This document shows positions 1 to 64,000 of a stretch of DNA of 64,000 nucleotides, in pieces. The translations under genes and the position numbers were made by a program. Under the pieces are notes generated by a model. The model did no database searches. It was not told where the DNA came from and was given only the letters and a program-made list of their open reading frames with translations. Numbering within the stretch: the first letter of the stretch is position 1; the number at the start of each line of letters is the position of its first letter. Source of the DNA: Cellulophaga sp. RHA19 (GTDB lineage Bacteria; Bacteroidota; Bacteroidia; Flavobacteriales; Flavobacteriaceae); the NCBI RefSeq assembly GCF_002813425.1, contig NZ_PHUL01000001.1, positions 2,425,001 to 2,489,000 of the forward strand, given 5' to 3'.

Positions 1-1
1 C

Positions 2-547
2 GATACTAACTTTTTTTTATATTTAAATAATCTTGGTACTTCTACTTGGGATAGTTTTTGGTTATTTATAACTAATAAAGTAAATTCTATACCATTGTAT
101 GCCGTGTTGTTATTTTTTACATACAAGCAAGTAGGTATTAAAAAAACATTAGTAATTTTAGTGTCTATAGGTATTTTAATAGGAGCAACAGACCAGTTGG
201 CTAATTTTTTTAAATACGGAGTAGCACGTCTAAGACCTTGTCATAATCCAGAATTAGATGGTTTGGTGCGCTTAGTTAAGAGTTCTTGTGGTGGTAAATA
301 TGGTTATTTTTCTGCTCATGCAGCAAATTCTTTTGCTGTAGCTGTATTTTTTGGAAATGTACTTAAAAACAAATTTAAATACGTAAAAGTATTACTGCTT
401 ACTTGGGCAGCATTTGTTGCCTATAGTAGAATATACATTGGTGTGCATTATACATTAGATGTTGCTACAGGTATTGTAATTGGTAGCTTTTTAGGATTTG
501 TTTTTTATAAGCTAATGCTACTTATGTCAGTAAAATTAAAGTTGTAA
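2..547 (+). CDS. PAP2-family membrane phosphatase (5' end cut by window)
   Basis: This is a membrane-bound phosphatase of the PAP2 (type 2 phosphatidic acid phosphatase) superfamily, which dephosphorylates lipid phosphates or undecaprenyl pyrophosphate. The usual three motifs are visible: KYGVARLRP, then YFSAHA in place of the common PSGH, then SRIYIGVHYTLDV, which carries the catalytic His and the Arg/His/Asp set. The reading frame stays open to the left edge of the window with PAP2-like residues (NNLGTSTWDSFW), so the first start-like codon, TTG at 95, is internal and the true start lies outside. It converges with the next gene: the two stop codons abut with no gap. The exact lipid substrate cannot be told from sequence. 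Confidence 0.85.
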   Translation, partial: DTNFFLYLNNLGTSTWDSFWLFITNKVNSIPLYAVLLFFTYKQVGIKKTLVILVSIGILIGATDQLANFFKYGVARLRPCHNPELDGLVRLVKSSCGGKYGYFSAHAANSFAVAVFFGNVLKNKFKYVKVLLLTWAAFVAYSRIYIGVHYTLDVATGIVIGSFLGFVFYKLMLLMSVKLKL

Positions 548-1210
548 TTAATTCTCTTTTTTAAATATGTAATCGTTTAGTGGAGCTAAAAATATTAAAA
601 TAAATATTGCTCCAAAAACAAGTTCGTAAACTTCCCAAGTTCTACCAGATGGGTTACTTATAACTAAGGCTGTTGCAGCTAAAAAAGCTATGGTATGGTG
701 CCATTTTACAATAGGAACAGCAAACATATTTACAAGGTTTTTAAACCATTGTTGTTTTCTGTATAAAAAAGGAGATACAATTAGGTATAAAACCATAACC
801 ACCATTAGTAATTGACTAAATATTAGTTTATTTACCTTGGTTTCTCCAACGACCATATTGTGTAAGTTGGTTTCTCCTTGTGCATTATTTTCTATAAAAA
901 ACTCGCTAGACTGTACTTCAAATATTCTTTGTCCCCAAGAAACTTCTTCGCCAGCACCAAATAAAAACAAAATAGCAAATAAAAAGGTTCCTATTTTCCA
1001 AGTAATAGATTTTCCTTTAGAGATGGTAAATAACCTATAAATACAAATAAGACTTATAATAAAAAGCATTAATGCAGTACCGTATTCTACAAGTCCGTCT
1101 TCTTGAGCATAAGATTGATCAAAAAAGGCACTGTCTGTTAAACCAAAATATAGTCCAACACTACAGATTACAAATAAAACTGCGTATACTATTTTATCTC
1201 TTGTTTTCAT
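548..1210 (-). CDS. Polytopic membrane protein of unknown function
   Basis: A 220-residue integral membrane protein with about six hydrophobic segments. The most recognisable feature is the polar motif AGEEVSWGQRIF around residues 85-96, between membrane segments, preceded by EDGLVEYGTA near residue 38. I know this pattern from uncharacterised bacterial membrane proteins but can assign no function. Conserved Glu, Trp and His residues (including NLHNMV and KWHHT) could form a polar site in the membrane; this is inference. The gene stands alone: convergent with the PAP2 gene, and 82 bp from the glycosyltransferase gene that lies upstream of it on the same strand. Confidence 0.7.
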   Translation of the reverse strand: MKTRDKIVYAVLFVICSVGLYFGLTDSAFFDQSYAQEDGLVEYGTALMLFIISLICIYRLFTISKGKSITWKIGTFLFAILFLFGAGEEVSWGQRIFEVQSSEFFIENNAQGETNLHNMVVGETKVNKLIFSQLLMVVMVLYLIVSPFLYRKQQWFKNLVNMFAVPIVKWHHTIAFLAATALVISNPSGRTWEVYELVFGAIFILIFLAPLNDYIFKKEN

Positions 1211-1292
1211 TTTTATTTATTTAGTAATATTCAAAGGTAATAATTGGTTGTAAAAGGTGAGTTATACTTTGGTAAGATTTTAACTTTTTAGC

Positions 1293-2009
1293 TTAGTAGT
1301 TTCTTTTATCAACCTTATAATTTATGTATTTGTGTTTCATCCATAAATAGGCAAAACAATCTGCTAAGGGGCCTAAAGATCTGTTCCAAAAGCCAAATTT
1401 AGTTTTGCCTGCAATTCTAGGAAAGTGTTGTACAGGAACTTGTTTAATTTTTCCGTTTTGTAACAATATCATTGCGGGTAAAAACCTATGTAAACCTTTA
1501 AAAATAGGTATTTGCTTTGCGTAATTTGTTTTAATCACTTTTAAAGGGCAACCAGTATCTTCTACACCATCATTGGTAAAAGAGCGTCTTATTTTATTTG
1601 CTAGGGTAGAGGATAGTTTTTTTAAACCGGAATCTTTCCTGTTTATTCTAATACCAGTAACTAAGTCGTACTTTGGTGTGTATTCTAATAGTAAATTAAA
1701 ATCTAAGGGGCTTGTTTGTAAATCGGCATCAATGTAACCAACTAGTTCTGTTGTGGCTTCATCAAAACCAGCTTTTATAGCAGCTGTTAATCCGTAATTT
1801 TTATCAAAAAGTAAATAAGAAAAATTAGAGTTGTTTGCACAAATTTGCTCTAATAGTATTTGACTATCGTCTTTTGAGCCATCGTTAATAAATAGAACAC
1901 AAGTTTTTTTTGTAGCAATTTTAAGGTACTCAGTTAGCTCTTTATCTAATCTGTTAATGTTATCTTCTTCATTGTAAATAGGTACAATTATAGTAAACTC
2001 ATACTTCAT
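1293..2009 (-). CDS. Family 2 glycosyltransferase (polyprenyl-phosphate sugar transferase type)
   Basis: A GT-A fold glycosyltransferase of 239 residues. The nucleotide-sugar binding start TIIVPIYNEEDNI is at the N terminus, FINDGSKDDS follows, and the metal-binding motif DADLQTSP is near residue 97. The arrangement resembles dolichol- or undecaprenyl-phosphate mannosyl/glucosyl transferases (DPM1/GtrB), but the long C-terminal membrane segments of GtrB are absent, so it is a soluble or peripheral enzyme. The frame opens three codons earlier at a TTG; the ATG at 2009 (MKYEFTIIVP) fits the family better. It lies 23 bp after meaB on the same strand. Acceptor and sugar are unknown. Confidence 0.85.
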   Translation of the reverse strand: MKYEFTIIVPIYNEEDNINRLDKELTEYLKIATKKTCVLFINDGSKDDSQILLEQICANNSNFSYLLFDKNYGLTAAIKAGFDEATTELVGYIDADLQTSPLDFNLLLEYTPKYDLVTGIRINRKDSGLKKLSSTLANKIRRSFTNDGVEDTGCPLKVIKTNYAKQIPIFKGLHRFLPAMILLQNGKIKQVPVQHFPRIAGKTKFGFWNRSLGPLADCFAYLWMKHKYINYKVDKRNY

Positions 2010-2032
2010 AATATACAAACTAATTGTTGGTC

Positions 2033-3070
2033 TTATTTACTATGTAACTTTAATAATTTGTCTGCAGCAGAAAAAGGAGATGTTTTATTGTTTATAACGG
2101 CATTTATAGCGCCTTTTAATTCTGCCTTTACATTTTTATCATCATAAAACTGTTGCTTTAGCTGGTCTTCTATAGTTTGCAATAACCAATATTTGTTTTG
2201 CTGTTGTCTTTTTGTATCAAAAAAGCTATTTTTAGTATTGGTGTCTACGTAGTCTTTAATAGTTTCCCAGACCTCTGTAATACCTATATCTTCTAAGGCA
2301 GAACAGGCAAGTACTTTTGGTACCCAACCATTATCTTGTGTTTTTAATAAATGTAATGCTCGTGCAAATTCTACTCGCGCTTTTTTGGCACGTTGTACAT
2401 TATCACCATCAGACTTATTAATTACAATAGCATCTGCCATTTCCATAATACCACGCTTAATGCCTTGCAGCTCGTCACCAGCACCAGCTAATTTTAACAA
2501 AAGAAAAAAGTCTACCATACTATGTACGGCAGTTTCACTTTGGCCAACACCAACAGTTTCAATTAAAATAACATTATAGCCAGCAGCTTCACAAAGTACA
2601 ATGGTTTCTCTGGTTTTACGGGCAACACCACCTAAAGAGCTACCAGATGGCGATGGTCTAATAAAAGCATTTTCGTCTTTTACCAGCTCTTCCATACGTG
2701 TTTTATCACCTAAAATACTACCTCTAGTAACAGTGCTTGTAGGATCTACAGCTAACACAGCTACTTTGTTTCCTTGGGCGGTAAGTCGTTTTCCAAAACG
2801 TTCTATAAATGTACTTTTACCAACACCAGGAACTCCTGTAATACCAATTCTAACACTTTTTGTTTTGTGAGTTAAACAGCGCTCAATAATTTCATTAGCC
2901 TGTTTGGTATGCTCACTATTGGTACTTTCTATAAGTGTTATAGCTCTGCTTAAAGCGGTTTTGTCACCTTTTAAAATACCATTGGTTAAACTATTTGTAG
3001 ACGGTAACTCTCTTCTAAATTTTTTAATTTTAGAAGCACTCTTGGAACTTATATTTTTATGTGTGCTCAA
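2033..3070 (-). CDS. meaB: Methylmalonyl-CoA mutase-associated GTPase MeaB
   Basis: A G3E-family GTPase (also called ArgK) that protects and reactivates adenosylcobalamin-dependent methylmalonyl-CoA mutase in the cytoplasm. The 345 residues match the usual family length. Visible motifs are the P-loop GVPGVGKS (about residues 79-86), the AVDPTS region, the switch-like ETVGVGQSE, and NKSDGDN for guanine recognition. It starts 2 bp after the DUF2911 gene stops, so the two are co-transcribed. The mutase subunits are not in this window, but a cobalamin adenosyltransferase that would make the cofactor is encoded at 13743-14318. Confidence 0.93.
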   Translation of the reverse strand: MSTHKNISSKSASKIKKFRRELPSTNSLTNGILKGDKTALSRAITLIESTNSEHTKQANEIIERCLTHKTKSVRIGITGVPGVGKSTFIERFGKRLTAQGNKVAVLAVDPTSTVTRGSILGDKTRMEELVKDENAFIRPSPSGSSLGGVARKTRETIVLCEAAGYNVILIETVGVGQSETAVHSMVDFFLLLKLAGAGDELQGIKRGIMEMADAIVINKSDGDNVQRAKKARVEFARALHLLKTQDNGWVPKVLACSALEDIGITEVWETIKDYVDTNTKNSFFDTKRQQQNKYWLLQTIEDQLKQQFYDDKNVKAELKGAINAVINNKTSPFSAADKLLKLHSK

Positions 3071-3072
3071 TA

Positions 3073-3633
3073 TTATTTGCTAATAGGTACGTTAACTTTG
3101 GTTTTATCCCAAGCTAAAGTTAAGTATGGTTGTTCTTTGTCTTCAAAGTTAATAGTAAATCTTTCTTTAACCGAATCTAATTTTGTTACAGGTACAGAAA
3201 CAGTCACAAGATCTTCTGAAGCATTTCTGGTAGTTTCTGCACCACCACTTAAAATAGTAACTCCCCAATCTGGAACCTCTTTATTAAAAATAATATCCCA
3301 ACTATCTTTATTGGGTCTAGACCATATAGAGTAAGTACCTGCGGGTAGTTGTTTGCCACCTACTTTAATTGCAGAAGAAGTTTTAAATATAGTAGGTTCA
3401 TTAGCGCCAGTTCTCCAAACTTTATTATAGGGAACAAGAGAACCAAAAATTTGGCGGTCTTTTTTAGACGGACTACAATAAACTACATTTAAATTATAAC
3501 CGTTTTTAGTATAGGTGGCAGTCTCCTCTGGACTAAACTTTTTTGTTTGCTCTTTCATCATAGGCATACCAACAAATACAGTAAGTAAACCAAGTACAGT
3601 TACTGTAATTATCATCCATTTTATAACTTTCAT
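3073..3633 (-). CDS. DUF2911 family protein, membrane-anchored or secreted
   Basis: A 186-residue protein with an N-terminal hydrophobic segment (about residues 6-24) that should anchor it in, or export it across, the inner membrane. The rest matches the DUF2911 pattern: YCSPSKKDRQIFGSLVPY, KVWRTGANEPT, and LPAGTYSIWSRP followed by WDIIFNKE. The biochemical role of this family is unknown; members are common in Bacteroidetes. The gene is first in an apparent two-gene unit with meaB (2 bp spacing), though I know of no functional link. The stretch before it is a divergent promoter region shared with the sigma factor gene. Confidence 0.85.
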   Translation of the reverse strand: MKVIKWMIITVTVLGLLTVFVGMPMMKEQTKKFSPEETATYTKNGYNLNVVYCSPSKKDRQIFGSLVPYNKVWRTGANEPTIFKTSSAIKVGGKQLPAGTYSIWSRPNKDSWDIIFNKEVPDWGVTILSGGAETTRNASEDLVTVSVPVTKLDSVKERFTINFEDKEQPYLTLAWDKTKVNVPISK

Positions 3634-3852
3634 ATTGTGGTTATTTTTTTAGATTTTTTCTAAGTTACTAAATCTTGCTTAATTAAGAATCCCCAAAATT
3701 GTACTTTAACTTGCGTTTTATATAAAGTGTAAAATTGCTATAAATTTATAGTGATAACTATAAAAATCTAAAAATAATTTATGTTTTTGCAACATCTGTT
3801 ATTTTATGTCGTCCTTTAAGCAACAAACAAAACCAAACCCAATAAATAATTA

Positions 3853-4395
3853 ATGTTTACGTCTGATATTATTAAAAAATGCAAGGCAAACAACCGCAAA
3901 GCTCAAATGCAGCTTTATAAACAGTACTGTAATGGTATGTATTGCGTGGCTATGCGATTTTTAAAGAACGAAGGTGATGCAGAAGACGTAGTACAAGAAG
4001 CTTTTATTAATGCTTTTGAAAAAATAGAACAATTTAGTGGAGATGTAACCTTTGGAGCTTGGTTAAAAAAAATTGTTGTACATAAATGTTTAGATTTTAT
4101 TAAAGCGAAAAAAGACAAGTATGTAGCTTTAACAGAAACTAATTTAAGAGTAGTAGAGGATGATGATTGGGTGGTTGAAGATACGGTAACACTACAACAA
4201 ATAAAATTTGCAATAACGCAATTACCAAATAACTACCAATGTGTGGTGCAGTTGTATTTAATTGAAGGGTATGATCATGCAGAAACATCGGGCATATTAA
4301 ACATAACGGAGTCTGCTTGTAGAACTCGGTTATTAAGAGGTAAAGGGTTATTAAAAGAACTTTTAAAAGAGAAAAGATATGGGACAGGATCTTAG
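3853..4395 (+). CDS. ECF-type RNA polymerase sigma factor
   Basis: A 180-residue sigma-70 family factor of the extracytoplasmic function type. Region 2 is seen as LKNEGDAEDVVQEAFINAF (residues about 38-56) with FGAWLKKIVVHKCLDFIK after it, and region 4 as QLPNNYQCVVQLYLIEGYDHAET followed by the helix-turn-helix segment. It would direct RNA polymerase to a small regulon in response to an envelope signal. Its last 17 nt overlap the next gene, which has a single membrane segment and the position of an anti-sigma factor. The third gene in the unit encodes an exported protein. Confidence 0.92.
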   Translation: MFTSDIIKKCKANNRKAQMQLYKQYCNGMYCVAMRFLKNEGDAEDVVQEAFINAFEKIEQFSGDVTFGAWLKKIVVHKCLDFIKAKKDKYVALTETNLRVVEDDDWVVEDTVTLQQIKFAITQLPNNYQCVVQLYLIEGYDHAETSGILNITESACRTRLLRGKGLLKELLKEKRYGTGS

Positions 4396-4957
4396 AAAAA
4401 TATTTAAGGAAGAAAGAGCTAAAGAAAAGCACACCTTAAACAAAGGGCATATCTCTAGGTTTGAAGATAAGTTAAACGCTGCTATGCCTGTACCAAAACA
4501 AAATAAATGGTTTGTTTACAAAATTGCAGCAAGTGTAATTGTATTGCTTACTATTTCTATTTTGGTTTATAACAATCAATCTAAAAAAACAACAATAAAA
4601 AGTACAGTAGTAGACATAGATAAACCATCTAAAGACCAAGAGGGTATAACACTTGGAGCTTTATCTCCAGATTTAAAAAAGATTGAAGATTATTACAAAG
4701 TAAACATCAACTTAGAGCTGTCACAATTACAAGTTTCTAATGATAATAAAACATTGGTAGATAGTTATATGGAGCGCCTAGCGGAGTTACATAAAGAATA
4801 CCAAGACCTTAATACAGAGTTAAATACCATTGGGCCTAATGATCAATTAATTTCTGCTTTAATTAATAATTTGCAATTGCGATTGCAGTTGCTACAAAAA
4901 CTAAGAAAAAAGTTAAACGAATTAAAAAGCAATAAAAATGAGACAATTAGTGTGTAA
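4379..4957 (+). CDS. Single-pass membrane protein, probable anti-sigma factor
   Basis: A 192-residue protein with a charged cytosolic N terminus (about 1-43), one membrane segment (about 45-63, KIAASVIVLLTISILVY) and a periplasmic part rich in Glu, Gln and Leu that should form a coiled coil (residues 110-185). Topology and translational overlap with the ECF sigma gene suggest it binds the sigma factor at its N terminus. No zinc-binding HxxxCxxC anti-sigma motif is present, so it belongs to another class. The function is inferred from position, size and topology, not from a recognised domain. Its 3' end overlaps the next gene by 20 nt. Confidence 0.65.
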   Translation: MGQDLRKIFKEERAKEKHTLNKGHISRFEDKLNAAMPVPKQNKWFVYKIAASVIVLLTISILVYNNQSKKTTIKSTVVDIDKPSKDQEGITLGALSPDLKKIEDYYKVNINLELSQLQVSNDNKTLVDSYMERLAELHKEYQDLNTELNTIGPNDQLISALINNLQLRLQLLQKLRKKLNELKSNKNETISV

Positions 4958-6308
4958 AAGTATAGTGGCGGTAGCAATATTAGCTAGTGCAAGCATATAT
5001 GCCCAAAAGCAAACAAAAGTATTTAAAGAAGTGTTTAATGTAGATAAAAATGCTGTTCTAGATTTAGATACCAATAATGCAGATATAGAATTTGATACTT
5101 GGAACAAGAGTGTTATACAGGTAGAAGCTACAATTGAAGTAGAGGGTATGTCTGCAGATGAGGCAGAAAAATACTTTATACGTAATAAGATGGATATTTT
5201 AGGGAATTCTGCTAAAGTTACTGTGTCTACAGGCGGGAATAATTTTTTTAGCAAAACAGATACTTTTGCTAATGCCCATCCAATACATTTTAATACGTCT
5301 AATTTTCCTACTCGTTTTTCTTTTAATATGGATACCATAAGTATAGATACCATAATGGTAGACTATGACTTAAAAGATTTAAAATTTGCAGACTTTGATT
5401 ATGAAGAATATGAAAAAGGAGGTAAGGAGTACATACAAAAGTGGCAGAAAGAGTTTCAAAAAGATATGGGAGCTAAAAACGAAGCCGAAATACAAAGATG
5501 GGTAGCAGAAGTAAAAAAGAAAGCTATATTAACTCAAAAACAATCTAAACTTTTAGCAGCGAGACATAAGGTGCTTGCAGAAAAGGTAAAAGCTAAAGTG
5601 TTAAAAGCGCATCACAAAGGAGATGTAATTTATATAGATTCTAATGAGTTTTACACTAGTCCAAATACATTTTATATTTCTAAGGATGGTGGTACAAAGA
5701 GTTTAAAGGTTAAAAAAACAATTAAAATTAAAATGCCTAAATCTGCAACCATAAAAATGGATGTACGTCACGGTAAAGTAAAACTAGCCGAGAATACTAT
5801 AAATATAAACGCAAACTTGACTTACTCAAGTTTACTAGCTTCTACTATAAACGGAGATAAGACGTATGTAAATGCGTCTTATTCTCCTATTTATGTAAGT
5901 AATTGGAATGTTGGACAATTAAAAACCAGTTATGCTAAAGATGTAGATCTAAAAATGGTAAAAGAACTTACTCTAAGTTCTGTATCATCTAACATTACTA
6001 TAGACCAGTTGTTAAAATCTGCTTTTGTAAAAAACGATTTTGGCAATGTGCAAATAAACGCTATATCTTCAGACTTTAAAGATTTAGATATTAGCATTAC
6101 TAACGGTGAGTTAGAAGCCGCTTTACCAAAATCTTCTTACACTATATATGTAAAAGGTAAATCTTCTAAAATAGCAACGCCAACGTCTTTATCTTTAACT
6201 AAATCTTTAAATCAGAATATAGTAGTGCATAAAGGATACAATACCTCAAAAAACACAGCAAAGTCTATTAATATAGATGCATCATATAGTGATGTTGTTC
6301 TAAAGTAA
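4938..6308 (+). CDS. Exported DUF4097-like beta-helical protein
   Basis: A 456-residue exported protein with a signal peptide ending near ASIYAQ (residue 22). The N-terminal part (FNVDKNAVLDLDTNNADIEFDTW) and the repetitive C-terminal third, with alternating polar and hydrophobic strands, resemble the DUF4097 putative adhesin fold seen in proteins linked to ECF sigma operons. A Lys/Glu-rich helical insert lies near residues 155-225. It overlaps the probable anti-sigma gene, so all three genes form one transcript; this protein may be the sensed or effector component. No catalytic motif is seen. Confidence 0.65.
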   Translation: MRQLVCKSIVAVAILASASIYAQKQTKVFKEVFNVDKNAVLDLDTNNADIEFDTWNKSVIQVEATIEVEGMSADEAEKYFIRNKMDILGNSAKVTVSTGGNNFFSKTDTFANAHPIHFNTSNFPTRFSFNMDTISIDTIMVDYDLKDLKFADFDYEEYEKGGKEYIQKWQKEFQKDMGAKNEAEIQRWVAEVKKKAILTQKQSKLLAARHKVLAEKVKAKVLKAHHKGDVIYIDSNEFYTSPNTFYISKDGGTKSLKVKKTIKIKMPKSATIKMDVRHGKVKLAENTININANLTYSSLLASTINGDKTYVNASYSPIYVSNWNVGQLKTSYAKDVDLKMVKELTLSSVSSNITIDQLLKSAFVKNDFGNVQINAISSDFKDLDISITNGELEAALPKSSYTIYVKGKSSKIATPTSLSLTKSLNQNIVVHKGYNTSKNTAKSINIDASYSDVVLK

Positions 6309-6315
6309 CCTTGCT

Positions 6316-6981
6316 TTAATGAGTACCTTTTTTTAATAACTCAGGAAACTTACTTTTAAATTTATTTAACCTAGGTACAGATACATTTTTTATATAAGAG
6401 TTATTAGGATGTTTTTTTTCGTAATCTTGGTGGTAATCTTCTGCCTCGTAAAAAGTTGTAAAAGCAGTAACCTCCGTAACAATTTTAGAACTGTACACTT
6501 TTTCTTTTGTCAGTTTAGCAATGTAATCTGTAATAATTTTTTTCTCTTCTTTATTCTTGTAAAAAGCAATAGATCTGTATTGTGTACCTCTGTCTGGTCC
6601 TTGACGGTTAAGCGTAGTTGGGTCTTGTGAGCCAAAAAACACTTTTACTAAACTAGCATAAGAAACTTCTTTAGGATTATAATATACAACCACAGCTTCT
6701 GCGTGTGTGCTATTACCGCTACCAACTTGCTCGTAAGTAGGATTTTTTTCTTTACCACCAGCGTAGCCAGACACCACTTCTTTAACTCCTTTAACGCTTT
6801 CAAAAACAGCTTCTACACACCAAAAACAACCACTAGCAAAATAAGCGGTTTCGTATGAGCTTAAATCTTGATTTAGGATTTCTGTATTAGCTTTTGTTTC
6901 ATCCTTAGTTTTATTTTTAGATGAACAACTTGTAGATATTAATATAGTACATAGTACAAATGCAATTTTTACTGTTCTCAT
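6316..6981 (-). CDS. msrA: Peptide-methionine (S)-S-oxide reductase MsrA, lipoprotein form
   Basis: MsrA reduces methionine-S-sulfoxide in oxidised proteins. The catalytic motif GCFWCVEAVF is near residues 52-61, followed by SGYAGG, HAEAV, FFGSQDPTTLNRQGPDRGTQYRS and YHQDYEKKHP, all family hallmarks. The N terminus is a lipoprotein signal (CTILISTSCSSK), so the enzyme is most likely anchored in the envelope and repairs periplasmic proteins. At 221 residues it is a typical MsrA plus the signal. It is convergent with the DUF4097-like gene, 7 bp away, and is not followed by msrB. Confidence 0.95.
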   Translation of the reverse strand: MRTVKIAFVLCTILISTSCSSKNKTKDETKANTEILNQDLSSYETAYFASGCFWCVEAVFESVKGVKEVVSGYAGGKEKNPTYEQVGSGNSTHAEAVVVYYNPKEVSYASLVKVFFGSQDPTTLNRQGPDRGTQYRSIAFYKNKEEKKIITDYIAKLTKEKVYSSKIVTEVTAFTTFYEAEDYHQDYEKKHPNNSYIKNVSVPRLNKFKSKFPELLKKGTH

Positions 6982-7067
6982 AAATTTCCTTTTTATAAAT
7001 TAGTGCGCTGCTTTTAAAAATACTTACAAAGGCATAACTATTTTAAAGATAGATTAACATTTTACCT

Positions 7068-7748
7068 ATGCAAAATATAGAGAGTTTATTACAGTCAGTA
7101 ACAACTGGTTCTACATCAATATTAAAAACAACTAATAACAAAGATAGTTATGCAGCTTTAGATTTGTCTATAGATAATAAAGAATTAGCTACAGTAGATA
7201 TTACAAATGCAACTGATTGTGAATCTTATATTCAGCAAATTTTAAATAAAACAAATAGCACAATTGCATTTGGAGGCTATTTGGAGAAAAGAAATTTGTA
7301 TGCTAAAAATGCAAATTTCTCTAAACTAGAAGAGGCTGCTCGTAACATACATTTAGGTGTAGATTTTTGGGCAGATGCAGGAGCAAAAGTTATAGTTCCT
7401 GTAAATGGAGTAGTGCATAGTTTTAAAAATAATGCTGTGTTTGGAGATTATGGACCTACTATTATATTAAAGCATACTGTAGATGGTCAAACATTTTACA
7501 CCTTGTACGGACATTTAGCACTTTCTTCTTTAAATGATATGTATGTTGGTAAAGAATTTACAAAAGGGGCTGTTTTAGCAACTTTGGGAACAGCTGAGGT
7601 TAACGTAGGTTATGCGCCACATTTGCATTTTCAAATAATTATAGATATTAAAGATTATATGGGTGATTATCCTGGCGTTTGTACTACAAAAGATTTAGAT
7701 TTTTATAAGAAAAACTGTCCTAATCCTAATTTGTTACTTAAAATGTAG
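7068..7748 (+). CDS. M23-family (LytM-like) metallopeptidase without signal peptide
   Basis: A 226-residue protein whose second half is an M23 peptidase domain. Visible are the zinc-ligand block HLGVDFWADAGAKVIVP (about residues 98-114), YTLYGHL, and the second block PHLHFQI. M23 enzymes normally cut peptidoglycan cross-bridges in the periplasm, but this protein begins with a polar sequence and has no recognisable signal peptide or membrane segment, so its location and substrate are uncertain. The N-terminal 95 residues match no domain I know. It is monocistronic. Confidence 0.8.
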   Translation: MQNIESLLQSVTTGSTSILKTTNNKDSYAALDLSIDNKELATVDITNATDCESYIQQILNKTNSTIAFGGYLEKRNLYAKNANFSKLEEAARNIHLGVDFWADAGAKVIVPVNGVVHSFKNNAVFGDYGPTIILKHTVDGQTFYTLYGHLALSSLNDMYVGKEFTKGAVLATLGTAEVNVGYAPHLHFQIIIDIKDYMGDYPGVCTTKDLDFYKKNCPNPNLLLKM

Positions 7749-7779
7749 CTTCTTTTTTAAGATAAAATGCACCTTAGAT

Positions 7780-7884
7780 CGATTAGCAGTTTTTTGCTTT
7801 TTTACAGTTATCGATGTTATTTTACCGTTTATCATAAATTTTGTCAGACACCGAAAAATAAGTCGGTTTAAGCGATTTAGATTT
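7780..7884 (+). repeat. Upstream block, copy 1
   Basis: A 105-nt block that aligns without gaps to 8758-8862. Counting by hand gives 86 identical positions of 105. Its last 20 nt (GGTTTAAGCGATTTAGATTT) are identical in both copies. It ends about 50 nt before the start codon of the first small secreted protein gene. The block could hold a regulatory site or simply mark a recent segmental duplication. Confidence 0.75.
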
Positions 7885-7933
7885 AGTAACCCTAAGCTTG
7901 ATAGTAATTTTACAGTATCAAAACTAAGTTACT

Positions 7934-8170
7934 ATGAAAGCTATTATCGCTTTATTATTTGTTCTTACAGTAAGCGTTGCAGCACAAGCACAAGAAGCTA
8001 ATGTTTCTACTGTATTAAAATCAGATACTAAAGAGGTTAAAGCAACTGTAGTAAAGGAAGCGGTATTACAGCAAGAAGCTAAAGTTGCTCGTTTGTACAA
8101 GTTTAAAAATTCTAAAATTAAAAAAGCTTTAGCTTTTACTACAAAAAAAGCTGCATCTAAAATAGCTTAA
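7934..8170 (+). CDS. Small secreted basic protein, paralog 1 of 4
   Basis: A 78-residue protein with a clear Sec signal peptide (MKAIIALLFVLTVSVAAQAQ, cleavage after AQA). The mature part is about 58 residues: a variable, Glu/Lys/Val-rich linker, then the tail VARLYKFKNSKIKKALAF, then TTKKAASKIA, with many Lys and almost no acidic residues. The same tail occurs in the next three genes. I recognise no described family and assign no function; the tail could form a cationic amphipathic helix (inference). It is closest to paralog 3, with which it also shares upstream DNA. Confidence 0.75.
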   Translation: MKAIIALLFVLTVSVAAQAQEANVSTVLKSDTKEVKATVVKEAVLQQEAKVARLYKFKNSKIKKALAFTTKKAASKIA

Positions 8171-8404
8171 TAAATTTCTTACTCCTTATAATTCTCTTTG
8201 TTTTTAAGATGATAGATATTTCGTTTATCTAAAAAAACCTCCACAATACTACTAACAGGTTTTACTTTGTATTTGTAAAATTTAAGATGAATGTTAACAA
8301 CATTTATTTTATTACAATTCATCTATAGTTAAGTGTTACTCATCCACAATCATCAATTTAAGTTGTTTTTGGTTGGTAGCTTTGTAAAACAAAACAAAAG
8401 TATT

Positions 8405-8656
8405 ATGAAAACTGTTATCACTTTATTATTCGTTATTGTATTAGGATTAACTGCACAAGCAAAGGAAACTAAAACTACACCTGTTTTAAATGTAGAAAAC
8501 ACGGAAGTAAAAACAGGAGAAGTAAAAAAAGAGGTAATTAAAAAAGAGGTAGTTAAGAAAAAAGTTGAGGTAGTACGTTTGTATATGTTTAAAAATGCAA
8601 AAATTAAAAGAGCTTTAGCATTTACAATTAAAGATGTGGTAACTAAAACAGCTTAA
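8405..8656 (+). CDS. Small secreted basic protein, paralog 2 of 4
   Basis: An 83-residue protein starting at the ATG at 8405; the frame is open further upstream to 8333, but only this start gives a proper signal peptide (MKTVITLLFVIVLGLTAQA) aligned with the paralogs. The mature part has a KKEVIKKEVVKKKVE repeat-like linker and the family tail VVRLYMFKNAKIKRALAF. A possible -7 element TAGCTTTG lies at 8377-8384. Function unknown. Confidence 0.72.
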   Translation: MKTVITLLFVIVLGLTAQAKETKTTPVLNVENTEVKTGEVKKEVIKKEVVKKKVEVVRLYMFKNAKIKRALAFTIKDVVTKTA

Positions 8657-8757
8657 TTAAATATACTATAACTTTTGTTTTACATAAATATGTCTTACCC
8701 TAAACTGCATATTTATTTTCTTTGTTGCACAATATCTGTTGTAATGCACATAATTTT

Positions 8758-8862
8758 CGATTAGCAGATTTTACCCAATTTACAGTCATCGACGATTTTT
8801 TACACTTTATCATAATTTTTGTTAAACAGCGAAAAATATGGGGGTTTAAGCGATTTAGATTT
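8758..8862 (+). repeat. Upstream block, copy 2
   Basis: Second copy of the 105-nt block described at 7780-7884, again about 50 nt before a start codon (8911). A further short match follows outside the ungapped part: both copies have AGTAATTTTACA shortly before the gene, and the last 14 nt into the coding sequence (GTTACTATGAAAGC) are the same. Confidence 0.75.
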
Positions 8863-8910
8863 CTATAGCTTTATGTTGGTAGTAATTTTACATCAACAAA
8901 CAAAGTTACT

Positions 8911-9147
8911 ATGAAAGCTATTATCACTTTATTATTCGTTATTACAGTAAGCATTACAGCACAAGCACAAGATGCTAATGTTGCTCCTGTATTAAAAATG
9001 GATAGTAAAGAAGTAAAAGCTGCTGAAGTTAAAAAGGAAACTTTAAAAGAAGAAAATCAAGTAGCACGTTTGTATAAGTTTAAAAACTCTAAAATTAAAA
9101 AAGCATTAGCTTTTACAACTAAGAAAGCAAAAAGTAAAATAGCTTAA
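8911..9147 (+). CDS. Small secreted basic protein, paralog 3 of 4
   Basis: A 78-residue protein, the closest relative of paralog 1: signal peptide MKAIITLLFVITVSITAQAQ, then a linker and the tail VARLYKFKNSKIKKALAF followed by TTKKAKSKIA. The near-identical ends and the shared upstream block show a tandem duplication of gene plus control region. The linker has diverged while signal and tail are held, which suggests both are under selection. Confidence 0.75.
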   Translation: MKAIITLLFVITVSITAQAQDANVAPVLKMDSKEVKAAEVKKETLKEENQVARLYKFKNSKIKKALAFTTKKAKSKIA

Positions 9148-9372
9148 TATCAGTTAGATAGTTGTTTTTTAGTGAATTTATGATTACTTTTTAGTTAACA
9201 GTTGTAATGTTTGTTTTTTTGGATAAAGTGTTAGTTAACATAAATACTACTATTTTTTAATAGGTAGTTCATCTAAGTTATTGCAGATCAACGATAAAAA
9301 AGTGTTTTTAAACGAGTTTGAAAATAGATGAGTGAGCTTGGGTTGTAATTTTATAGTAAATAAAACCTATTT

Positions 9373-9615
9373 ATGAAAACTCTAGTAACCTTATCTTTTA
9401 TACTCTGTGTTGGTTTTTCTTTACAAGCACAAAAAGCTAAAAAGTCACCTCTTAATAAAGTTGAAATAGTAAAGGTAGCTTCAATAGTAAAAGAGACTAC
9501 AGTTAATAAGAATATTAAAAAGAATAGCGTAGCACGTTTGTATATTATAAAAAATGCAAAAATTATAAAAGCGTTATCTTTTGAAACAAAAGCAAATAAA
9601 GCAAAATTAGTTTAA
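9373..9615 (+). CDS. Small secreted basic protein, paralog 4 of 4
   Basis: An 80-residue, most divergent member: signal peptide MKTLVTLSFILCVGFSLQAQ, linker rich in Lys and Val, and tail VARLYIIKNAKIIKALSF ending in ETKANKAKLV. It lacks the 105-nt upstream block. A 38-residue ORF starts 2 nt after its stop codon, so the two are probably translated from one message that ends at the terminator at 9771-9802. Confidence 0.7.
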   Translation: MKTLVTLSFILCVGFSLQAQKAKKSPLNKVEIVKVASIVKETTVNKNIKKNSVARLYIIKNAKIIKALSFETKANKAKLV

Positions 9616-9617
9616 TT

Positions 9618-9734
9618 ATGATATATATAACTTTAATTACCGTAGCAGCTATAACAATTGGCTTATTATCTAAAAATAAACCAGCTATGCGTGCTATTAA
9701 AGTTCCTGTTCGTAATAAACATATTAAAAAGTAA
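9618..9734 (+). CDS. 38-residue hydrophobic/basic small protein
   Basis: A short ORF beginning 2 nt after paralog 4. The N-terminal part (MIYITLITVAAITIGLLS) is hydrophobic enough for one membrane segment and the rest is basic (KNKPAMRAIKVPVRNKHIKK). It lacks the RLYxxKN tail of its neighbours. Tight coupling, a proper ATG and the terminator right after it support it as real, but there is no homology I can cite. Confidence 0.5.
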   Translation: MIYITLITVAAITIGLLSKNKPAMRAIKVPVRNKHIKK

Positions 9735-9770
9735 CTAACGACGACAGCAGTTTTACACTGCATATAAATA

Positions 9771-9802
9771 AAAAAGCAGCTCTAAAAGAGCTGCTTTTTT
9801 TA
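9771..9802. terminator. Bidirectional rho-independent terminator
   Basis: Perfect hairpin: AAAAAGCAGCTC, loop TAAAA, GAGCTGCTTTTTT. It has T-tracts on both strands, so it serves both the small-protein cluster and secA, which converge here. Confidence 0.9.
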
Positions 9803-9820
9803 TGACTATTAAGTACTAGT

Positions 9821-12800
9821 TTATTCTTCAACTAGTACCCATTCACCTCTTGTTAATAAAGGTTCTGCTTGTTTAAATTTAACAACTTTAGATTTGCCAT
9901 TCATTACATTTTTAATTGTAACTCTGTCGTTTCTACCAATTTTTGGTCTTTCTCTAGTAATTGTTTCTGTTACTTGTGGTCTATTACCTTGTGTTTGGCT
10001 AGCAGCTCTGTTCTGTGCAGCTAACTCATCACTGTTAGGTATTTCCTCTTTTGTAGTTTGTAAATTTGCTTGTGGCTTTCTTACGGTTCTTGCTTCCTGT
10101 ATGTCTGATGTGTCACCAGTAGGTAATTCAGCTTTAAACAAGAATGATACTACATCTTTATTTACAGTATCTACCATAGATTTAAAAAGCTCAAAAGCTT
10201 CAAACTTATAAATTAATAGCGGATCTTTTTGTTCGTGTACAGCTAGTTGTACAGATTGTTTTAACTCATCCATTTTACGTAAATGAGTTTTCCAAGCGTC
10301 ATCTACAATTGCAAGTGTAATATTCTTTTCAAAATCGTTAACCAATTGCTTACCGTTACTTTCGTAGGCTTCTTTAAGGTTGGTAACTATTTTAAGAGCT
10401 TTAATACCGTCTGTAAAAGGAACCTCTATACGTTCAAAATTGTTAGCCGTGTCTTCATAAACATTTTTAATTACCGGAAATGCAGTAGCTGCATTACGCT
10501 CCATTTTGTTTAGATAGTGCTCGTAAACAACTTTGTAGGTTTTACTTGCTATATCTTGACTGGTCATTTTTGCAAAGTCATCTTCAGTAATAGGAGATGT
10601 TACAGAGAAATACTTAATTAATTCAAACTCAAAGTTTTTATAATCACTAGCACCTTTGTTACCTTCTGCGATAGATTCACAGGTATCAAAAATCATATTA
10701 GCAATATCTAACTTTAAACGCTCTCCTTGTAATGCATGTCGTCTTCTTTTATAAATTACCTCTCTTTGGGCATTCATAACATCATCATACTCTAACAAAC
10801 GCTTACGAACTCCAAAGTTATTTTCTTCAACCTTTTTCTGTGCGCGTTCTATAGATTTTGTCATCATAGAATGTTGAATAACTTCACCATCTTCTAAGCC
10901 CATTTTATCCATCATTTTTGCAACTCTATCAGAACCAAACAAACGCATAAGGTTATCTTCTAAAGAAACATAAAACTGAGAACTTCCTGGATCTCCCTGA
11001 CGACCAGCTCTACCACGTAACTGTCTGTCTACACGTCTAGAATCGTGACGCTCTGTACCAATAATAGCTAAACCACCAGCATTTTTAACATCTGTAGATA
11101 ATTTAATATCGGTACCACGACCTGCCATATTGGTTGCAATAGTTACAATACCTGCATTACCAGCTTGCGCAACTACATCTGCTTCTTTCTTGTGTAACTT
11201 GGCGTTAAGTACATTGTGCGGTACTTTACGTATAGTTAACATTCTAGATAACAATTCTGATATTTCTACAGAAGTTGTACCAATAAGTACTGGTCTGCCA
11301 GAGTTAGATAGTTGTGTAACTTCCTCTATAATGGCATTGTATTTTTCTCTTTTTGTTTTGTAAATTAAATCGTTTCTATCATCACGAGCAATTGGTCTGT
11401 TAGTTGGTATTTCCATAACATCTAACTTGTAAATCTCCCAGAATTCACCAGCTTCAGTAATGGCAGTACCTGTCATACCTGCAAGCTTATTGTACATTCT
11501 AAAGTAGTTTTGTAATGTAACTGTAGCAAATGTTTGTGTCATTGCTTCAATTTTTACATTCTCTTTAGCTTCAATAGATTGGTGTAAACCGTCAGAGTAA
11601 CGACGACCGTCCATAATACGACCTGTTTGCTCATCTACAATCATTACTTTATTATCCATTACTACATACTCTACATCTTTTTCAAAAAGAGTGTAAGCTT
11701 TTAGTAATTGGTTCATAGTATGAATACGCTCACTTTTAATAGAGAAATCTTTAAATAACTCTTCTTTAAGTTCAGCTTCTTTTTCTATGTTTAGATTTTG
11801 GTTTTCTATTTGAGCAATCTCATAACCAATATCTGGCATTACAAAGAAATCACTATCTACATCTCCAGAAATGTGTTTAATTCCTTTGTCTGTTAGCTCT
11901 ATCTGATTGTTTTTCTCATCAATTACAAACAACAACTCTTCGTCTACCGTAGGCATTTCACGGTTGTTGTCTTGCATATAAAAGTTTTCAGTTTTTTGTA
12001 ATAACTGTTTAATACCTTCTTCACTTAAAAATTTAATAAGTGCTTTATTTTTAGGTAAACCACGGAATACACGTAATAATTGAAAACCACCTTCTTTAGT
12101 GTCGCCACTAGCAATTAATTTTTTTGCTTCTGCTAAAACGCCGGTTAAATATTGTTTTTGTAATTGTACAATATCTGCAACTTTAGGTTTTAACTCGTTA
12201 AACTCATGTCTGTCTCCTTCTGGTACAGGACCAGATATAATTAATGGTGTACGTGCATCATCAACTAAAACAGAATCCACTTCATCTACAATAGCAAAGT
12301 TGTGAGGGCGTTGTACTAGGTCTGTTGGTTTGTGTGCCATATTATCACGCAAATAATCAAAACCAAATTCATTATTTGTACCATAAGTAATATCTGCGTT
12401 GTAAGCAGTTCTACGTGCATCAGAATTAGGTTGGTGATAATCTATACAGTCTATAGTAAACCCGTGAAATTGAAATATAGGTGCCATCCAAGCACTATCT
12501 CTTTTTGCAAGGTAATCGTTAACTGTTACAAGGTGTACGCCATTACCAGTTAGTGCATTTAAGTACACAGGTAATGTTGCAACTAAAGTTTTACCTTCAC
12601 CAGTATGCATTTCTGCAATTTTACCTTGGTGTAGAGCAATACCACCAATTAGCTGTACATCATAATGTATCATATCCCAGGTTACTTGCTTACCAGCAGC
12701 ATCCCAAGAGTTTTGCCATACGGCTTTGTCTCCTTCTAGGCTAACATAGTCTTTAATTCCAGATAATTGTCTGTCATACTCAGTAGCGGTAACAGTAAGG

Positions 12801-13183
12801 GTAGTATTATTTGTAAAACGTTTAGCAGTTTCTTTTACAACAGCAAAAGCTTCAGGTAAAAGGTCTGTAAGCGAGTTTTCTAATGTTTTATATACTTCTT
12901 CTTTTAAGCGGTCTATTTCTGTATAAAGATCTTCGTTCTTATCTATATCTGTAGACGCTTCTACTTCTAGTTTAAGAGCTTCTATTTGTTCATTTAAGTC
13001 TTTAGTATCTGCCTTTAGCTTTTCTTTAAACTCTACTGTTTTTGCTCTTAACTCATCTAAGCTAATAGCCTCTAAACTTTGTTCAAATGCTTTAATTTTA
13101 TCAACTAATGGTTGTAATTGCTTAACGTCTTTTTTGGCTTTATCACCAACAAAGGCCTTTAGCACGGAATTAATGAAACTCAT
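9821..13183 (-). CDS. secA: Preprotein translocase ATPase SecA
   Basis: The motor of the Sec export pathway, which pushes unfolded proteins through SecYEG by ATP hydrolysis. Motifs seen: Walker A HTGEGKT (about 193-199), Walker B DEVDSVLVDDARTPLIISG, GTDIKL, and the helicase-type arginine finger region RQLRGRAGRQGD. At 1,120 residues it is longer than the E. coli protein because of Bacteroidetes-type insertions, including a coiled-coil stretch at residues 45-100. The C terminus ends LLTRGEWVLVEE with no cysteine zinc motif of the SEC-C type. Two inverted repeats lie in its 5' region. It is monocistronic. Confidence 0.98.
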   Translation of the reverse strand: MSFINSVLKAFVGDKAKKDVKQLQPLVDKIKAFEQSLEAISLDELRAKTVEFKEKLKADTKDLNEQIEALKLEVEASTDIDKNEDLYTEIDRLKEEVYKTLENSLTDLLPEAFAVVKETAKRFTNNTTLTVTATEYDRQLSGIKDYVSLEGDKAVWQNSWDAAGKQVTWDMIHYDVQLIGGIALHQGKIAEMHTGEGKTLVATLPVYLNALTGNGVHLVTVNDYLAKRDSAWMAPIFQFHGFTIDCIDYHQPNSDARRTAYNADITYGTNNEFGFDYLRDNMAHKPTDLVQRPHNFAIVDEVDSVLVDDARTPLIISGPVPEGDRHEFNELKPKVADIVQLQKQYLTGVLAEAKKLIASGDTKEGGFQLLRVFRGLPKNKALIKFLSEEGIKQLLQKTENFYMQDNNREMPTVDEELLFVIDEKNNQIELTDKGIKHISGDVDSDFFVMPDIGYEIAQIENQNLNIEKEAELKEELFKDFSIKSERIHTMNQLLKAYTLFEKDVEYVVMDNKVMIVDEQTGRIMDGRRYSDGLHQSIEAKENVKIEAMTQTFATVTLQNYFRMYNKLAGMTGTAITEAGEFWEIYKLDVMEIPTNRPIARDDRNDLIYKTKREKYNAIIEEVTQLSNSGRPVLIGTTSVEISELLSRMLTIRKVPHNVLNAKLHKKEADVVAQAGNAGIVTIATNMAGRGTDIKLSTDVKNAGGLAIIGTERHDSRRVDRQLRGRAGRQGDPGSSQFYVSLEDNLMRLFGSDRVAKMMDKMGLEDGEVIQHSMMTKSIERAQKKVEENNFGVRKRLLEYDDVMNAQREVIYKRRRHALQGERLKLDIANMIFDTCESIAEGNKGASDYKNFEFELIKYFSVTSPITEDDFAKMTSQDIASKTYKVVYEHYLNKMERNAATAFPVIKNVYEDTANNFERIEVPFTDGIKALKIVTNLKEAYESNGKQLVNDFEKNITLAIVDDAWKTHLRKMDELKQSVQLAVHEQKDPLLIYKFEAFELFKSMVDTVNKDVVSFLFKAELPTGDTSDIQEARTVRKPQANLQTTKEEIPNSDELAAQNRAASQTQGNRPQVTETITRERPKIGRNDRVTIKNVMNGKSKVVKFKQAEPLLTRGEWVLVEE

Positions 13184-13208
13184 ATATTTTATAATTTATA
13201 AAGTCTGT

Positions 13209-13225
13209 TGTTTACAATGTAAACA
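13209..13225. promoter_or_regulatory. 17-bp perfect palindrome upstream of secA
   Basis: TGTTTACA-A-TGTAAACA, a perfect inverted repeat with one central base, about 25 bp before the secA start codon. A second, weaker inverted repeat (TTCCG/CGGAA, 8-nt loop) lies further upstream at about 13247-13265. The shape suits a dimeric DNA-binding regulator, or a hairpin in the secA leader; the sequence does not decide which. Confidence 0.5.
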
Positions 13226-13340
13226 CACTCAACTATTTAGATTAATGTTCCGTAAAACTGCGGAATGTAATTTCTTACGCAAAAGGTATTCCAGTTTTTA
13301 AAAATGTACAAATAGCCACCTGCGTCTGCCAAAATTACAT

Positions 13341-13369
13341 AAAAAAAAAGCCTCCGAGGAGACTTTTTT
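13341..13369 (-). terminator. Probable terminator of the DUF2795 gene
   Basis: An imperfect hairpin (AAAAAGTCTCC / GGAGGCTTTTT on the minus strand, with a very short loop and one mismatch) followed by a T-run, 15 nt after the DUF2795 stop codon. Confidence 0.65.
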
Positions 13370-13383
13370 GTGTATTTCTTTAT

Positions 13384-13608
13384 TTAATATTCATCCTCGT
13401 TCCAGAGGTAATCTTCTTCTGTAGGATAGTCAGGCCATATCTCCTCAATAGATTCGTAGATTTCTCCACCTTCTTCTTCCATAGATTGTAAATTTTCTAC
13501 AACTTCTAATGGTGCACCAGTTCTAATGGCGTAATCTATTAATTCATCTTTGGTCGCTGGCCAAGGCGCATCACTTAAATAAGATGCTAGTTCTAATGTC
13601 CAATACAT
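13384..13608 (-). CDS. DUF2795 family small acidic protein
   Basis: A 74-residue soluble protein. The N-terminal half (LASYLSDAPWPATKDELIDYAIRTGAP) matches DUF2795, a small helical domain often compared to a DNA-binding-like fold; the C-terminal half is very acidic (EEEGGEIYESIEEIWPDYP and EEDYLWNEDEY). Function unknown. It is a single-gene unit with its own well-matched promoter (13634-13663) and terminator, which suggests steady, high expression. Confidence 0.88.
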   Translation of the reverse strand: MYWTLELASYLSDAPWPATKDELIDYAIRTGAPLEVVENLQSMEEEGGEIYESIEEIWPDYPTEEDYLWNEDEY

Positions 13609-13633
13609 GGTAATAGTTAATTTTAATTTTTTG

Positions 13634-13663
13634 CAAAAATAAATTTTTAAACAAGAAAAGCAA
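13634..13663 (-). promoter_or_regulatory. Bacteroidetes-type promoter of the DUF2795 gene
   Basis: On the minus strand: TTG (13663-13661), a 19-nt spacer, then TATTTTTG (13641-13634), an exact match to TTG-N19-TAnnTTTG. The predicted start of transcription is about 20 nt before the ATG. Confidence 0.65.
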
Positions 13664-13742
13664 GTTTTTTTGTAGTTTTTTAATTTATTTTTTTAAAATT
13701 GTTGATATTCAATATGTTGATAACGTTGTAAAAAAGTAAATA

Positions 13743-14318
13743 TTAGACTTTTTTCTCAGGAATCCATTTTATTTCGGTTGCATCCAAGTCTTTTGATAGT
13801 TTTCTTGATAATACAAATAAGTAGTCGGATAACCTATTAATAAATGACAAAACATTTGCTTCAAAAGGTTCGTTCTCATTTAAATGTGATGCTAAACGTT
13901 CTGCTCTACGACAAACAGTACGCGCAATATGACAGTATGACACGGTTGTGTGTCCGCCAGGTAAAATAAAATGTGTCATCTGTGGTAAAGATTCGTTCAT
14001 TTTATCCATTTCTAACTCTAGTAACTCTATGTCTGTATTACTAATTTTTTCAATATTTAGGCGTTCTTTACCGTTTTTAAGCACCATTTTTTCTGGATCT
14101 GTAGCTAAAACAGCACCAACAGTAAATAACTTGTCTTGTATGGTTGCAATAACATCTTTATAGTGGTTGTGTATCTCTTGGTCACGTATTAATCCCATCC
14201 AAGAATTTAACTCGTCTACTGTACCGTAAGACTCTATACGTAGGTGGTGTTTAGGAACTCTGGTGCCACCAAATAGGGCAGTAGTACCTTTATCTCCTGT
14301 TTTTGTATATATTTTCAT
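13743..14318 (-). CDS. Cob(I)alamin adenosyltransferase, PduO type
   Basis: Transfers the adenosyl group of ATP to cob(I)alamin to make adenosylcobalamin. Family signatures: MKIYTKTGDKGTTALFGGTRVPK at the N terminus (ATP loop), SYGTVDELNSWMGL, and the C-terminal RTVCRRAERL with FINRLSDYLFVLSR. At 191 residues it is a standard single-domain enzyme. Its start codon overlaps the SdpI-like stop by 4 nt (ATGA), so the genes are coupled. Its product is the cofactor of methylmalonyl-CoA mutase, whose chaperone MeaB is encoded at 2033-3070. Confidence 0.94.
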   Translation of the reverse strand: MKIYTKTGDKGTTALFGGTRVPKHHLRIESYGTVDELNSWMGLIRDQEIHNHYKDVIATIQDKLFTVGAVLATDPEKMVLKNGKERLNIEKISNTDIELLELEMDKMNESLPQMTHFILPGGHTTVSYCHIARTVCRRAERLASHLNENEPFEANVLSFINRLSDYLFVLSRKLSKDLDATEIKWIPEKKV

Positions 14319-14671
14319 TTATTATTTTCTTTAAATTTTGAGTCTATAGCTTTTTCTACCTTTAAAATTAAAGTAATAACACTTGTAAGTAGTAAAACTA
14401 TACCTATTAAAATACTTATTTCTTTATTAGGTTGATATATAATACTTAATAAAGAGAGTAAAACAAGTATAAAACCAATTTTTATAAGTTGTATTGATGC
14501 ATATTTTTGTGCAAAATTCCACCTGTTTTGGTTTAACATAGACTTGCTAGTTCTGTAACCGTAAATACTATTTATTTTTTTAGGAGGAAATTTAAGTTGA
14601 AAAAGTCCTAGAAGCATAAAAATACAACCAGAACCAAACGGAATATGAAATAAAGGGTTACTAAAATCCAA
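14315..14671 (-). CDS. SdpI-family membrane protein
   Basis: A 118-residue protein with three hydrophobic segments and the characteristic SdpI-family core KINSIYGYRTSKSMLNQNRW followed by NFAQKY. In Bacillus subtilis, SdpI gives immunity to the SdpC toxin; most other members have unknown roles, and no toxin gene is visible here, so an immunity role should not be assumed. It lies in an operon between a 43-residue small protein and the cobalamin adenosyltransferase. Confidence 0.8.
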   Translation of the reverse strand: MDFSNPLFHIPFGSGCIFMLLGLFQLKFPPKKINSIYGYRTSKSMLNQNRWNFAQKYASIQLIKIGFILVLLSLLSIIYQPNKEISILIGIVLLLTSVITLILKVEKAIDSKFKENNK

Positions 14672-14676
14672 ATAGC

Positions 14677-14808
14677 TTATTCTTTACGTTTGTAATTGTC
14701 CATAAATTTACGTGACTTTCTCTCTTTGCTTTTCTTTTTGTTTTTAAAGTTTATAACAAGAAAAATAACAAGTACAATTCCGCCAACAATAAAAGTAGTA
14801 TAGTCCAT
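14677..14808 (-). CDS. 43-residue single-pass membrane small protein
   Basis: A short ORF with one N-terminal membrane segment (TTFIVGGIVLVIFLVINF) and a strongly basic tail (KNKKKSKERKSRKF, then MDNYKRKE). The stop codon is 5 nt before the SdpI-like start codon, and the gene reads in the same direction as all its neighbours, which supports translation. The function is unknown; topology suggests a membrane-tethered peptide with the basic tail in the cytosol. Confidence 0.6.
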   Translation of the reverse strand: MDYTTFIVGGIVLVIFLVINFKNKKKSKERKSRKFMDNYKRKE

Positions 14809-14840
14809 TTTATTTTTTTTCTAAATTTAAAAATACAGTA

Positions 14841-15314
14841 TTATAATCTAATTTTAAAATGTTCTTTTGCTTGCTCTTTTCTAAAAAATACAGCAGCGCC
14901 ATAAAAAACATCTACGGTAACAGTAACATTTTTAAGTAATTTTATTTGTTCCCAAGTTTCTTTTGTCTGTTTGCTACTGTAAATATTATCAACAAAAACC
15001 ATAGTGTTGTTATGGTAGTTAATAGCGGTAAACTTATCTAGATCAGGATAATTTAAATATCCAAAATCTACACTAGTTTTTGTATAGTTTAAATTAGTTG
15101 TTATATTTTTTTTAAGCTTTTCTGATGCTACAAAGGCCGTTTTTATTTTAAAATAGGCAATACTTTTAAGTACAACATTATAGCTTTTATCAGGGTGTGT
15201 CTTTTCTTTACTATATAAACATTTGGTTACGTAATTATATATAAAAGGCGAGTGTACTCCGTGCTGATTTGTTGCTTTTAGCAAAAATTGTAAATGAGCA
15301 ATAAACTGAAACAT
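14841..15314 (-). CDS. Shortened methyltransferase-like protein, probably non-catalytic
   Basis: A 157-residue protein whose two ends look like a flavobacterial class I SAM-dependent methyltransferase usually found beside the ABC-F gene: the N terminus FLLKATNQHGVHSPFIYNYV and the C terminus VTVTVDVFYGAAVFFRKEQ plus KEHFKIRL. From memory of that family, full members are over 200 residues and carry a glycine-rich SAM-binding loop in the middle; here that loop is absent and the middle is only some 60 residues. The frame is intact. It may be a decaying gene or a rewired small protein. It starts 11 nt after the ABC-F stop. Confidence 0.6.
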   Translation of the reverse strand: MFQFIAHLQFLLKATNQHGVHSPFIYNYVTKCLYSKEKTHPDKSYNVVLKSIAYFKIKTAFVASEKLKKNITTNLNYTKTSVDFGYLNYPDLDKFTAINYHNNTMVFVDNIYSSKQTKETWEQIKLLKNVTVTVDVFYGAAVFFRKEQAKEHFKIRL

Positions 15315-15325
15315 AAAATTAAAAT

Positions 15326-17200
15326 CTAACCTTCAACAATTGCAGAAAGCTCAAACCAACGTTCTGTTTTTGTCTCAATTTCGTCTATAACAAGTTGTAA
15401 ATCTTTAGATAAAGCATCAATTTCATCACCACTAAGGCTAGCGTCAGAAAACTTATTTTGAAGCTCAGTTTTTTTCTCTTCTAGCTTCTTTATTTTATTT
15501 TCTATGTTGTTGTATTCTTTTTGCTCTTGAAAAGATAGTTTATTGGTTTTACCTTCTGTCTTCCAAGATTTTTTTTCTGTTTTAGCTTCCTTCTCTTTAT
15601 TTTCTCTGCTTTCTAATACAGCGCTATCCTCATAAGATCTAAAGTCTGAATAGTTTCCAGGAAAATCTTCAATAACCGCATTGCCTCTAAATACAAATAA
15701 GTGATCTACAATTTTATCCATAAAGTACCTATCATGCGATACTACCAATAAGCAACCAGGAAAGTCCATTAAAAAACTTTCTAAAACGTTTAGCGTTACA
15801 ATATCTAAATCGTTTGTAGGTTCATCTAAAATTAAGAAATTAGGATTTTGTATAAGTATTGTACATAAGTATAATCTTTTACGTTCTCCACCACTTAGTT
15901 TCTCAACAAAATCATACTGTTTTTTTCTATCAAACAAAAAACGTTCTAACAGTTGCTGTGCAGAGATTTGGTGCCCTTTTTTAAGCGGAATATAATCTCC
16001 AAACTCGCGTATAACGTCTATAACTTTTTGGCCTTCTTTTATTTTTATTCCCTTTTGCGTGTAGTACCCAAACTTAATAGTTTCTCCTACGATTACTTTA
16101 CCGCTGTCTGGTTGGTCTGTGCCTGTAATAATATTTAAAAAGGTAGATTTTCCGGTACCATTTTTACCAATAATTCCAATACGTTCTCCTTTTAAAAAGT
16201 TGTATTCAAATTTATCTAAAATAGGTTTATTTGGATAGGATTTAGAGATTTTAACAAGCTCCATAATTTTACTACCCATACGTTCCATATTAATCTCTAG
16301 CTCTACCTTGTGTTCTTTTCTTCGTTGGTGAGCTTTGGCTTTAATATCGTTAAAATCGTCTATTCTAGATTTAGATTTTGTAGTTCGTGCTTTAGGTTGT
16401 TTACGCATCCAACCTAGTTCTTTTTTATATAAAAGTTTAGATTTATGGTGTTCTACAGCTTCTTGCGTTAAACGAGCTTCTTTTTTTTCTAAATAATAAG
16501 AGTAATTACCTTTGTAAGGGTAAAGAGTATTATTATCTAACTCTATAATTTCGTTACAAACACGTTCTAAAAAATAACGGTCATGCGTAACCATAAATAA
16601 AGTAATATTTTCTTTTGCAAAATACTCCTCTAGCCATTCAATCATTTCTAAATCTAAATGGTTGGTAGGCTCATCTAAAATTAGTAAATCTGGTCTGTTT
16701 ATAAGCGCATCTGCCATAGCTAAACGCTTTTTTTGTCCTCCAGAAAGTAAACCAACCTTTAAGGTAACATCATCTAACTTAAGTTTAGATAAAATTTGTT
16801 TGTATTGTGTTTCAAAATCCCAAGCTTCAAACCTGTCCATAGCATCAAAAGCTAATTGGTATTTGTCTGCATCTTCAGGATTAGCTAATGCTTTTTCGTA
16901 ATCAGCAATTACCCTTAAAACTTCATTGTCAGAGGCAAAAATAGTTTGTTCTATAGTTAAGTCTGGATCCATATTAGGCTCTTGCTCTAAAAATGAAACT
17001 CTAGTTCCTTTTCTATAGTTTACTTGTCCGCTATCTGGAGTGTCTTTACCAGATAAAATATTTAAGATAGATGTTTTTCCACTTCCGTTTTTAGCAATAA
17101 GAGCAATTTTTTGGTCTTTGTTTACACCAAAAGAAATGCCTGAAAATAGAGCGTGTTCTCCGTAAGATTTTGATATGTTTTCAACCGTAAGTAGGTTCAT
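15326..17200 (-). CDS. ABC-F family ATPase, Uup-like
   Basis: A 624-residue cytosolic protein with two ABC ATPase domains and no membrane part, typical of ABC-F proteins that act on ribosomes or nucleic acid intermediates. First domain: Walker A AKNGSGKTS (about 35-43), signature LSGGQKKRLAMADAL, Walker B LLILDEPTNHLDL. Second domain: GKNGTGKST, KLSGGERKRLYL, FLILDEPTNDLDI. The C-terminal coiled coil (about 555-620) is a mark of the Uup branch. It lies between the DUF4105 gene (13 bp) and the shortened methyltransferase gene (11 bp), likely one operon. Confidence 0.93.
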   Translation of the reverse strand: MNLLTVENISKSYGEHALFSGISFGVNKDQKIALIAKNGSGKTSILNILSGKDTPDSGQVNYRKGTRVSFLEQEPNMDPDLTIEQTIFASDNEVLRVIADYEKALANPEDADKYQLAFDAMDRFEAWDFETQYKQILSKLKLDDVTLKVGLLSGGQKKRLAMADALINRPDLLILDEPTNHLDLEMIEWLEEYFAKENITLFMVTHDRYFLERVCNEIIELDNNTLYPYKGNYSYYLEKKEARLTQEAVEHHKSKLLYKKELGWMRKQPKARTTKSKSRIDDFNDIKAKAHQRRKEHKVELEINMERMGSKIMELVKISKSYPNKPILDKFEYNFLKGERIGIIGKNGTGKSTFLNIITGTDQPDSGKVIVGETIKFGYYTQKGIKIKEGQKVIDVIREFGDYIPLKKGHQISAQQLLERFLFDRKKQYDFVEKLSGGERKRLYLCTILIQNPNFLILDEPTNDLDIVTLNVLESFLMDFPGCLLVVSHDRYFMDKIVDHLFVFRGNAVIEDFPGNYSDFRSYEDSAVLESRENKEKEAKTEKKSWKTEGKTNKLSFQEQKEYNNIENKIKKLEEKKTELQNKFSDASLSGDEIDALSKDLQLVIDEIETKTERWFELSAIVEG

Positions 17201-17213
17201 TTGCGAGTGTTAT

Positions 17214-18392
17214 TTATTTTGTTTTTTGCCAAATAAATATATATCTAGTGGCAAGAGATAGCAGTATAGGAATAAATACTGGATGAAATTTTTGAATTCC
17301 GATTAGTTGCACAACAGGTACAATTAATAATAATATAAGTAAAAATATGCTGTATTTGTGTAGTTTAGATGCTGTATTTTCTTTTTTAAATAGAAAAAGT
17401 AAAGCAATTAAATTAAATGGTACAACCCATAGTAAATTAAAGTTATTGGCTGTTGCTGTGTGGTCAGTGGCAAACCAAAGTAAACTTAAAACAATACCTG
17501 TTATGCCAGTAACAAACAATAAAAATCCGTCTAACCATTTAGACCATAAATGGTTTTTAAAATCTATATAAGTTATAAATAGGACTAAGGCAAAAAGTAA
17601 AATAGACCAAAACATTGGGGTTACTAAAAAATTAATACTGTCTACTTTTTTGTGTTCCTTTAAAATTATTCTGTTAGACAATACCAAAGGGTTACCTTTA
17701 ATAGTGCTGTTATTTAGTTGAGACCATACATAGTCTGGTAAAAATGTATGCTGTAAAGCTGTAGCTTCTTTGTCTATTTTAGAGCCAAGAGCTAAATCAA
17801 TACCAAAGCTAGACCAAGTATTTGTACTTAGCTTTTGATCTAATAATTCTCTAAACGTATATTTTTTTTCTAAATAATCTTCTTTAAAATTAATGTCTTT
17901 ACCAATAGATATGTTTAAAACATCAACAATTTTAGTAGCACAATTGTTATACAAATAATCATATAAATAGTCTCTGTTCTCTGGTTTTACGTTTTTTTCT
18001 AAATAATTATAAAGCTGTTTTTTTTGATCGATATTTAAATTTAAAACCTGTTCTTTAACACCTCTTTTGTCATATTGATATTCATATAAAAACCTTGAAA
18101 AGTCTTGTTTGCTAACCTTAAAAAGTAACCTTCCTTTAACAAAGTTTAGGTAAAAATTAGGAGCATTAAAATCAAAAATACCATAATTATAAACCTTATC
18201 TGTTCTGGTAACAGGGTCCCAAACTCTAATGGCACTATGGCCAAAAATAGAATACAACTCACTACCAGGAGCACAAGTTAATACACTAATTTGAGCGTTC
18301 TTAGATATTGAGCTATTTTGCGAATATCCAAAAGCAGAGCAACTCAATAAAAGTATAAAAACGATAGATTTAATGTAATTTTTCAAGCTCAT
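17214..18392 (-). CDS. DUF4105 (Lnb N-terminal-like) membrane protein
   Basis: A 392-residue protein with a signal peptide (cleavage near SAFGYSQ), a periplasmic domain of about 210 residues and four or five C-terminal membrane segments (about 255-390). The periplasmic domain has the DUF4105 pattern: LTCAPGSELYSIFGHSAIRVWDP, YNYGIFDF, and YNNCATKIVD. The Cys and His in these motifs resemble the active residues of Lnb, the Gram-positive lipoprotein intramolecular transacylase, whose N-terminal domain is related. Whether this protein acts on lipoproteins is unknown. First gene of the apparent DUF4105 - ABC-F - methyltransferase-like unit. Confidence 0.82.
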   Translation of the reverse strand: MSLKNYIKSIVFILLLSCSAFGYSQNSSISKNAQISVLTCAPGSELYSIFGHSAIRVWDPVTRTDKVYNYGIFDFNAPNFYLNFVKGRLLFKVSKQDFSRFLYEYQYDKRGVKEQVLNLNIDQKKQLYNYLEKNVKPENRDYLYDYLYNNCATKIVDVLNISIGKDINFKEDYLEKKYTFRELLDQKLSTNTWSSFGIDLALGSKIDKEATALQHTFLPDYVWSQLNNSTIKGNPLVLSNRIILKEHKKVDSINFLVTPMFWSILLFALVLFITYIDFKNHLWSKWLDGFLLFVTGITGIVLSLLWFATDHTATANNFNLLWVVPFNLIALLFLFKKENTASKLHKYSIFLLILLLIVPVVQLIGIQKFHPVFIPILLSLATRYIFIWQKTK

Positions 18393-18517
18393 TATTTTTT
18401 AGAAGTAACAAATATCGAACAAATTAGCAGAACTGCCGTATGGATTTTAAAAAAGCAGCTTTTTAAATTGTTTTTTTTAAAGAAATACTATTTTTACCAA
18501 CGCAACTAATATTACCG

Positions 18518-18525
18518 TATTTTTG
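18518..18525 (+). promoter_or_regulatory. Putative -7 promoter element of pssA
   Basis: TATTTTTG matches the Bacteroidetes -7 form TAnnTTTG and lies 33 nt before the pssA start codon. No TTG is seen at the expected -33 place, so support is partial. Confidence 0.4.
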
Positions 18526-18557
18526 ATGACTACAGAAATACTATTAAATAAATTAGA

Positions 18558-19319
18558 ATGAAAAAGCATATACCAAACTTAATTACCCTTTTAAATTTAT
18601 TTTGTGGCTGTTTAGCGGTTCTCTTTGCTGTACACGGACTTTTTGAGATGGTAGCTCTTTTTGTGTTTTTAGGTATATTTTTCGATTTTTTTGATGGTTT
18701 TGCGGCTCGTATGTTAAAAGTACAGAGTGAGCTTGGTTTGCAATTAGACTCTTTAGCAGATATGGTTACAAGTGGTGTTGTACCAGGTGTAGTTATGTAT
18801 AAATTGTTGTTAATGGCTACTACTGGCGGATGGAGTTCATCTATGTTTACAGCTACAGAAAGTGGTTTTCATACTTCTGTTTTTACAGTTTCATCTGTAA
18901 TTCCCTTTTTAGGATTTATAATAACTTTAGCATCTGGTTATAGATTGGCTAAATTTAATATAGATGAAAACCAAACAGAGTCTTTTATAGGAGTGCCAAC
19001 ACCAGCAAACGCGTTATTAATTATATCATTACCATTAATATTAGTTTATCAAAACTATCCTGTTTTAAACGATTTAATTTTAAATCAATGGTTTTTATTA
19101 GCGGTAACAGCTTTAAGTGCATTTTTACTAAATGCTAATTTACCTTTATTTGCCTTAAAGTTCAAAACGTGGAATTTTAAAGACAATGCAATACGCTATA
19201 TCTTTTTAATACTTTGTATTGTATTAATAACAACACTAAAGTATTTAGCAGTACCAATTATAATAGTAGTTTATGTGCTATTATCTATGTTTAGTAAATT
19301 GGCAATTAAAAAAGCCTAA
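18558..19319 (+). CDS. pssA: CDP-diacylglycerol-serine O-phosphatidyltransferase
   Basis: An integral membrane enzyme that joins serine to CDP-diacylglycerol to make phosphatidylserine, the precursor of phosphatidylethanolamine. The CDP-alcohol phosphotransferase signature is visible as FDFFDGFAARML...GLQLDSLAD, with all its Asp residues, around residues 42-70. The other hydrophobic segments give about seven membrane passes. At 253 residues it fits the type II (Bacillus-like) PssA. It stands alone on the plus strand, convergent with lptB. Confidence 0.93.
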   Translation: MKKHIPNLITLLNLFCGCLAVLFAVHGLFEMVALFVFLGIFFDFFDGFAARMLKVQSELGLQLDSLADMVTSGVVPGVVMYKLLLMATTGGWSSSMFTATESGFHTSVFTVSSVIPFLGFIITLASGYRLAKFNIDENQTESFIGVPTPANALLIISLPLILVYQNYPVLNDLILNQWFLLAVTALSAFLLNANLPLFALKFKTWNFKDNAIRYIFLILCIVLITTLKYLAVPIIIVVYVLLSMFSKLAIKKA

Positions 19320-19337
19320 ACTAAATAGAGTAGTGGT

Positions 19338-20087
19338 TTAGAAATCTATTTTAGTTTTACGTAGTTCAAAGTTTTGACCAAGGTATACTTGCCTTACCAT
19401 TTCATCAGCGGCTAGTTCTTCTGGTTCTCCAGATTTTAAAATACCACCTTCAAACATAAGATAAGACCTTTCTGTAATAGCAAGAGTTTCTTGTACGTTG
19501 TGGTCTGTAATTAGGATACCGATGTTTTTGTTTTTTAACTGAGCAACAATGCGTTGTATATCTTCTACCGCAACAGGATCTACACCTGCAAATGGTTCAT
19601 CTAGTAATATAAATTTTGGATCTGTGGCTAAAGCGCGTGCAATTTCTGTACGTCTACGCTCTCCACCAGAAAGCAAATCTCCTCTGTTTTTACGTATGTG
19701 TCCTAAACTAAACTCTTCAATAAGAGACTCCATTTTCATATGTTGCTCTTTTTTACTCAGTTTTGTAAGTTGTAGTACACTTAAAATATTTTTTTCAATA
19801 CTAAGTTTTCTAAAAACTGAAGCCTCTTGTGCCAAATAACCAATTCCGTTTTGTGCTCTTTTGTACATAGGAAATTGTGTAATATTCATATCATTTAGAT
19901 AAATATTACCTCCATTTGGTTTAACAAGCCCAACAATCATATAAAAAGAAGTTGTTTTACCTGCACCGTTAGGGCCTAGTAAACCAACAATTTCTCCTTG
20001 GTTAACTTCCAAAGATATACCTTTTACTACTTGTCGTCCTTTATAGGACTTCATAATATTGTCTGCTCTAAGCTTCATTTTTTCCAT
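19338..20087 (-). CDS. lptB: LPS export ABC transporter ATP-binding protein LptB
   Basis: The cytosolic ATPase that drives extraction of lipopolysaccharide from the inner membrane with LptFG. Motifs: Walker [10 protein letters not shown] (about 38-46), Q-loop region [16 protein letters not shown], signature [16 protein letters not shown], Walker [15 protein letters not shown]-loop LITDHNV. The [12 protein letters not shown] stretch is typical of LptB. Start may be either this ATG or the one three codons later (20078). No lptA/lptC neighbour is present; lptF/G lie elsewhere. Confidence 0.93.
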
Positions 20088-20142
20088 AGAATATCCAAAT
20101 CTAAGTTATTCTTCTTGTAAACAGAGAAGATTTACCGTTTTT

Positions 20143-20499
20143 TTAACCTTCTTGGTTAGCCTCTATAGCTTCCCAATACTCGTGTGCGCGTCTTAAATGT
20201 GGAATAACAATACTGCCACCAACAAGAGTTGCAATACTAAGGGTTTCCATAATTTCTTCTTTATTGGCACCTTCTCTGTGCGAACTCTCTAAATGATATT
20301 TTACGCAATCATCGCAACGTAAAACCGCAGAAGCAACAAGTCCAAGTAACTCTTTAGTTTTTACATCTAGAGCTCCTTTACTATATGCGTTAGTATCAAG
20401 ATTAAAAATTCTATTGATAACCTTATTTTTATCTGCTAATATTTTATCGTTCATTTTAGAACGATATTCGTTAAACTCTTTAACTGGATTTTGTGACAT
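20143..20499 (-). CDS. Carboxymuconolactone decarboxylase family (AhpD-like) protein
   Basis: A 118-residue helical protein of the CMD/AhpD superfamily. The motif RCDDCVKYHLESSHREGA contains the CxxC pair and nearby His seen in AhpD-type peroxidase-linked members, pointing to thiol redox chemistry rather than true decarboxylation. The gene's first 20 nt overlap the end of tatC, so the two are translationally coupled. The substrate is unknown. Confidence 0.87.
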   Translation of the reverse strand: MSQNPVKEFNEYRSKMNDKILADKNKVINRIFNLDTNAYSKGALDVKTKELLGLVASAVLRCDDCVKYHLESSHREGANKEEIMETLSIATLVGGSIVIPHLRRAHEYWEAIEANQEG

Positions 20500-21322
20500 T
20501 CTTACCTAACTTTTTTGCTTCATTTTTTAACACTCTTCTAGAAATATAAATACTAATTTGATATAGTATTATAACGGGTATTGTTACTACAATTTGACTA
20601 GCAACATCTGGTGGTGTTATAACAGCAGCAACTATTAATACTACAACCAATGCTATTTTTCGGTGTTTTTTAAGTACCTCTGGAGTAACCAAGCCTACTT
20701 TAGTTAAAAAGTATATAATTATAGGAAGCTCAAACATAATACCACATGCAATTACGGATGCTTTTACGGTAGATATAAAAGAGCTTAAATCAAATTCATT
20801 TAATACCTCTTTACTAACTTGGTATGTACCTAAAAAGTTAATAGAAAAAGGAGTTACAATGTAGTAACCAAATAGCACACCAGAGAAAAATAAAAATGAT
20901 GCAGCAAAAATAAATCCTTTAGAGTTTTTTCGTTCTTTTTCGTATAAACCTGGGCTAATAAAACGCCACATTTCATATAAAATATACGGAAAACCAAGTA
21001 TAAAACCAGCCCATATAGATGTCCATATGTGAGCAGAAAATTGCCCAGCCATAGTTCTACTTTGTATAGTAAAAGGTAAGGTTTCTGCACAAAAGCTAGA
21101 TTCCATTCCAAAATAAGTAGCTAAAGAACAAAAGAATTTATAGGTAGGAAAATCCATTTTCTTAGGACCTAGTAAAACCGTGTCAAAAATAAATTCTTTC
21201 ATTGCAAAAGCAACAACACCAATAATTACTACGGCTAATGTAGATCTTATTAAATGCCATCTAAGTTCTTCTAAATGGTCTAAAAAGGACATTTCGTCCG
21301 GACTTTTTTTATTTTTTGCCAT
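20480..21322 (-). CDS. tatC: Twin-arginine translocase subunit TatC
   Basis: The receptor subunit of the Tat pathway, which exports folded proteins with twin-arginine signals. Six membrane segments are seen. Family motifs include MSFLDHLEELRWHLIRS at the N terminus, WRFISPGLYEKERK in the first cytosolic loop, and FELPIIIYFLTKVG. Length (280) is normal for Bacteroidetes, with a larger first periplasmic loop containing two Cys. tatA/B are not nearby. It starts at the last base of the kdsD stop region (ATGA-type overlap at 21322) and is followed by the AhpD-like gene. Confidence 0.95.
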   Translation of the reverse strand: MAKNKKSPDEMSFLDHLEELRWHLIRSTLAVVIIGVVAFAMKEFIFDTVLLGPKKMDFPTYKFFCSLATYFGMESSFCAETLPFTIQSRTMAGQFSAHIWTSIWAGFILGFPYILYEMWRFISPGLYEKERKNSKGFIFAASFLFFSGVLFGYYIVTPFSINFLGTYQVSKEVLNEFDLSSFISTVKASVIACGIMFELPIIIYFLTKVGLVTPEVLKKHRKIALVVVLIVAAVITPPDVASQIVVTIPVIILYQISIYISRRVLKNEAKKLGKNVTKSS

Positions 21323-22287
21323 TATAAAATGCCTTCGTTTACTAAGTTATGTAAATGTAACAAACCAACATATTTGTTATTTTCTAAAGCTACTAACTGT
21401 GATATTCCTTGCTGTTGCATTAGTTCTAAAGCATCAACCGCTAAAACGTCTGTATTTACTGTTTTTGGACTTTTAGACATGATATCTTTAGCAGTTAAAT
21501 TACCAATATTATCATACTTGTTAAGCATACGTCTTATATCACCATCAGTAATAATACCAACAACCTCATTGTTTTCTATAACAGCTGTAGCTCCAAGCAT
21601 TTTCTCAGAAATTTCTACAATAGCTTGCTTTACAGGAGTATTTGAAGTAACCTCTGGTTTTTGGTTATTTTTTACAATGTCATTTACACGTAAATATAGT
21701 CTTTTACCCAAAGCTCCACCTGGATGATATTTAGCAAAATCTTTACTTGTAAAACGTTTTAGTTCTAAAAGAGATACTGCAATAGCATCACCAATAACCA
21801 ATTGTGCAGTTGTACTAGTGGTAGGGGCTAAATTATTTGGGCAGGCCTCTTTTTCTACATATGTGTTTAGTACAAAGTTAGACTGTTGCGCTAAAAAAGA
21901 ATCTGTATTGCCTGTCATTCCAATTAATATATTACCACCTCTTTTTATTAATGGAACCAAAACTTTAATTTCTGGTGTGTTACCACTTTTAGAGATGCAA
22001 ATAACCACGTCATCTTTTAAAACAGTACCAAGGTCACCGTGTATTGCATCTGCAGCATGCATAAATATAGATGGTGTACCTGTAGAGTTTAAAGTAGCTA
22101 CTATTTTTTGTGCAATAATAGCGCTCTTTCCAATACCAGAAATTATTAATCTGCCTTTAGAATTGTAAATGGCATTTACAGCATCTGTAAAATTGGAATC
22201 TAGTAGGTTAGATAAATTTTTTATGGCATCAGCTTCATTAGAAATTGTACGCCTTGCAATATCTAGAATTGTTTTGGAGTTGCTCAA
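21322..22287 (-). CDS. kdsD: Arabinose-5-phosphate isomerase (KpsF/GutQ family)
   Basis: Converts ribulose-5-phosphate to arabinose-5-phosphate, the first step to the LPS sugar Kdo. The N-terminal SIS domain shows RLIISGIGKSAIIAQK and ICISKSGNTPEI, with HPGGALGKRL before the two C-terminal CBS domains (about 205-321). The 321-residue layout SIS-CBS-CBS is standard for KdsD. It heads a kdsD - tatC - AhpD-like operon. Upstream, CAAAATTA at 22341-22348 reads as a -7 element TAATTTTG on the minus strand. Confidence 0.93.
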   Translation of the reverse strand: MSNSKTILDIARRTISNEADAIKNLSNLLDSNFTDAVNAIYNSKGRLIISGIGKSAIIAQKIVATLNSTGTPSIFMHAADAIHGDLGTVLKDDVVICISKSGNTPEIKVLVPLIKRGGNILIGMTGNTDSFLAQQSNFVLNTYVEKEACPNNLAPTTSTTAQLVIGDAIAVSLLELKRFTSKDFAKYHPGGALGKRLYLRVNDIVKNNQKPEVTSNTPVKQAIVEISEKMLGATAVIENNEVVGIITDGDIRRMLNKYDNIGNLTAKDIMSKSPKTVNTDVLAVDALELMQQQGISQLVALENNKYVGLLHLHNLVNEGIL

Positions 22288-22481
22288 TGTAATCTTAAAT
22301 TATGTGTTCTTTTAAAAAAGATGTATTATCTTTAAGAATACAAAATTACGTAAACTTATTTTTATGTGATACAGTAATTTGATGGAAATTAAAATTGACT
22401 TAAATTTTGTTTGGATTCCTAAAATTTGAGTATCTTGAAATTTATTTTATAAAAACAGGAATACAACCATTATAATATACT

Positions 22482-24683
22482 ATGAGTAATTCTAAGATTG
22501 ATTTGCATGCTTCCTTAAAAAAGTTTTTTGGCTTTAATAAGTTTAAAGGTCTTCAAGAAGATGTTATCAATAACTTGCTTCAAGGTAATAATACATTTGT
22601 AATAATGCCTACTGGCGGAGGGAAATCTCTCTGCTATCAATTACCTGCTCTAATGCAAGAGGGTACTGCTATTGTAGTTTCTCCCTTGATTGCCTTGATG
22701 AAAAACCAAGTAGATGCCATTCGTGGTATATCTTCTGAGCACGGTATAGCACACGTTTTAAACTCCTCATTAACCAAAACGCAAGTAAAAGAGGTTAAAG
22801 AAGATATTGTAAATGGTGTAACTAAAATGTTATATGTAGCTCCAGAATCTTTAATAAAAGAAGAGTATGTTGAGTTTTTAAGATCTGTAAAAATTTCTTT
22901 TGTTGCAGTAGATGAAGCTCATTGTATATCTGAGTGGGGACACGATTTTAGACCTGAGTATAGAAACTTAAAAAGCATTGTTGGTAGGTTAGGAGATGAT
23001 ATTCCTATGATAGGTTTAACAGCAACAGCTACACCAAAAGTACAAGAAGATATTGTTAAAAACTTAGGTATTACTGATGCTAAACTTTTTAAAGCTTCAT
23101 TTAATAGGCCTAATTTGTTTTATGAAGTACGACCAAAGACATTAAATATAGAGGCTGATATAATTCGTTTTGTAAAACAAAACATTGGTAAATCAGGAAT
23201 TATTTATTGTTTAAGCCGTAAAAAAGTTGAAGCATTAGCGCAAGTGTTACAAGTTAATGGTATTAGTGCAGTGCCTTACCATGCTGGCTTTGATGCAAAA
23301 ACAAGATCTCGTTACCAAGATATGTTTTTAATGGAAGAGGTAGATGTTGTGGTTGCAACTATTGCCTTTGGTATGGGTATAGATAAACCAGACGTACGTT
23401 TTGTAATACATCATGATATTCCTAAAAGTTTAGAGAGTTACTACCAAGAAACAGGTAGAGCAGGTAGAGATGGAGGAGAAGGGCATTGTTTGGCTTTTTA
23501 TTCTTATAAAGACATAGAAAAGTTAGAGAAGTTTATGTCTGGTAAACCGGTTGCAGAACAAGAAATTGGTAATGCACTACTACAAGAAGTTGTTGGTTTT
23601 GCAGAAACATCTATGTCTCGTAGAAAATTTATTCTTCATTATTTTGGAGAAGAATTTGACGAGGTAAATGGCGAAGGTGCAGATATGGATGATAATACCC
23701 GCACACCAAAAGAAAAAGTAGAAGCTAAAGAAAATGTGGCTAAACTTATAGGTGTTGTACAGGGAACTAAAGAAAAATTTAAGTCTAAAGAAATAGTAAA
23801 TACTTTAATAGGTAAAAAAAATGCATTAATATCATCTCATAAAACAGATGAAAAACCATTTTTTGGCATAGGTAAAGATAAAGATGCTGGTTACTGGATG
23901 GCTTTAATACGCCAAACATTAGTAGCTGGTTATTTAAAAAAGGAGATAGAACAATACGGTATTTTACGTGTAACTCCAGCCGGAGCAGATTACGTTAAAA
24001 ACCCTACTACTTTTTTAATGACAAAAGATCATGTGTACAGTCAAGAGAATGATGATGCTATTGTTAGTGCAGCAAAAAGCTCAGGCGGTGTAGCAGATAA
24101 AGAATTATCGTTGTTATTAAAGCAATTAAGAAAATCCGAAGCTAAAAAACACGGTGTACCTCCGTTTGTAGTATTTCAGGATCCATCTATAGAGGATATG
24201 GCGCTTAAGTATCCAATTAATATGGAGGATATGCTTAACATACACGGTGTAGGTGAAGGTAAAGCAAAAAAATATGGAAAACCATTTTTAGCACTTATTA
24301 CAAAATATGTAGATGATAATGATATTGTTCGTCCAGATGATTTGGTTGTTAAAAGTACAGGTGCAAATTCAGCTTTAAAATTATACATTATACAAAATGT
24401 AGACCGTAAGTTGCCATTAACAGATATAGCAGACGCTAAAGGTTTAGAGTTAGCAGAGCTGATAAAAGAGATGGAACAAATAGTATATAGTGGTACAAAA
24501 CTAAATATTACTTATTGGGTAGATGAAACTTTAGATGAAGACCAACAAGAGGAAATACATGATTACTTTTTAGAAGCAGAGTCAGATAATATAGATACTG
24601 CTATAGAGGAGTTTGATGGTGACTATGAAGATGAAGAGTTACGTTTGTACAGAATAAAATTTATTAGCGAAGTAGCTAACTAG
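22482..24683 (+). CDS. recQ: ATP-dependent DNA helicase RecQ, zinc-site cysteines absent
   Basis: A superfamily 2 3'-5' DNA helicase for recombination and repair. Motifs: GFNKFKGLQ (motif 0), MPTGGGKS (Walker A, about 42-49), [39 protein letters not shown] [16 protein letters not shown], and [11 protein letters not shown]. The C-terminal HRDC region includes [19 protein letters not shown]. Where E. coli RecQ has its four zinc-binding Cys, this protein has [19 protein letters not shown] and [11 protein letters not shown], with none of the Cys. The gene is single and ends at a strong terminator. Confidence 0.96.
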
Positions 24684-24703
24684 TTTAAGAATAAGTTTAA
24701 AGT

Positions 24704-24738
24704 AAAAAATCCCAAAACCTAAGTTTTGGGATTTTTTT
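24704..24738. terminator. Bidirectional terminator between recQ and the CCC-motif genes
   Basis: Long perfect hairpin: AAAAAATCCCAAAAC, short loop CTAA-like, GTTTTGGGATTTTTT. The genes on both sides converge on it. Confidence 0.92.
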
Positions 24739-24760
24739 ATAATTAATATTTAAGAATAAT

Positions 24761-25072
24761 TTAGTATTGCACACCATCCATACTTCCTGCTGTTATAGCA
24801 GCAATTATTACTCCAAAGTAAAGAATAGTAAATAATAATATTACGCAAGCTAGTACTAAGCCAACTATAGATAGTATTCTACCAGTATTGGCACTATCTA
24901 CGCTTATATATTTGTCAGGATTTTCTTCAAATAATTTTTTTGCAGATTTTGCTTTTGCAAAACCAATAAATGAAAATATAGCACCAAAAGGTCCACAACA
25001 AAAAAGTGTTAATACAATACTTAATATTCCCATTGTTAAGGCGCTACTAGCACCTGGTAATTCTTCTTTCAT
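24761..25072 (-). CDS. CCC-motif membrane protein (copy 2 of cluster)
   Basis: A 103-residue protein with two membrane regions. The first contains FCCGPFGAIFSFIGFAKAKSA and the loop carries the phrase EENPDKYIS, both shared with its neighbour (AENPDGYDN). This matches a small family of flavobacterial proteins named for a Cys cluster; the role is unknown. It lies 9 bp after its paralog and looks like a tandem duplicate that has diverged; here the cluster is Cys-Cys rather than Cys-Cys-Cys. Confidence 0.75.
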   Translation of the reverse strand: MKEELPGASSALTMGILSIVLTLFCCGPFGAIFSFIGFAKAKSAKKLFEENPDKYISVDSANTGRILSIVGLVLACVILLFTILYFGVIIAAITAGSMDGVQY

Positions 25073-25081
25073 AATTTTAAT

Positions 25082-25408
25082 TTATTGTCCAGCTTCCATT
25101 TGGTCCATAACATCTTGCCATTGGTTCATACCTTCTTCAAGACCGCCAGTTGCAATAACATAAACCCATCTAATAATCATTAATACGTTTAAAATAACAG
25201 CTATTAATGCTACAATCTTACCTGTTTTAATTTGTCCGGCATTGTCATATCCGTCAGGGTTTTCAGCATAAATTTTTTCGGCTTTAGTTGCCATAAAGTA
25301 AGCAATAGCAGACGGTATAATACCCAAACCTGCTAAACAACAGCATAAGTAACCTAGTACGCCTAATACTATAATCATTGTGCCATTTGGTAATTTTTCT
25401 TGTTCCAT
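25082..25408 (-). CDS. CCC-motif membrane protein (copy 1 of cluster)
   Basis: A 108-residue protein with the clear motif GVLGYLCCCLAGLGIIPSAI in its first membrane region, a cytosolic loop with KAEKIYAENPDGYDN, and a second membrane segment. The three consecutive Cys could bind metal or be acylated (inference). It lies between the DUF2752 gene (18 bp) and its paralog (9 bp) in one operon. Confidence 0.8.
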   Translation of the reverse strand: MEQEKLPNGTMIIVLGVLGYLCCCLAGLGIIPSAIAYFMATKAEKIYAENPDGYDNAGQIKTGKIVALIAVILNVLMIIRWVYVIATGGLEEGMNQWQDVMDQMEAGQ

Positions 25409-25426
25409 AATTTTAAAAGTAATTGG

Positions 25427-25726
25427 TTAAATAAATTTATATATATAATTAGTCAATATTAATAAGACATTAATAATGGCTAAGGCAGTTATTATTCTGC
25501 TTGCATTCTTTATTTTGTAAAAATAGTTTACTGCTACAAACGCAAATAAAAATAACAGAGAATAGATTGCTGGGTACATTTGAAAAGCACCACTAAAATC
25601 TCCTTGTAATATTAATGCTATAGATCTTTGTATACCGCAACCGGGGCAGTCTACACCTAAAAGCTTCTTGTTCATACAAGGAAGCATGTATTCATTAATA
25701 TTAAATTCTAGTCTTGGTAGCAGCAT
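25427..25726 (-). CDS. DUF2752 family membrane protein
   Basis: A 99-residue protein with the DUF2752 core LLGVDCPGCGIQRSIALILQG followed by YPAIYS and two to three membrane segments. The CPGCG motif could bind a metal. DUF2752 proteins commonly sit next to small TM2/CCC-type membrane proteins in Bacteroidetes, as here, but their function is unknown. First gene of the three-gene unit. Confidence 0.85.
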   Translation of the reverse strand: MLLPRLEFNINEYMLPCMNKKLLGVDCPGCGIQRSIALILQGDFSGAFQMYPAIYSLLFLFAFVAVNYFYKIKNASRIITALAIINVLLILTNYIYKFI

Positions 25727-25838
25727 TTAGGCTTGTAATCTATTTTTGAACTGGAAAAATACTACTATTTTTGTGGAAAGAAAATAAACGTCTTATTATT
25801 TTTTAAAAATTAAAGGATAAAAGATGTAAATATTAGGT

Positions 25839-26384
25839 ATGAAAAATTTTAACATTGGTGATAAGGTAGAGGTTTTAGATGACACTATTTCTGGGGTAGT
25901 TACTGCTGTAGTTGGTGGTAATATTACTATTGAAACTGATTTGGGTTTTGAAATATCTTATCTAGAGAAAGAGCTAATTAAAATTGCAAATGCAGATACA
26001 ATAAGAGTATCTAATTATGAAGTAGCTAAAATTAAACAAGAAAAGGAACAACCAAAACGTAAAAATAAGCCTGCTATAAAACCAAAAGAGCGTAATATTC
26101 CCAAGATGGAAGTTGATTTACATATTAATCAGCTTGTAAAGTCTAGCAAAGGAATGGGTAATTTTGATATGCTTAATTTACAGCTAGAAACTGCTAAACG
26201 CCAATTAAACTTTGCTATTCAAAAAAGAATACAAAAAGTTGTTTTTATACACGGAGTGGGTGAGGGAGTGCTTAAGGAAGAATTGCAATACCTGTTTAAT
26301 AAATATGATAATTTAAAATTTTACGATGCAGATTATCAAAAATACGGATTAGGAGCTACCGAAGTTTATATTTATCAGAATTAA
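25839..26384 (+). CDS. Smr-domain protein
   Basis: A 181-residue protein with an N-terminal small beta-barrel-like segment (FNIGDKVEVLDDTISGVVTAV), a Lys/Pro-rich linker (about 75-90) and a C-terminal Smr domain with VDLHINQL and the hallmark VVFIHGVGEGVLKEEL, ending YGLGATEVYI. Smr domains are nucleases found at the end of MutS2 and in free-standing proteins, acting on branched DNA or on mRNA at stalled ribosomes. The exact target here is unknown. It is monocistronic and convergent with a lipoprotein gene. Confidence 0.88.
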   Translation: MKNFNIGDKVEVLDDTISGVVTAVVGGNITIETDLGFEISYLEKELIKIANADTIRVSNYEVAKIKQEKEQPKRKNKPAIKPKERNIPKMEVDLHINQLVKSSKGMGNFDMLNLQLETAKRQLNFAIQKRIQKVVFIHGVGEGVLKEELQYLFNKYDNLKFYDADYQKYGLGATEVYIYQN

Positions 26385-26390
26385 AATTTA

Positions 26391-26897
26391 TTATTGAGGA
26401 ACAGTAGTTGTTATCACTGCAAAATCTTCAATATTTAAATTTGTAATACGTGATCCATCACCTGTATCTAATGTAATGTCTTTAAGTTTTATGGTGTGTA
26501 CAAAAGTACCAGCTGTTTCTCCGGCGACAGTATTTATAGTAACAGTACCTGCTGTGGCATTAATTTCTTCAGCTACACTAGGTGTTGCAGGTGGTGGAGA
26601 ATCACAAAAGTAATTGCTGGTAACAGTTCCAGAAAAAGTTCTGTATGCTAGTTTAGATGCTGTTGGTATGGTACTTGTTATTTCCTCGGTAGAAGCTTCA
26701 TTTTTTAATAAGCCAGATGCTAATGTTAGTATTAAAGCCTCATTGCTATTTATTTTAAAAAATAAATTAGTATCAACAGTTAGTGTACCACAGTTTTGAG
26801 CAGCAACAGTACTAAAGTCTAAAGTTTCAATTTGCAAGTCACCATCACTACAAGATAATAATATAAAAAGTGCGCTAAAAAGGAAATATTTCTTCAT
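26391..26897 (-). CDS. Lipoprotein of unknown function
   Basis: A 168-residue protein with a lipoprotein signal (LFILLSCSDG, lipidated Cys at about residue 16). The mature part is Thr/Ala-rich, beta-strand-like and acidic, with the repeated flavour of short cell-surface domains. No family recognised. It lies 6 bp from the Smr gene stop, convergent. Confidence 0.7.
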   Translation of the reverse strand: MKKYFLFSALFILLSCSDGDLQIETLDFSTVAAQNCGTLTVDTNLFFKINSNEALILTLASGLLKNEASTEEITSTIPTASKLAYRTFSGTVTSNYFCDSPPPATPSVAEEINATAGTVTINTVAGETAGTFVHTIKLKDITLDTGDGSRITNLNIEDFAVITTTVPQ

Positions 26898-27009
26898 ACT
26901 CCAAATGTAAAAGTTTTTCTTTTGATTAGTTGTAGTTTTTAACGTTTTTTAGAATTATTTAATTTTAAATCCCCTATTTTTGGGGGATTATAATTTTTGA
27001 TAAATTCTG

Positions 27010-28158
27010 ATGCAAAAAGTTTATTTAGATAGCGCAGCTACAACACAGGTTAGAGAGGAAGTTATTGCAAAAATGCAAGATGCTTTAGGAGAATGTTACG
27101 GAAACCCATCTTCTACACACAGTTTTGGTAGAACAGCTAAAACTGCTATAGAAAAAACGCGTAAAACAATAGCAAAGTACTTAAATGCTCATCCGGCAGA
27201 AATTATTTTTACTTCAGGTGGTACAGAAGCAGATAATATGATTTTACGTGCAGCAGTTAGAGATTTAGAGGTGCGTACTATTATTACATCAAAAATAGAA
27301 CACCATGCCGTTTTACACACAGTAGAAGAATTAGAAAAAGAGTATGGTATTGCTTTACATTATGTGAATTTAGATGCCAGTGGTAATCCAGATTTAGAAC
27401 ATTTAAAAACATTACTAATACAAGATGATACTAAAAAAATAGTAAGTCTTATGCACGTTAATAATGAAATAGGTAATAAATTAGATATAGATATTGTATG
27501 TGTATTGTGTAAAGAACATAATGCACTTTTTCATTCAGACACAGTACAATCTGTAGGTCATTATACTTGGGATGTGCAACAAACTCCAATTGATTTTTTA
27601 ACAGCAGCAGCACATAAGTTTCACGGACCAAAAGGTATTGGATTTGCTTATATTAAAAAGGATAAAAATATTAAGCCTTTAATTTTTGGTGGTTCTCAAG
27701 AACGTGGATTTAGAGCAGGTACAGAACCTTATCATAATATAGTTGGTTTAGAAGAGGCTTTTGTTAGGTCTTATGATAACTTAACAGAAGAAAAAGCATA
27801 CGTAACAGAGTTGAAGCAATATTTTATAGATAAAATTAAAACTGAAATTCCAGAAGTAAAATTTAACGGGTTATCTGGTGATATAGAAAAAAGTACCTAT
27901 ACATTGGTAAATGTAAACTTACCTGTAGATGAGAAAAAAGGGGTAATGCTTTTGTTTCATTTAGACTTAAAAGGTATTGGTTGTTCTAAAGGTAGTGCTT
28001 GCCAATCTGGTAGTAGCTTAGGGTCTCACGTGTTAACAGAGGTTTTATCTGCTGAAGATTTGCAAAAACCATCAGTACGTTTTTCTTTTTCTAAGTACAA
28101 TACTAAGCAAGAGTTAGATTATACAATACAAGTTTTAAAAGAATTTATAGAGAGCTAG
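27010..28158 (+). CDS. Cysteine desulfurase (NifS/IscS-type)
   Basis: A PLP-dependent enzyme that takes sulfur from cysteine for Fe-S cluster or tRNA thiolation. Motifs: YLDSAATTQ at the N terminus, FTSGGTEADN, HHAVL, the PLP lysine in AAHKFHGPKGIG (about residue 203), RAGTEP, and the sulfur-carrying Cys in GCSKGSACQSGS (about residue 325-335). At 382 residues it is a class I (NifS/IscS) enzyme. No iscU or iscA is next to it, so the acceptor is not given by context. Its stop codon overlaps that of the convergent gene by 4 nt. Confidence 0.93.
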   Translation: MQKVYLDSAATTQVREEVIAKMQDALGECYGNPSSTHSFGRTAKTAIEKTRKTIAKYLNAHPAEIIFTSGGTEADNMILRAAVRDLEVRTIITSKIEHHAVLHTVEELEKEYGIALHYVNLDASGNPDLEHLKTLLIQDDTKKIVSLMHVNNEIGNKLDIDIVCVLCKEHNALFHSDTVQSVGHYTWDVQQTPIDFLTAAAHKFHGPKGIGFAYIKKDKNIKPLIFGGSQERGFRAGTEPYHNIVGLEEAFVRSYDNLTEEKAYVTELKQYFIDKIKTEIPEVKFNGLSGDIEKSTYTLVNVNLPVDEKKGVMLLFHLDLKGIGCSKGSACQSGSSLGSHVLTEVLSAEDLQKPSVRFSFSKYNTKQELDYTIQVLKEFIES

Positions 28159-28808
28159 TTTTTCTTGCTCTTTTTAATTCTTTCTTTATCATAAGGAAAT
28201 TTACGAGTAGCTTTTTTCATCATACCATCAATTAGATCTATGGTGTTTTTACCAGTCTTCTTGTTAATTTCCTTTTCGTATTTCCAAAGTAATTTACCAG
28301 AATCTCCGTCACTGACTTTTATTCCAATACGCCCGTAATTGGCGTTTCCATCAAAATAATCAAAGAAATTAAAAGATGTAGAAACACCATTAGATAGTAG
28401 TACGTTTAAATCAATATTACCGCTTATAATTCCGTCTACATTTAAAAGTTTAGCTAATTCTTTTGTAGTGTGTATATCTATGTTTTTAAATGTAATGTTG
28501 TTTTTGGCTAATAGGGCGTTAGTATTTTTTATGTTCTGAAACTCTACTGCGTACTTCTTTTTCTTTTTACCTCTTAAAAAATAAGTTTCTAATGCATTTT
28601 GTACTGCATAGCCTTCTTTTTCTTTTAAAGCATTTAGCTCTTCATCTGTAATGTCATCTTTTAACTCTAAATTGGCTAAAAAAGGTATAATGGCAAGTAT
28701 TTTATGGTCTTTACTAATGGCGTCAAAATGCTGATTCTCATAAATGTTTTTTTGTGCATTAACTCCACAAAAAGATAATAATAGTATAAAAAGTAATGTT
28801 TTTTTCAT
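28155..28808 (-). CDS. Exported protein of unknown function
   Basis: A 217-residue protein with a signal peptide ending FCGVNAQ (residue 19). The body mixes alpha and beta: KILAIIPFLANLEL, a Lys-rich helical part, and LLNVDGIISGNIDLNVLL followed by GRIGIKVSDGDSGKLLWKYE. This order (a name-like NVDGIISG strand and a GKLLWKYE strand) recalls envelope lipoproteins of the GNA1162/CsgG-like fold, but I cannot confirm it. No lipobox. Single gene with a 312-bp gene-free upstream stretch. Confidence 0.7.
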   Translation of the reverse strand: MKKTLLFILLLSFCGVNAQKNIYENQHFDAISKDHKILAIIPFLANLELKDDITDEELNALKEKEGYAVQNALETYFLRGKKKKKYAVEFQNIKNTNALLAKNNITFKNIDIHTTKELAKLLNVDGIISGNIDLNVLLSNGVSTSFNFFDYFDGNANYGRIGIKVSDGDSGKLLWKYEKEINKKTGKNTIDLIDGMMKKATRKFPYDKERIKKSKKN

Positions 28809-29120
28809 TTTTGTATTCTCTAAAATTGCATTCCTGTATATTGAGTTTAAAAAACTCTATTTTTATAATCAGAAATGACTAGTTGCTTTACGTATCTCTA
28901 GTTTTGGTTTGAGTAATTGTATGTTAAAAGGCTTAAAATTTTTGTGATAACAGTGTTTTTTTAATCAATTAAACACACTCTTTTTATAATTGAGTTTCTG
29001 CTTGCAAAAATATATGAAATTCCTAAATCTACACGCTTATACTAATTTAATCTACTGTTATATTTATGCTAATCTGTTTAATTATTGGTTTAACTATGTT
29101 TAAAGTTGGTATTAGGAAGT
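28809..29120. other. Gene-free interval (312 bp)
   Basis: AT-rich spacer between two minus-strand genes. It holds a small hairpin with a T-rich tail (GAGTTT/AAACTC near 28843-28858) and presumably the promoter of the 217-residue exported protein. I see no ORF, RNA gene or repeat. Confidence 0.5.
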
Positions 29121-30812
29121 TTATTTTCTGAAAAAAGTAGTTTCATAAGTTTTAGAGTTGCCTACATTATCTGTTACTACTACTTTTAAATTACACTCTT
29201 TTTTATCAAGAATTTTATCATCAAAATTATATGTAATTGTATTTGTTTTATACTCGTAGCTCATTAAAATCCACTCTCCGTTTAAGTAAGCGTTGTAGGT
29301 GTCAATTCCACTTAAGTCATCAACAATTTTAAGGCTTAAATATTTGTAATTATTAAGCCATTGTTTTGCTTTAAAGTTTTTAGGAGTAATTACGGGTGCT
29401 ATTGTGTCTTTAGCAAGTGTGTATGTGCCCAAGTTTTTTGTTCTTGTTGTAAATGTATTTCCTCTTTTGTATGTTGTAGCGTGTATTGGTTGCTTTCTGC
29501 TATTTAGTCTTGCTATAAAAAGTTTTTTTCTTTCTGATGCAGAATATTTACTAACATCAAAAGTAATTGTAAAGTTACGGTGAGCAGGAACTTCACCATT
29601 ATGAATTTTTACAGTATCTGCACCTTTTTCTAAATCTATATAAAAATCTTTATAAAATGTATTAGCAGGGAAATATACTTTGGCGCCATCTAAATTGTAG
29701 TTATTTGGTTTTTTTGCAATTAGATAGTTATCTGTAATTTCTATTTTTTTAGGTGATTTTAATTCTTGTACTTTACCTTCAACCGGAATAATAATTTTAG
29801 TTGTGTTATCTTCCCAGTCCTTTAAAAGTAATACTACATTGTAGCTAAGACCATTATTTACAGTTATTTTTCCATCATTATGTAAGTCAGAGTAAATGCT
29901 AAGTTTATTACTAGGCTCTTTAAAACATTTTACAATACGTTGACTGTATTTTCCGTAGTGTTGGTAGTCTATTAAAGTGTTAATATATCTAGACTCTGCA
30001 AACGAGAAAGTGTTAAATTTAAACTTAGAATAGGTTTTACCATTTACTTGTTGTTCTATAGAATAAATACCGTTTTTATTTGCAGCCATATCTTGCCTGT
30101 CATATCCATTAAAGCCAATTCCTATGGTACCAGCAGCATACACTTTATCTGCTAAATAAGACCCATCTGCTTGCCTTTTAAATTTTAACTGTGTTTTGTC
30201 TGCGTTGCGGTTTATTTGTGCATTATCACTTAAAGGATAGGCGTAAAGGTTTAATATTGTAGGGTCTGTTGCATCTCTAATATCATAGCCATACAAAAGC
30301 GGATTTGTAGGTTTACTGGTTGTGTTGCTTCTAATTTCAAAATGTAAATGTGGTCCAGAAGAACCTCCCGTATTACCAGAATAAGCTATAACTTCACCTT
30401 TTTTAACTTTTAGCTCACCAAAATCAGGAAAAGTTTCTACTTGGTAAGACTGTTTTTTGTATTGTATTTTTTTTATATACTCTTCTATTTTTGGAGAAAA
30501 TTTTTGCAAATGAGCATACACAGATGTGTAACCACTAGGGTGTGTAATGTATAGAGCTTTGCCATAGCCCCAATGTGATATTTTAATACGTGTAACAGAG
30601 GCATCATCTATGGCGTAAACAGCTAAACCTTCTCTTTGTTGGGTTTTAATATCTATACCAGAATGAAAATGATTAGAGCGTAACTCACCAAAATTACCAG
30701 CTAATATTAAAGGAATGTCTAAAGGAGATTGAAATTTGTTCTGTGGATATTTTTCTTGTCCGTTAACAGAAGTAAGTAAAAATAATGCAGCTATAAATGC
30801 GTAAATTCTCAT
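29121..30812 (-). CDS. Exported M23-family metallopeptidase
   Basis: A peptidoglycan endopeptidase-type protein of about 563 residues. The start at 30812 (MRIYAFIAALFLLTSVNGQE) gives a clean signal peptide; the frame is open 11 codons further upstream but without one. The M23 domain is near the N terminus: HFHSGIDIKTQQREGLAVYAI, then YAHLQKF, then SGPHLHFEIR. The C-terminal 350 residues are beta-rich with no catalytic motif I recognise, probably substrate-binding or Ig-like. Likely acts in the periplasm in cell wall remodelling. Confidence 0.88.
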   Translation of the reverse strand: MRIYAFIAALFLLTSVNGQEKYPQNKFQSPLDIPLILAGNFGELRSNHFHSGIDIKTQQREGLAVYAIDDASVTRIKISHWGYGKALYITHPSGYTSVYAHLQKFSPKIEEYIKKIQYKKQSYQVETFPDFGELKVKKGEVIAYSGNTGGSSGPHLHFEIRSNTTSKPTNPLLYGYDIRDATDPTILNLYAYPLSDNAQINRNADKTQLKFKRQADGSYLADKVYAAGTIGIGFNGYDRQDMAANKNGIYSIEQQVNGKTYSKFKFNTFSFAESRYINTLIDYQHYGKYSQRIVKCFKEPSNKLSIYSDLHNDGKITVNNGLSYNVVLLLKDWEDNTTKIIIPVEGKVQELKSPKKIEITDNYLIAKKPNNYNLDGAKVYFPANTFYKDFYIDLEKGADTVKIHNGEVPAHRNFTITFDVSKYSASERKKLFIARLNSRKQPIHATTYKRGNTFTTRTKNLGTYTLAKDTIAPVITPKNFKAKQWLNNYKYLSLKIVDDLSGIDTYNAYLNGEWILMSYEYKTNTITYNFDDKILDKKECNLKVVVTDNVGNSKTYETTFFRK

Positions 30813-30953
30813 ATGTATTGTTAAAGTTGATACGAAAATAACCAATCCCGCTTAATTGAAAAAGACTAATACGTCTTAAAAATTACAAAACACCTTATTA
30901 CAAGAGGTTAAGTGCTAAGATTTAATTCTTTACAAGAATAATTGAAAAAAGTA

Positions 30954-30984
30954 TTGCGAAGTAGTTTATTCTATGTTAACTTTG
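30954..30984 (+). promoter_or_regulatory. Bacteroidetes-type promoter of the zapA operon
   Basis: TTG at 30954-30956, 20-nt spacer, TAACTTTG at 30977-30984. It matches TTG-N19/20-TAnnTTTG and lies 24 nt before the ATG of the coiled-coil gene. Confidence 0.65.
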
Positions 30985-31008
30985 TGATAAATGCATCGAT
31001 TTTTGTAA

Positions 31009-31299
31009 ATGAGCGAATTAGTTGAAATTGTTGATTCTTTAGAAAACAAAGTTAGCAAGCTACTTCATAAAATGGAGTTATTACAGCAAGCTAATAGTAG
31101 GTTGTATGGAGAATTACTATCGCTTAAAAAAGAACAAGCTGCTACTTCTAATTTAGTTTTAGATTGGGAAGAAAAGTACAATGCTCTTAAACTTGCAAAT
31201 TCTATGCTAGGCAGTAATAAGAATAAAACAGAAGCAAAGCTTAAAATAAATACATTAATTAGAGAGTTAGATCATTGTATTGCTCAACTAGCTGAATAG
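31009..31299 (+). CDS. Small coiled-coil protein upstream of zapA
   Basis: A 96-residue, wholly helical protein with heptad-like spacing (IVDSLENKVSKLLHKMELL, ANSRLYGELLSLKKEQ). It has no membrane segment. Its position 16 bp before zapA, in one operon, suggests a role at the division site; by size and coiled coil it recalls ZapB, but I see no sequence identity that would prove it. Confidence 0.75.
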   Translation: MSELVEIVDSLENKVSKLLHKMELLQQANSRLYGELLSLKKEQAATSNLVLDWEEKYNALKLANSMLGSNKNKTEAKLKINTLIRELDHCIAQLAE

Positions 31300-31315
31300 T
31301 GTAATATTAATACTT

Positions 31316-31612
31316 ATGGCAGAAAAGCTAAAAATTAAACTTTCTATTGCAGACAGGGTTTACCCATTAACTATAGATCCTAGTCAGGAAGAAGGTTTAC
31401 GTAAAGCTGCAAAAAATATAGAGCAGTTAGCAAAAAAGTTTGAGCAAAACTATGCCGTTAGAGATAAACAAGATGTTTTGGCAATGTGTGCCTTGCAGTT
31501 TGCCTCTAAAATAGAACAAAAAAGTATTGATAAACAAGAAGATACAACAGAGGTGACAGAGCGTTTAAAAGCTTTGGAGAGTATTGTAGATTCTAAGCTA
31601 AGCTCTATATAG
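31316..31612 (+). CDS. zapA: Cell division protein ZapA
   Basis: A 98-residue FtsZ-associated protein that stabilises the Z-ring. The N-terminal ZapA pattern KIKLSIADRVYPLTIDPSQE followed by EEGLRKAAKNIEQLAKKF and a C-terminal coiled coil fits the family in length and order. It follows the coiled-coil gene by 16 bp and is followed by the 6S RNA and rny, an arrangement reminiscent of the zapA-ssrS neighbourhood of proteobacteria. Confidence 0.88.
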   Translation: MAEKLKIKLSIADRVYPLTIDPSQEEGLRKAAKNIEQLAKKFEQNYAVRDKQDVLAMCALQFASKIEQKSIDKQEDTTEVTERLKALESIVDSKLSSI

Positions 31613-31645
31613 TACAAATACGTTCATTACATAACATTAAGTTAC

Positions 31646-31811
31646 TGCCCACATTGGTATTTTTTTGACAAACTCAACATTAATTTGTTTTTAAAGGGTG
31701 AGTTTAGTTTGTAAAAGCAAGCCTTACTAGTATAAGGATCCTTGATCATGCTGTTAGCCCTAATCCTGTTTTATAGGAGTTTGTACAAAACACCCCCAAT
31801 GTGGGTTTTTT
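31646..31811 (+). ncRNA. ssrS: 6S RNA (6S-Flavo type candidate)
   Basis: A structured non-coding interval of about 165 nt between zapA and rny. The closing helix is a perfect 10-bp pairing of CCCACATTGG (31648-31657) with CCAATGTGGG (31796-31805), followed by a T-run. A second perfect 8-bp helix is nested inside (ACAAACTC 31668-31675 with GAGTTTGT 31777-31784), and a hairpin CCTTA/TAAGG lies at 31722-31737 near the far end. The rod with an internal open region, the length and the place beside zapA fit 6S RNA, which binds the housekeeping RNA polymerase. The assignment is from structure and context, not from a covariance model. Confidence 0.75.
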
Positions 31812-31828
31812 AATATATATAAACAACC

Positions 31829-33400
31829 ATGGAGAATATTACATTTATAATTGTAGGAGCTATAGTAGGTTTAGCAATTGGTTTTATGATAGCCAAATTT
31901 TTAGAGAAAGGCAAAGCCTCTAAAACAATAGCAAGTGCAAAACTAGAAGCAGAGTCAATCTTAAGAAATGCTAAGACAGAAGGTGAAAGCATAAAAAAAG
32001 ATAAAATATTACAAGCAAAAGAAAAGTTTTTAGAACTTAAAGCAGAACACGAAAAAGTTATTATTGCAAAGGACAAAAAAATGTCCGAAGCAGAAAAGCG
32101 TACAAGAGATAAAGAGTCTCAAGTAAGTAATGAGCTTGCAAAAGGGAAAAAATTAAATGATCAATTGCAGTCTAAATTACAATCTGTAGATCATAAAAAT
32201 GACTATTTAGAAAAGAAACAGTCTGAGTTAGATAAACTACATAAAAATCAAGTGCAGCAATTAGAAGTAATTTCTGGTTTATCTGCAGATGAAGCAAAAG
32301 AGCAATTGGTAGATTCTTTAAAAGAAACTGCAAAGTCAGATGCTATGGCGTTTATGCAAACTGCAATGGAAGAAGCTAAGCTTACTGCAGAACAAGATGC
32401 TAAAAAAATTATCATAAATACCATACAACGTATAGGTACAGAAGAGGCTGTAGAAAACTGCGTATCTGTTTTTAACCTTGAGTCTGATGATGTAAAAGGA
32501 CGTATTATTGGTAGAGAAGGAAGAAACATTAGAGCCTTAGAAGCTGCAACAGGAGTAGAAATTATTGTTGATGATACACCAGAAGCAATTATACTTTCTT
32601 GTTTTGATTCTGTGCGTAGAGAAGTAGCACGTTTATCTTTACATAAATTAGTAACAGATGGCCGTATACACCCAGCACGTATTGAAGAGGTTGTGCGTAA
32701 AACAGAAAAACAAATAGAACAAGAAATTGTAGAGGTTGGTAAGCGTACAATTATAGACTTAGGTATTCACGGTTTACACCCAGAGTTAATTAGGGCTGTA
32801 GGTCGTATGAAATATCGTTCTTCATACGGGCAAAACTTACTGCAACACTCTAGAGAAGTTGCTAAGCTTTGTGGTGTAATGGCAGCAGAGTTAGGTTTAA
32901 ACCCTAAAACAGCTAAAAGAGCAGGTTTATTACATGATATAGGTAAAGTACCAAATACAGAAGTAGAGGTAGAAACTCCACACGCTATTTTAGGTATGCA
33001 ATGGGCAGAGAAATACGGGGAAAAGCCAGATGTGTGTAATGCAATTGGTGCTCACCACGATGAAATTGAAATGAAAACATTAATTGCTCCAATTGTACAG
33101 GTTTGTGATGCTATTAGTGGTGCTAGACCAGGTGCAAGAAGACAAGTTTTAGACTCTTATATACAGCGTTTAAAAGATTTGGAAGAAGTTGCCTTTGGGT
33201 TTGTGGGTGTACAAAAAGCATATGCCATACAAGCGGGTAGAGAGTTGCGTGTTATTGTAGAGAGTGAAAAAGTAAATGATGACAAAGCAGCTGAATTATC
33301 TTTTGAGATTTCGCAAAAAATACAAACAGATATGACATATCCAGGACAAGTAAAAGTTACTGTAATACGTGAAACTAGAGCTGTTAACGTTGCTAAGTAA
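31829..33400 (+). CDS. rny: Ribonuclease Y
   Basis: A membrane-anchored endoribonuclease that starts mRNA decay. N-terminal membrane segment (about 4-24), long coiled coil (about 30-180), KH domain with [19 protein letters not shown] (about 226-244), then HD phosphohydrolase domain with LLHDIGKV and AHHDEIE, the metal-binding His/Asp pairs. The 523 residues match the usual length. It reads in the same direction as zapA and the 6S RNA and ends at a strong terminator. Confidence 0.96.
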
Positions 33401-33426
33401 TTTTTTAACTACATAGTATAATATTA

Positions 33427-33454
33427 AAAAAGCCTCCTAAATGGAGGCTTTTTT
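33427..33454. terminator. Terminator after rny
   Basis: Perfect hairpin AAAAAGCCTCC / GGAGGCTTTTT with loop TAAAT and T-tracts on both strands; it separates rny from the convergent DUF6095-like gene. Confidence 0.92.
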
Positions 33455-33474
33455 AATGCTTAATATTTTAGATT

Positions 33475-33711
33475 TTAATTATTCTTTTTATTGCCAAAAA
33501 TGGCATGCATCATTAAGCGTAAACTGTATAAAAATAAACCCATAGCAGCTAAAGACAATATAAAGCCAAGTATAAGCACAGGTAAATATAAAGGGTGATT
33601 TTCATTTTTAAAAGCTTCGTATATTGCTCCAGGGCCAGAAAACATAAGTAATATTGTTAACCCAAAAAACTTAATGCTTTTGTAAAAAGAGTCAGACTGT
33701 GTTGTGGGCAT
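33475..33711 (-). CDS. Small two-pass membrane protein, DUF6095-like
   Basis: A 78-residue protein with two membrane segments and between them LMFSGPGAIYEAFKNENHPLY, a pattern I associate with the flavobacterial DUF6095 family (unknown function). It is last in a possible unit with the TonB receptor and DUF4249 genes (17 bp after DUF4249), though a functional link is not evident. Confidence 0.65.
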   Translation of the reverse strand: MPTTQSDSFYKSIKFFGLTILLMFSGPGAIYEAFKNENHPLYLPVLILGFILSLAAMGLFLYSLRLMMHAIFGNKKNN

Positions 33712-33728
33712 ATGTATAATGGTATTTA

Positions 33729-34541
33729 TTAATTTATAGTAATTGTATATTCGTATGTTTCAGATAAATTAAAATATCCTAAGGCGTAATTGTCTTCATT
33801 TGTGGTATTAATTATGTTGCCTCTAATAGTAGCTGGTGTTGTTTGAAATGGTCCTCCAGAGCTTTCTCCACTCTGAGCTAAAATTAAATCCATATAATTA
33901 TAAAATTGTTCATCTGCGCCATTTAACTTTATAACAACTTCCTTGCCAGAAGATAGATCATCATAAAAATAAGAGAATTTAAATGTCTCTCCCTGAAAAA
34001 ATTCATCTGAAGTGGTTAAAAATTCACCAAAATCTAAATCAAAAACATAAAAATCTTCTCTGCTAGCATCATCTGTAAAAGAAACAATTAACTCTGTATC
34101 GTTTTCATCAAAAAGTGTAGCGTCTCCTTGTTCAACATTGTCAATAGCTACACTGGGTATTAGGGTTGTTTCTGCAGTATATGTATTGTTGTTGTACACA
34201 ACATTTAGTTGGTATGTTTTGTTAAACTCGGGAGTAAAGTTATTTGTTGTAGATTGGTAATAGCCTGCGTTACCATTGGAGGTAAATGGATATAAAGTAC
34301 CAGAATTTAAATCTGTAATTGTAACATTTGCATCATTTACTGGTTTGTTTTCATTAGCAAAATAATCTGTTGTTAAAGATAATTTTACAAAGCCATCTGT
34401 TCTTACAGGAGATTCTGTAGTGTATACATCAAAACTAGCATCTATAACTAATTTTGGTTCTGTGCTTGGTACATCTATGTCTACAACATCCTCGCATCCA
34501 AAAAATAATAAAAGTGGTATAATGTATGCTAACTTTTTCAT
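33729..34541 (-). CDS. DUF4249 family lipoprotein, partner of the TonB receptor
   Basis: A 270-residue outer-membrane lipoprotein (signal YIIPLLLFFGCEDVV; lipidated Cys at residue 16). The body has the DUF4249 order: VDIDVPSTEPKLVIDASFD, VNDANVTITDLNSG, and a C-terminal stretch with NTTNEDNYALGYFNLS. Such proteins regularly follow a TonB-dependent receptor in Bacteroidetes and may act as its surface cap or substrate binder, like SusD does for SusC. It starts 14 nt after the receptor stop codon, with an ATT/AAT trinucleotide run in the gap. Confidence 0.88.
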   Translation of the reverse strand: MKKLAYIIPLLLFFGCEDVVDIDVPSTEPKLVIDASFDVYTTESPVRTDGFVKLSLTTDYFANENKPVNDANVTITDLNSGTLYPFTSNGNAGYYQSTTNNFTPEFNKTYQLNVVYNNNTYTAETTLIPSVAIDNVEQGDATLFDENDTELIVSFTDDASREDFYVFDLDFGEFLTTSDEFFQGETFKFSYFYDDLSSGKEVVIKLNGADEQFYNYMDLILAQSGESSGGPFQTTPATIRGNIINTTNEDNYALGYFNLSETYEYTITIN

Positions 34542-34555
34542 TATTATTATTATTA

Positions 34556-36928
34556 TTAAAATTTAAAATTATAAGTTACAGATGGTACTATACCAAATAT
34601 TGAGGTACGTAAGGCTTCATTGTTTCCAGTGTCTTCATTTCTGGAAAAATTAATAGAAGCAGCATTTTTACGGTTATAAACGTTGTATATGCCAAATACC
34701 CATTGTGCTTGTAATTTTCTGTTTTTATTTTTTCTAGGAGTTAGTGTGGCAGATATATCTAACCTATTGTAGCTTGGTAGACGTTGATTGTTACGGTCTC
34801 CATAAATAGGAATACTTAAGTCTTTGTATTCAAATTGCCCAATTGGGTAATTTGTAGGTTGCCCAGATTGGTATATTAAATTGCTATTAAAGCTCCATTT
34901 GTCATTTATGTTATAACTTGCATTTATAGATAAATCGTGAGTTTTATCAAATGATGTGGTGTACCATTTACCATTGTTAATTCCTGTTTCATTAACTGTT
35001 CTAGGTGGAGTTTGTTGTTCGGACTTAGATAAAGTGTAGGATAGCCAGCCGTTTAATTTACCGCTATTTTTCTTAAACATAAATTCTAATCCGTAAGATC
35101 TCATTTTGCCATTTAAAATTACTTGCTCTATAGCATCATTAGCAATTAAATTTGCGCCATCTATATAATCTATTCTGTTTTTTACATCTTTGTAATAAGC
35201 TTCAGTTTCTAAAGAGTAGCTATCGTTTTTAAAGTTTTTAAAGTAACCTATTGCGTACTGATCTAATATTTGTGGTTTTATATATTTTCCGCTAGGAGAC
35301 CATACATCTAAAGGAGTAGGGGAGCTGGTATTAGAAAGTAAATGTAGGTACTGAGTCATATGGTTGTAGCTGGCTTTTATAGAGTTGTTATTGTTTAAGG
35401 CATATGATAATGCTAGTCTTGGTTCTAAATTGTTAAATGTGGTAATTTGTGCAGACCTTTTAAAGCGTTCTTTACCTATAGGTTCTGCACTCTCGTATAT
35501 CTGAAAATCGGTATTAAAATTTACAGCTTGGTCGTTTTCATATATAAAAAGTTCATCTTGACCAAGTCTGGTAAAATGACTCCAACGTACGCCGTACTGT
35601 AGTGTTAGGTTGTTGGTGACTTTATGTTCTGCATCTATATAAGCGGCAAACTCGTTAGCATATTTGTCTGTTAATTTATTAGTTAGAATGCCAGAATCGC
35701 CTCGGTTTGGTTTTATTTCTCCAGGATTAAATCTGTAGTAAGTATTGTTTACTCCGTAATTTAACTTTAAGTCATTAGAAATGTAATTTTTAAAATCGTA
35801 TTTAAGATTAAAATTTTGTATTCCAGAGTTCCATTTAAAGCCAACAAAATCTAGTTCTAATCCGTAAAAGTAGTCTGAGTAAATTAAGGATAAATTACTA
35901 AATAGTTTATCTGAGAATAAATGATTCCACCTTAAATTAATTACAGAGTTACCGTATGTATTTTCAAAACTATTAGCAATACTAAAGACATCTCTACCAA
36001 AGTAACCAGATAAGTATATGTTATTGTTTTTATTTATTTTGTAATTAAGTTTAGTGTTTAAATCGTAAAAATACGCCTTGTTGTCATTATCTAATAAGGG
36101 TAAAAACAAGTGAGCGTATGAGCTACGACCACCAATTAAAAAAGCACCTTTATCTTTTTTTAATGGCCCTTCTAGTAGTAACCTGCTAGATACTATACCC
36201 ATACCACCATTAGCTTTAAATTTTTTGCTATTTCCTTCTTTTTGATAAATATCTAGTACAGATGAAATTCTACCTCCATATTTTGCTGGTATGCCACCTT
36301 TGTATAGCTTTAAATCTTTTATGGCATCAGGATTAAAAACGGAAAAGAAACCAAATAAATGTGATGAGTTGTAAATAGTAGCTTCATCTAATAAGATTAA
36401 ATTTTGATCTACAGATCCACCACGTACATTAAATCCAGATGCTCCTTCGCCACCACTAGTAACTCCAGGTAGTAGTAAAATTGATTTTAGCACATCTGCC
36501 TCTCCTAAAATTGCGGGTATTTTTTTTATACTGCTAGATGAGAGCGAGTTTACACTCATTTGTGGTTTTCTAATACTAATTTTTTCAATGTCTTCAGTAA
36601 GTATAACTTCGTTTAACTGCTCAACGGCTTCATTAAGTTGAAGATTTAATGTAGTGTCTTTGGTTAAATTTATTTCTTTTTTAATGTCATTAAAACCAAT
36701 ATAGCTTACAATTATTGTGTAGTTTCCTTTAGGTAAAGTTAAGGAGTAAAACCCGTATTCATTAGTAATAACTCCTGTTTGTAATTCTGGTACTGCTATA
36801 GATACGCCAATTAGTGTTTCATTACTAGAGGCTTCTGTAATGGTTCCAAATAAAGTAATTTTTTCTTGAGCTTTAGTTGCTGTAAAGGCGAACAAAAATA
36901 TTAAAAAGCAGACAATGGGTCTGTGCAT
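34556..36928 (-). CDS. TonB-dependent outer-membrane receptor with CarboxypepD_reg-like domain
   Basis: A 790-residue receptor. Order: signal peptide (to about residue 20, AFTATKAQ), a carboxypeptidase-D regulatory-like beta domain (about 24-105, TLFGTITEASSNETLIGVSI), plug domain (about 120-225, with LLLPGVTSGGEGASGFNVRGGS), then a 22-strand-type barrel ending in the terminal aromatic VTYNFKF. It imports an unknown ligand with energy from TonB-ExbBD. It is not a SusC type (too short, with DUF4249 rather than SusD behind it). Confidence 0.93.
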   Translation of the reverse strand: MHRPIVCFLIFLFAFTATKAQEKITLFGTITEASSNETLIGVSIAVPELQTGVITNEYGFYSLTLPKGNYTIIVSYIGFNDIKKEINLTKDTTLNLQLNEAVEQLNEVILTEDIEKISIRKPQMSVNSLSSSSIKKIPAILGEADVLKSILLLPGVTSGGEGASGFNVRGGSVDQNLILLDEATIYNSSHLFGFFSVFNPDAIKDLKLYKGGIPAKYGGRISSVLDIYQKEGNSKKFKANGGMGIVSSRLLLEGPLKKDKGAFLIGGRSSYAHLFLPLLDNDNKAYFYDLNTKLNYKINKNNNIYLSGYFGRDVFSIANSFENTYGNSVINLRWNHLFSDKLFSNLSLIYSDYFYGLELDFVGFKWNSGIQNFNLKYDFKNYISNDLKLNYGVNNTYYRFNPGEIKPNRGDSGILTNKLTDKYANEFAAYIDAEHKVTNNLTLQYGVRWSHFTRLGQDELFIYENDQAVNFNTDFQIYESAEPIGKERFKRSAQITTFNNLEPRLALSYALNNNNSIKASYNHMTQYLHLLSNTSSPTPLDVWSPSGKYIKPQILDQYAIGYFKNFKNDSYSLETEAYYKDVKNRIDYIDGANLIANDAIEQVILNGKMRSYGLEFMFKKNSGKLNGWLSYTLSKSEQQTPPRTVNETGINNGKWYTTSFDKTHDLSINASYNINDKWSFNSNLIYQSGQPTNYPIGQFEYKDLSIPIYGDRNNQRLPSYNRLDISATLTPRKNKNRKLQAQWVFGIYNVYNRKNAASINFSRNEDTGNNEALRTSIFGIVPSVTYNFKF

Positions 36929-37002
36929 AGTTGGTGTGGTTTTTTGTAAAAATAGCCACTTTTGTTGCTAGAATATAATAGTTAACATTTATTTAAAACA
37001 AA

Positions 37003-37035
37003 AAAAGCCTATTCGTTGTTAATGAATAGGCTTTT
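37003..37035. terminator. Terminator after icd
   Basis: Perfect 12-bp hairpin AAAAGCCTATTC / GAATAGGCTTTT with a 9-nt loop, 18 nt past the icd stop codon on the minus strand. Confidence 0.9.
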
Positions 37036-37052
37036 GTATGATAATAAATATA

Positions 37053-39338
<2,286 letters not shown>

Positions 39339-39380
39339 CTATTAAAAATTGTGATTATTATGCAATAAATCAGTAAAAAC

Positions 39381-39421
39381 AAAAGCCATATCATTGTAAT
39401 GTATACATTGATATGGCTTTT
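39381..39421. terminator. Orphan terminator-like hairpin
   Basis: AAAAGCCATATCA pairs perfectly with TGATATGGCTTTT across a 15-nt loop that itself holds the palindrome ATGTATACAT. T-tracts lie on both strands. No gene is seen that would need it: icd starts 118 bp to its left and rplS already has its own terminator. Confidence 0.7.
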
Positions 39422-39864
39422 AGAAACAATTCTTAACTTTTGTTTGTTTTATACCTTCTATAAAACGGCAACCATTGATTGCAGTTAACTTTTGTTTCTA
39501 CGTTTAAAATAAAATGAATACTTCATATAAATCAAGTCAATCATTATATTTCTTCTTGTTACCACCTTTAAGTTAATTAAACATATAATTTATTAAATTA
39601 AAAATCTACAATTAAATTTTATCAACTTATTGTAGGCCTTCTTGTTAAAGCAATTAAGAATGTGCCTTAATTAGTTTATTTGAGGTCTTGTAACAATATA
39701 AAGAACGCAACTTTATAGAAATTTACTAAACACTTAACCATTAAAAATGATATTACTAGTAAACAACACTTAAAATTAATAAAAAATAATTAATAAACCT
39801 ATAATTTTAACATATTCTATTTATTTTAAAATTTAACTGTGTATTTGGTAATTGTGTTAACAAA

Positions 39865-39892
39865 AAAAAGTCTACCGTTAGGTAGACTTTTT
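39865..39892. terminator. Terminator after rplS
   Basis: Perfect hairpin AAAAAGTCTACC, loop GTTA, GGTAGACTTTTT, 22 nt after the rplS stop codon on the minus strand. Confidence 0.92.
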
Positions 39893-39913
39893 ACTATTGT
39901 ATTAGAAGTTGTA

Positions 39914-40264
39914 TTATTTACGAACTTCTTTAATTCTTGCTTTCTTACCAGTAAGACCTCTAAAGTAGAAGATACGAGCTCTACGTACTTTACCTTTCTT
40001 ATTGATTTCAATTTTTTGTAGTGCAGGTAAATTAACAGGGAAAATACGCTCAACACCAACAGTACCAGACATTTTACGAATAGTAAAAGTTTCTGTAGCA
40101 CCGCTACCTCTTCTTTGGATAACTACACCTCTAAAGAACTGAGTACGAGTTTTTTCACCTTCCTTAATTTCGTAGTATACAGTAATTGTATCACCAGCAG
40201 AGAATTTTGGAAAATCTTTTTTTGGAACAAATTCGTCTTCAACAAATTTAATTAATGCTTCCAT
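39914..40264 (-). CDS. rplS: Large-subunit ribosomal protein L19
   Basis: A 116-residue protein of the 50S subunit at the 30S interface. The sequence FSAGDTITVYYEIKEGEKTRTQ, then QFFRGVVIQRRG, TFTIRKMSGTVGVERIFPVN and KVRRARIFYFRGLTGKKARIKE is the standard L19 order. It has its own consensus promoter and a 65-nt leader that folds into a hairpin (40289-40331). trmD is nearby on the same strand but separated by the 106-residue gene and the rplS promoter. Confidence 0.98.
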   Translation of the reverse strand: MEALIKFVEDEFVPKKDFPKFSAGDTITVYYEIKEGEKTRTQFFRGVVIQRRGSGATETFTIRKMSGTVGVERIFPVNLPALQKIEINKKGKVRRARIFYFRGLTGKKARIKEVRK

Positions 40265-40288
40265 CTTGTGTTTTTTTATATAAGTTTA

Positions 40289-40331
40289 TTAAAATCAACA
40301 GTTCACGTGTTTCGCCAGAGGTTAATTTTAA
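40289..40331 (-). promoter_or_regulatory. rplS leader hairpin (candidate L19 autoregulatory leader)
   Basis: In the rplS mRNA leader, TTAAAATTAAC (40331-40321) pairs with GTTGATTTTAA (40299-40289) as 11 bp with one G-U, around a 21-nt loop that begins CTCTGGCGAAACACG. The hairpin starts within a few nt of the predicted transcription start. A ribosomal leader for L19 has been described in Flavobacteria by comparative genomics, as I recall; placement and shape agree, but I cannot compare to its consensus here. Confidence 0.6.
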
Positions 40332-40339
40332 ATCGAGTG

Positions 40340-40369
40340 CAAAAATACATTATTAATTACATATAGCAA
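40340..40369 (-). promoter_or_regulatory. Bacteroidetes-type promoter of rplS
   Basis: On the minus strand: TTG (40369-40367), a 19-nt spacer, TATTTTTG (40347-40340), an exact consensus match. Transcription should start near 40334, just before the leader hairpin. Confidence 0.7.
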
Positions 40370-40403
40370 GTTTTGAATTGTATTTTTTGCTTTAAAATAG
40401 TTA

Positions 40404-40724
40404 TTATGACTCTTTTTTTAATTTGCTAACGGCTATAATAAAGCCTATGACAAAAATAATAGAGAAGAAACAACTTAATACATTAACACTATAGTTAGCT
40501 AACATTAGTTGCTCCATGTCTAAATTAAGTGCGCTTGTTAGTGCTGTTATTATTGGGTATGCTATTGTACACAAAAAGCTTACAATGCTACCAATAATCA
40601 TAAAAACACCAGCTATATCCTTCTTTTTGGTGGTGTAAATTATAGCTCCAATAGTTGTTGTTATGGCTATTAGGGCGTAAAATATTGAAGTTATTCCGTA
40701 TAATATTTCAAAATTATCAATCAT
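40404..40724 (-). CDS. Small membrane protein of unknown function
   Basis: A 106-residue protein with three or four hydrophobic segments and a short basic tail (SKLKKES). No motif or family recognised. Its first 8 nt overlap the end of trmD, so it is translated from the same message. Confidence 0.65.
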
Positions 40725-41397
40725 TGTCTAGTAAATCTGGTCTTAATTGTTTGGTTCTTTCATAGGCTTGGTCTTCTCTCCATTTTTCTATTTTAGGAAA
40801 GTTACCATTAAGTAATACTTCTGGTACTTTTAACCCTTTGTATTCGGCAGGTCTTGTGTAAACTGGTGGGGCTAATAAATTATCCTGAAAAGTGTCTGTT
40901 AAAGCAGATGTTTCATTATTTAATACACCAGGAATTAACCTAATAATGGTGTCGCATAAAACTGCAGCACCAAGTTCTCCTCCAGATAATACGTAATCTC
41001 CAATAGATATTTCTTTAGTAATTAAGGTATCTCTTACTCTTTGATCTACACCTTTATAATGTCCGCAAAGAATAATTATATTTTCTGATAAGGATAGTGT
41101 GTTGGCCATTTTTTGGTTTAAAGTACTACCGTCTGGAGTCATATAAATAACATCATCATAAGTACGCTCTGCTTTTAACTTGCTTATGCATTTGTCTATA
41201 GGTTCTATCATCATAACCATACCGGCACCACCACCAAATTGGTAATCATCTATTTGGTTGTAGCTTTTGTCTGTGTAATCTCTTAAGTTATGAAAATGAA
41301 CTTCTACAAGTCCTTTTTCTATAGATCTTTTTAAAATTGATGCCTCAAACGGACTTTTTAATAACTCTGGTAAAACCGTAATAATATCTATTCTCAT
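40717..41397 (-). CDS. trmD: tRNA (guanine-37-N1)-methyltransferase
   Basis: Methylates G37 next to the anticodon, which prevents frameshifting. A SPOUT knot enzyme; seen are [35 protein letters not shown], the knot [12 protein letters not shown] and [17 protein letters not shown], then [17 protein letters not shown]. The 226 residues are normal. A -7 element TATATTTG on the minus strand is at 41414-41421, 17 nt before the start codon. It overlaps the small membrane protein gene. Confidence 0.97.
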
Positions 41398-41435
41398 ACT
41401 AAATTATTGGCAGCAAATATACAATTTAGATTTTG

Positions 41436-41879
41436 CTATTTGGCTGTCCAAAAGTAGTGAAAAGAGTTTGTGTCTTTTTTCCAGTTTAATTTTTCGTATA
41501 ATTTTTGTGCAGGGTTGTCTGTTGCAGTCTCTAATGCAACTCCCTTATACTTATTTTCTAAACAAAACTTTTGTGCTTTTTGGAGTAGGGCAGCACCAAT
41601 ATTTTTAGATCTGTAATTTGCATCCACAAATAAATCGTTTAATATAAATATAGGTAGTAGAGATACTGATGAGTATGAGGTATAGAGTTGTGTAAAGCCA
41701 ACGGCTTCATCACCTTTAAAAGCAATAAAAATATGAGATTGTTCTTTGGTTAATCTTTCTTTTAAAAAATTAATTGCAGCCTCTAAATTAGATTCTTGCT
41801 TGTAAAATATTCTGTAATTATTAAATAGAGGAGCTACTAAAGCTATGTGTTCTAGTGTTGCTTTTTTTACTGTTACCAT
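41436..41879 (-). CDS. GNAT family N-acetyltransferase
   Basis: A 147-residue acetyl-CoA-dependent transferase. Motif A for acetyl-CoA binding appears as LFVDANYRSKNIGAALLQKA, with VALETATDNPAQKLYEKLNW and the final HYFWTAK. The substrate cannot be told. It stands between trmD and a membrane protein gene with a terminator just before it. Confidence 0.87.
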   Translation of the reverse strand: MVTVKKATLEHIALVAPLFNNYRIFYKQESNLEAAINFLKERLTKEQSHIFIAFKGDEAVGFTQLYTSYSSVSLLPIFILNDLFVDANYRSKNIGAALLQKAQKFCLENKYKGVALETATDNPAQKLYEKLNWKKDTNSFHYFWTAK

Positions 41880-41895
41880 AGTTTTTAAAATAAAA

Positions 41896-41916
41896 AAGCT
41901 CCTTATAAAGGAGCTT
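41896..41916 (-). terminator. Terminator after the 208-residue membrane protein gene
   Basis: Perfect 9-bp hairpin AAGCTCCTT, loop 3 nt, AAGGAGCTT, followed on the minus strand by a T-rich run. Confidence 0.8.
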
Positions 41917-41924
41917 AGTAAAAA

Positions 41925-42551
41925 TTATTTTTTTTGCTTGTTGAGTTCGTCCATAAGCTGTCTGCTTATTTTTTGTTCTCGCTCTAAAGCTCTTCTTCGG
42001 TGGTCTTCAAACTCAGTCTCTAATTCTGCTAAGTTTGTTTTAGCTTCTTGCGTTAATACATTACTTTTTCTAAATCTGTAGATAAATAATAATAATAACG
42101 TAAGTAAACCACCAATAATAGACCACAATATAAGGTTGTATGTTACTTTAGATACTTGCATACCTAAAAAAGACATACTGTCTTTTTCCTCTGTAATTGC
42201 AGAAAGGTTTTTGGTTGTAGCGTCTAATTTTTGATTTAGATCACTAATGGTAGTTTCGTTTTCTTTAATAGTGCTTTTTAAAGATGTTTCAGTTTTACCG
42301 TAAGCAGACAAAGAATCTAATACATTCTTCTTTAGCTTAGCTAAATTTGTAACTTTTACAACTTCATATTTAACACCAAGAGCTCTATAGTTACCAGATT
42401 TTTTGGCAACGTATTCAAATTGCGATTCAATAGGACCACTTTCTAAAGAAAAAGTAGTTTCTTCATCTTCTGATTCGTTTTCTTCTTGAGCAAACTGTAC
42501 GTTCCATACTAGTAAAGCAATAAATATTGGTAATAGCTTTAAGCCTTTCAT
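41925..42551 (-). CDS. Exported coiled-coil protein with one C-terminal membrane segment
   Basis: A 208-residue protein with a signal peptide (to about residue 21), an acidic patch (EENESEDEETTF), a periplasmic coiled coil (about 85-125), one membrane segment (about 137-158, NLILWSIIGGLLTLLLLFIY) and a charged cytosolic helix. I recall related flavobacterial proteins being mislabelled as tRNA methyltransferases in databases; nothing in this sequence supports such an activity. Function unknown. Single gene with terminator. Confidence 0.7.
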   Translation of the reverse strand: MKGLKLLPIFIALLVWNVQFAQEENESEDEETTFSLESGPIESQFEYVAKKSGNYRALGVKYEVVKVTNLAKLKKNVLDSLSAYGKTETSLKSTIKENETTISDLNQKLDATTKNLSAITEEKDSMSFLGMQVSKVTYNLILWSIIGGLLTLLLLFIYRFRKSNVLTQEAKTNLAELETEFEDHRRRALEREQKISRQLMDELNKQKK

Positions 42552-42711
42552 ATAATGTTGTGTTTTAAAAAATTCTAATGAAGCGGCTAAAGTAATTTAA
42601 TATTTTTAGATAAGAAAAAAACTCCGCTGAAACTTGGAGAATAATATAGGATTTCTCCTAAAATTAGCTCCAATTTATGAGTTACAACGAAGTTTTCCAA
42701 CACATAATCGA

Positions 42712-44160
42712 TTAATAGTAAGTAAATCTTCTTACTTTAGAGATGTACTTAGCTAATCTTATTACTTGATGAGAGTATCCATATTCATTATCATACCAGA
42801 TATATAAAATAATGTTTTTACCATCTTTAGAAACTATGGTAGCAGGGCTGTCATAAATTGATGGGGCAGAAGTGCCAACAATATCAGATGATACTAACTC
42901 ATTATTTAAAGAGTATTTAATTTGCTCTACAAGGTCACCTTCTAAAGCGTATTTTTTAAGAATTGTATTAATACCTTCTTTAGATGTTTTATTATTAACA
43001 TCTAAGTTTAATATAGCTAAAGACCCGTTTGGTACAGGAACTCTAATTGCATTAGAACTTAATTTGCCTTCTAAACTAGGTAGCGCTAAACATACTGCTT
43101 TACCAGCACCAGTTTCTGTTATTACCATATTTAGTGCAGCTGCTCTACCACGACGGTATTTGCTATGCATGTTATCTACTAAATTCTGGTCGTTAGTATA
43201 GGCGTGTATAGTTTCTAAATGTCCTTTTTTAACACCTAAAGAATCTTCTACAATTTTTAAAATTGGAGTAATTGCATTTGTTGTGCAAGATGCAGCAGAA
43301 AATATTTTAGTAGTGTCTGGATTGTGCTCTAGGTGGTTAACACCGTGTACTATATTTGGTATTCCTTTACCAGGAGCTGTTAGTAAAACTCTAGACGCTC
43401 CTTTAGATTGTAAGTGTCTGCTTAAGGCTTCTTTATCTCTAAATGCACCAGTATTATCTATAATTAAGGCGCTAATTATACCATATTTAGTATAGTCTAT
43501 ATCTTCTGGTTTTTGTGCAGATATAATATGTACTGTTGTGCCATTAATAATTAATGCACTGTTTTCTACATCTACATCTATAGTGCCTGTAAAGTGACCG
43601 TGAACAGAATCTGTACGTAAAAGGCTAGCTCTTTTTTCTAATACATCTTTGTTTACAGTACCTCTAGTAACAATTGCTCTAAGTCTTAATTGGTTTCCTT
43701 TACCAGTTTTAGCCATAAGTTCTCTGGCAACTAACCTACCAATTCTACCAAAACCGTAAAGAACAACGTCTTTTGGTTTAATAGTTTTAGCGCCATCAGC
43801 ATCTTTTAATTTGTCTAAAACAAATGCTTTAACATTGCTGTAGTTGTTGTCATCTGCGTGGTATTCATAAGTTAATTTACCTATGTCTAATTTTGCAGGT
43901 GGTAATTTAATGTCGTTAATTGCTCTTAAGATTTCAACAGAATCAAAAATTGAAATTGGTTTTTGTACAAATTCACCTGCATACTCGTGTAGGTTAATAA
44001 TGTCGCTTACATTTTTATCAATAATCTGATTTTTGAAAAGAACTACCTCAATAGACTTGTCATACCACAGGTTGCTCACAATTTTTATGAACTCTGTAGT
44101 TGCTTTTCTACGGTCTGCTTGAAAAGCTAATTCTTTCTCGTACGATTTACTGGCACTCAT
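42712..44160 (-). CDS. gap: Glyceraldehyde-3-phosphate dehydrogenase with long N-terminal extension
   Basis: Oxidises glyceraldehyde-3-phosphate with NAD(P) in glycolysis or gluconeogenesis. The Rossmann start LYGFGRIGRLVARELM is at residues 134-149 and the active site SAASCTTNAITP has its Cys at residue 292. Ahead of the catalytic part is a 130-residue helical extension (SASKSYEKELAFQADRRKA onward) not present in standard 330-residue enzymes; long forms like this are known in Bacteroidetes. The start at 44160 is chosen over an upstream ATG (44196) because that part lacks family character. A -7 element TACTTTTG on the minus strand is at 44194-44201. Confidence 0.93.
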   Translation of the reverse strand: MSASKSYEKELAFQADRRKATTEFIKIVSNLWYDKSIEVVLFKNQIIDKNVSDIINLHEYAGEFVQKPISIFDSVEILRAINDIKLPPAKLDIGKLTYEYHADDNNYSNVKAFVLDKLKDADGAKTIKPKDVVLYGFGRIGRLVARELMAKTGKGNQLRLRAIVTRGTVNKDVLEKRASLLRTDSVHGHFTGTIDVDVENSALIINGTTVHIISAQKPEDIDYTKYGIISALIIDNTGAFRDKEALSRHLQSKGASRVLLTAPGKGIPNIVHGVNHLEHNPDTTKIFSAASCTTNAITPILKIVEDSLGVKKGHLETIHAYTNDQNLVDNMHSKYRRGRAAALNMVITETGAGKAVCLALPSLEGKLSSNAIRVPVPNGSLAILNLDVNNKTSKEGINTILKKYALEGDLVEQIKYSLNNELVSSDIVGTSAPSIYDSPATIVSKDGKNIILYIWYDNEYGYSHQVIRLAKYISKVRRFTYY

Positions 44161-44239
44161 TAAATATGATTTAAAAATGAATTTAATTTTGCGCAAAAGT
44201 ACTATATTTCAAACGTTTTCGTAAAGTGTTTTGGTAAAA

Positions 44240-44271
44240 AAAAATGCAGACTTCGTTAAGTCTGCATTTTT
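44240..44271. terminator. Terminator after the HtrA gene
   Basis: Perfect 14-bp hairpin AAAAATGCAGACTT, loop CGTT, AAGTCTGCATTTTT, with T-tracts on both strands. It separates the HtrA gene from the downstream gap promoter. Confidence 0.93.
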
Positions 44272-44299
44272 AACCGTTTAAAAGGATTGTGTTTGTTAC

Positions 44300-45700
44300 T
44301 TATTGAAAGATAAGACGTTCTCTTTCTCCTTTTTCGTTTACCATAGTAATACTTGTGTAACCGTATCTGCCAATAGCACTAAAAAGGTTTTTAGCGTCGT
44401 AAACATTTTTAATTTCTTTTTTTCCTACAGCTATTAGTACTTTACCTTCTAGGTTGTACATTCTGTATAGCTCAGGCACACCTATAATTTTAACTCCGTT
44501 TTTAGTTCTAAATTTTTTCTTATCCTTGTCGTTAAGGTTTTTAACTTCTAGGCCAAGACCTTCAATAATTATAGTTTGTCTTTCTTTTAGTATCACTGGT
44601 TTTAGAATCTCTTCATCATCTCTTTTAATAGCTATTTGTATAGTGTCTCCAGGTCTTTTAGATGATAAATAACCATTTAGATCTGCTAATTTATGAATAT
44701 CAACTTCATCAGTTTTTTTAATAATATCACCACTTTGTAAACCAGCCTCAAAAGCGCCAGAGTCCTCGGTTACATCTTCAATATAAACACCATCAACTTC
44801 ATTTAAGCCGTTTTCTACAGCGTATCTAGAGTTAACTTTAGGAGTAGAAATACCTAAAATTCCGTCTAAAACATTACCATATTCAATAATATCATCTACA
44901 ACCTTTTTAGCAATATTACTTGGTACGGCAAAAGAATAGCCTACATAAGAGCCAGTTCTAGATGTAATAGCTGTGTTAACACCTATTAAATCTCCATTAG
45001 TATTTACTAATGCACCACCACTGTTCCCAGGGTTTACAGCAGCATCAGTCTGTATAAAAGATTGTGTTTTGTTGTTGGTATCTAAGTTACGAGCCTTAGC
45101 GCTTATAATACCAGCGGTAACAGTAGAAGTTAAATTAAATGGGTTGCCTACAGCTAAAACCCACTCACCAACTTTAGCATTATTACTATCACCAAAAGCT
45201 AAATATGGTAATTTTCTCTTTGCATCAATCTTTAAAAGAGCAATATCTGTATTAGGGTCTGTGCCAACTAACTCTGCTATGTATGTTTTGTTATTATTTA
45301 AAGTAACCTGTAGTTGTGTGGCATTGTCTATAACGTGGTTGTTTGTAACAATGTAGCCATCTTCAGAAATTATAACCCCGGAACCAGTGCCAACTTGTGG
45401 CTCTGCAGAAACACTTTGTCCGTAAAAAAAGTGCAATACTCTATTTTTTTCCTCGTTTATAGATACATTTTTAACGTGTACTACTGCGTTAACCGTATTT
45501 TCTGCTGCAGATGTAAAATCTACTTCGTTTATACCTGCTCCTCTAAATGAAACAGGAGTATTACTTGTTTTAAAAGTAGACGCATTAGAATCTTCTGTTA
45601 TAATGTGATAATTTTGCTTCTCCAAAAATAATTTATAGGCTCCTAATGTAATTGTGCCAGCAAGCACAGAAACGGCTAGTAAACTTGTTATTTTTTTCAT
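44300..45700 (-). CDS. HtrA/DegP-type periplasmic serine protease
   Basis: A Do-family endoprotease and chaperone for misfolded envelope proteins. N-terminal membrane or signal segment (about 6-24), trypsin-like domain with the catalytic triad in YIVTNNHVID (His), TDIALLKI (Asp) and NPGNSGGALVN (Ser), then two PDZ domains (about 265-355 and 375-465, first with ESGAFEAGLQSGDIIKK). At 466 residues it has the usual size. An ATG two codons upstream (45706) is an alternative start. Confidence 0.94.
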   Translation of the reverse strand: MKKITSLLAVSVLAGTITLGAYKLFLEKQNYHIITEDSNASTFKTSNTPVSFRGAGINEVDFTSAAENTVNAVVHVKNVSINEEKNRVLHFFYGQSVSAEPQVGTGSGVIISEDGYIVTNNHVIDNATQLQVTLNNNKTYIAELVGTDPNTDIALLKIDAKRKLPYLAFGDSNNAKVGEWVLAVGNPFNLTSTVTAGIISAKARNLDTNNKTQSFIQTDAAVNPGNSGGALVNTNGDLIGVNTAITSRTGSYVGYSFAVPSNIAKKVVDDIIEYGNVLDGILGISTPKVNSRYAVENGLNEVDGVYIEDVTEDSGAFEAGLQSGDIIKKTDEVDIHKLADLNGYLSSKRPGDTIQIAIKRDDEEILKPVILKERQTIIIEGLGLEVKNLNDKDKKKFRTKNGVKIIGVPELYRMYNLEGKVLIAVGKKEIKNVYDAKNLFSAIGRYGYTSITMVNEKGERERLIFQ

Positions 45701-45805
45701 AATCATTCAATATATTAACATTTACAACCGTAAAATTATAGATTTTATATTTTAAAAGATCTAATTTAACGTCTTTTTAACTGCTAAAAAAACCTTAACA
45801 AATTA

Positions 45806-45813
45806 TATATTTG
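45806..45813 (+). promoter_or_regulatory. Putative -7 element directly before dapF
   Basis: TATATTTG (TAnnTTTG) ends 5 nt before the dapF ATG. If functional, the message would start at or within a base or two of the start codon (leaderless). No clear TTG at -33. Confidence 0.4.
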
Positions 45814-45818
45814 TGACT

Positions 45819-46592
45819 ATGCAAATTACATTTTATAAATATCAGGGAACAGGAAACGATTTTGTTATGATAGATAACAGAGATCTTAGTTTTCCTAAGC
45901 AAGATACCAAGTTAATTAATAAACTTTGCGACCGCAGATTTGGAGTAGGAGCAGATGGCTTAATATTATTAGAGAATGATGATAATTTAGATTTTAAAAT
46001 GGTGTACTACAACGCAGATGGTAACGAGAGTACTATGTGCGGTAATGGCGGAAGATGTCTTGTTGCTTTTGCTAATTTTTTAGGAGTAGTAAAAGGTGAG
46101 GCTACATTTAATGCTGTAGATGGCTTGCATAATGCTACTATTAATGGTGATGTTGTAAGCTTACAAATGATAAATGTTGAAACAATTAAGGAAAAAGAAT
46201 CGTATTTGTTTTTAGACACAGGTTCTCCACACCACGTGCAATTGGTGCCTAATGTTACAGATTTTGATGTTTTTGCTGAAGGAAAAAAAATAAGATACGG
46301 ACTTTATGGAGCTGCTGGTAGTAATGTAAATTTTGTAACTAAAAATGATAAAGGTTATGAGGTTAGAACTTATGAAAGAGGTGTTGAAGATGAAACTTTG
46401 TCTTGTGGCACTGGTGTTACAGCTGTTGCTTTGGCAATGCATAAATCTGGAGATACAAATGCAACTACAATACCAATAAAAGCTATGGGAGGTAATTTAG
46501 AAATTAGCTTTACGGTAGAAGAAGAAGGTTATAAAAATATTTTTTTAACAGGACCAGCAAAACAAGTTTTTAAAGGTGAAATAGTATGTTAA
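45819..46592 (+). CDS. dapF: Diaminopimelate epimerase
   Basis: Interconverts LL- and meso-diaminopimelate for lysine and peptidoglycan. The two catalytic Cys motifs are seen: STMCGNGGRCLVAF (about residues 70-80) and DETLSCGTGVTAVAL (about 193-207). The start MQITFYKYQGTGNDFVMID is the standard one; a GTG two codons earlier (45813) is not needed. It overlaps the following GNAT gene by 7 nt and leads a dapF - GNAT - mltG operon. dapA of the same pathway is at 59586. Confidence 0.96.
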   Translation: MQITFYKYQGTGNDFVMIDNRDLSFPKQDTKLINKLCDRRFGVGADGLILLENDDNLDFKMVYYNADGNESTMCGNGGRCLVAFANFLGVVKGEATFNAVDGLHNATINGDVVSLQMINVETIKEKESYLFLDTGSPHHVQLVPNVTDFDVFAEGKKIRYGLYGAAGSNVNFVTKNDKGYEVRTYERGVEDETLSCGTGVTAVALAMHKSGDTNATTIPIKAMGGNLEISFTVEEEGYKNIFLTGPAKQVFKGEIVC

Positions 46593-47110
46593 ATCTACAA
46601 GGAGAGCGTGTTTACTTAAGAGCAATAGAGCCCAATGACTTAGATTTTTTGTATCAGTTAGAGAACGATACAGCTATTTGGGAAATTAGTGGTACTACGG
46701 CTCCATATGCAAAGCATATTTTAGAGTTGTATTTGCAAAACGCATACAAAGATATTTATGAGGCTAAACAACTGCGTCTTTGTATTTGCGATGCAGAACA
46801 TACTGTATTAGGTTTGGTAGATTTGTTTGATTTTGACCCTGCAAATAAAAAAGTAGGTTTAGGTATTATTGTATCAGAAAAAAAGAAAAGAAATAAAGGA
46901 ATAGGAGCAGAGGCTTTAGAGTTGGTTTGTTCTTATGTGTTTAAAGTATTGCACTTGCATCAAATTTATGCTAATGTTTTAGTAGACAATGAAGCTAGTA
47001 AGCATTTGTTTAAAAAAATGGGATTTGTTGCTGTTGGTGTTAAAAAAGATTGGATTTTTACAGGCGGAGAATTTAAGGACGAAATATTATATCAAAAGAT
47101 AAATAATTAA
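46586..47110 (+). CDS. GNAT family N-acetyltransferase (RimJ/SpeG-like)
   Basis: A 174-residue acetyltransferase starting MLNLQGERVYLRAIEPNDLDFLY, typical of the RimJ/RimL/SpeG branch. The acetyl-CoA motif reads VSEKKKRNKGIGAEALEL, followed by ANVLVDNEASKHLFKKMGF. The substrate (polyamine, amino acid or protein N terminus) is uncertain. It overlaps dapF by 7 nt and its stop overlaps the mltG ATG (TAATG), so all three are coupled. Confidence 0.88.
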   Translation: MLNLQGERVYLRAIEPNDLDFLYQLENDTAIWEISGTTAPYAKHILELYLQNAYKDIYEAKQLRLCICDAEHTVLGLVDLFDFDPANKKVGLGIIVSEKKKRNKGIGAEALELVCSYVFKVLHLHQIYANVLVDNEASKHLFKKMGFVAVGVKKDWIFTGGEFKDEILYQKINN

Positions 47111-48153
47111 TGTATATAAAGAAGATTTTAGTAGCAATTTTGCTAATTGGTTTAGTGGGTTGTAGTGTGTTTGCCTATATGGTATATGGTGTATTTTTTA
47201 CAGATAATACTAATTTTAATAATGATGATGCATACTTATATGTAAAATCTACTGATACATTTAAAGATGTAAAAGAACAAATTACGCCTTTACTTAAAGA
47301 TGTTGAAGATTTTGAAGCTGCGGCAAAACGTAAAGGATATATTTCTAATGTTAAGTCTGGTAAGTTTGTTGTTAAAAAAGGAATGAATAATAATGAAATT
47401 ATTAATTCTCTTCGTGGGCGTAATATTCCTGTAAAAGTATCTTTTAACAATCAGGAAACCTTAGAAGATTTGGCAGGTAGAGTTGCTGTGCAGATAGAAG
47501 CTGATAGCTTATCTTTATTAAATGCGTTTAATGATAAGTCTTTTTTAAAAGAAAATAACTTTACCAATGATAATAAGTTGGCAATGTATATACCTAATAG
47601 TTATGAGTTTTATTGGAATAGTTCTGCAGAGACTTTTAGATCTAAAATGCTTACAGAGTACAAGCGTTTTTGGAATGATAGTAGAAAGGCAAAAGCAAAA
47701 GCTTTAGGTTTGTCTAAAAACCAAGTTGTAGCATTGGCATCTATAGTACATAAAGAAACTGCAAAAGTGGATGAAAGACCAAGAGTTGCTGGCGTGTATT
47801 TAAATAGGTTGCGTAAAGGAATGCTATTACAGGCAGATCCAACTGTTATTTATGCGTTAAAATTGCATCAAAATAACTTTAACCAAGTAATTAAACGAGT
47901 ACTTTATAAAGATTTAGAATTAGACTCTCCATATAACACATATAAGTATTCAGGATTGCCTCCTGGGCCAATTGCAATGCCAGATATTTCTGCTGTAAAT
48001 GCTGTTTTAAATTCAGAAAAGCACAACTACTATTACTTTGTTGCTAACGTAGAAAACTTTGGTTATCACAAGTTTGCGAAGACATTATCGCAACATAACC
48101 GAAATAAAGAGCAGTATATCCGATGGATAAATAAGCAAAACATTAACAGATAA
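47110..48153 (+). CDS. mltG: Endolytic transglycosylase MltG
   Basis: Cuts nascent peptidoglycan strands in the periplasm, setting glycan length. One N-terminal membrane segment (about 5-26), a LysM-like region (about 45-110) and the YceG catalytic domain with LASIVHKETAKVDERPRVAGV, whose Glu is catalytic, and GLPPGPIAMPDISAVNAVL near the end. The 347 residues fit the family. It closes the dapF operon. Confidence 0.94.
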   Translation: MYIKKILVAILLIGLVGCSVFAYMVYGVFFTDNTNFNNDDAYLYVKSTDTFKDVKEQITPLLKDVEDFEAAAKRKGYISNVKSGKFVVKKGMNNNEIINSLRGRNIPVKVSFNNQETLEDLAGRVAVQIEADSLSLLNAFNDKSFLKENNFTNDNKLAMYIPNSYEFYWNSSAETFRSKMLTEYKRFWNDSRKAKAKALGLSKNQVVALASIVHKETAKVDERPRVAGVYLNRLRKGMLLQADPTVIYALKLHQNNFNQVIKRVLYKDLELDSPYNTYKYSGLPPGPIAMPDISAVNAVLNSEKHNYYYFVANVENFGYHKFAKTLSQHNRNKEQYIRWINKQNINR

Positions 48154-48237
48154 GCACTTTATCCGTTAATTGGTGTCGAATATCCTAAAAATCTCATCTT
48201 TTATGCTTTTTTAACATTCTAAGAACAATATGAGAGG

Positions 48238-48245
48238 TAAATTTG
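48238..48245 (+). promoter_or_regulatory. Putative -7 promoter element of the lysozyme-like gene
   Basis: TAAATTTG, an exact TAnnTTTG match followed by C, 71 nt before the ATG at 48316. The presumed leader holds the short repeats TTAATATTAA/TTTAATATTA and a small hairpin (GACT-GTA-AGTC). Confidence 0.45.
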
Positions 48246-48315
48246 CACCCGAGAAATTTAAGCGGACTTAATATTAATTTAATATTAGACTGTAAGTCTT
48301 AAGAAATGAAACTAT

Positions 48316-48975
48316 ATGAGAAAGTGGATTAGTAAATTAATCCCCCTAATCATGATTTTTATTTTAACGAGTTTTAGTTACAATATTATTGCGCCAAAAA
48401 TAGGAACTGTAGCATTGCCTAAAACACTTAAAATAGGTGAACCTACTGAAGTTTTGTATCCCAAATACAAAACTACTATTGTAAATGATGATGATGAAAT
48501 GTTGAGTGTAAATCCACCTTTTTTAGGGGATTCATACAATGCATTTAAAGAAGCTCTTGCATTTAAGGAGTCTCAGGGAGATTATTTTGTAACCAATACG
48601 TTAGGGTACTTAGGTAAGTATCAGTTTGGTACAGAAACACTGCAGTTATTAGGGGTTACAAATGTAACAGCCTTTTTAGGCAATCCAATCTTACAAGAAA
48701 AGGTATTTTATACCAACTTGTGTAGAAATAAATGGATTTTGCGTAGAGATATTAAGCGATTTGCAGGTCGTAAAATAGCCGGATTGGAAATAACAGAATC
48801 TGGAATCTTGGCAGCAGCACATTTAGCAGGACCAGGTAACGTAAAAAAGTTTTTACGTTCTAGAGGTACTCATACAGTGCAAGATGCTTATGGATCTAGT
48901 ATTGTTTATTACATAAAAATCTTTGCAGGATACGATGTATCTGCGGTAAAGTCGGTAAGAAACCCAAGAATTTAA
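48316..48975 (+). CDS. Exported lysozyme-like (transglycosylase-type) protein
   Basis: A 219-residue protein with an N-terminal signal or anchor (about 8-24). The segment EALAFKESQGDYFVTNTLGY followed by LGKYQFGTETLQLLG looks like the active site of lytic transglycosylases: a Glu in an ES(Q/R)GDY context and a GKYQFG motif. GILAAAHLAGPGNVKKFL further on is also typical of lysozyme-fold proteins. It likely cleaves the glycan chain in the periplasm. It stands directly after mltG but has its own presumed promoter and terminator. Confidence 0.75.
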   Translation: MRKWISKLIPLIMIFILTSFSYNIIAPKIGTVALPKTLKIGEPTEVLYPKYKTTIVNDDDEMLSVNPPFLGDSYNAFKEALAFKESQGDYFVTNTLGYLGKYQFGTETLQLLGVTNVTAFLGNPILQEKVFYTNLCRNKWILRRDIKRFAGRKIAGLEITESGILAAAHLAGPGNVKKFLRSRGTHTVQDAYGSSIVYYIKIFAGYDVSAVKSVRNPRI

Positions 48976-48996
48976 AGTACTACACAATGAAAATGG

Positions 48997-49028
48997 AAAA
49001 AGCCTCAGCGTAATGCGAGGCTTTTTTT
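48997..49028. terminator. Terminator between the lysozyme-like gene and the RsmI-like gene
   Basis: Hairpin AAAAAGCCTC / GAGGCTTTTT with a 10-nt loop (AGCGTAATGC) that can pair a little further (GC/GC). T-tract on the plus strand; its end overlaps the stop codon of the convergent methyltransferase gene. Confidence 0.9.
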
Positions 49029-49746
49029 ATGCTTGAAAAAGAAATATTGTTGGTCTTTTGTTTAAGTCTACATTAATTTTTTTCCAATCAGCAATAGTGT
49101 TAGTTGCTATTTGCTCTGTTGGTAAAGTAATGTCTGTTGCAATACATAATAATGTATGCGGAGCAAGTGTTTTTAAAAACTCAGCTAACAATTTATCATT
49201 TCTGTACGGTGTTTCTATAAATATCTGTGACTGATCGTTATCCTTGGAGATGCGTTCCATTTTTTTAATAGTAGCTTTTCTTTCTCCATTATCAATAGGT
49301 AAATAGCCATTAAAAGCAAAGCTTTGTCCGTTTAATCCACTAGCCATTAGTGCTAAAAATATAGAAGAAGGTCCTACTAAAGGTACAACTTGTATGTTTT
49401 TTTGATGCGCAATTTTTACTACCTCTGCACCAGGGTCAGCTATTCCTGGGCAACCAGCTTCAGATATTATTCCTATGTTTTTTCCTTCAAAACAAGGGTT
49501 TAAGAAGCTAGGTATTGTTTGTGGGTCTGTAAATTTGTTAATTAATTCTATATGTAAGCTTGGTTGAGATTTTCCTGAGCTTATTTTTTTTATAAACCTT
49601 CTTGCTGTTTTTTCGTTTTCTACAATGTAATAATCTATTTGTTCAATAGTACGCTTAATAGAAATGGGCAACACTTCTAAGGGTTCATTGTCTCCTAAGG
49701 TAGTAGGGATTAAGTATATTTTTCCTGTTTTGGTTGTGTTGTCCAT
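49027..49746 (-). CDS. SAM-dependent methyltransferase, RsmI-like (tetrapyrrole methylase fold)
   Basis: A 239-residue member of the tetrapyrrole (corrin/porphyrin) methylase fold. IYLIPTTLGDNEPLEVLP, SEAGCPGIADPGAEVVKIAH and PLVGPSSIFLALMASGLNGQ match the RsmI group, which methylates the ribose of C1402 in 16S rRNA. IFIETPYRND fits too. It differs from classical RsmI in lacking its C-terminal domain, so an exact rRNA target is not certain. It follows the phosphatase gene by 2 bp. Confidence 0.85.
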   Translation of the reverse strand: MDNTTKTGKIYLIPTTLGDNEPLEVLPISIKRTIEQIDYYIVENEKTARRFIKKISSGKSQPSLHIELINKFTDPQTIPSFLNPCFEGKNIGIISEAGCPGIADPGAEVVKIAHQKNIQVVPLVGPSSIFLALMASGLNGQSFAFNGYLPIDNGERKATIKKMERISKDNDQSQIFIETPYRNDKLLAEFLKTLAPHTLLCIATDITLPTEQIATNTIADWKKINVDLNKRPTIFLFQA

Positions 49747-49748
49747 AG

Positions 49749-50207
49749 CTATTGGTCTTTAAGTGTTTTGGCAATATTGTTACAGGCTTGGTCTATTAAG
49801 TTGTATACATTTTCAAAACCTTGGTCGCCTCCGTAATATGGGTCTGGTACTTCTGTGGTGCTTGTATTTGTGTGCTCTAATAAAAGAGAAACTTTGTTTT
49901 TTTGCTCTTGGTTTTGAGCAAGTGCAACTACATTATTGTAATTGTTGTTGTCCATCACATAAATATTAGTAAACTCTTTAAAATCTTTTACAGTAAATTT
50001 TCTGCAAACTTGTTTGCTAATATCTATGCCATATTTTTTTGCAACAGCAATAGATCTAGGATCAGGTGCATTACCAATATGGTAGCCAGCAGTACCTGCA
50101 GAATCTATAAAAGTAGTAGTAGGGTCTACCTTGTTTTTAAGTATCCCTTCTGCCAATGGTGACCTACATATATTTCCTAGGCAAACCATTAGTATTTTTG
50201 TTTTCAT
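49749..50207 (-). CDS. Low-molecular-weight protein tyrosine phosphatase
   Basis: A 152-residue phosphatase. The P-loop CLGNICRSP (CX5R, residues about 9-17) and the acid loop PDPYYGGDQGFENVY near the C terminus are the family hallmarks. Targets could be tyrosine kinases of polysaccharide export, but none is in the window. It is followed at 2 bp by the RsmI-like gene and preceded at 9 bp by dnaA. Confidence 0.93.
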   Translation of the reverse strand: MKTKILMVCLGNICRSPLAEGILKNKVDPTTTFIDSAGTAGYHIGNAPDPRSIAVAKKYGIDISKQVCRKFTVKDFKEFTNIYVMDNNNYNNVVALAQNQEQKNKVSLLLEHTNTSTTEVPDPYYGGDQGFENVYNLIDQACNNIAKTLKDQ

Positions 50208-50216
50208 CTTAAAAGT

Positions 50217-51641
50217 TTAAGAGAATTTTTTAGTAAGATCTTCTATGTATTTACGAAACTGTTTGTCTGTTTCTGCTAAATTATCAACAGTTTTGCAAGC
50301 ATGTAATACTGTAGCGTGGTCTCTTTTTCCAATTTGAGATCCAATACTAGCTAAAGATGCTTTTGTGAATCTTTTTGCAAAAAACATTGCTAATTGTCTA
50401 GCTTGTACAATATGTCTTTTTCTAGTTTTAGACTGTAGAGTAGAAACATCCATTTCAAAATAATCAGAAACCACTTTTTGTATGTAGTCTATAGATACTT
50501 CTCTTTTGGTGTTTTTAACAAATTTTTCTACAATTTGCTGTGCTAGTTCTATTGTAATTTCTTTTTTGTTGAAAGATGATTGTGCAATTAAAGAAATAAC
50601 AGCACCTTCTAGTTCTCTAATATTAGATTTGATGTTTTTAGCAACGTAATCTATAATTTCTTCAGGCATTTCAACGCCATCTCTATAAAGCTTGTTCTTT
50701 AAAATAGAAACTCTAGTTTCATAATCTGGAGTTTGTAATTCAGCAGATAATCCCCATTTAAATCTAGATAGTAAACGCTGTTCTATGTCTTGCATATCTA
50801 CAGGAGCTTTATCAGAAGTTAAAATTACCTGTTTGCCATTTTGATGTAAATGGTTAAATATGTGGAAAAATACATCTTGCGTACCAGATTTACCAGATAA
50901 AAACTGTACATCATCAATAATTAAAATATCTATTAATTGATAAAAATGAATAAAATCATTTCTAGTGTTCTTTTTAACAGACTCTATATATTGTTGTGTA
51001 AATTTTTCAGCAGAAATGTATAAAACAGTTCTTTCTGGGTATTTATCTTTTATTTCTACACCAATTGCGTGTGCTAAGTGTGTTTTGCCTAAACCAACAC
51101 CTCCAAAAATTAACAATGGATTAAAAGAGGTTCCGCCTGGTTTGTTGGCAACTGCCATACCTGCAGATCTAGCTAACCTGTTAGAGTCACCTTCTAAAAA
51201 GTTGTCAAAGTTATAGTTAGGATTTAATTGAGATTCAATTTTAATATTTCTAATACCTGGTATAACAAAAGGGTTTCTTAGCTCAGGATTTTTAGATTTA
51301 ATTGGTACATCTAATTCTTGAGGAGAAACTGTAGTTCTGTTAGAACTTGGTATTTTTTCTGTAAACGGCTCTCTGTTGCCGTATGTGTTCTCCATTCTTA
51401 TTATGTAAACTAGTTTAGCGCTTTCTCCTAGCTCTTTAGTTAGGGAAACTTTTAATAGTTTAACATAATGCTCTTCTAGCCATTCATAAAAGAATTTACT
51501 AGGAACTTGTACACTTAAAGAGTTATCAGATAGTTTAATTGGTTTTATGGGTTCAAACCATGTTTTGAATGCTTGGGGTTGTATGTTATCTTTGATAAAA
51601 GACAAACAATTATTCCATACTGATTCTGCAGTAACACTCAT
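50217..51641 (-). CDS. dnaA: Chromosomal replication initiator DnaA
   Basis: The initiator that opens oriC. Domain I (about 1-80), a linker with KIPSSNRTTVSP, AAA+ domain III with Walker A GGVGLGKTHLAHAIG (about 178-192) and Walker B DILIIDDVQFLSGK, and the DNA-binding domain IV with KRHIVQARQLAMFFAK and the signature ASIGSQIGKRDHATVLHA. The 474 residues are typical. Unusually for many bacteria, dnaN is not adjacent. Two near-consensus DnaA boxes lie upstream. Confidence 0.98.
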   Translation of the reverse strand: MSVTAESVWNNCLSFIKDNIQPQAFKTWFEPIKPIKLSDNSLSVQVPSKFFYEWLEEHYVKLLKVSLTKELGESAKLVYIIRMENTYGNREPFTEKIPSSNRTTVSPQELDVPIKSKNPELRNPFVIPGIRNIKIESQLNPNYNFDNFLEGDSNRLARSAGMAVANKPGGTSFNPLLIFGGVGLGKTHLAHAIGVEIKDKYPERTVLYISAEKFTQQYIESVKKNTRNDFIHFYQLIDILIIDDVQFLSGKSGTQDVFFHIFNHLHQNGKQVILTSDKAPVDMQDIEQRLLSRFKWGLSAELQTPDYETRVSILKNKLYRDGVEMPEEIIDYVAKNIKSNIRELEGAVISLIAQSSFNKKEITIELAQQIVEKFVKNTKREVSIDYIQKVVSDYFEMDVSTLQSKTRKRHIVQARQLAMFFAKRFTKASLASIGSQIGKRDHATVLHACKTVDNLAETDKQFRKYIEDLTKKFS

Positions 51642-51731
51642 TATAAGATAATCTTTTTTTTGGTTAGTATTTTTGTTCTAATCTGAAAGAAAATAAAGGG
51701 GTGTTAACTTCCTTATCAGGGGAGGCAAATA

Positions 51732-51805
51732 TGTGAACAAAATTTCTAAAAAAAAAATCAATTACTATTGAATTTCAAGTTTTTTTTTTGCATGTTGTAT
51801 TCACA
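51732..51805. promoter_or_regulatory. Two near-consensus DnaA boxes upstream of dnaA
   Basis: TGTGAACAA (51732-51740; one mismatch to TGTGNATAA) and GTATTCACA (51797-51805; one mismatch to TTATNCACA), in the 206-bp spacer between dnaA and the divergent thioesterase gene. They could serve DnaA autoregulation. Two imperfect sites are too few to call an origin. Confidence 0.35.
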
Positions 51806-51847
51806 AAATATTTCACCCTTTAAATATATAATTTTTGTTGATATAAT

Positions 51848-52258
51848 ATGCGAAAAAATGAAATTACTTTTACTGTAAGATACGGAGAAACAGATCAAAT
51901 GGGTGTGGTGTATCACGGCAATTACGCGCAGTACTTGGAGCTAGGGAGGTTAAGCTGGCTAAAGGATTTAGACGTTTCCTACAAGAAAATGGAAGAGAAC
52001 GGTATTATATTGCCAGTAATTTCCTTACAAATAAATTTTAAGCAATCTGCGTTGTACGATGATGCTATAACTGTTGTTACAAGACTTAAAAAAAGACCAG
52101 CTGTTAAGATTGAATTTGATTACGAAATTTTTAATGAAAAAGGTGATTTGTTAGTAACTGCAAATACTGTTTTGGCTTTCTTAAATAAAGAGACAAAAAG
52201 ACCTATAAAATGTCCGGATTATGTGTTAAAAAAGATTGATGATTTTTACGACCTTTAA
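51848..52258 (+). CDS. Acyl-CoA thioesterase of the 4HBT/YbgC type
   Basis: A 136-residue hot-dog fold protein. TVRYGETDQMGVVYHGNYAQYLELGRLSWL contains the catalytic Asp (ETDQMGVVYH) and following His/Asn of 4-hydroxybenzoyl-CoA thioesterase-like enzymes such as YbgC. It hydrolyses acyl-CoA esters in the cytosol; the acyl preference is unknown. It is divergent from dnaA and its stop overlaps that of the convergent YigZ-like gene. Confidence 0.9.
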   Translation: MRKNEITFTVRYGETDQMGVVYHGNYAQYLELGRLSWLKDLDVSYKKMEENGIILPVISLQINFKQSALYDDAITVVTRLKKRPAVKIEFDYEIFNEKGDLLVTANTVLAFLNKETKRPIKCPDYVLKKIDDFYDL

Positions 52259-52863
52259 TTTTGAATTTTTATATACTGCATGGTATCAAAAATGTTGAAA
52301 ACTTCTTCAGCTTTTGTTTTTCTAACAGAGATTACATAAGTGCAGTTAGCTTCCAATTTTTGAGATACAATGTCTAGTTTTTTTTGCTTTATAACGCGCA
52401 TTACGCTATTCATATCTTTGTAGTCAAAAGTAAGAGTGTATAGTTGTGTTATTATTTTCTTTTTAATTTCTGCTTCGTCCAATGCAATTTGTGCAGCGGT
52501 CCTGTAGGCGCTTATTAATCCGCCAACACCTAGTTTTGTGCCTCCAAATATACGAGCAACTGCAACAAGTACATTTGTAAGGTCATAAGCTTGTATTTGG
52601 CCATAAATAGGTAAGCCTGCAGAATTGTTAGGTTCTCCGTCATCATTGGCTCTATATCGTACGTTATCTGTGCCTAATTGCCACGCATAGCAGACGTGGT
52701 TTGCGGTGTGGTGTTGTTTCTTTAATTCTTCAATAATAGGTTTAACGTCATCTTCTGTAGTTATGGGGAATACGTAACCAAAGAATTTGCTTTTTCGGTC
52801 TTTATATAAAATTTCTGGGCTTGGATTGTCTATAGTTAAATACGTGTCTTTTTCTTTATTCAT
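52255..52863 (-). CDS. YigZ/IMPACT family protein
   Basis: A 202-residue protein of the UPF0029/YigZ family. The IMPACT N-terminal domain is seen in KSKFFGYVFPI, HHTANHVCYAWQLG, YRANDDGEPNNSAGLPI and KLGVGGLISAYRTAAQIAL; a small ferredoxin-like C-terminal domain follows. The family is linked to translation control in eukaryotes; the bacterial role is unclear. It lies 1 bp after the transporter gene. Confidence 0.9.
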   Translation of the reverse strand: MNKEKDTYLTIDNPSPEILYKDRKSKFFGYVFPITTEDDVKPIIEELKKQHHTANHVCYAWQLGTDNVRYRANDDGEPNNSAGLPIYGQIQAYDLTNVLVAVARIFGGTKLGVGGLISAYRTAAQIALDEAEIKKKIITQLYTLTFDYKDMNSVMRVIKQKKLDIVSQKLEANCTYVISVRKTKAEEVFNIFDTMQYIKIQN

Positions 52864-52864
52864 A

Positions 52865-53725
52865 TTACAATGCCATTAAAATTATACTACATACAGCCAA
52901 GCTAATCCCTATCCAGTTTTTAGCGCTTAGTTTTTCTTTAAAAAATAATATACCAATTAGTGTGGTAAACAAAACAATTGCAACATTGTTAATTGTAAAA
53001 ATTGATGCACTAGAAAAATCGGATCCACGTAATGCTTTTATTAAAAAATAAATTGAAAAAAAGTTAGGAATACCAAGAAAAACACCTGCTATCACGTTTT
53101 TTAAGTTAATTTTTAGGGGGTATTTTTTTGCTCTTACTAGTATAAAAATGATACCAAATAAACCAGCGGCTATAAATATAACTGAAGAAAATAAGGGTAT
53201 TTTTTGCTCATCTACGTGTGCTTCTTCTAAATATTTAATAGTAATATCTATGGTTCCGGAACCAATAAACACTAAAAAAGGAAGTAGAAGAGATTTTATA
53301 TTAAACGTACCAGTATTTTTTTTTATTGAAGCAAGATAAACAGCTGAAAGCGCAAGTAATATACCTGTTGTTTTTAGCGTGGTTAGGTTTTCATTATACA
53401 TAAAAATACCGCCAAGTACAGGAATTACTAAAGACATTTTTGTAGAAACTGAAGCAACGGAAACGCCTAGTTCTTGAGACGTTTTTGCCATAATGTAAAA
53501 AACTAATATAAATAGTATTCCTAAAAATAAGGCACCTCCAAACCAAGACTCATTTTGTAGTTCTGTGGGTTTAATTGGGGTGTTGTAAAATGATAGTCCA
53601 ACTAGGCAAGCCACAAAATAATTTGTAATTATAGCATATAGCGTTTGTACTTTATAAATATGAAATAGCTTAAATACTATAAAGATTAAACTAGAAAATA
53701 AAATGCTTAATACTAAATTTATCAT
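52865..53725 (-). CDS. EamA/DMT-family transporter
   Basis: A 286-residue integral membrane protein with about ten hydrophobic segments arranged as two EamA repeats, as in drug/metabolite exporters. The end of each half has the typical VASVSTKMSLVIPVLGGIFMYNE / ASIFTINNVAIVLFTTLIGILFFKEKLS pattern. Substrate unknown. Co-directional with the HAD gene (2 bp upstream) and YigZ (1 bp downstream). Confidence 0.87.
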   Translation of the reverse strand: MINLVLSILFSSLIFIVFKLFHIYKVQTLYAIITNYFVACLVGLSFYNTPIKPTELQNESWFGGALFLGILFILVFYIMAKTSQELGVSVASVSTKMSLVIPVLGGIFMYNENLTTLKTTGILLALSAVYLASIKKNTGTFNIKSLLLPFLVFIGSGTIDITIKYLEEAHVDEQKIPLFSSVIFIAAGLFGIIFILVRAKKYPLKINLKNVIAGVFLGIPNFFSIYFLIKALRGSDFSSASIFTINNVAIVLFTTLIGILFFKEKLSAKNWIGISLAVCSIILMAL

Positions 53726-53727
53726 AC

Positions 53728-54330
53728 CTATAATTTGCTCTTTAGGTTGATGATGTCTTCTTTGCCAACTTGTAAATTCCAGCTTTTAATTCCTAATTTT
53801 TCTGCGGCAATTGTATTTTCTTTGGTATCATCAATAAAAAAAGATTCTTTAGCCTTTAAGTTGTTTTCTTTTAATACAAACTCATAAATAGCAGCGTCTG
53901 GTTTTCTAAAATTTATTAAGTGTGACAAATAAAACTGTTCAAAACAATTTTTGAACCTATTGTATCTGTCAATATTCATATTTTTAATTACTTGTTCTAT
54001 GTGTAATTCATTGGTATTGCTAAGTAAAAACAAGCGGTAATTAGTTTCTTTGGCAAGAGTTTCAATAAACGTTAATCGTTCTTCAGGAAAATCTAATATA
54101 ATTTTGTTCCAAGCAATTTTAAGTTGTTCTGGTGTAGCTGTTGTAAAAATTTTATTTGTATCAGCTATAAAATCATCAGAAGAGATTAACCCTTTTTCAT
54201 AACTCTTCATTAGTGTGTCTAATTCTGGAGTTATTTCTGTAAAACCAAATTTACTCAATTCTAAAGCGGTTGCTGTTTTGTCTAGATTTATAAAAATATC
54301 GCCAAAATCAAAAATTATATTCTTAATCAT
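53728..54330 (-). CDS. HAD-superfamily hydrolase (YihX-like)
   Basis: A 200-residue phosphatase. Motif I is IIFDFGDIFINLD (nucleophile Asp), motif II LFLLSNTNELH, and motif IV FFIDDTKENTIAAEKLG. The four-helix cap between motifs I and II and the DFG start point to the YihX (sugar-phosphate phosphatase) branch. Its start overlaps the end of ribD by 8 nt. Given that neighbour, it might dephosphorylate the riboflavin intermediate, but this is only a guess from context. Confidence 0.87.
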   Translation of the reverse strand: MIKNIIFDFGDIFINLDKTATALELSKFGFTEITPELDTLMKSYEKGLISSDDFIADTNKIFTTATPEQLKIAWNKIILDFPEERLTFIETLAKETNYRLFLLSNTNELHIEQVIKNMNIDRYNRFKNCFEQFYLSHLINFRKPDAAIYEFVLKENNLKAKESFFIDDTKENTIAAEKLGIKSWNLQVGKEDIINLKSKL

Positions 54331-55375
54331 TGTTGTAAATCTTTAAAATGTCGGTTTTAATGTTGGTTGTGGTTTTTAGGTTTCCTTTAAACACTGGAGC
54401 TTTAATGCCATCTTTAAATGTAGATACTCCTTTAAAAACTCTTGCTTCATCCCAAAGGTTAGCATCAATAAACGTTTGTAATGTTTTAGTGCCTCCTTCT
54501 ATAATTACACTAAGGATATTTTGTTTGTGCAAAACTCTACAAATTTCAGTAGCTAATGGTTTTTTAAAGTCTATTTCTTCGTAGTTAATACCATCTAGTT
54601 GCTTTTCATGATTAGCTTTCTCGGTAAGTACAATCGTATTTACAGATGTATCTAATATGTTTTTATTTATATCAATCTTTAGGTTTTTGTCTAAAACAAT
54701 TCTTGTGGGAGGTGTGCCATACCAATTTCTAACATCTAATTTAGGATTGTCTTTTATAACTGTATTTGTGCCTACTAAAATTCCTTGTTCCTCGCTTCTC
54801 CATTGGTGTACAAGTTGTCTAGATGCTTTATTAGTTATCCAAAAAGGTTCTGGAGTATTGTTTCGTTTTTCTTGTAACGGGGCAATAAAGCCATCACTAG
54901 TTTCTGCCCATTTTAATACTATATAAGGTCTCTTTTTCTCGTAAAAGCATAAAAAACGCTTATGATGATCTCTACATTCCTTCTCTAAAACACCTATTGT
55001 TACATTGCATCCTGCCTTTTTAAGTTTTTTAATTCCGTTACCAGCTACTTTTTCATGCGGATCTTTTAACCCTATAACAACATTAGGTATTTTATGTTTT
55101 ACAATTAAATCTGCGCAAGGTGGAGTTTTTCCGTAGTGGGAGCAAGGCTCCAAGGTAACATATATAGTAGCTTCTTTTAAAGCTAGTTTGTCCTTAACGC
55201 TTTTTATTGCATTAACTTCTGCGTGGGAGCCTCCGTACGGAGAAGTAAAACCCTCTCCAATTATTACATTGTTATGCACAATTACTGCGCCAACCATTGG
55301 GTTTGGAAAAGTAGAACCTAAACCGTTTTTGGCAATTTCTATACAACGTAAAATGTATTTTTCATGTATCTTCAC
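54323..55375 (-). CDS. ribD: Bifunctional riboflavin deaminase-reductase RibD
   Basis: Catalyses two early steps of riboflavin synthesis. The N-terminal deaminase has zinc ligands in SHAEVNAI and TLEPCSHYGKTPPCADLIV (about 50-85). The C-terminal reductase (about 150-350) contains RPYIVLKWAETSDGFIA, ILVGTNTVIKDNPKLDVR and IIEGGTKTLQTFI. At 350 residues it is complete. A HAD phosphatase gene overlaps its end, which is interesting because the pathway needs a phosphatase between RibD and RibH. Confidence 0.96.
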   Translation of the reverse strand: MKIHEKYILRCIEIAKNGLGSTFPNPMVGAVIVHNNVIIGEGFTSPYGGSHAEVNAIKSVKDKLALKEATIYVTLEPCSHYGKTPPCADLIVKHKIPNVVIGLKDPHEKVAGNGIKKLKKAGCNVTIGVLEKECRDHHKRFLCFYEKKRPYIVLKWAETSDGFIAPLQEKRNNTPEPFWITNKASRQLVHQWRSEEQGILVGTNTVIKDNPKLDVRNWYGTPPTRIVLDKNLKIDINKNILDTSVNTIVLTEKANHEKQLDGINYEEIDFKKPLATEICRVLHKQNILSVIIEGGTKTLQTFIDANLWDEARVFKGVSTFKDGIKAPVFKGNLKTTTNIKTDILKIYNND

Positions 55376-55416
55376 TTCGCAAAAATAGAATAATATTAAG
55401 ATATAGTATTTGTTTC

Positions 55417-55902
55417 ATGGATAATGTAGTAATAAGGCCTATTTTACAAAAAGATAATGCATCTGTAGCAGAGGTAATTAGGCAAGTGTTGGTAGATCTT
55501 GGTGTTCCAAAAGTTGGTACTGCTTATGCAGATAAAGCATTAGATTCTATGTATGAAAACTATAATGTACCCAAAGCAACTTATTTTGTAGCAGAAGTAA
55601 ATGGCAAAATTTTAGGTTGTGCAGGAGTAGCACAATTAGAAAATTATGATAGTGATACTTGCGAATTGCAAAAAATGTATTTTTTAGAAGAGGCAAGGGG
55701 TAAAGGTTTAGGAAGTAAAATGATGGATGCTTGTATTTCTAAGGCGCGTGAGTATCGTTTTAAAAAGTGTTATTTAGAGACAATGCCATATATGAAAGAT
55801 GCTCAAAAACTATATAAAAAAACAGGTTTTAAGTATATAGATTGCCGTATGGGAGATACGGGGCATTATTCTTGCCCTGTTTTTATGTTATTAGAGCTTT
55901 AG
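55417..55902 (+). CDS. GNAT family N-acetyltransferase
   Basis: A 161-residue acetyltransferase. LQKMYFLEEARGKGLGSKMM is the acetyl-CoA binding motif, with YLETMPYMKDAQKLYKKTGF after it. Substrate unknown. It precedes prmC by 30 bp on the same strand and is divergent from ribD (41 bp), so the short spacer between 55376 and 55416 must hold both promoters. Confidence 0.88.
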   Translation: MDNVVIRPILQKDNASVAEVIRQVLVDLGVPKVGTAYADKALDSMYENYNVPKATYFVAEVNGKILGCAGVAQLENYDSDTCELQKMYFLEEARGKGLGSKMMDACISKAREYRFKKCYLETMPYMKDAQKLYKKTGFKYIDCRMGDTGHYSCPVFMLLEL

Positions 55903-55932
55903 TTGATAGGTTTTATATATTGATTTTTTAGT

Positions 55933-56784
55933 ATGTTGTTAAAAGAAATAAAGAAAATTTTTCATATAGAATTAGATGCTATGTATCCTGTAGAAGAGGT
56001 AGATAGTTTTTTTTATATGACTATAGAGCATTATCTTAAATTAGAAAGATTTATACTTGCTATGCAACCAGATTATGTGGTTAAAAAAGAAGAGGAAGGT
56101 GTTTTGTTTTCTACCATAGAACAGTTAAAAAAAAATGTACCAATACAGTATATTTTTAAAACTGCACATTTTATGGGGTTAGATTTTAACGTAAATTCTA
56201 ATGTGTTAATTCCTAGGCCAGAAACAGAAGAATTGGTAAGTTGGATTTTAAGTGAAGTGGACATTAATCAAGAAATTACTATTCTAGATATTGGCACAGG
56301 TAGTGGCTGTATAGCTATTAGTTTGGCTAAAAACTTGCCTAAGGCAAAGGTGTTTGCTTTGGATGTTTCTAAAAATGCTTTAGAGGTTGCAAAAAATAAT
56401 GCAGAAGCCAATAATGTATCGGTAACTTTTATAGAAAAAAGTATATTAGAAGAACCTAATCTTAAGCAAAAATTTGATGTTATTGTATCTAATCCGCCTT
56501 ATGTTAGGGAGTTAGAAAAGGTAGAAATGAATGCAAACGTATTAGATAACGAGCCAAGTTTGGCATTGTTTGTTTCTGATAATAAGCCACTTGTGTTTTA
56601 CGATGCAATTACAAATTTTGCAGTAAATTATTTGGTAGATGGTGGTAAGTTGTATTTTGAAATTAACCAATATTTAGGAAAAGAAACAAAGGCCCTTTTA
56701 GAGAAGCACGATTATAAAAACATCATTTTAAAAAAAGATATGTTTGGTAATGATAGGATGTTAAAAGGGGAAATTGAAAATTAG
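55933..56784 (+). CDS. prmC: Release factor glutamine methyltransferase PrmC
   Basis: Methylates the Gln of the GGQ motif in release factors RF1 and RF2. The signature VSNPPYV (about residue 190), the SAM motif ILDIGTGSGCIAISLA (about 117-132) and LIPRPETEELVSWIL are all present. The 283 residues are normal. It lies between the GNAT gene and ligA; prfA is not adjacent. Confidence 0.94.
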   Translation: MLLKEIKKIFHIELDAMYPVEEVDSFFYMTIEHYLKLERFILAMQPDYVVKKEEEGVLFSTIEQLKKNVPIQYIFKTAHFMGLDFNVNSNVLIPRPETEELVSWILSEVDINQEITILDIGTGSGCIAISLAKNLPKAKVFALDVSKNALEVAKNNAEANNVSVTFIEKSILEEPNLKQKFDVIVSNPPYVRELEKVEMNANVLDNEPSLALFVSDNKPLVFYDAITNFAVNYLVDGGKLYFEINQYLGKETKALLEKHDYKNIILKKDMFGNDRMLKGEIEN

Positions 56785-56829
56785 TTTTAATAAAAAATAT
56801 TCATTCAGTCTACTAAAAATACTGAATAA

Positions 56830-58842
<2,013 letters not shown>

Positions 58843-58957
58843 ATTTTAAAAATAGTAATAGATTGTAAATCAATATTTTGTAATTAGCTTCCTTGTGTGA
58901 TTTAATATTTGTTATATTTATAACAAAATGTTTTATTTAAAAAACAAAGTAGCTTTG

Positions 58958-58965
58958 TATCTTTG
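58958..58965 (+). promoter_or_regulatory. Putative -7 element upstream of the DUF6913-like gene
   Basis: TATCTTTG followed by C, a good TAnnTTTG match, with a second candidate TAGCTTTG just before it at 58950-58957. About 50 nt before the ATG at 59015. No clear TTG at -33. Confidence 0.4.
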
Positions 58966-59014
58966 CATTAAATTGTGCTAGATAATAATTACATTTGTGT
59001 AAATGTAAAATTGC

Positions 59015-59545
59015 ATGTTAAAAGGCATAAAAAATAAATTTAAGCGCAAGGCAGCGGTAAAATTTTTAAACGAAAATAAAAACAAGCGTGTTACTTGTTC
59101 TAGAATAAAAAAAGGAATAAGTAAGGTTGGTTGTATTGTAGATTTGGACAATGTTCCAGACGGTACAGTTTTTAACGAGTTTATTAAGGAGTTTTCTTTG
59201 CAGCCAAATGCATTAAAAATTATAGGTTACAAAGCAGAGCATGATAAAAACTCTCCTTATTCAACTCCGGTTTTTTCGGAGGAAGATTTAGGTTGGGGAG
59301 CAAAAATAGAAAATAGTTACGCATTAGAATTTTTAGATAATGAGTATGATATGCTTATTAGTTATTATACAGAAGATAACTTATTGTTGCAATTGGTAAC
59401 TATGCAGTCTAAAGCTAGGTTAAAAGTTGGTTTTGGAGAAGTTGATGAGAATTTAAATGATTTAATCTTAAATATACCAATTAAAGATTTTAGCATTTTT
59501 AAAAAAGAGCTGGGAAAATATCTCTCAGTTTTAAATGAAATATAA
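59015..59545 (+). CDS. DUF6913-like protein of unknown function
   Basis: A 176-residue cytosolic protein, basic at the N terminus (LKGIKNKFKRKAAVKFL) and acidic toward the end. The order IVDLDNVPDGTVFNEF, IIGYKAEHD, FSEEDLGWGAKI, LISYYTEDNLLLQLV, and ARLKVGFGEVDENLND is one I associate with a family found between ligA and dapA in flavobacteria. No function is known. Its message probably continues into dapA (about 40 nt apart). Confidence 0.65.
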   Translation: MLKGIKNKFKRKAAVKFLNENKNKRVTCSRIKKGISKVGCIVDLDNVPDGTVFNEFIKEFSLQPNALKIIGYKAEHDKNSPYSTPVFSEEDLGWGAKIENSYALEFLDNEYDMLISYYTEDNLLLQLVTMQSKARLKVGFGEVDENLNDLILNIPIKDFSIFKKELGKYLSVLNEI

Positions 59546-59585
59546 AAAGAACGTACTACTATGTAAAGCACGTTCTTAAATTTTG

Positions 59586-60494
59586 ATGATTAAATTTATA
59601 CGTGTGAAAGAGTTAGTTGGTACTGGTGTTGCGCTAGTTACGCCCTTTAAGTCAGATTTGTCTGTAGATGTTACAGCGTTGCAAAATATTGTAGAATACA
59701 ATATAGCTAATGGTATTAATTATTTAGTGGTTCTAGGAACTACAGGAGAACCTGCAACACTTACAGCAGAAGAAAAACAGTTGGTTATAGATACTGTTGT
59801 TAAGGTAAATGCCAGGAGATTACCTTTAGTATTGGGTGTTGGAGGCAATAATACAATGGCTGTTGTTGCAGAACTTAAAGAAAGAGATTTAAGTGATTTT
59901 GCTGCAGTTTTATCTGTTTCACCTTATTACAATAAGCCAACTCAAGAAGGAATTTATCAGCATTTTAAAGCTATGTCTTTAGCGTCACCTAAGCCAATTA
60001 TAGTGTATAACGTACCTGGCAGAACAGGTAGCAATATGTTGGCATCTACAACGGTTAGGTTAGCAAAAGACTTTAGTAATATTGTTGCTATTAAAGAAGC
60101 TTGCGGAGATATGGTACAAATACTGTCTATCATAAAAGATAAGCCAAAAGACTTTATGGTTATTTCTGGAGACGATTTTACAGCATTATCTACTGTTTTA
60201 GCAGGAGGTTCTGGAGTTATTTCTGTAATAGGACAAGGCATTCCTGCAGAATTTTCTAAAATTATATCTTTAGGGTTAGAAAATAATGCGGCAGATGCAC
60301 ATTTGTTGTATAATAAAGTACACGATATTATAGATTATATTTTTAGAGAAGGAAATCCTGCAGGTATAAAAGCAATTTTTGATTATTTAGAATTATCTAC
60401 AGCTAAAGTTCGTTTACCTTTATTAGAAGCTACGCCAGAATTAAAGTCAACAATAAATGGGTTTATGAATAGTTTTAATAAGCAAATGGCTTAA
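59586..60494 (+). CDS. dapA: 4-hydroxy-tetrahydrodipicolinate synthase
   Basis: First committed step to diaminopimelate and lysine: condenses pyruvate with aspartate semialdehyde. Motifs are [32 protein letters not shown], the catalytic Tyr in [15 protein letters not shown], and the Schiff-base Lys in [10 protein letters not shown] (about residue 169). The start is given as the ATG at 59586; a GTG six codons later (59604, [10 protein letters not shown]) would give the more usual short N terminus. dapF is at 45819. Confidence 0.95.
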
Positions 60495-60611
60495 CTTTTT
60501 ATCATTTTAATAAAATATTAAGTTAAAACTTAGCCAAAAACTAGTGCAAACAATATTGGCATTCCTATTTTAGCGGTATAAAAAATGTTTTTTATATCCG
60601 TATAGAATGAC

Positions 60612-60619
60612 TAATTTTG
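60612..60619 (+). promoter_or_regulatory. Putative -7 element that decides the bamD start
   Basis: TAATTTTG followed by C lies 5 nt before an ATG at 60624. If this is the promoter, transcription starts at about 60625 and the ATG at 60636 is the real start. Confidence 0.45.
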
Positions 60620-60635
60620 CAAAATGTTTTTAAGA

Positions 60636-61448
60636 ATGAAGAAAATATTACCTCTTTTATTATTGGTGTTAGTCTTGGGCTCTTGTAGTGAATACCAAAA
60701 AGTATTAAAAAACCAAGATATTAAAGCTAAATATGAAATGGCCGAAAAGTTTTACAACGAAGGCGATTTTAAAAGAGCTAACCGTTTGTTTGAGCAAATA
60801 ACACCTAAATATGTAGGTAAGCCACAAGGTGAGCGTGTAATGTTTTTTAACGCAAATAGCTACTATGAAATAAGAATGTACAATGATGCTGGTTATCATT
60901 TTGAGCGTTTTATAAAAGCATATCCTAGAAGTGAAAAAGTGCAAGAAGCTTCTTTTATGGGAGCTAAGAGTTATGCTCACTTGTCTCGTAACTATTCTTT
61001 AGATCAGACAGATACAGATAAGGCATTGTTAAAGATGCAGAATTTTATAAATACATACCCAGATTCTGAGTATTTAGCAGAAGCAAATGAGATTGCTGCT
61101 AAGCTGATAACTAAAAAAGAAAAAAAATCTATAGAAATTGCAAAGCAATTTACTAAATTAGGTGAGTTTTACGATTTAGAATACTCTATATCAGCAATTA
61201 AAGCATTAGAAAACTTTATGATAGACAATCCAGGTTCTATTTATAAAGAAGAAGCATTATATTATAAAACGCTTGCAGCTTATAATTTAGCAATAAACAG
61301 TCATCCTTATAAAAAGGAAGAACGTTTAAAAAATGCTAATGAAGCATACGGTAAGTTAATGAAGACTTTTCCTGAAACAGAATTTGCTAAAAAGGCAAAT
61401 AATATGAAGGAGAAAATAGATAAAGAATTACAAAATTATTCAAAATAA
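60636..61448 (+). CDS. bamD: Outer-membrane assembly lipoprotein BamD
   Basis: A subunit of the BAM complex that inserts beta-barrel proteins. The lipoprotein signal is MKKILPLLLLVLVLGSCSEY, with the lipidated Cys at residue 17. TPR-like helical repeats follow (AEKFYNEGDFKRANRLFEQ; YHFERFIKAYPRSEKVQEA; YPDSEYLAEAN), ending in a Lys/Asn-rich tail. The start at 60636 is chosen over the ATG at 60624 because it gives a standard lipoprotein signal and follows the presumed promoter. It leads a bamD - rpoZ - coaBC - DUF4835 unit. Confidence 0.92.
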   Translation: MKKILPLLLLVLVLGSCSEYQKVLKNQDIKAKYEMAEKFYNEGDFKRANRLFEQITPKYVGKPQGERVMFFNANSYYEIRMYNDAGYHFERFIKAYPRSEKVQEASFMGAKSYAHLSRNYSLDQTDTDKALLKMQNFINTYPDSEYLAEANEIAAKLITKKEKKSIEIAKQFTKLGEFYDLEYSISAIKALENFMIDNPGSIYKEEALYYKTLAAYNLAINSHPYKKEERLKNANEAYGKLMKTFPETEFAKKANNMKEKIDKELQNYSK

Positions 61449-61458
61449 ATATTAGGCT

Positions 61459-61791
61459 ATGAATATGAACGACTTGAAGAATTCAAAAGCAGCTGTATCT
61501 ACAACTACCATTAATAAGAATGAGTTTGATGCTGGTACAGGGAATATATACGAAGCAATTTCTATAGTTTCTAAAAGAGCAATACAGATTAATTCTGATA
61601 TTAAAAAAGAACTTTTAGAAAAGTTAGAAGAGTTTGCTACGTACAACGATAGTTTAGATGAAATTTTTGAAAACAAAGAGCAAATTGAAGTTTCTAAGTT
61701 TTATGAAAAATTACCAAAGCCGCACGCGTTAGCAGTAACAGAGTGGTTAGAGGATAGAATATACCATAGAAATACAGCGAAAGACTCATAG
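61459..61791 (+). CDS. rpoZ: RNA polymerase omega subunit
   Basis: The small subunit that helps assemble RNA polymerase. The 110-residue sequence with GNIYEAISIVSKRAIQINSDI and LPKPHALAVTEWLEDRIYH fits the Bacteroidetes form of omega, which differs in the C-terminal half from E. coli. An ATG two codons in (61465) is an equal start. It lies 10 bp after bamD and 2 bp before coaBC. Confidence 0.88.
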   Translation: MNMNDLKNSKAAVSTTTINKNEFDAGTGNIYEAISIVSKRAIQINSDIKKELLEKLEEFATYNDSLDEIFENKEQIEVSKFYEKLPKPHALAVTEWLEDRIYHRNTAKDS

Positions 61792-61793
61792 AG

Positions 61794-63002
61794 ATGTTAG
61801 GTGGTAAAAATATCCTTTTAGGAATAACCGGAGGTATTGCCGCATACAAAACTACATTTCTTGTTCGCTTACTAATAAAAGCTGGCGCTAACGTTAAAGT
61901 TATTTTAACGGATAGCGCCAGCTCTTTTGTTTCTCCACTTACCTTAGCTACGCTATCTAAAAATCCAGTATTAACATCTTTTGTTAGTGAGGGTAAAGAA
62001 GAAGGAATATCTTGGAACAATCATGTAGAAATGGGTTTGTGGGCAGATTTAATGGTTATTGCTCCGGCAACAGCAAATACTTTGTCTAAAATGGCAAATG
62101 GTGTTTGTGATAATTTATTATTGGCAACGTATTTATCTGCTAAATGTCCTGTGTTTTTTGCTCCGGCAATGGATTTAGATATGTATAAGCATCCGTCTAC
62201 TTTGGCTTCTTTTGATAAGCTTAATTCTTTTGGTAATATTATGATACCTGCAGGGGAAGGTGAGTTAGCTAGTGGTTTACACGGTGAAGGTAGAATGGCA
62301 GAGCCAGAAGATATAGTGCAGCACTTAAAACAATTTTTAAATACAGGTTTGCCGCTAAGTGGTAAAAAAGTGATTATTACAGCTGGTCCTACTTATGAAG
62401 CAATAGATCCTGTGCGTTTTATAGGCAATCACTCATCTGGTAAAATGGGGTATGAGCTTGCTTTGGCAGCAGCAAACAAAGGAGCTAAAGTAGTTTTAGT
62501 TTCTGGCCCGTCACACCTAACTATTTCTCATGATAATGTTACACTTGTACGTGTAAAATCTGCAGATGAAATGTATGATGAAGTACATAAACATTATGCG
62601 CATTTTGATATTGCTATATGTGCTGCTGCAGTTGCAGACTATAAGCCTAAAACTATTGCAGATCAAAAAATAAAAAAGAATGATGCTGAGATGCAAATAA
62701 CTCTTGTTAAAAATAAGGATATTTTATTTTCTTTAGGAGAACAAAAGAAGCATCAATTTTTAGTAGGCTTTGCGTTAGAGACTCAAAACGAAGTGGAAAA
62801 CGCTACAAAAAAGCTTAAAAAGAAGAATTTAGATATTATAATACTTAACTCTTTAAATGATACAGGAGCTGGTTTTGGAAAATCAACCAATAAAATATCA
62901 ATTATAGATAAGAAATTAAATATAAAAACGTTTAAACTAAAGACAAAGGCAGATGTTGCCTTAGATATTGTAAATGAAATTATTATAAAAACGAATGTAT
63001 AA
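61794..63002 (+). CDS. coaBC: Bifunctional CoaB/CoaC (phosphopantothenoylcysteine synthetase/decarboxylase)
   Basis: Two coenzyme A steps in one protein. CoaC part (about 1-180): LGITGGIAAYKTTFLV, the catalytic His in SWNNHVEMGLWADLMVIAPA, and the substrate-clamping Cys/Asn region with APAMDLDMY. CoaB part (about 190-402): ITAGPTYEAIDPVRFIGNHS, SGKMGYELALAA, AAAVADYKP and KIKKNDAEM. Overlaps the next gene by 8 nt. The 402 residues are standard. Confidence 0.96.
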   Translation: MLGGKNILLGITGGIAAYKTTFLVRLLIKAGANVKVILTDSASSFVSPLTLATLSKNPVLTSFVSEGKEEGISWNNHVEMGLWADLMVIAPATANTLSKMANGVCDNLLLATYLSAKCPVFFAPAMDLDMYKHPSTLASFDKLNSFGNIMIPAGEGELASGLHGEGRMAEPEDIVQHLKQFLNTGLPLSGKKVIITAGPTYEAIDPVRFIGNHSSGKMGYELALAAANKGAKVVLVSGPSHLTISHDNVTLVRVKSADEMYDEVHKHYAHFDIAICAAAVADYKPKTIADQKIKKNDAEMQITLVKNKDILFSLGEQKKHQFLVGFALETQNEVENATKKLKKKNLDIIILNSLNDTGAGFGKSTNKISIIDKKLNIKTFKLKTKADVALDIVNEIIIKTNV

Positions 63003-63885
63003 ATTTATAATTGCTTTTTTTTGTTTTGCTATTTTTTCTACTGCCACGGCACAAGAACTTAACTGTACAGTAACAGTAAACTCTGACCAAGTAGGGCAAA
63101 CAAACCAGCAAGTTTTTAAAACATTAGAGCGTGCGCTTAATGATTTTATGAATAAAACTAAGTGGACAAATCGTATTTACAAAGAGCAAGAACGTGTAAA
63201 CTCTAGAATGTTTATTACTGTTACAGAGTACTCATCTAATAGTTTTAAAGCAAATATTCAAATACAATCTTCTAGACCTGTTTTTAACACATCATACGAG
63301 ACACCTATTTTTAATTATAAAGACAATCAGTTTAATTTTAATTATATAGAATTTCAACCATTGGTGTATAACCAAAATACGTTTGATTCTAATTTGGTAG
63401 GTGTAATGTCTTACTATGCATATGTTATGTTAGGTTTAGATGCAGATAGTTTTGCTCTAGAGGGAGGTACAGAACATTTTAAAAAAGCACAAGGTATTGT
63501 TACTCAAGCTCAGGGTAGTAGTGCAGCAGGGTGGAGTCAGTCTTCTAGTGAAAGAACTCGTTTTGAGCTTGTAGATAACATTTTATCTAACGCTTACAGG
63601 GAATATAGAGTTGCAATGTATAACTACCATAGAAAAGGTATGGATGTGCTTGCAGATAATAACAGTACAGGAAAACAAGTAATTTCTGGTACAATACGCT
63701 TGCTGTCTACTATAGCTAAGCGTAGAACTAATGCGTTTGTGTTGCAAACATTTTTTGATGCAAAATCAGATGAAATAGTAAGTATTTTTTCTGATGGTCC
63801 AAAAATGGATGTGGTAAAACTTAAAGAAGTTTTAAATACAGCCGCACCTTTTTATTCTAGTACGTGGAATAAAATAAAATATTAA
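62995..63885 (+). CDS. DUF4835 family exported protein (type IX secretion-linked?)
   Basis: A 296-residue exported protein with a signal peptide ending STATAQ. The start of the mature part, LNCTVTVNSDQVGQTNQQVFKTLERAL and DFMNKTKWTN, and GVMSYYAYVMLGLDADSF further on are DUF4835 hallmarks. I recall some flavobacterial annotations naming this family PorD, a type IX secretion component, but I cannot verify that. It overlaps coaBC by 8 nt. In many relatives the next gene is recN; the window ends before it would appear. Confidence 0.82.
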   Translation: MYKFIIAFFCFAIFSTATAQELNCTVTVNSDQVGQTNQQVFKTLERALNDFMNKTKWTNRIYKEQERVNSRMFITVTEYSSNSFKANIQIQSSRPVFNTSYETPIFNYKDNQFNFNYIEFQPLVYNQNTFDSNLVGVMSYYAYVMLGLDADSFALEGGTEHFKKAQGIVTQAQGSSAAGWSQSSSERTRFELVDNILSNAYREYRVAMYNYHRKGMDVLADNNSTGKQVISGTIRLLSTIAKRRTNAFVLQTFFDAKSDEIVSIFSDGPKMDVVKLKEVLNTAAPFYSSTWNKIKY

Positions 63886-64000
63886 CCCTCACTTTTTATA
63901 TTATAATTATATTTGATGTAATTTTTAATTACACAAATTGTTAGTAACACTTTCTATAAAAAATTACGCTTTAATAGACCATTTAAATGTGTCTTTTACC

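Follow-up and report, generated by a model that had tools for sequence, protein, structure and literature searches.

Sequence comparisons establish that four tandem genes of Cellulophaga sp. RHA19 belong to an undescribed protein family, of which they form the secreted branch and which is defined by a 28-residue module at the C-terminus. The same comparisons recover a strong selective constraint on this module, an upstream operator whose high-scoring occurrences are linked exclusively to the family, and a further branch that lacks the signal peptide. It is the constraint from which any function of the tail has to be deduced, and we tentatively suggest that the tail serves as a short module for docking, of which much would be exported under a LytTR-type control of its own. 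The genes lie in the window, the 64,000-nucleotide stretch of DNA that was analysed (C1:2425001-2489000), which is part of a one-contig genome of 3.93 Mb.

All four genes are intact and on the forward strand: gene 1 (7934..8170) and gene 3 (8911..9147) each code for a 78-residue protein of subtype A, gene 2 (8405..8656) for an 83-residue protein of subtype B and gene 4 (9373..9615) for an 80-residue protein of subtype C. Gene 2 is nested in a longer GTG-started ORF (8333), and the ATG at 8405 is its preferred start. Relative to the product of gene 1, the proteins encoded by genes 2, 3 and 4 are 49%, 76% and 43% identical, and 22 of the 83 columns in the four-protein alignment are invariant, chiefly in the signal and the tail. 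The ORFs and the alignment confirm the initial annotation, which had described four consecutive genes for proteins of 78-83 residues that have a Sec-type signal, a linker of variable sequence and a basic tail that is conserved. Called by eye and from hydropathy, the signal peptides of all four proteins comprise an M-K start, a hydrophobic core and an (A/L)-Q-A cleavage motif; the hydrophobic N-terminal segment and small-x-small motif typical of Sec and signal peptidase I substrates are thus recognisable by eye in every one of them. The +1 residue after the motif is Gln in genes 1, 3 and 4 and Lys in gene 2. The mature parts are cationic as had been claimed, with net charges of +9, +9, +9 and +13 for genes 1 to 4, and the last 28 residues carry +9, +6, +10 and +6, respectively. 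The linkers of genes 2 and 4 are not acidic, unlike the usual acidic linker in 222 relatives.

Lipoproteins were set aside for the missing lipobox Cys in the four proteins, and a defence system for the lack of a PADLOC match for the three of them that were scanned. Known C-terminal sorting domains of the type IX secretion system are longer than a mature part of about 60 residues; cargo of that system was set aside on account of this short length, and there was no Pfam match. A few bases past the stop codon of gene 4 there is a 38-residue ORF (9618-9734, forward strand) with a hydrophobic N-terminal half and a basic C-terminal half. This ORF is kept in sister genomes, being complete in locus L049 and cut in L011, and may be co-transcribed with gene 4. 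Elsewhere in the window, a 6S-Flavo RNA (Rfam RF01685, 105.1 bits) occupies positions 31672-31782 of the forward strand.

A profile built on the four window proteins matches 896 database proteins at E<=0.01; hence, the resemblance among the four genes is not due to chance. The best 120 of these 896 relatives are 72-111 residues long and every one has the tail. Wherever one of these 120 is named by its source, it is as a hypothetical or uncharacterised protein from Cellulophaga, Maribacter, Arenibacter, Spongiimicrobium and Flavobacteriaceae, with the single exception of a short-contig record labelled transporter, and the best-named relatives of the four proteins are from Cellulophaga. In a set of 60 genomes, the family is found at E<=1e-10 in 21, counting RHA19 itself; in 8 further genomes the matches are no better than E 8e-5 to 7e-3, fall in frames of 154-715 residues and are probably due to chance. 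At E<=1e-6 it is present in 45 of 249 sampled Flavobacteriaceae genomes and 42 of 235 genera, and the named loci include Maribacter, Ulvibacterium, Eudoraea, Muriicola, Kriegella, Saonia, Euzebyella and Flagellimonas, among others. For the locus set, 76 loci were kept and 166 of 242 stretches encode a relative; for the member set, 242 hits in 108 partly overlapping loci were reduced to 228 without identical upstream regions and then to 222 with a defined start.

Searches of Pfam (35 members), NCBIfam, PHROGs and PADLOC (three of the four proteins) returned no match over the cut-off or at a significant E-value, the best sub-threshold matches being weak ones in Pfam (E 0.0026) and PHROGs (E 0.0035). 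A profile of 35 sequences likewise matched no solved structure in the PDB (best E 0.042, ribosomal protein L24). The tail was not found inside larger proteins: frames at E<=1e-6 in the 249 genomes are 59-171 residues long, two of them with an internal stop. Nor was the family found described in a full-text literature search, outside which most subscription journals lie. The claim that these proteins belong to no described family therefore stands across Pfam, NCBIfam, PHROGs, PADLOC and the PDB. Since profile searches also recover relatives well beyond this strain that keep both signal and tail, the initial annotation survives the sequence-based findings that could have overturned it.

The tail module comprises the last 28 residues, approximately VARLYKFKNS(K/R)(I/V)KKALSFTTKxNKxK(L/M)A, at the very C-terminus. 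In the 222 members the mature part has a median length of 59 residues and a median net charge of +6, made up of a linker of 0-49 residues (median charge -3) and a tail whose last 29 residues have a median charge of +8. The AxA-Q motif with Gln at +1 is seen in 165 of the 222. A study of Bacteroidota signal peptidase I substrates under the so-called Q-rule gives an average of 71% for Gln at +1 across species (PMC5837995), and as this residue is generic in the phylum, it shows only that the family resembles ordinary Sec substrates. Across 41 between-locus nearest pairs, dN/dS is 0.06 for the tail, 0.15 for the signal and 0.30 for the linker, in agreement with the proposal that the signal and tail are more constrained than the linker. 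For the window genes against one sister genome the values are 0.50 for the signal, 0.44 for the linker and 0.21 for the last 28 residues; in this comparison one sister gene was the partner of both gene 1 and gene 3. AlphaFold2 models reached a mean pLDDT of 64 with 35 sequences and 73 with 81 sequences, with a pTM of 0.25 in both cases; in the latter, residues 51-70 reach a pLDDT of 84-85 and contain one short helix (60-66). The modelled tail is a motif and not a fold.

Although the net positive charge expected of an amphipathic antimicrobial peptide is present, an amphipathic helix or strand is not: moments at 100 and 170 degrees do not exceed those of shuffles at the 5% level. Over the first 18 tail residues the helical moment is 0.39 against 0.29 in shuffled sequences, with 23% of shuffles as high, and the share of shuffles as high falls below 5% in only 12% of 226 tails. 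The family shares with precursors of the defensin or cathelicidin layout the signal, the often acidic linker and the cationic C-terminal part, and is distinguished from them by the lack of a Cys pattern (any Cys in the mature part of 7 of 222 members), low amphipathicity, a near-invariant tail and the existence of a signal-less branch.

This branch is represented in RHA19 by a fifth copy of the family at C1:472459 (L038 7454-7624), a 56-residue ORF without a signal peptide. We read 17 such loci, of which one (L320) proved to be a secreted member situated elsewhere and 16 are signal-less (L038, L050, L305 and L307-L319). In 14 of the 16 the gene lies directly between the methionyl-tRNA synthetase gene, metG, and a DUF1800-DUF1501 pair; in L305 a single additional gene separates it from metG, and in L311 metG is present with a different gene on the other side. 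These neighbours were confirmed by domain searches on L307 and assigned by ORF resemblance in the remaining loci. A 14-sequence profile of the branch matches 391 proteins at E<=0.01, and among 120 of these, a hydropathy window detects a hydrophobic N-terminus in just one (P0158). The median of this window is -0.19 in 120 signal-less relatives as against 3.01 in 120 secreted ones, and we infer that the signal-less members are cytosolic. In seven pairs, which share sequences, the tail again has a dN/dS of 0.06, with 0.22 for the head. The signal-less tails retain the Y, N, KK, L, F and T positions and the KL-(A/T) end, and have frequent Asp, some of it at basic or aromatic positions: at -22 (98 of 120), -8 (44 of 120) and -6 (65 of 120). 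That the tail core is retained while several positions carry Asp suggests that a specific partner is recognised and that bulk charge is not what counts.

The two branches bear directly on the proposal that the secreted tails are generic polycations, whose charge would bind them to lipopolysaccharide, acidic polysaccharide or DNA outside the cell, to the benefit of envelope or biofilm stability. The charge of the mature part and tail and the conservation of the signal peptides agree with it. However, the residue-level constraint on the tail exceeds what charge needs, and the signal-less branch keeps the tail core with Asp at several of its positions; we consider this explanation rather unlikely. 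Similarly, the existence of a signal-less branch with the same tail, together with the weak amphipathicity, argues against a simple membrane-active cationic peptide. Of the envelope-active cationic peptide put forward in the initial annotation, the cationic character itself holds, whereas the envelope activity is weakened by a signal-less branch under the same tail constraint (0.06) and by amphipathicity not above that of shuffles.

Upstream of the secreted genes we identified an operator of about 125 bp, which in aligned upstream regions consists of six CGA-type half-sites arranged as three pairs in alternating orientation, with each pair about 21 bp apart. It was scored with a sequence-only profile, R1, derived from 46 upstream regions that include the operators of genes 1 and 3 and not that of gene 4. 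The gene 1 operator (7758..7882, forward strand; R1 82.2 bits, E 9e-25) has the three half-site pairs and ends 51 bp before the ATG, and that of gene 3 (8736..8861, forward strand; 78.1 bits, E 1.7e-23) ends 49 bp before it and is overlapped by a partial minus-strand R1 match. Gene 4 is preceded by a partial, decayed version (9215..9321, forward strand; 25.6 bits, E 4.2e-7), and gene 2 has no match with R1. The first gene has a box of the form TAnnTTTR at -29 (TAATTTTA, 7905..7912), and corresponding boxes precede gene 2 (TAGCTTTG, 8377..8384), gene 3 (TAATTTTA, 8883..8890) and gene 4 (TAATTTTA, 9346..9353), all on the forward strand, matched by consensus only and situated 27-29 bp before the ATG. 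We take these to be -7 boxes of the Bacteroidota type. The Bacteroides promoter element is given as TATCTTTG in one paper (PMC6193735).

Across 138 non-redundant upstream regions we counted 161 CGR/YCG pairs at a spacing of 20 bp and again 161 at 21 bp, where dinucleotide shuffles give 27.2 and 25.8; the regions being homologous, these statistics overstate independence. Other enriched spacings are 33 and 40 bp (strongly) and 7, 18, 22 and 32 bp (moderately). According to a paper on LytTR regulators, their sites are direct or inverse repeats of 9-11 nt with 11-13 nt between them and no common consensus (PMC4847170), and a Treponema LytTR system is cited elsewhere with the site ACCACTTAT-11 bp-GCCACTTAT (PMC6193735). 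The first of these half-sites, ACCACTTAT, is present in operators of secreted family genes. Both the enrichment and the 46-region alignment display the period of about 20-24 bp of LytTR promoters, a correspondence of geometry only, and the predicted operator geometry is that of LytTR regulators.

In the entire RHA19 genome the best R1 match away from the array has an E-value of only 0.0087. In 18 other genomes, all 48 matches at E<=1.2e-8 lie directly upstream of a family gene, as paired by hand, and the next best has E 1.4e-4; R1 was trained on such regions, some of them from these 18 genomes, and as 150 of the roughly 1400-3850 first-look candidates were scored per scan, weaker sites elsewhere may be missed. 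Of the 18 genomes, 12 bear the family and have 54 secreted copies between them, 48 of which are served by these operators; the 6 array-less ones have no R1 match better than E 1.4e-4. At such strength the operator hence marks the family alone, and together with the family genes it looks like a private regulon; the initial annotation had mentioned neither an operator nor a regulon nor a regulator. No operator was found upstream of the 15 signal-less loci searched, nor of L305.

Streptococcal bacteriocin peptides carry a double-glycine leader, in contrast to the Sec signal peptide of the present family, which belongs to a Gram-negative phylum. As in the streptococcal HdrR/BrsR regulons (PMC6193735), paired repeats with LytTR spacing stand just upstream of the promoters of several genes for small exported peptides; the operator here differs in having three pairs in alternating orientation, and the candidate regulator is a receiver-LytTR protein rather than an LRS regulator with a membrane inhibitor. 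Control of streptococcal bacteriocins by LytTR systems, reported in two papers (PMC6193735, PMC8545106), lends some appeal to the idea that the family proteins are antimicrobial precursors, whose acidic linker is a pro-region and whose protease-released tail kills competitors. The LytTR-type operator and the median charges of linker and tail would fit such precursors. However, the helical moment of the tail is not above that of shuffles, near-identical tails recur across genera, unlike fast-changing bacteriocins, and the same tail occurs in the signal-less branch. As no immunity, export or processing gene was recognised as a constant neighbour of the array in the 108 loci either, we judge an antimicrobial role improbable.

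As to the regulator, RHA19 has 16 LytTR proteins, and the best candidate, by our reading of their distribution and the most likely one, is the orphan protein designated L068 (G000:C1:3193676-3194404, where G000 is the RHA19 genome). Its LytTR domain (PF04397) is detected with E 1.2e-17 and 64.3 bits, against a cut-off of 22.6, and no Response_reg match is found at E<=0.001. In seven aligned orthologs the acidic pair of the receiver is never intact, the Lys is absent from all seven, and the phospho-acceptor position holds D in three, N in two, H in one and F in one; two LytTR regulators of the ordinary kind in the same genome retain the acidic pair, Asp and Lys. The receiver of L068 is hence predicted to be degenerate and incapable of the usual phosphorylation. 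Like regulators of the BtsR/YpdB type it has a LytTR domain, and BtsR is its best NCBIfam model (E 8.5e-19, 67.8 bits). It is distinguished from BtsR by a score far below the 246-bit cut-off and the loss of the receiver residues, and it has no LytS-type kinase pair directly beside it. Most of 11 loci (L284-L294) preserve the surroundings of L068 as a block: a gene for a glutamine cyclotransferase (Glu_cyclase_2, E 5e-86) one to three genes upstream, and downstream of L068 the genes for a TPR-HisKA_3 kinase and a response regulator. Dedicated pyroglutamate capping via the Glu_cyclase_2 gene was considered and dropped, as Gln at +1 is common throughout the phylum, and autoregulation was rejected since the best operator match in these 11 loci (E 7.9e-4) is not at the L068 gene.

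Though the L068 gene is not near the array, its phyletic pattern follows that of the family. Comparison of LytTR sets (15 of 19 loci in G028, 15 of 37 in G035, 7 of 9 usable in G023 and 9 of 10 in G031) singled out L068 as the one protein with a reciprocal best hit in both family-bearing genomes, G028 and G035, and in neither of the array-less ones, G023 and G031; given that the G035 set is incomplete, L066, L067 and L069 also remain candidates. Close L068 orthologs (E<1e-80) occur in all 21 family-bearing genomes and in none of the 39 others in the set of 60, which has distant homologs in G029 (E 7e-61) and G048 (E 1e-24). In the set of 249, they occur in 42 genomes, all of which have the family, and a distant homolog is held by 29 array-less genomes; as these co-occurrence counts ignore shared ancestry, the family and L068 may both simply be markers of one clade. 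Family-bearing genomes G097 and G190 have distant L068 orthologs (E 4e-64 and 6e-66), and in G097, where the ortholog is 45% identical, the operators are weak (19-34 bits). The main fact against L068 is the family-bearing genome G175, where three family genes have good operators (53-65 bits) and no L068 match was found at E<=1e-30 among the roughly 11 candidates scored per genome, which may be a miss.

Beside the array, the most frequent neighbours in the 108 partly overlapping loci are genes for msrA (46), an M23 peptidase (42), an FtsX-type permease (39), a GDSL lipase (35) and secA (25), with domains verified on examples. We found no sign of a functional tie to any of them and read them as markers of the ancestral array site. 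A further neighbour, a HisKA_2 sensor kinase, has 40 copies in 29 of the 108 loci (for example L046 10810-12015, and L052 10362-11585 and 13396-14625), and is duplicated in some genomes and lost in the clade of RHA19. This kinase may feed the control system of the family, for which it is not required. It is full length in 14 of 60 genomes, each of them family-bearing, and adjoins the array in 13, lying about 6 kb off in G035; this pattern could suggest that the exported proteins are peptide signals sensed by the kinase in a quorum-type loop. Nevertheless, 7 of the 21 family-bearing genomes, RHA19 included, lack the kinase, the L068 receiver could not be phosphorylated in the usual way, and the tails are nearly invariant, whereas signals usually diverge together with their receptors. 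All this makes a signalling role distinctly improbable.

Tandem amplification, which the initial annotation had noted, is supported, and a sister genome (G002) carries the array too. The common subtype order A-B-A-C indicates that the array is not a recent burst in RHA19. Several relatives hold nearly identical array copies. One copy in G014 (L051 6470-6706), with intact near-identical copies beside it, has an altered C-terminus ending in KKPCLFTQKQTKLN and is apparently a decaying member. Genome G097, a divergent one, has a family gene immediately after a sigma-factor-like gene and a short gene downstream of that, as named by eye (L297 4124-5494). G004, G011 and G017 have three almost identical copies lying singly between unrelated genes, the upstream block present at each of them, and no transposase or mobile-element end was recognised by eye in the gene lists around them. 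That the block is a duplication or dispersal unit travelling with the gene, and the LytTR link a coincidence of clade, would account for these single copies and for a family and L068 that could both be clade markers, but we give it very little credence, since the half-site spacing is kept while the bases between diverge and the end of the block, some 50 bp short of the ATG, closely precedes the -7-like box.

Returning to the docking module, we favour it, tentatively, because the tail has a dN/dS of 0.06 in both branches. In the mechanism we envisage, a LytTR-type activator, most likely L068, would bind the paired half-sites and turn on most copies together. The proteins would exit by Sec with cleavage at AQA|Q, and the N-terminal Gln would probably be cyclised, as in most Sec substrates of the phylum. 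This would yield a mature protein of about 60 residues in which a flexible, usually acidic linker carries the short tail. The tail would dock on a specific conserved partner, be it a protein, a nucleic acid or an anionic polymer, the array would multiply the dose of exported tail, and the metG-linked paralog would carry the same module inside the cell. A bolder version, possible if doubtful, holds that a LytTR protein whose gene is unlinked and whose receiver is dead acts, via the three-pair phased operator, on nothing but a set of tandem and scattered genes that export the docking module, and that the metG paralog presents the module intracellularly, with the same or competing partners across the inner membrane. 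A full-text literature search, with subscription journals mostly outside its reach, found no precedent for such a private LytTR system.

If the LytTR link is true, this would be a Bacteroidota LytTR regulon small enough to be solved fully, with one regulator, one operator type and one target family, and the signal-less paralog makes the partner of the tail approachable from the cytosol. The family is common in marine Flavobacteriaceae, none of the domain libraries searched contains it, and the constraint on its tail is strong; solving it would give a function to several hundred clusters that are now hypothetical.
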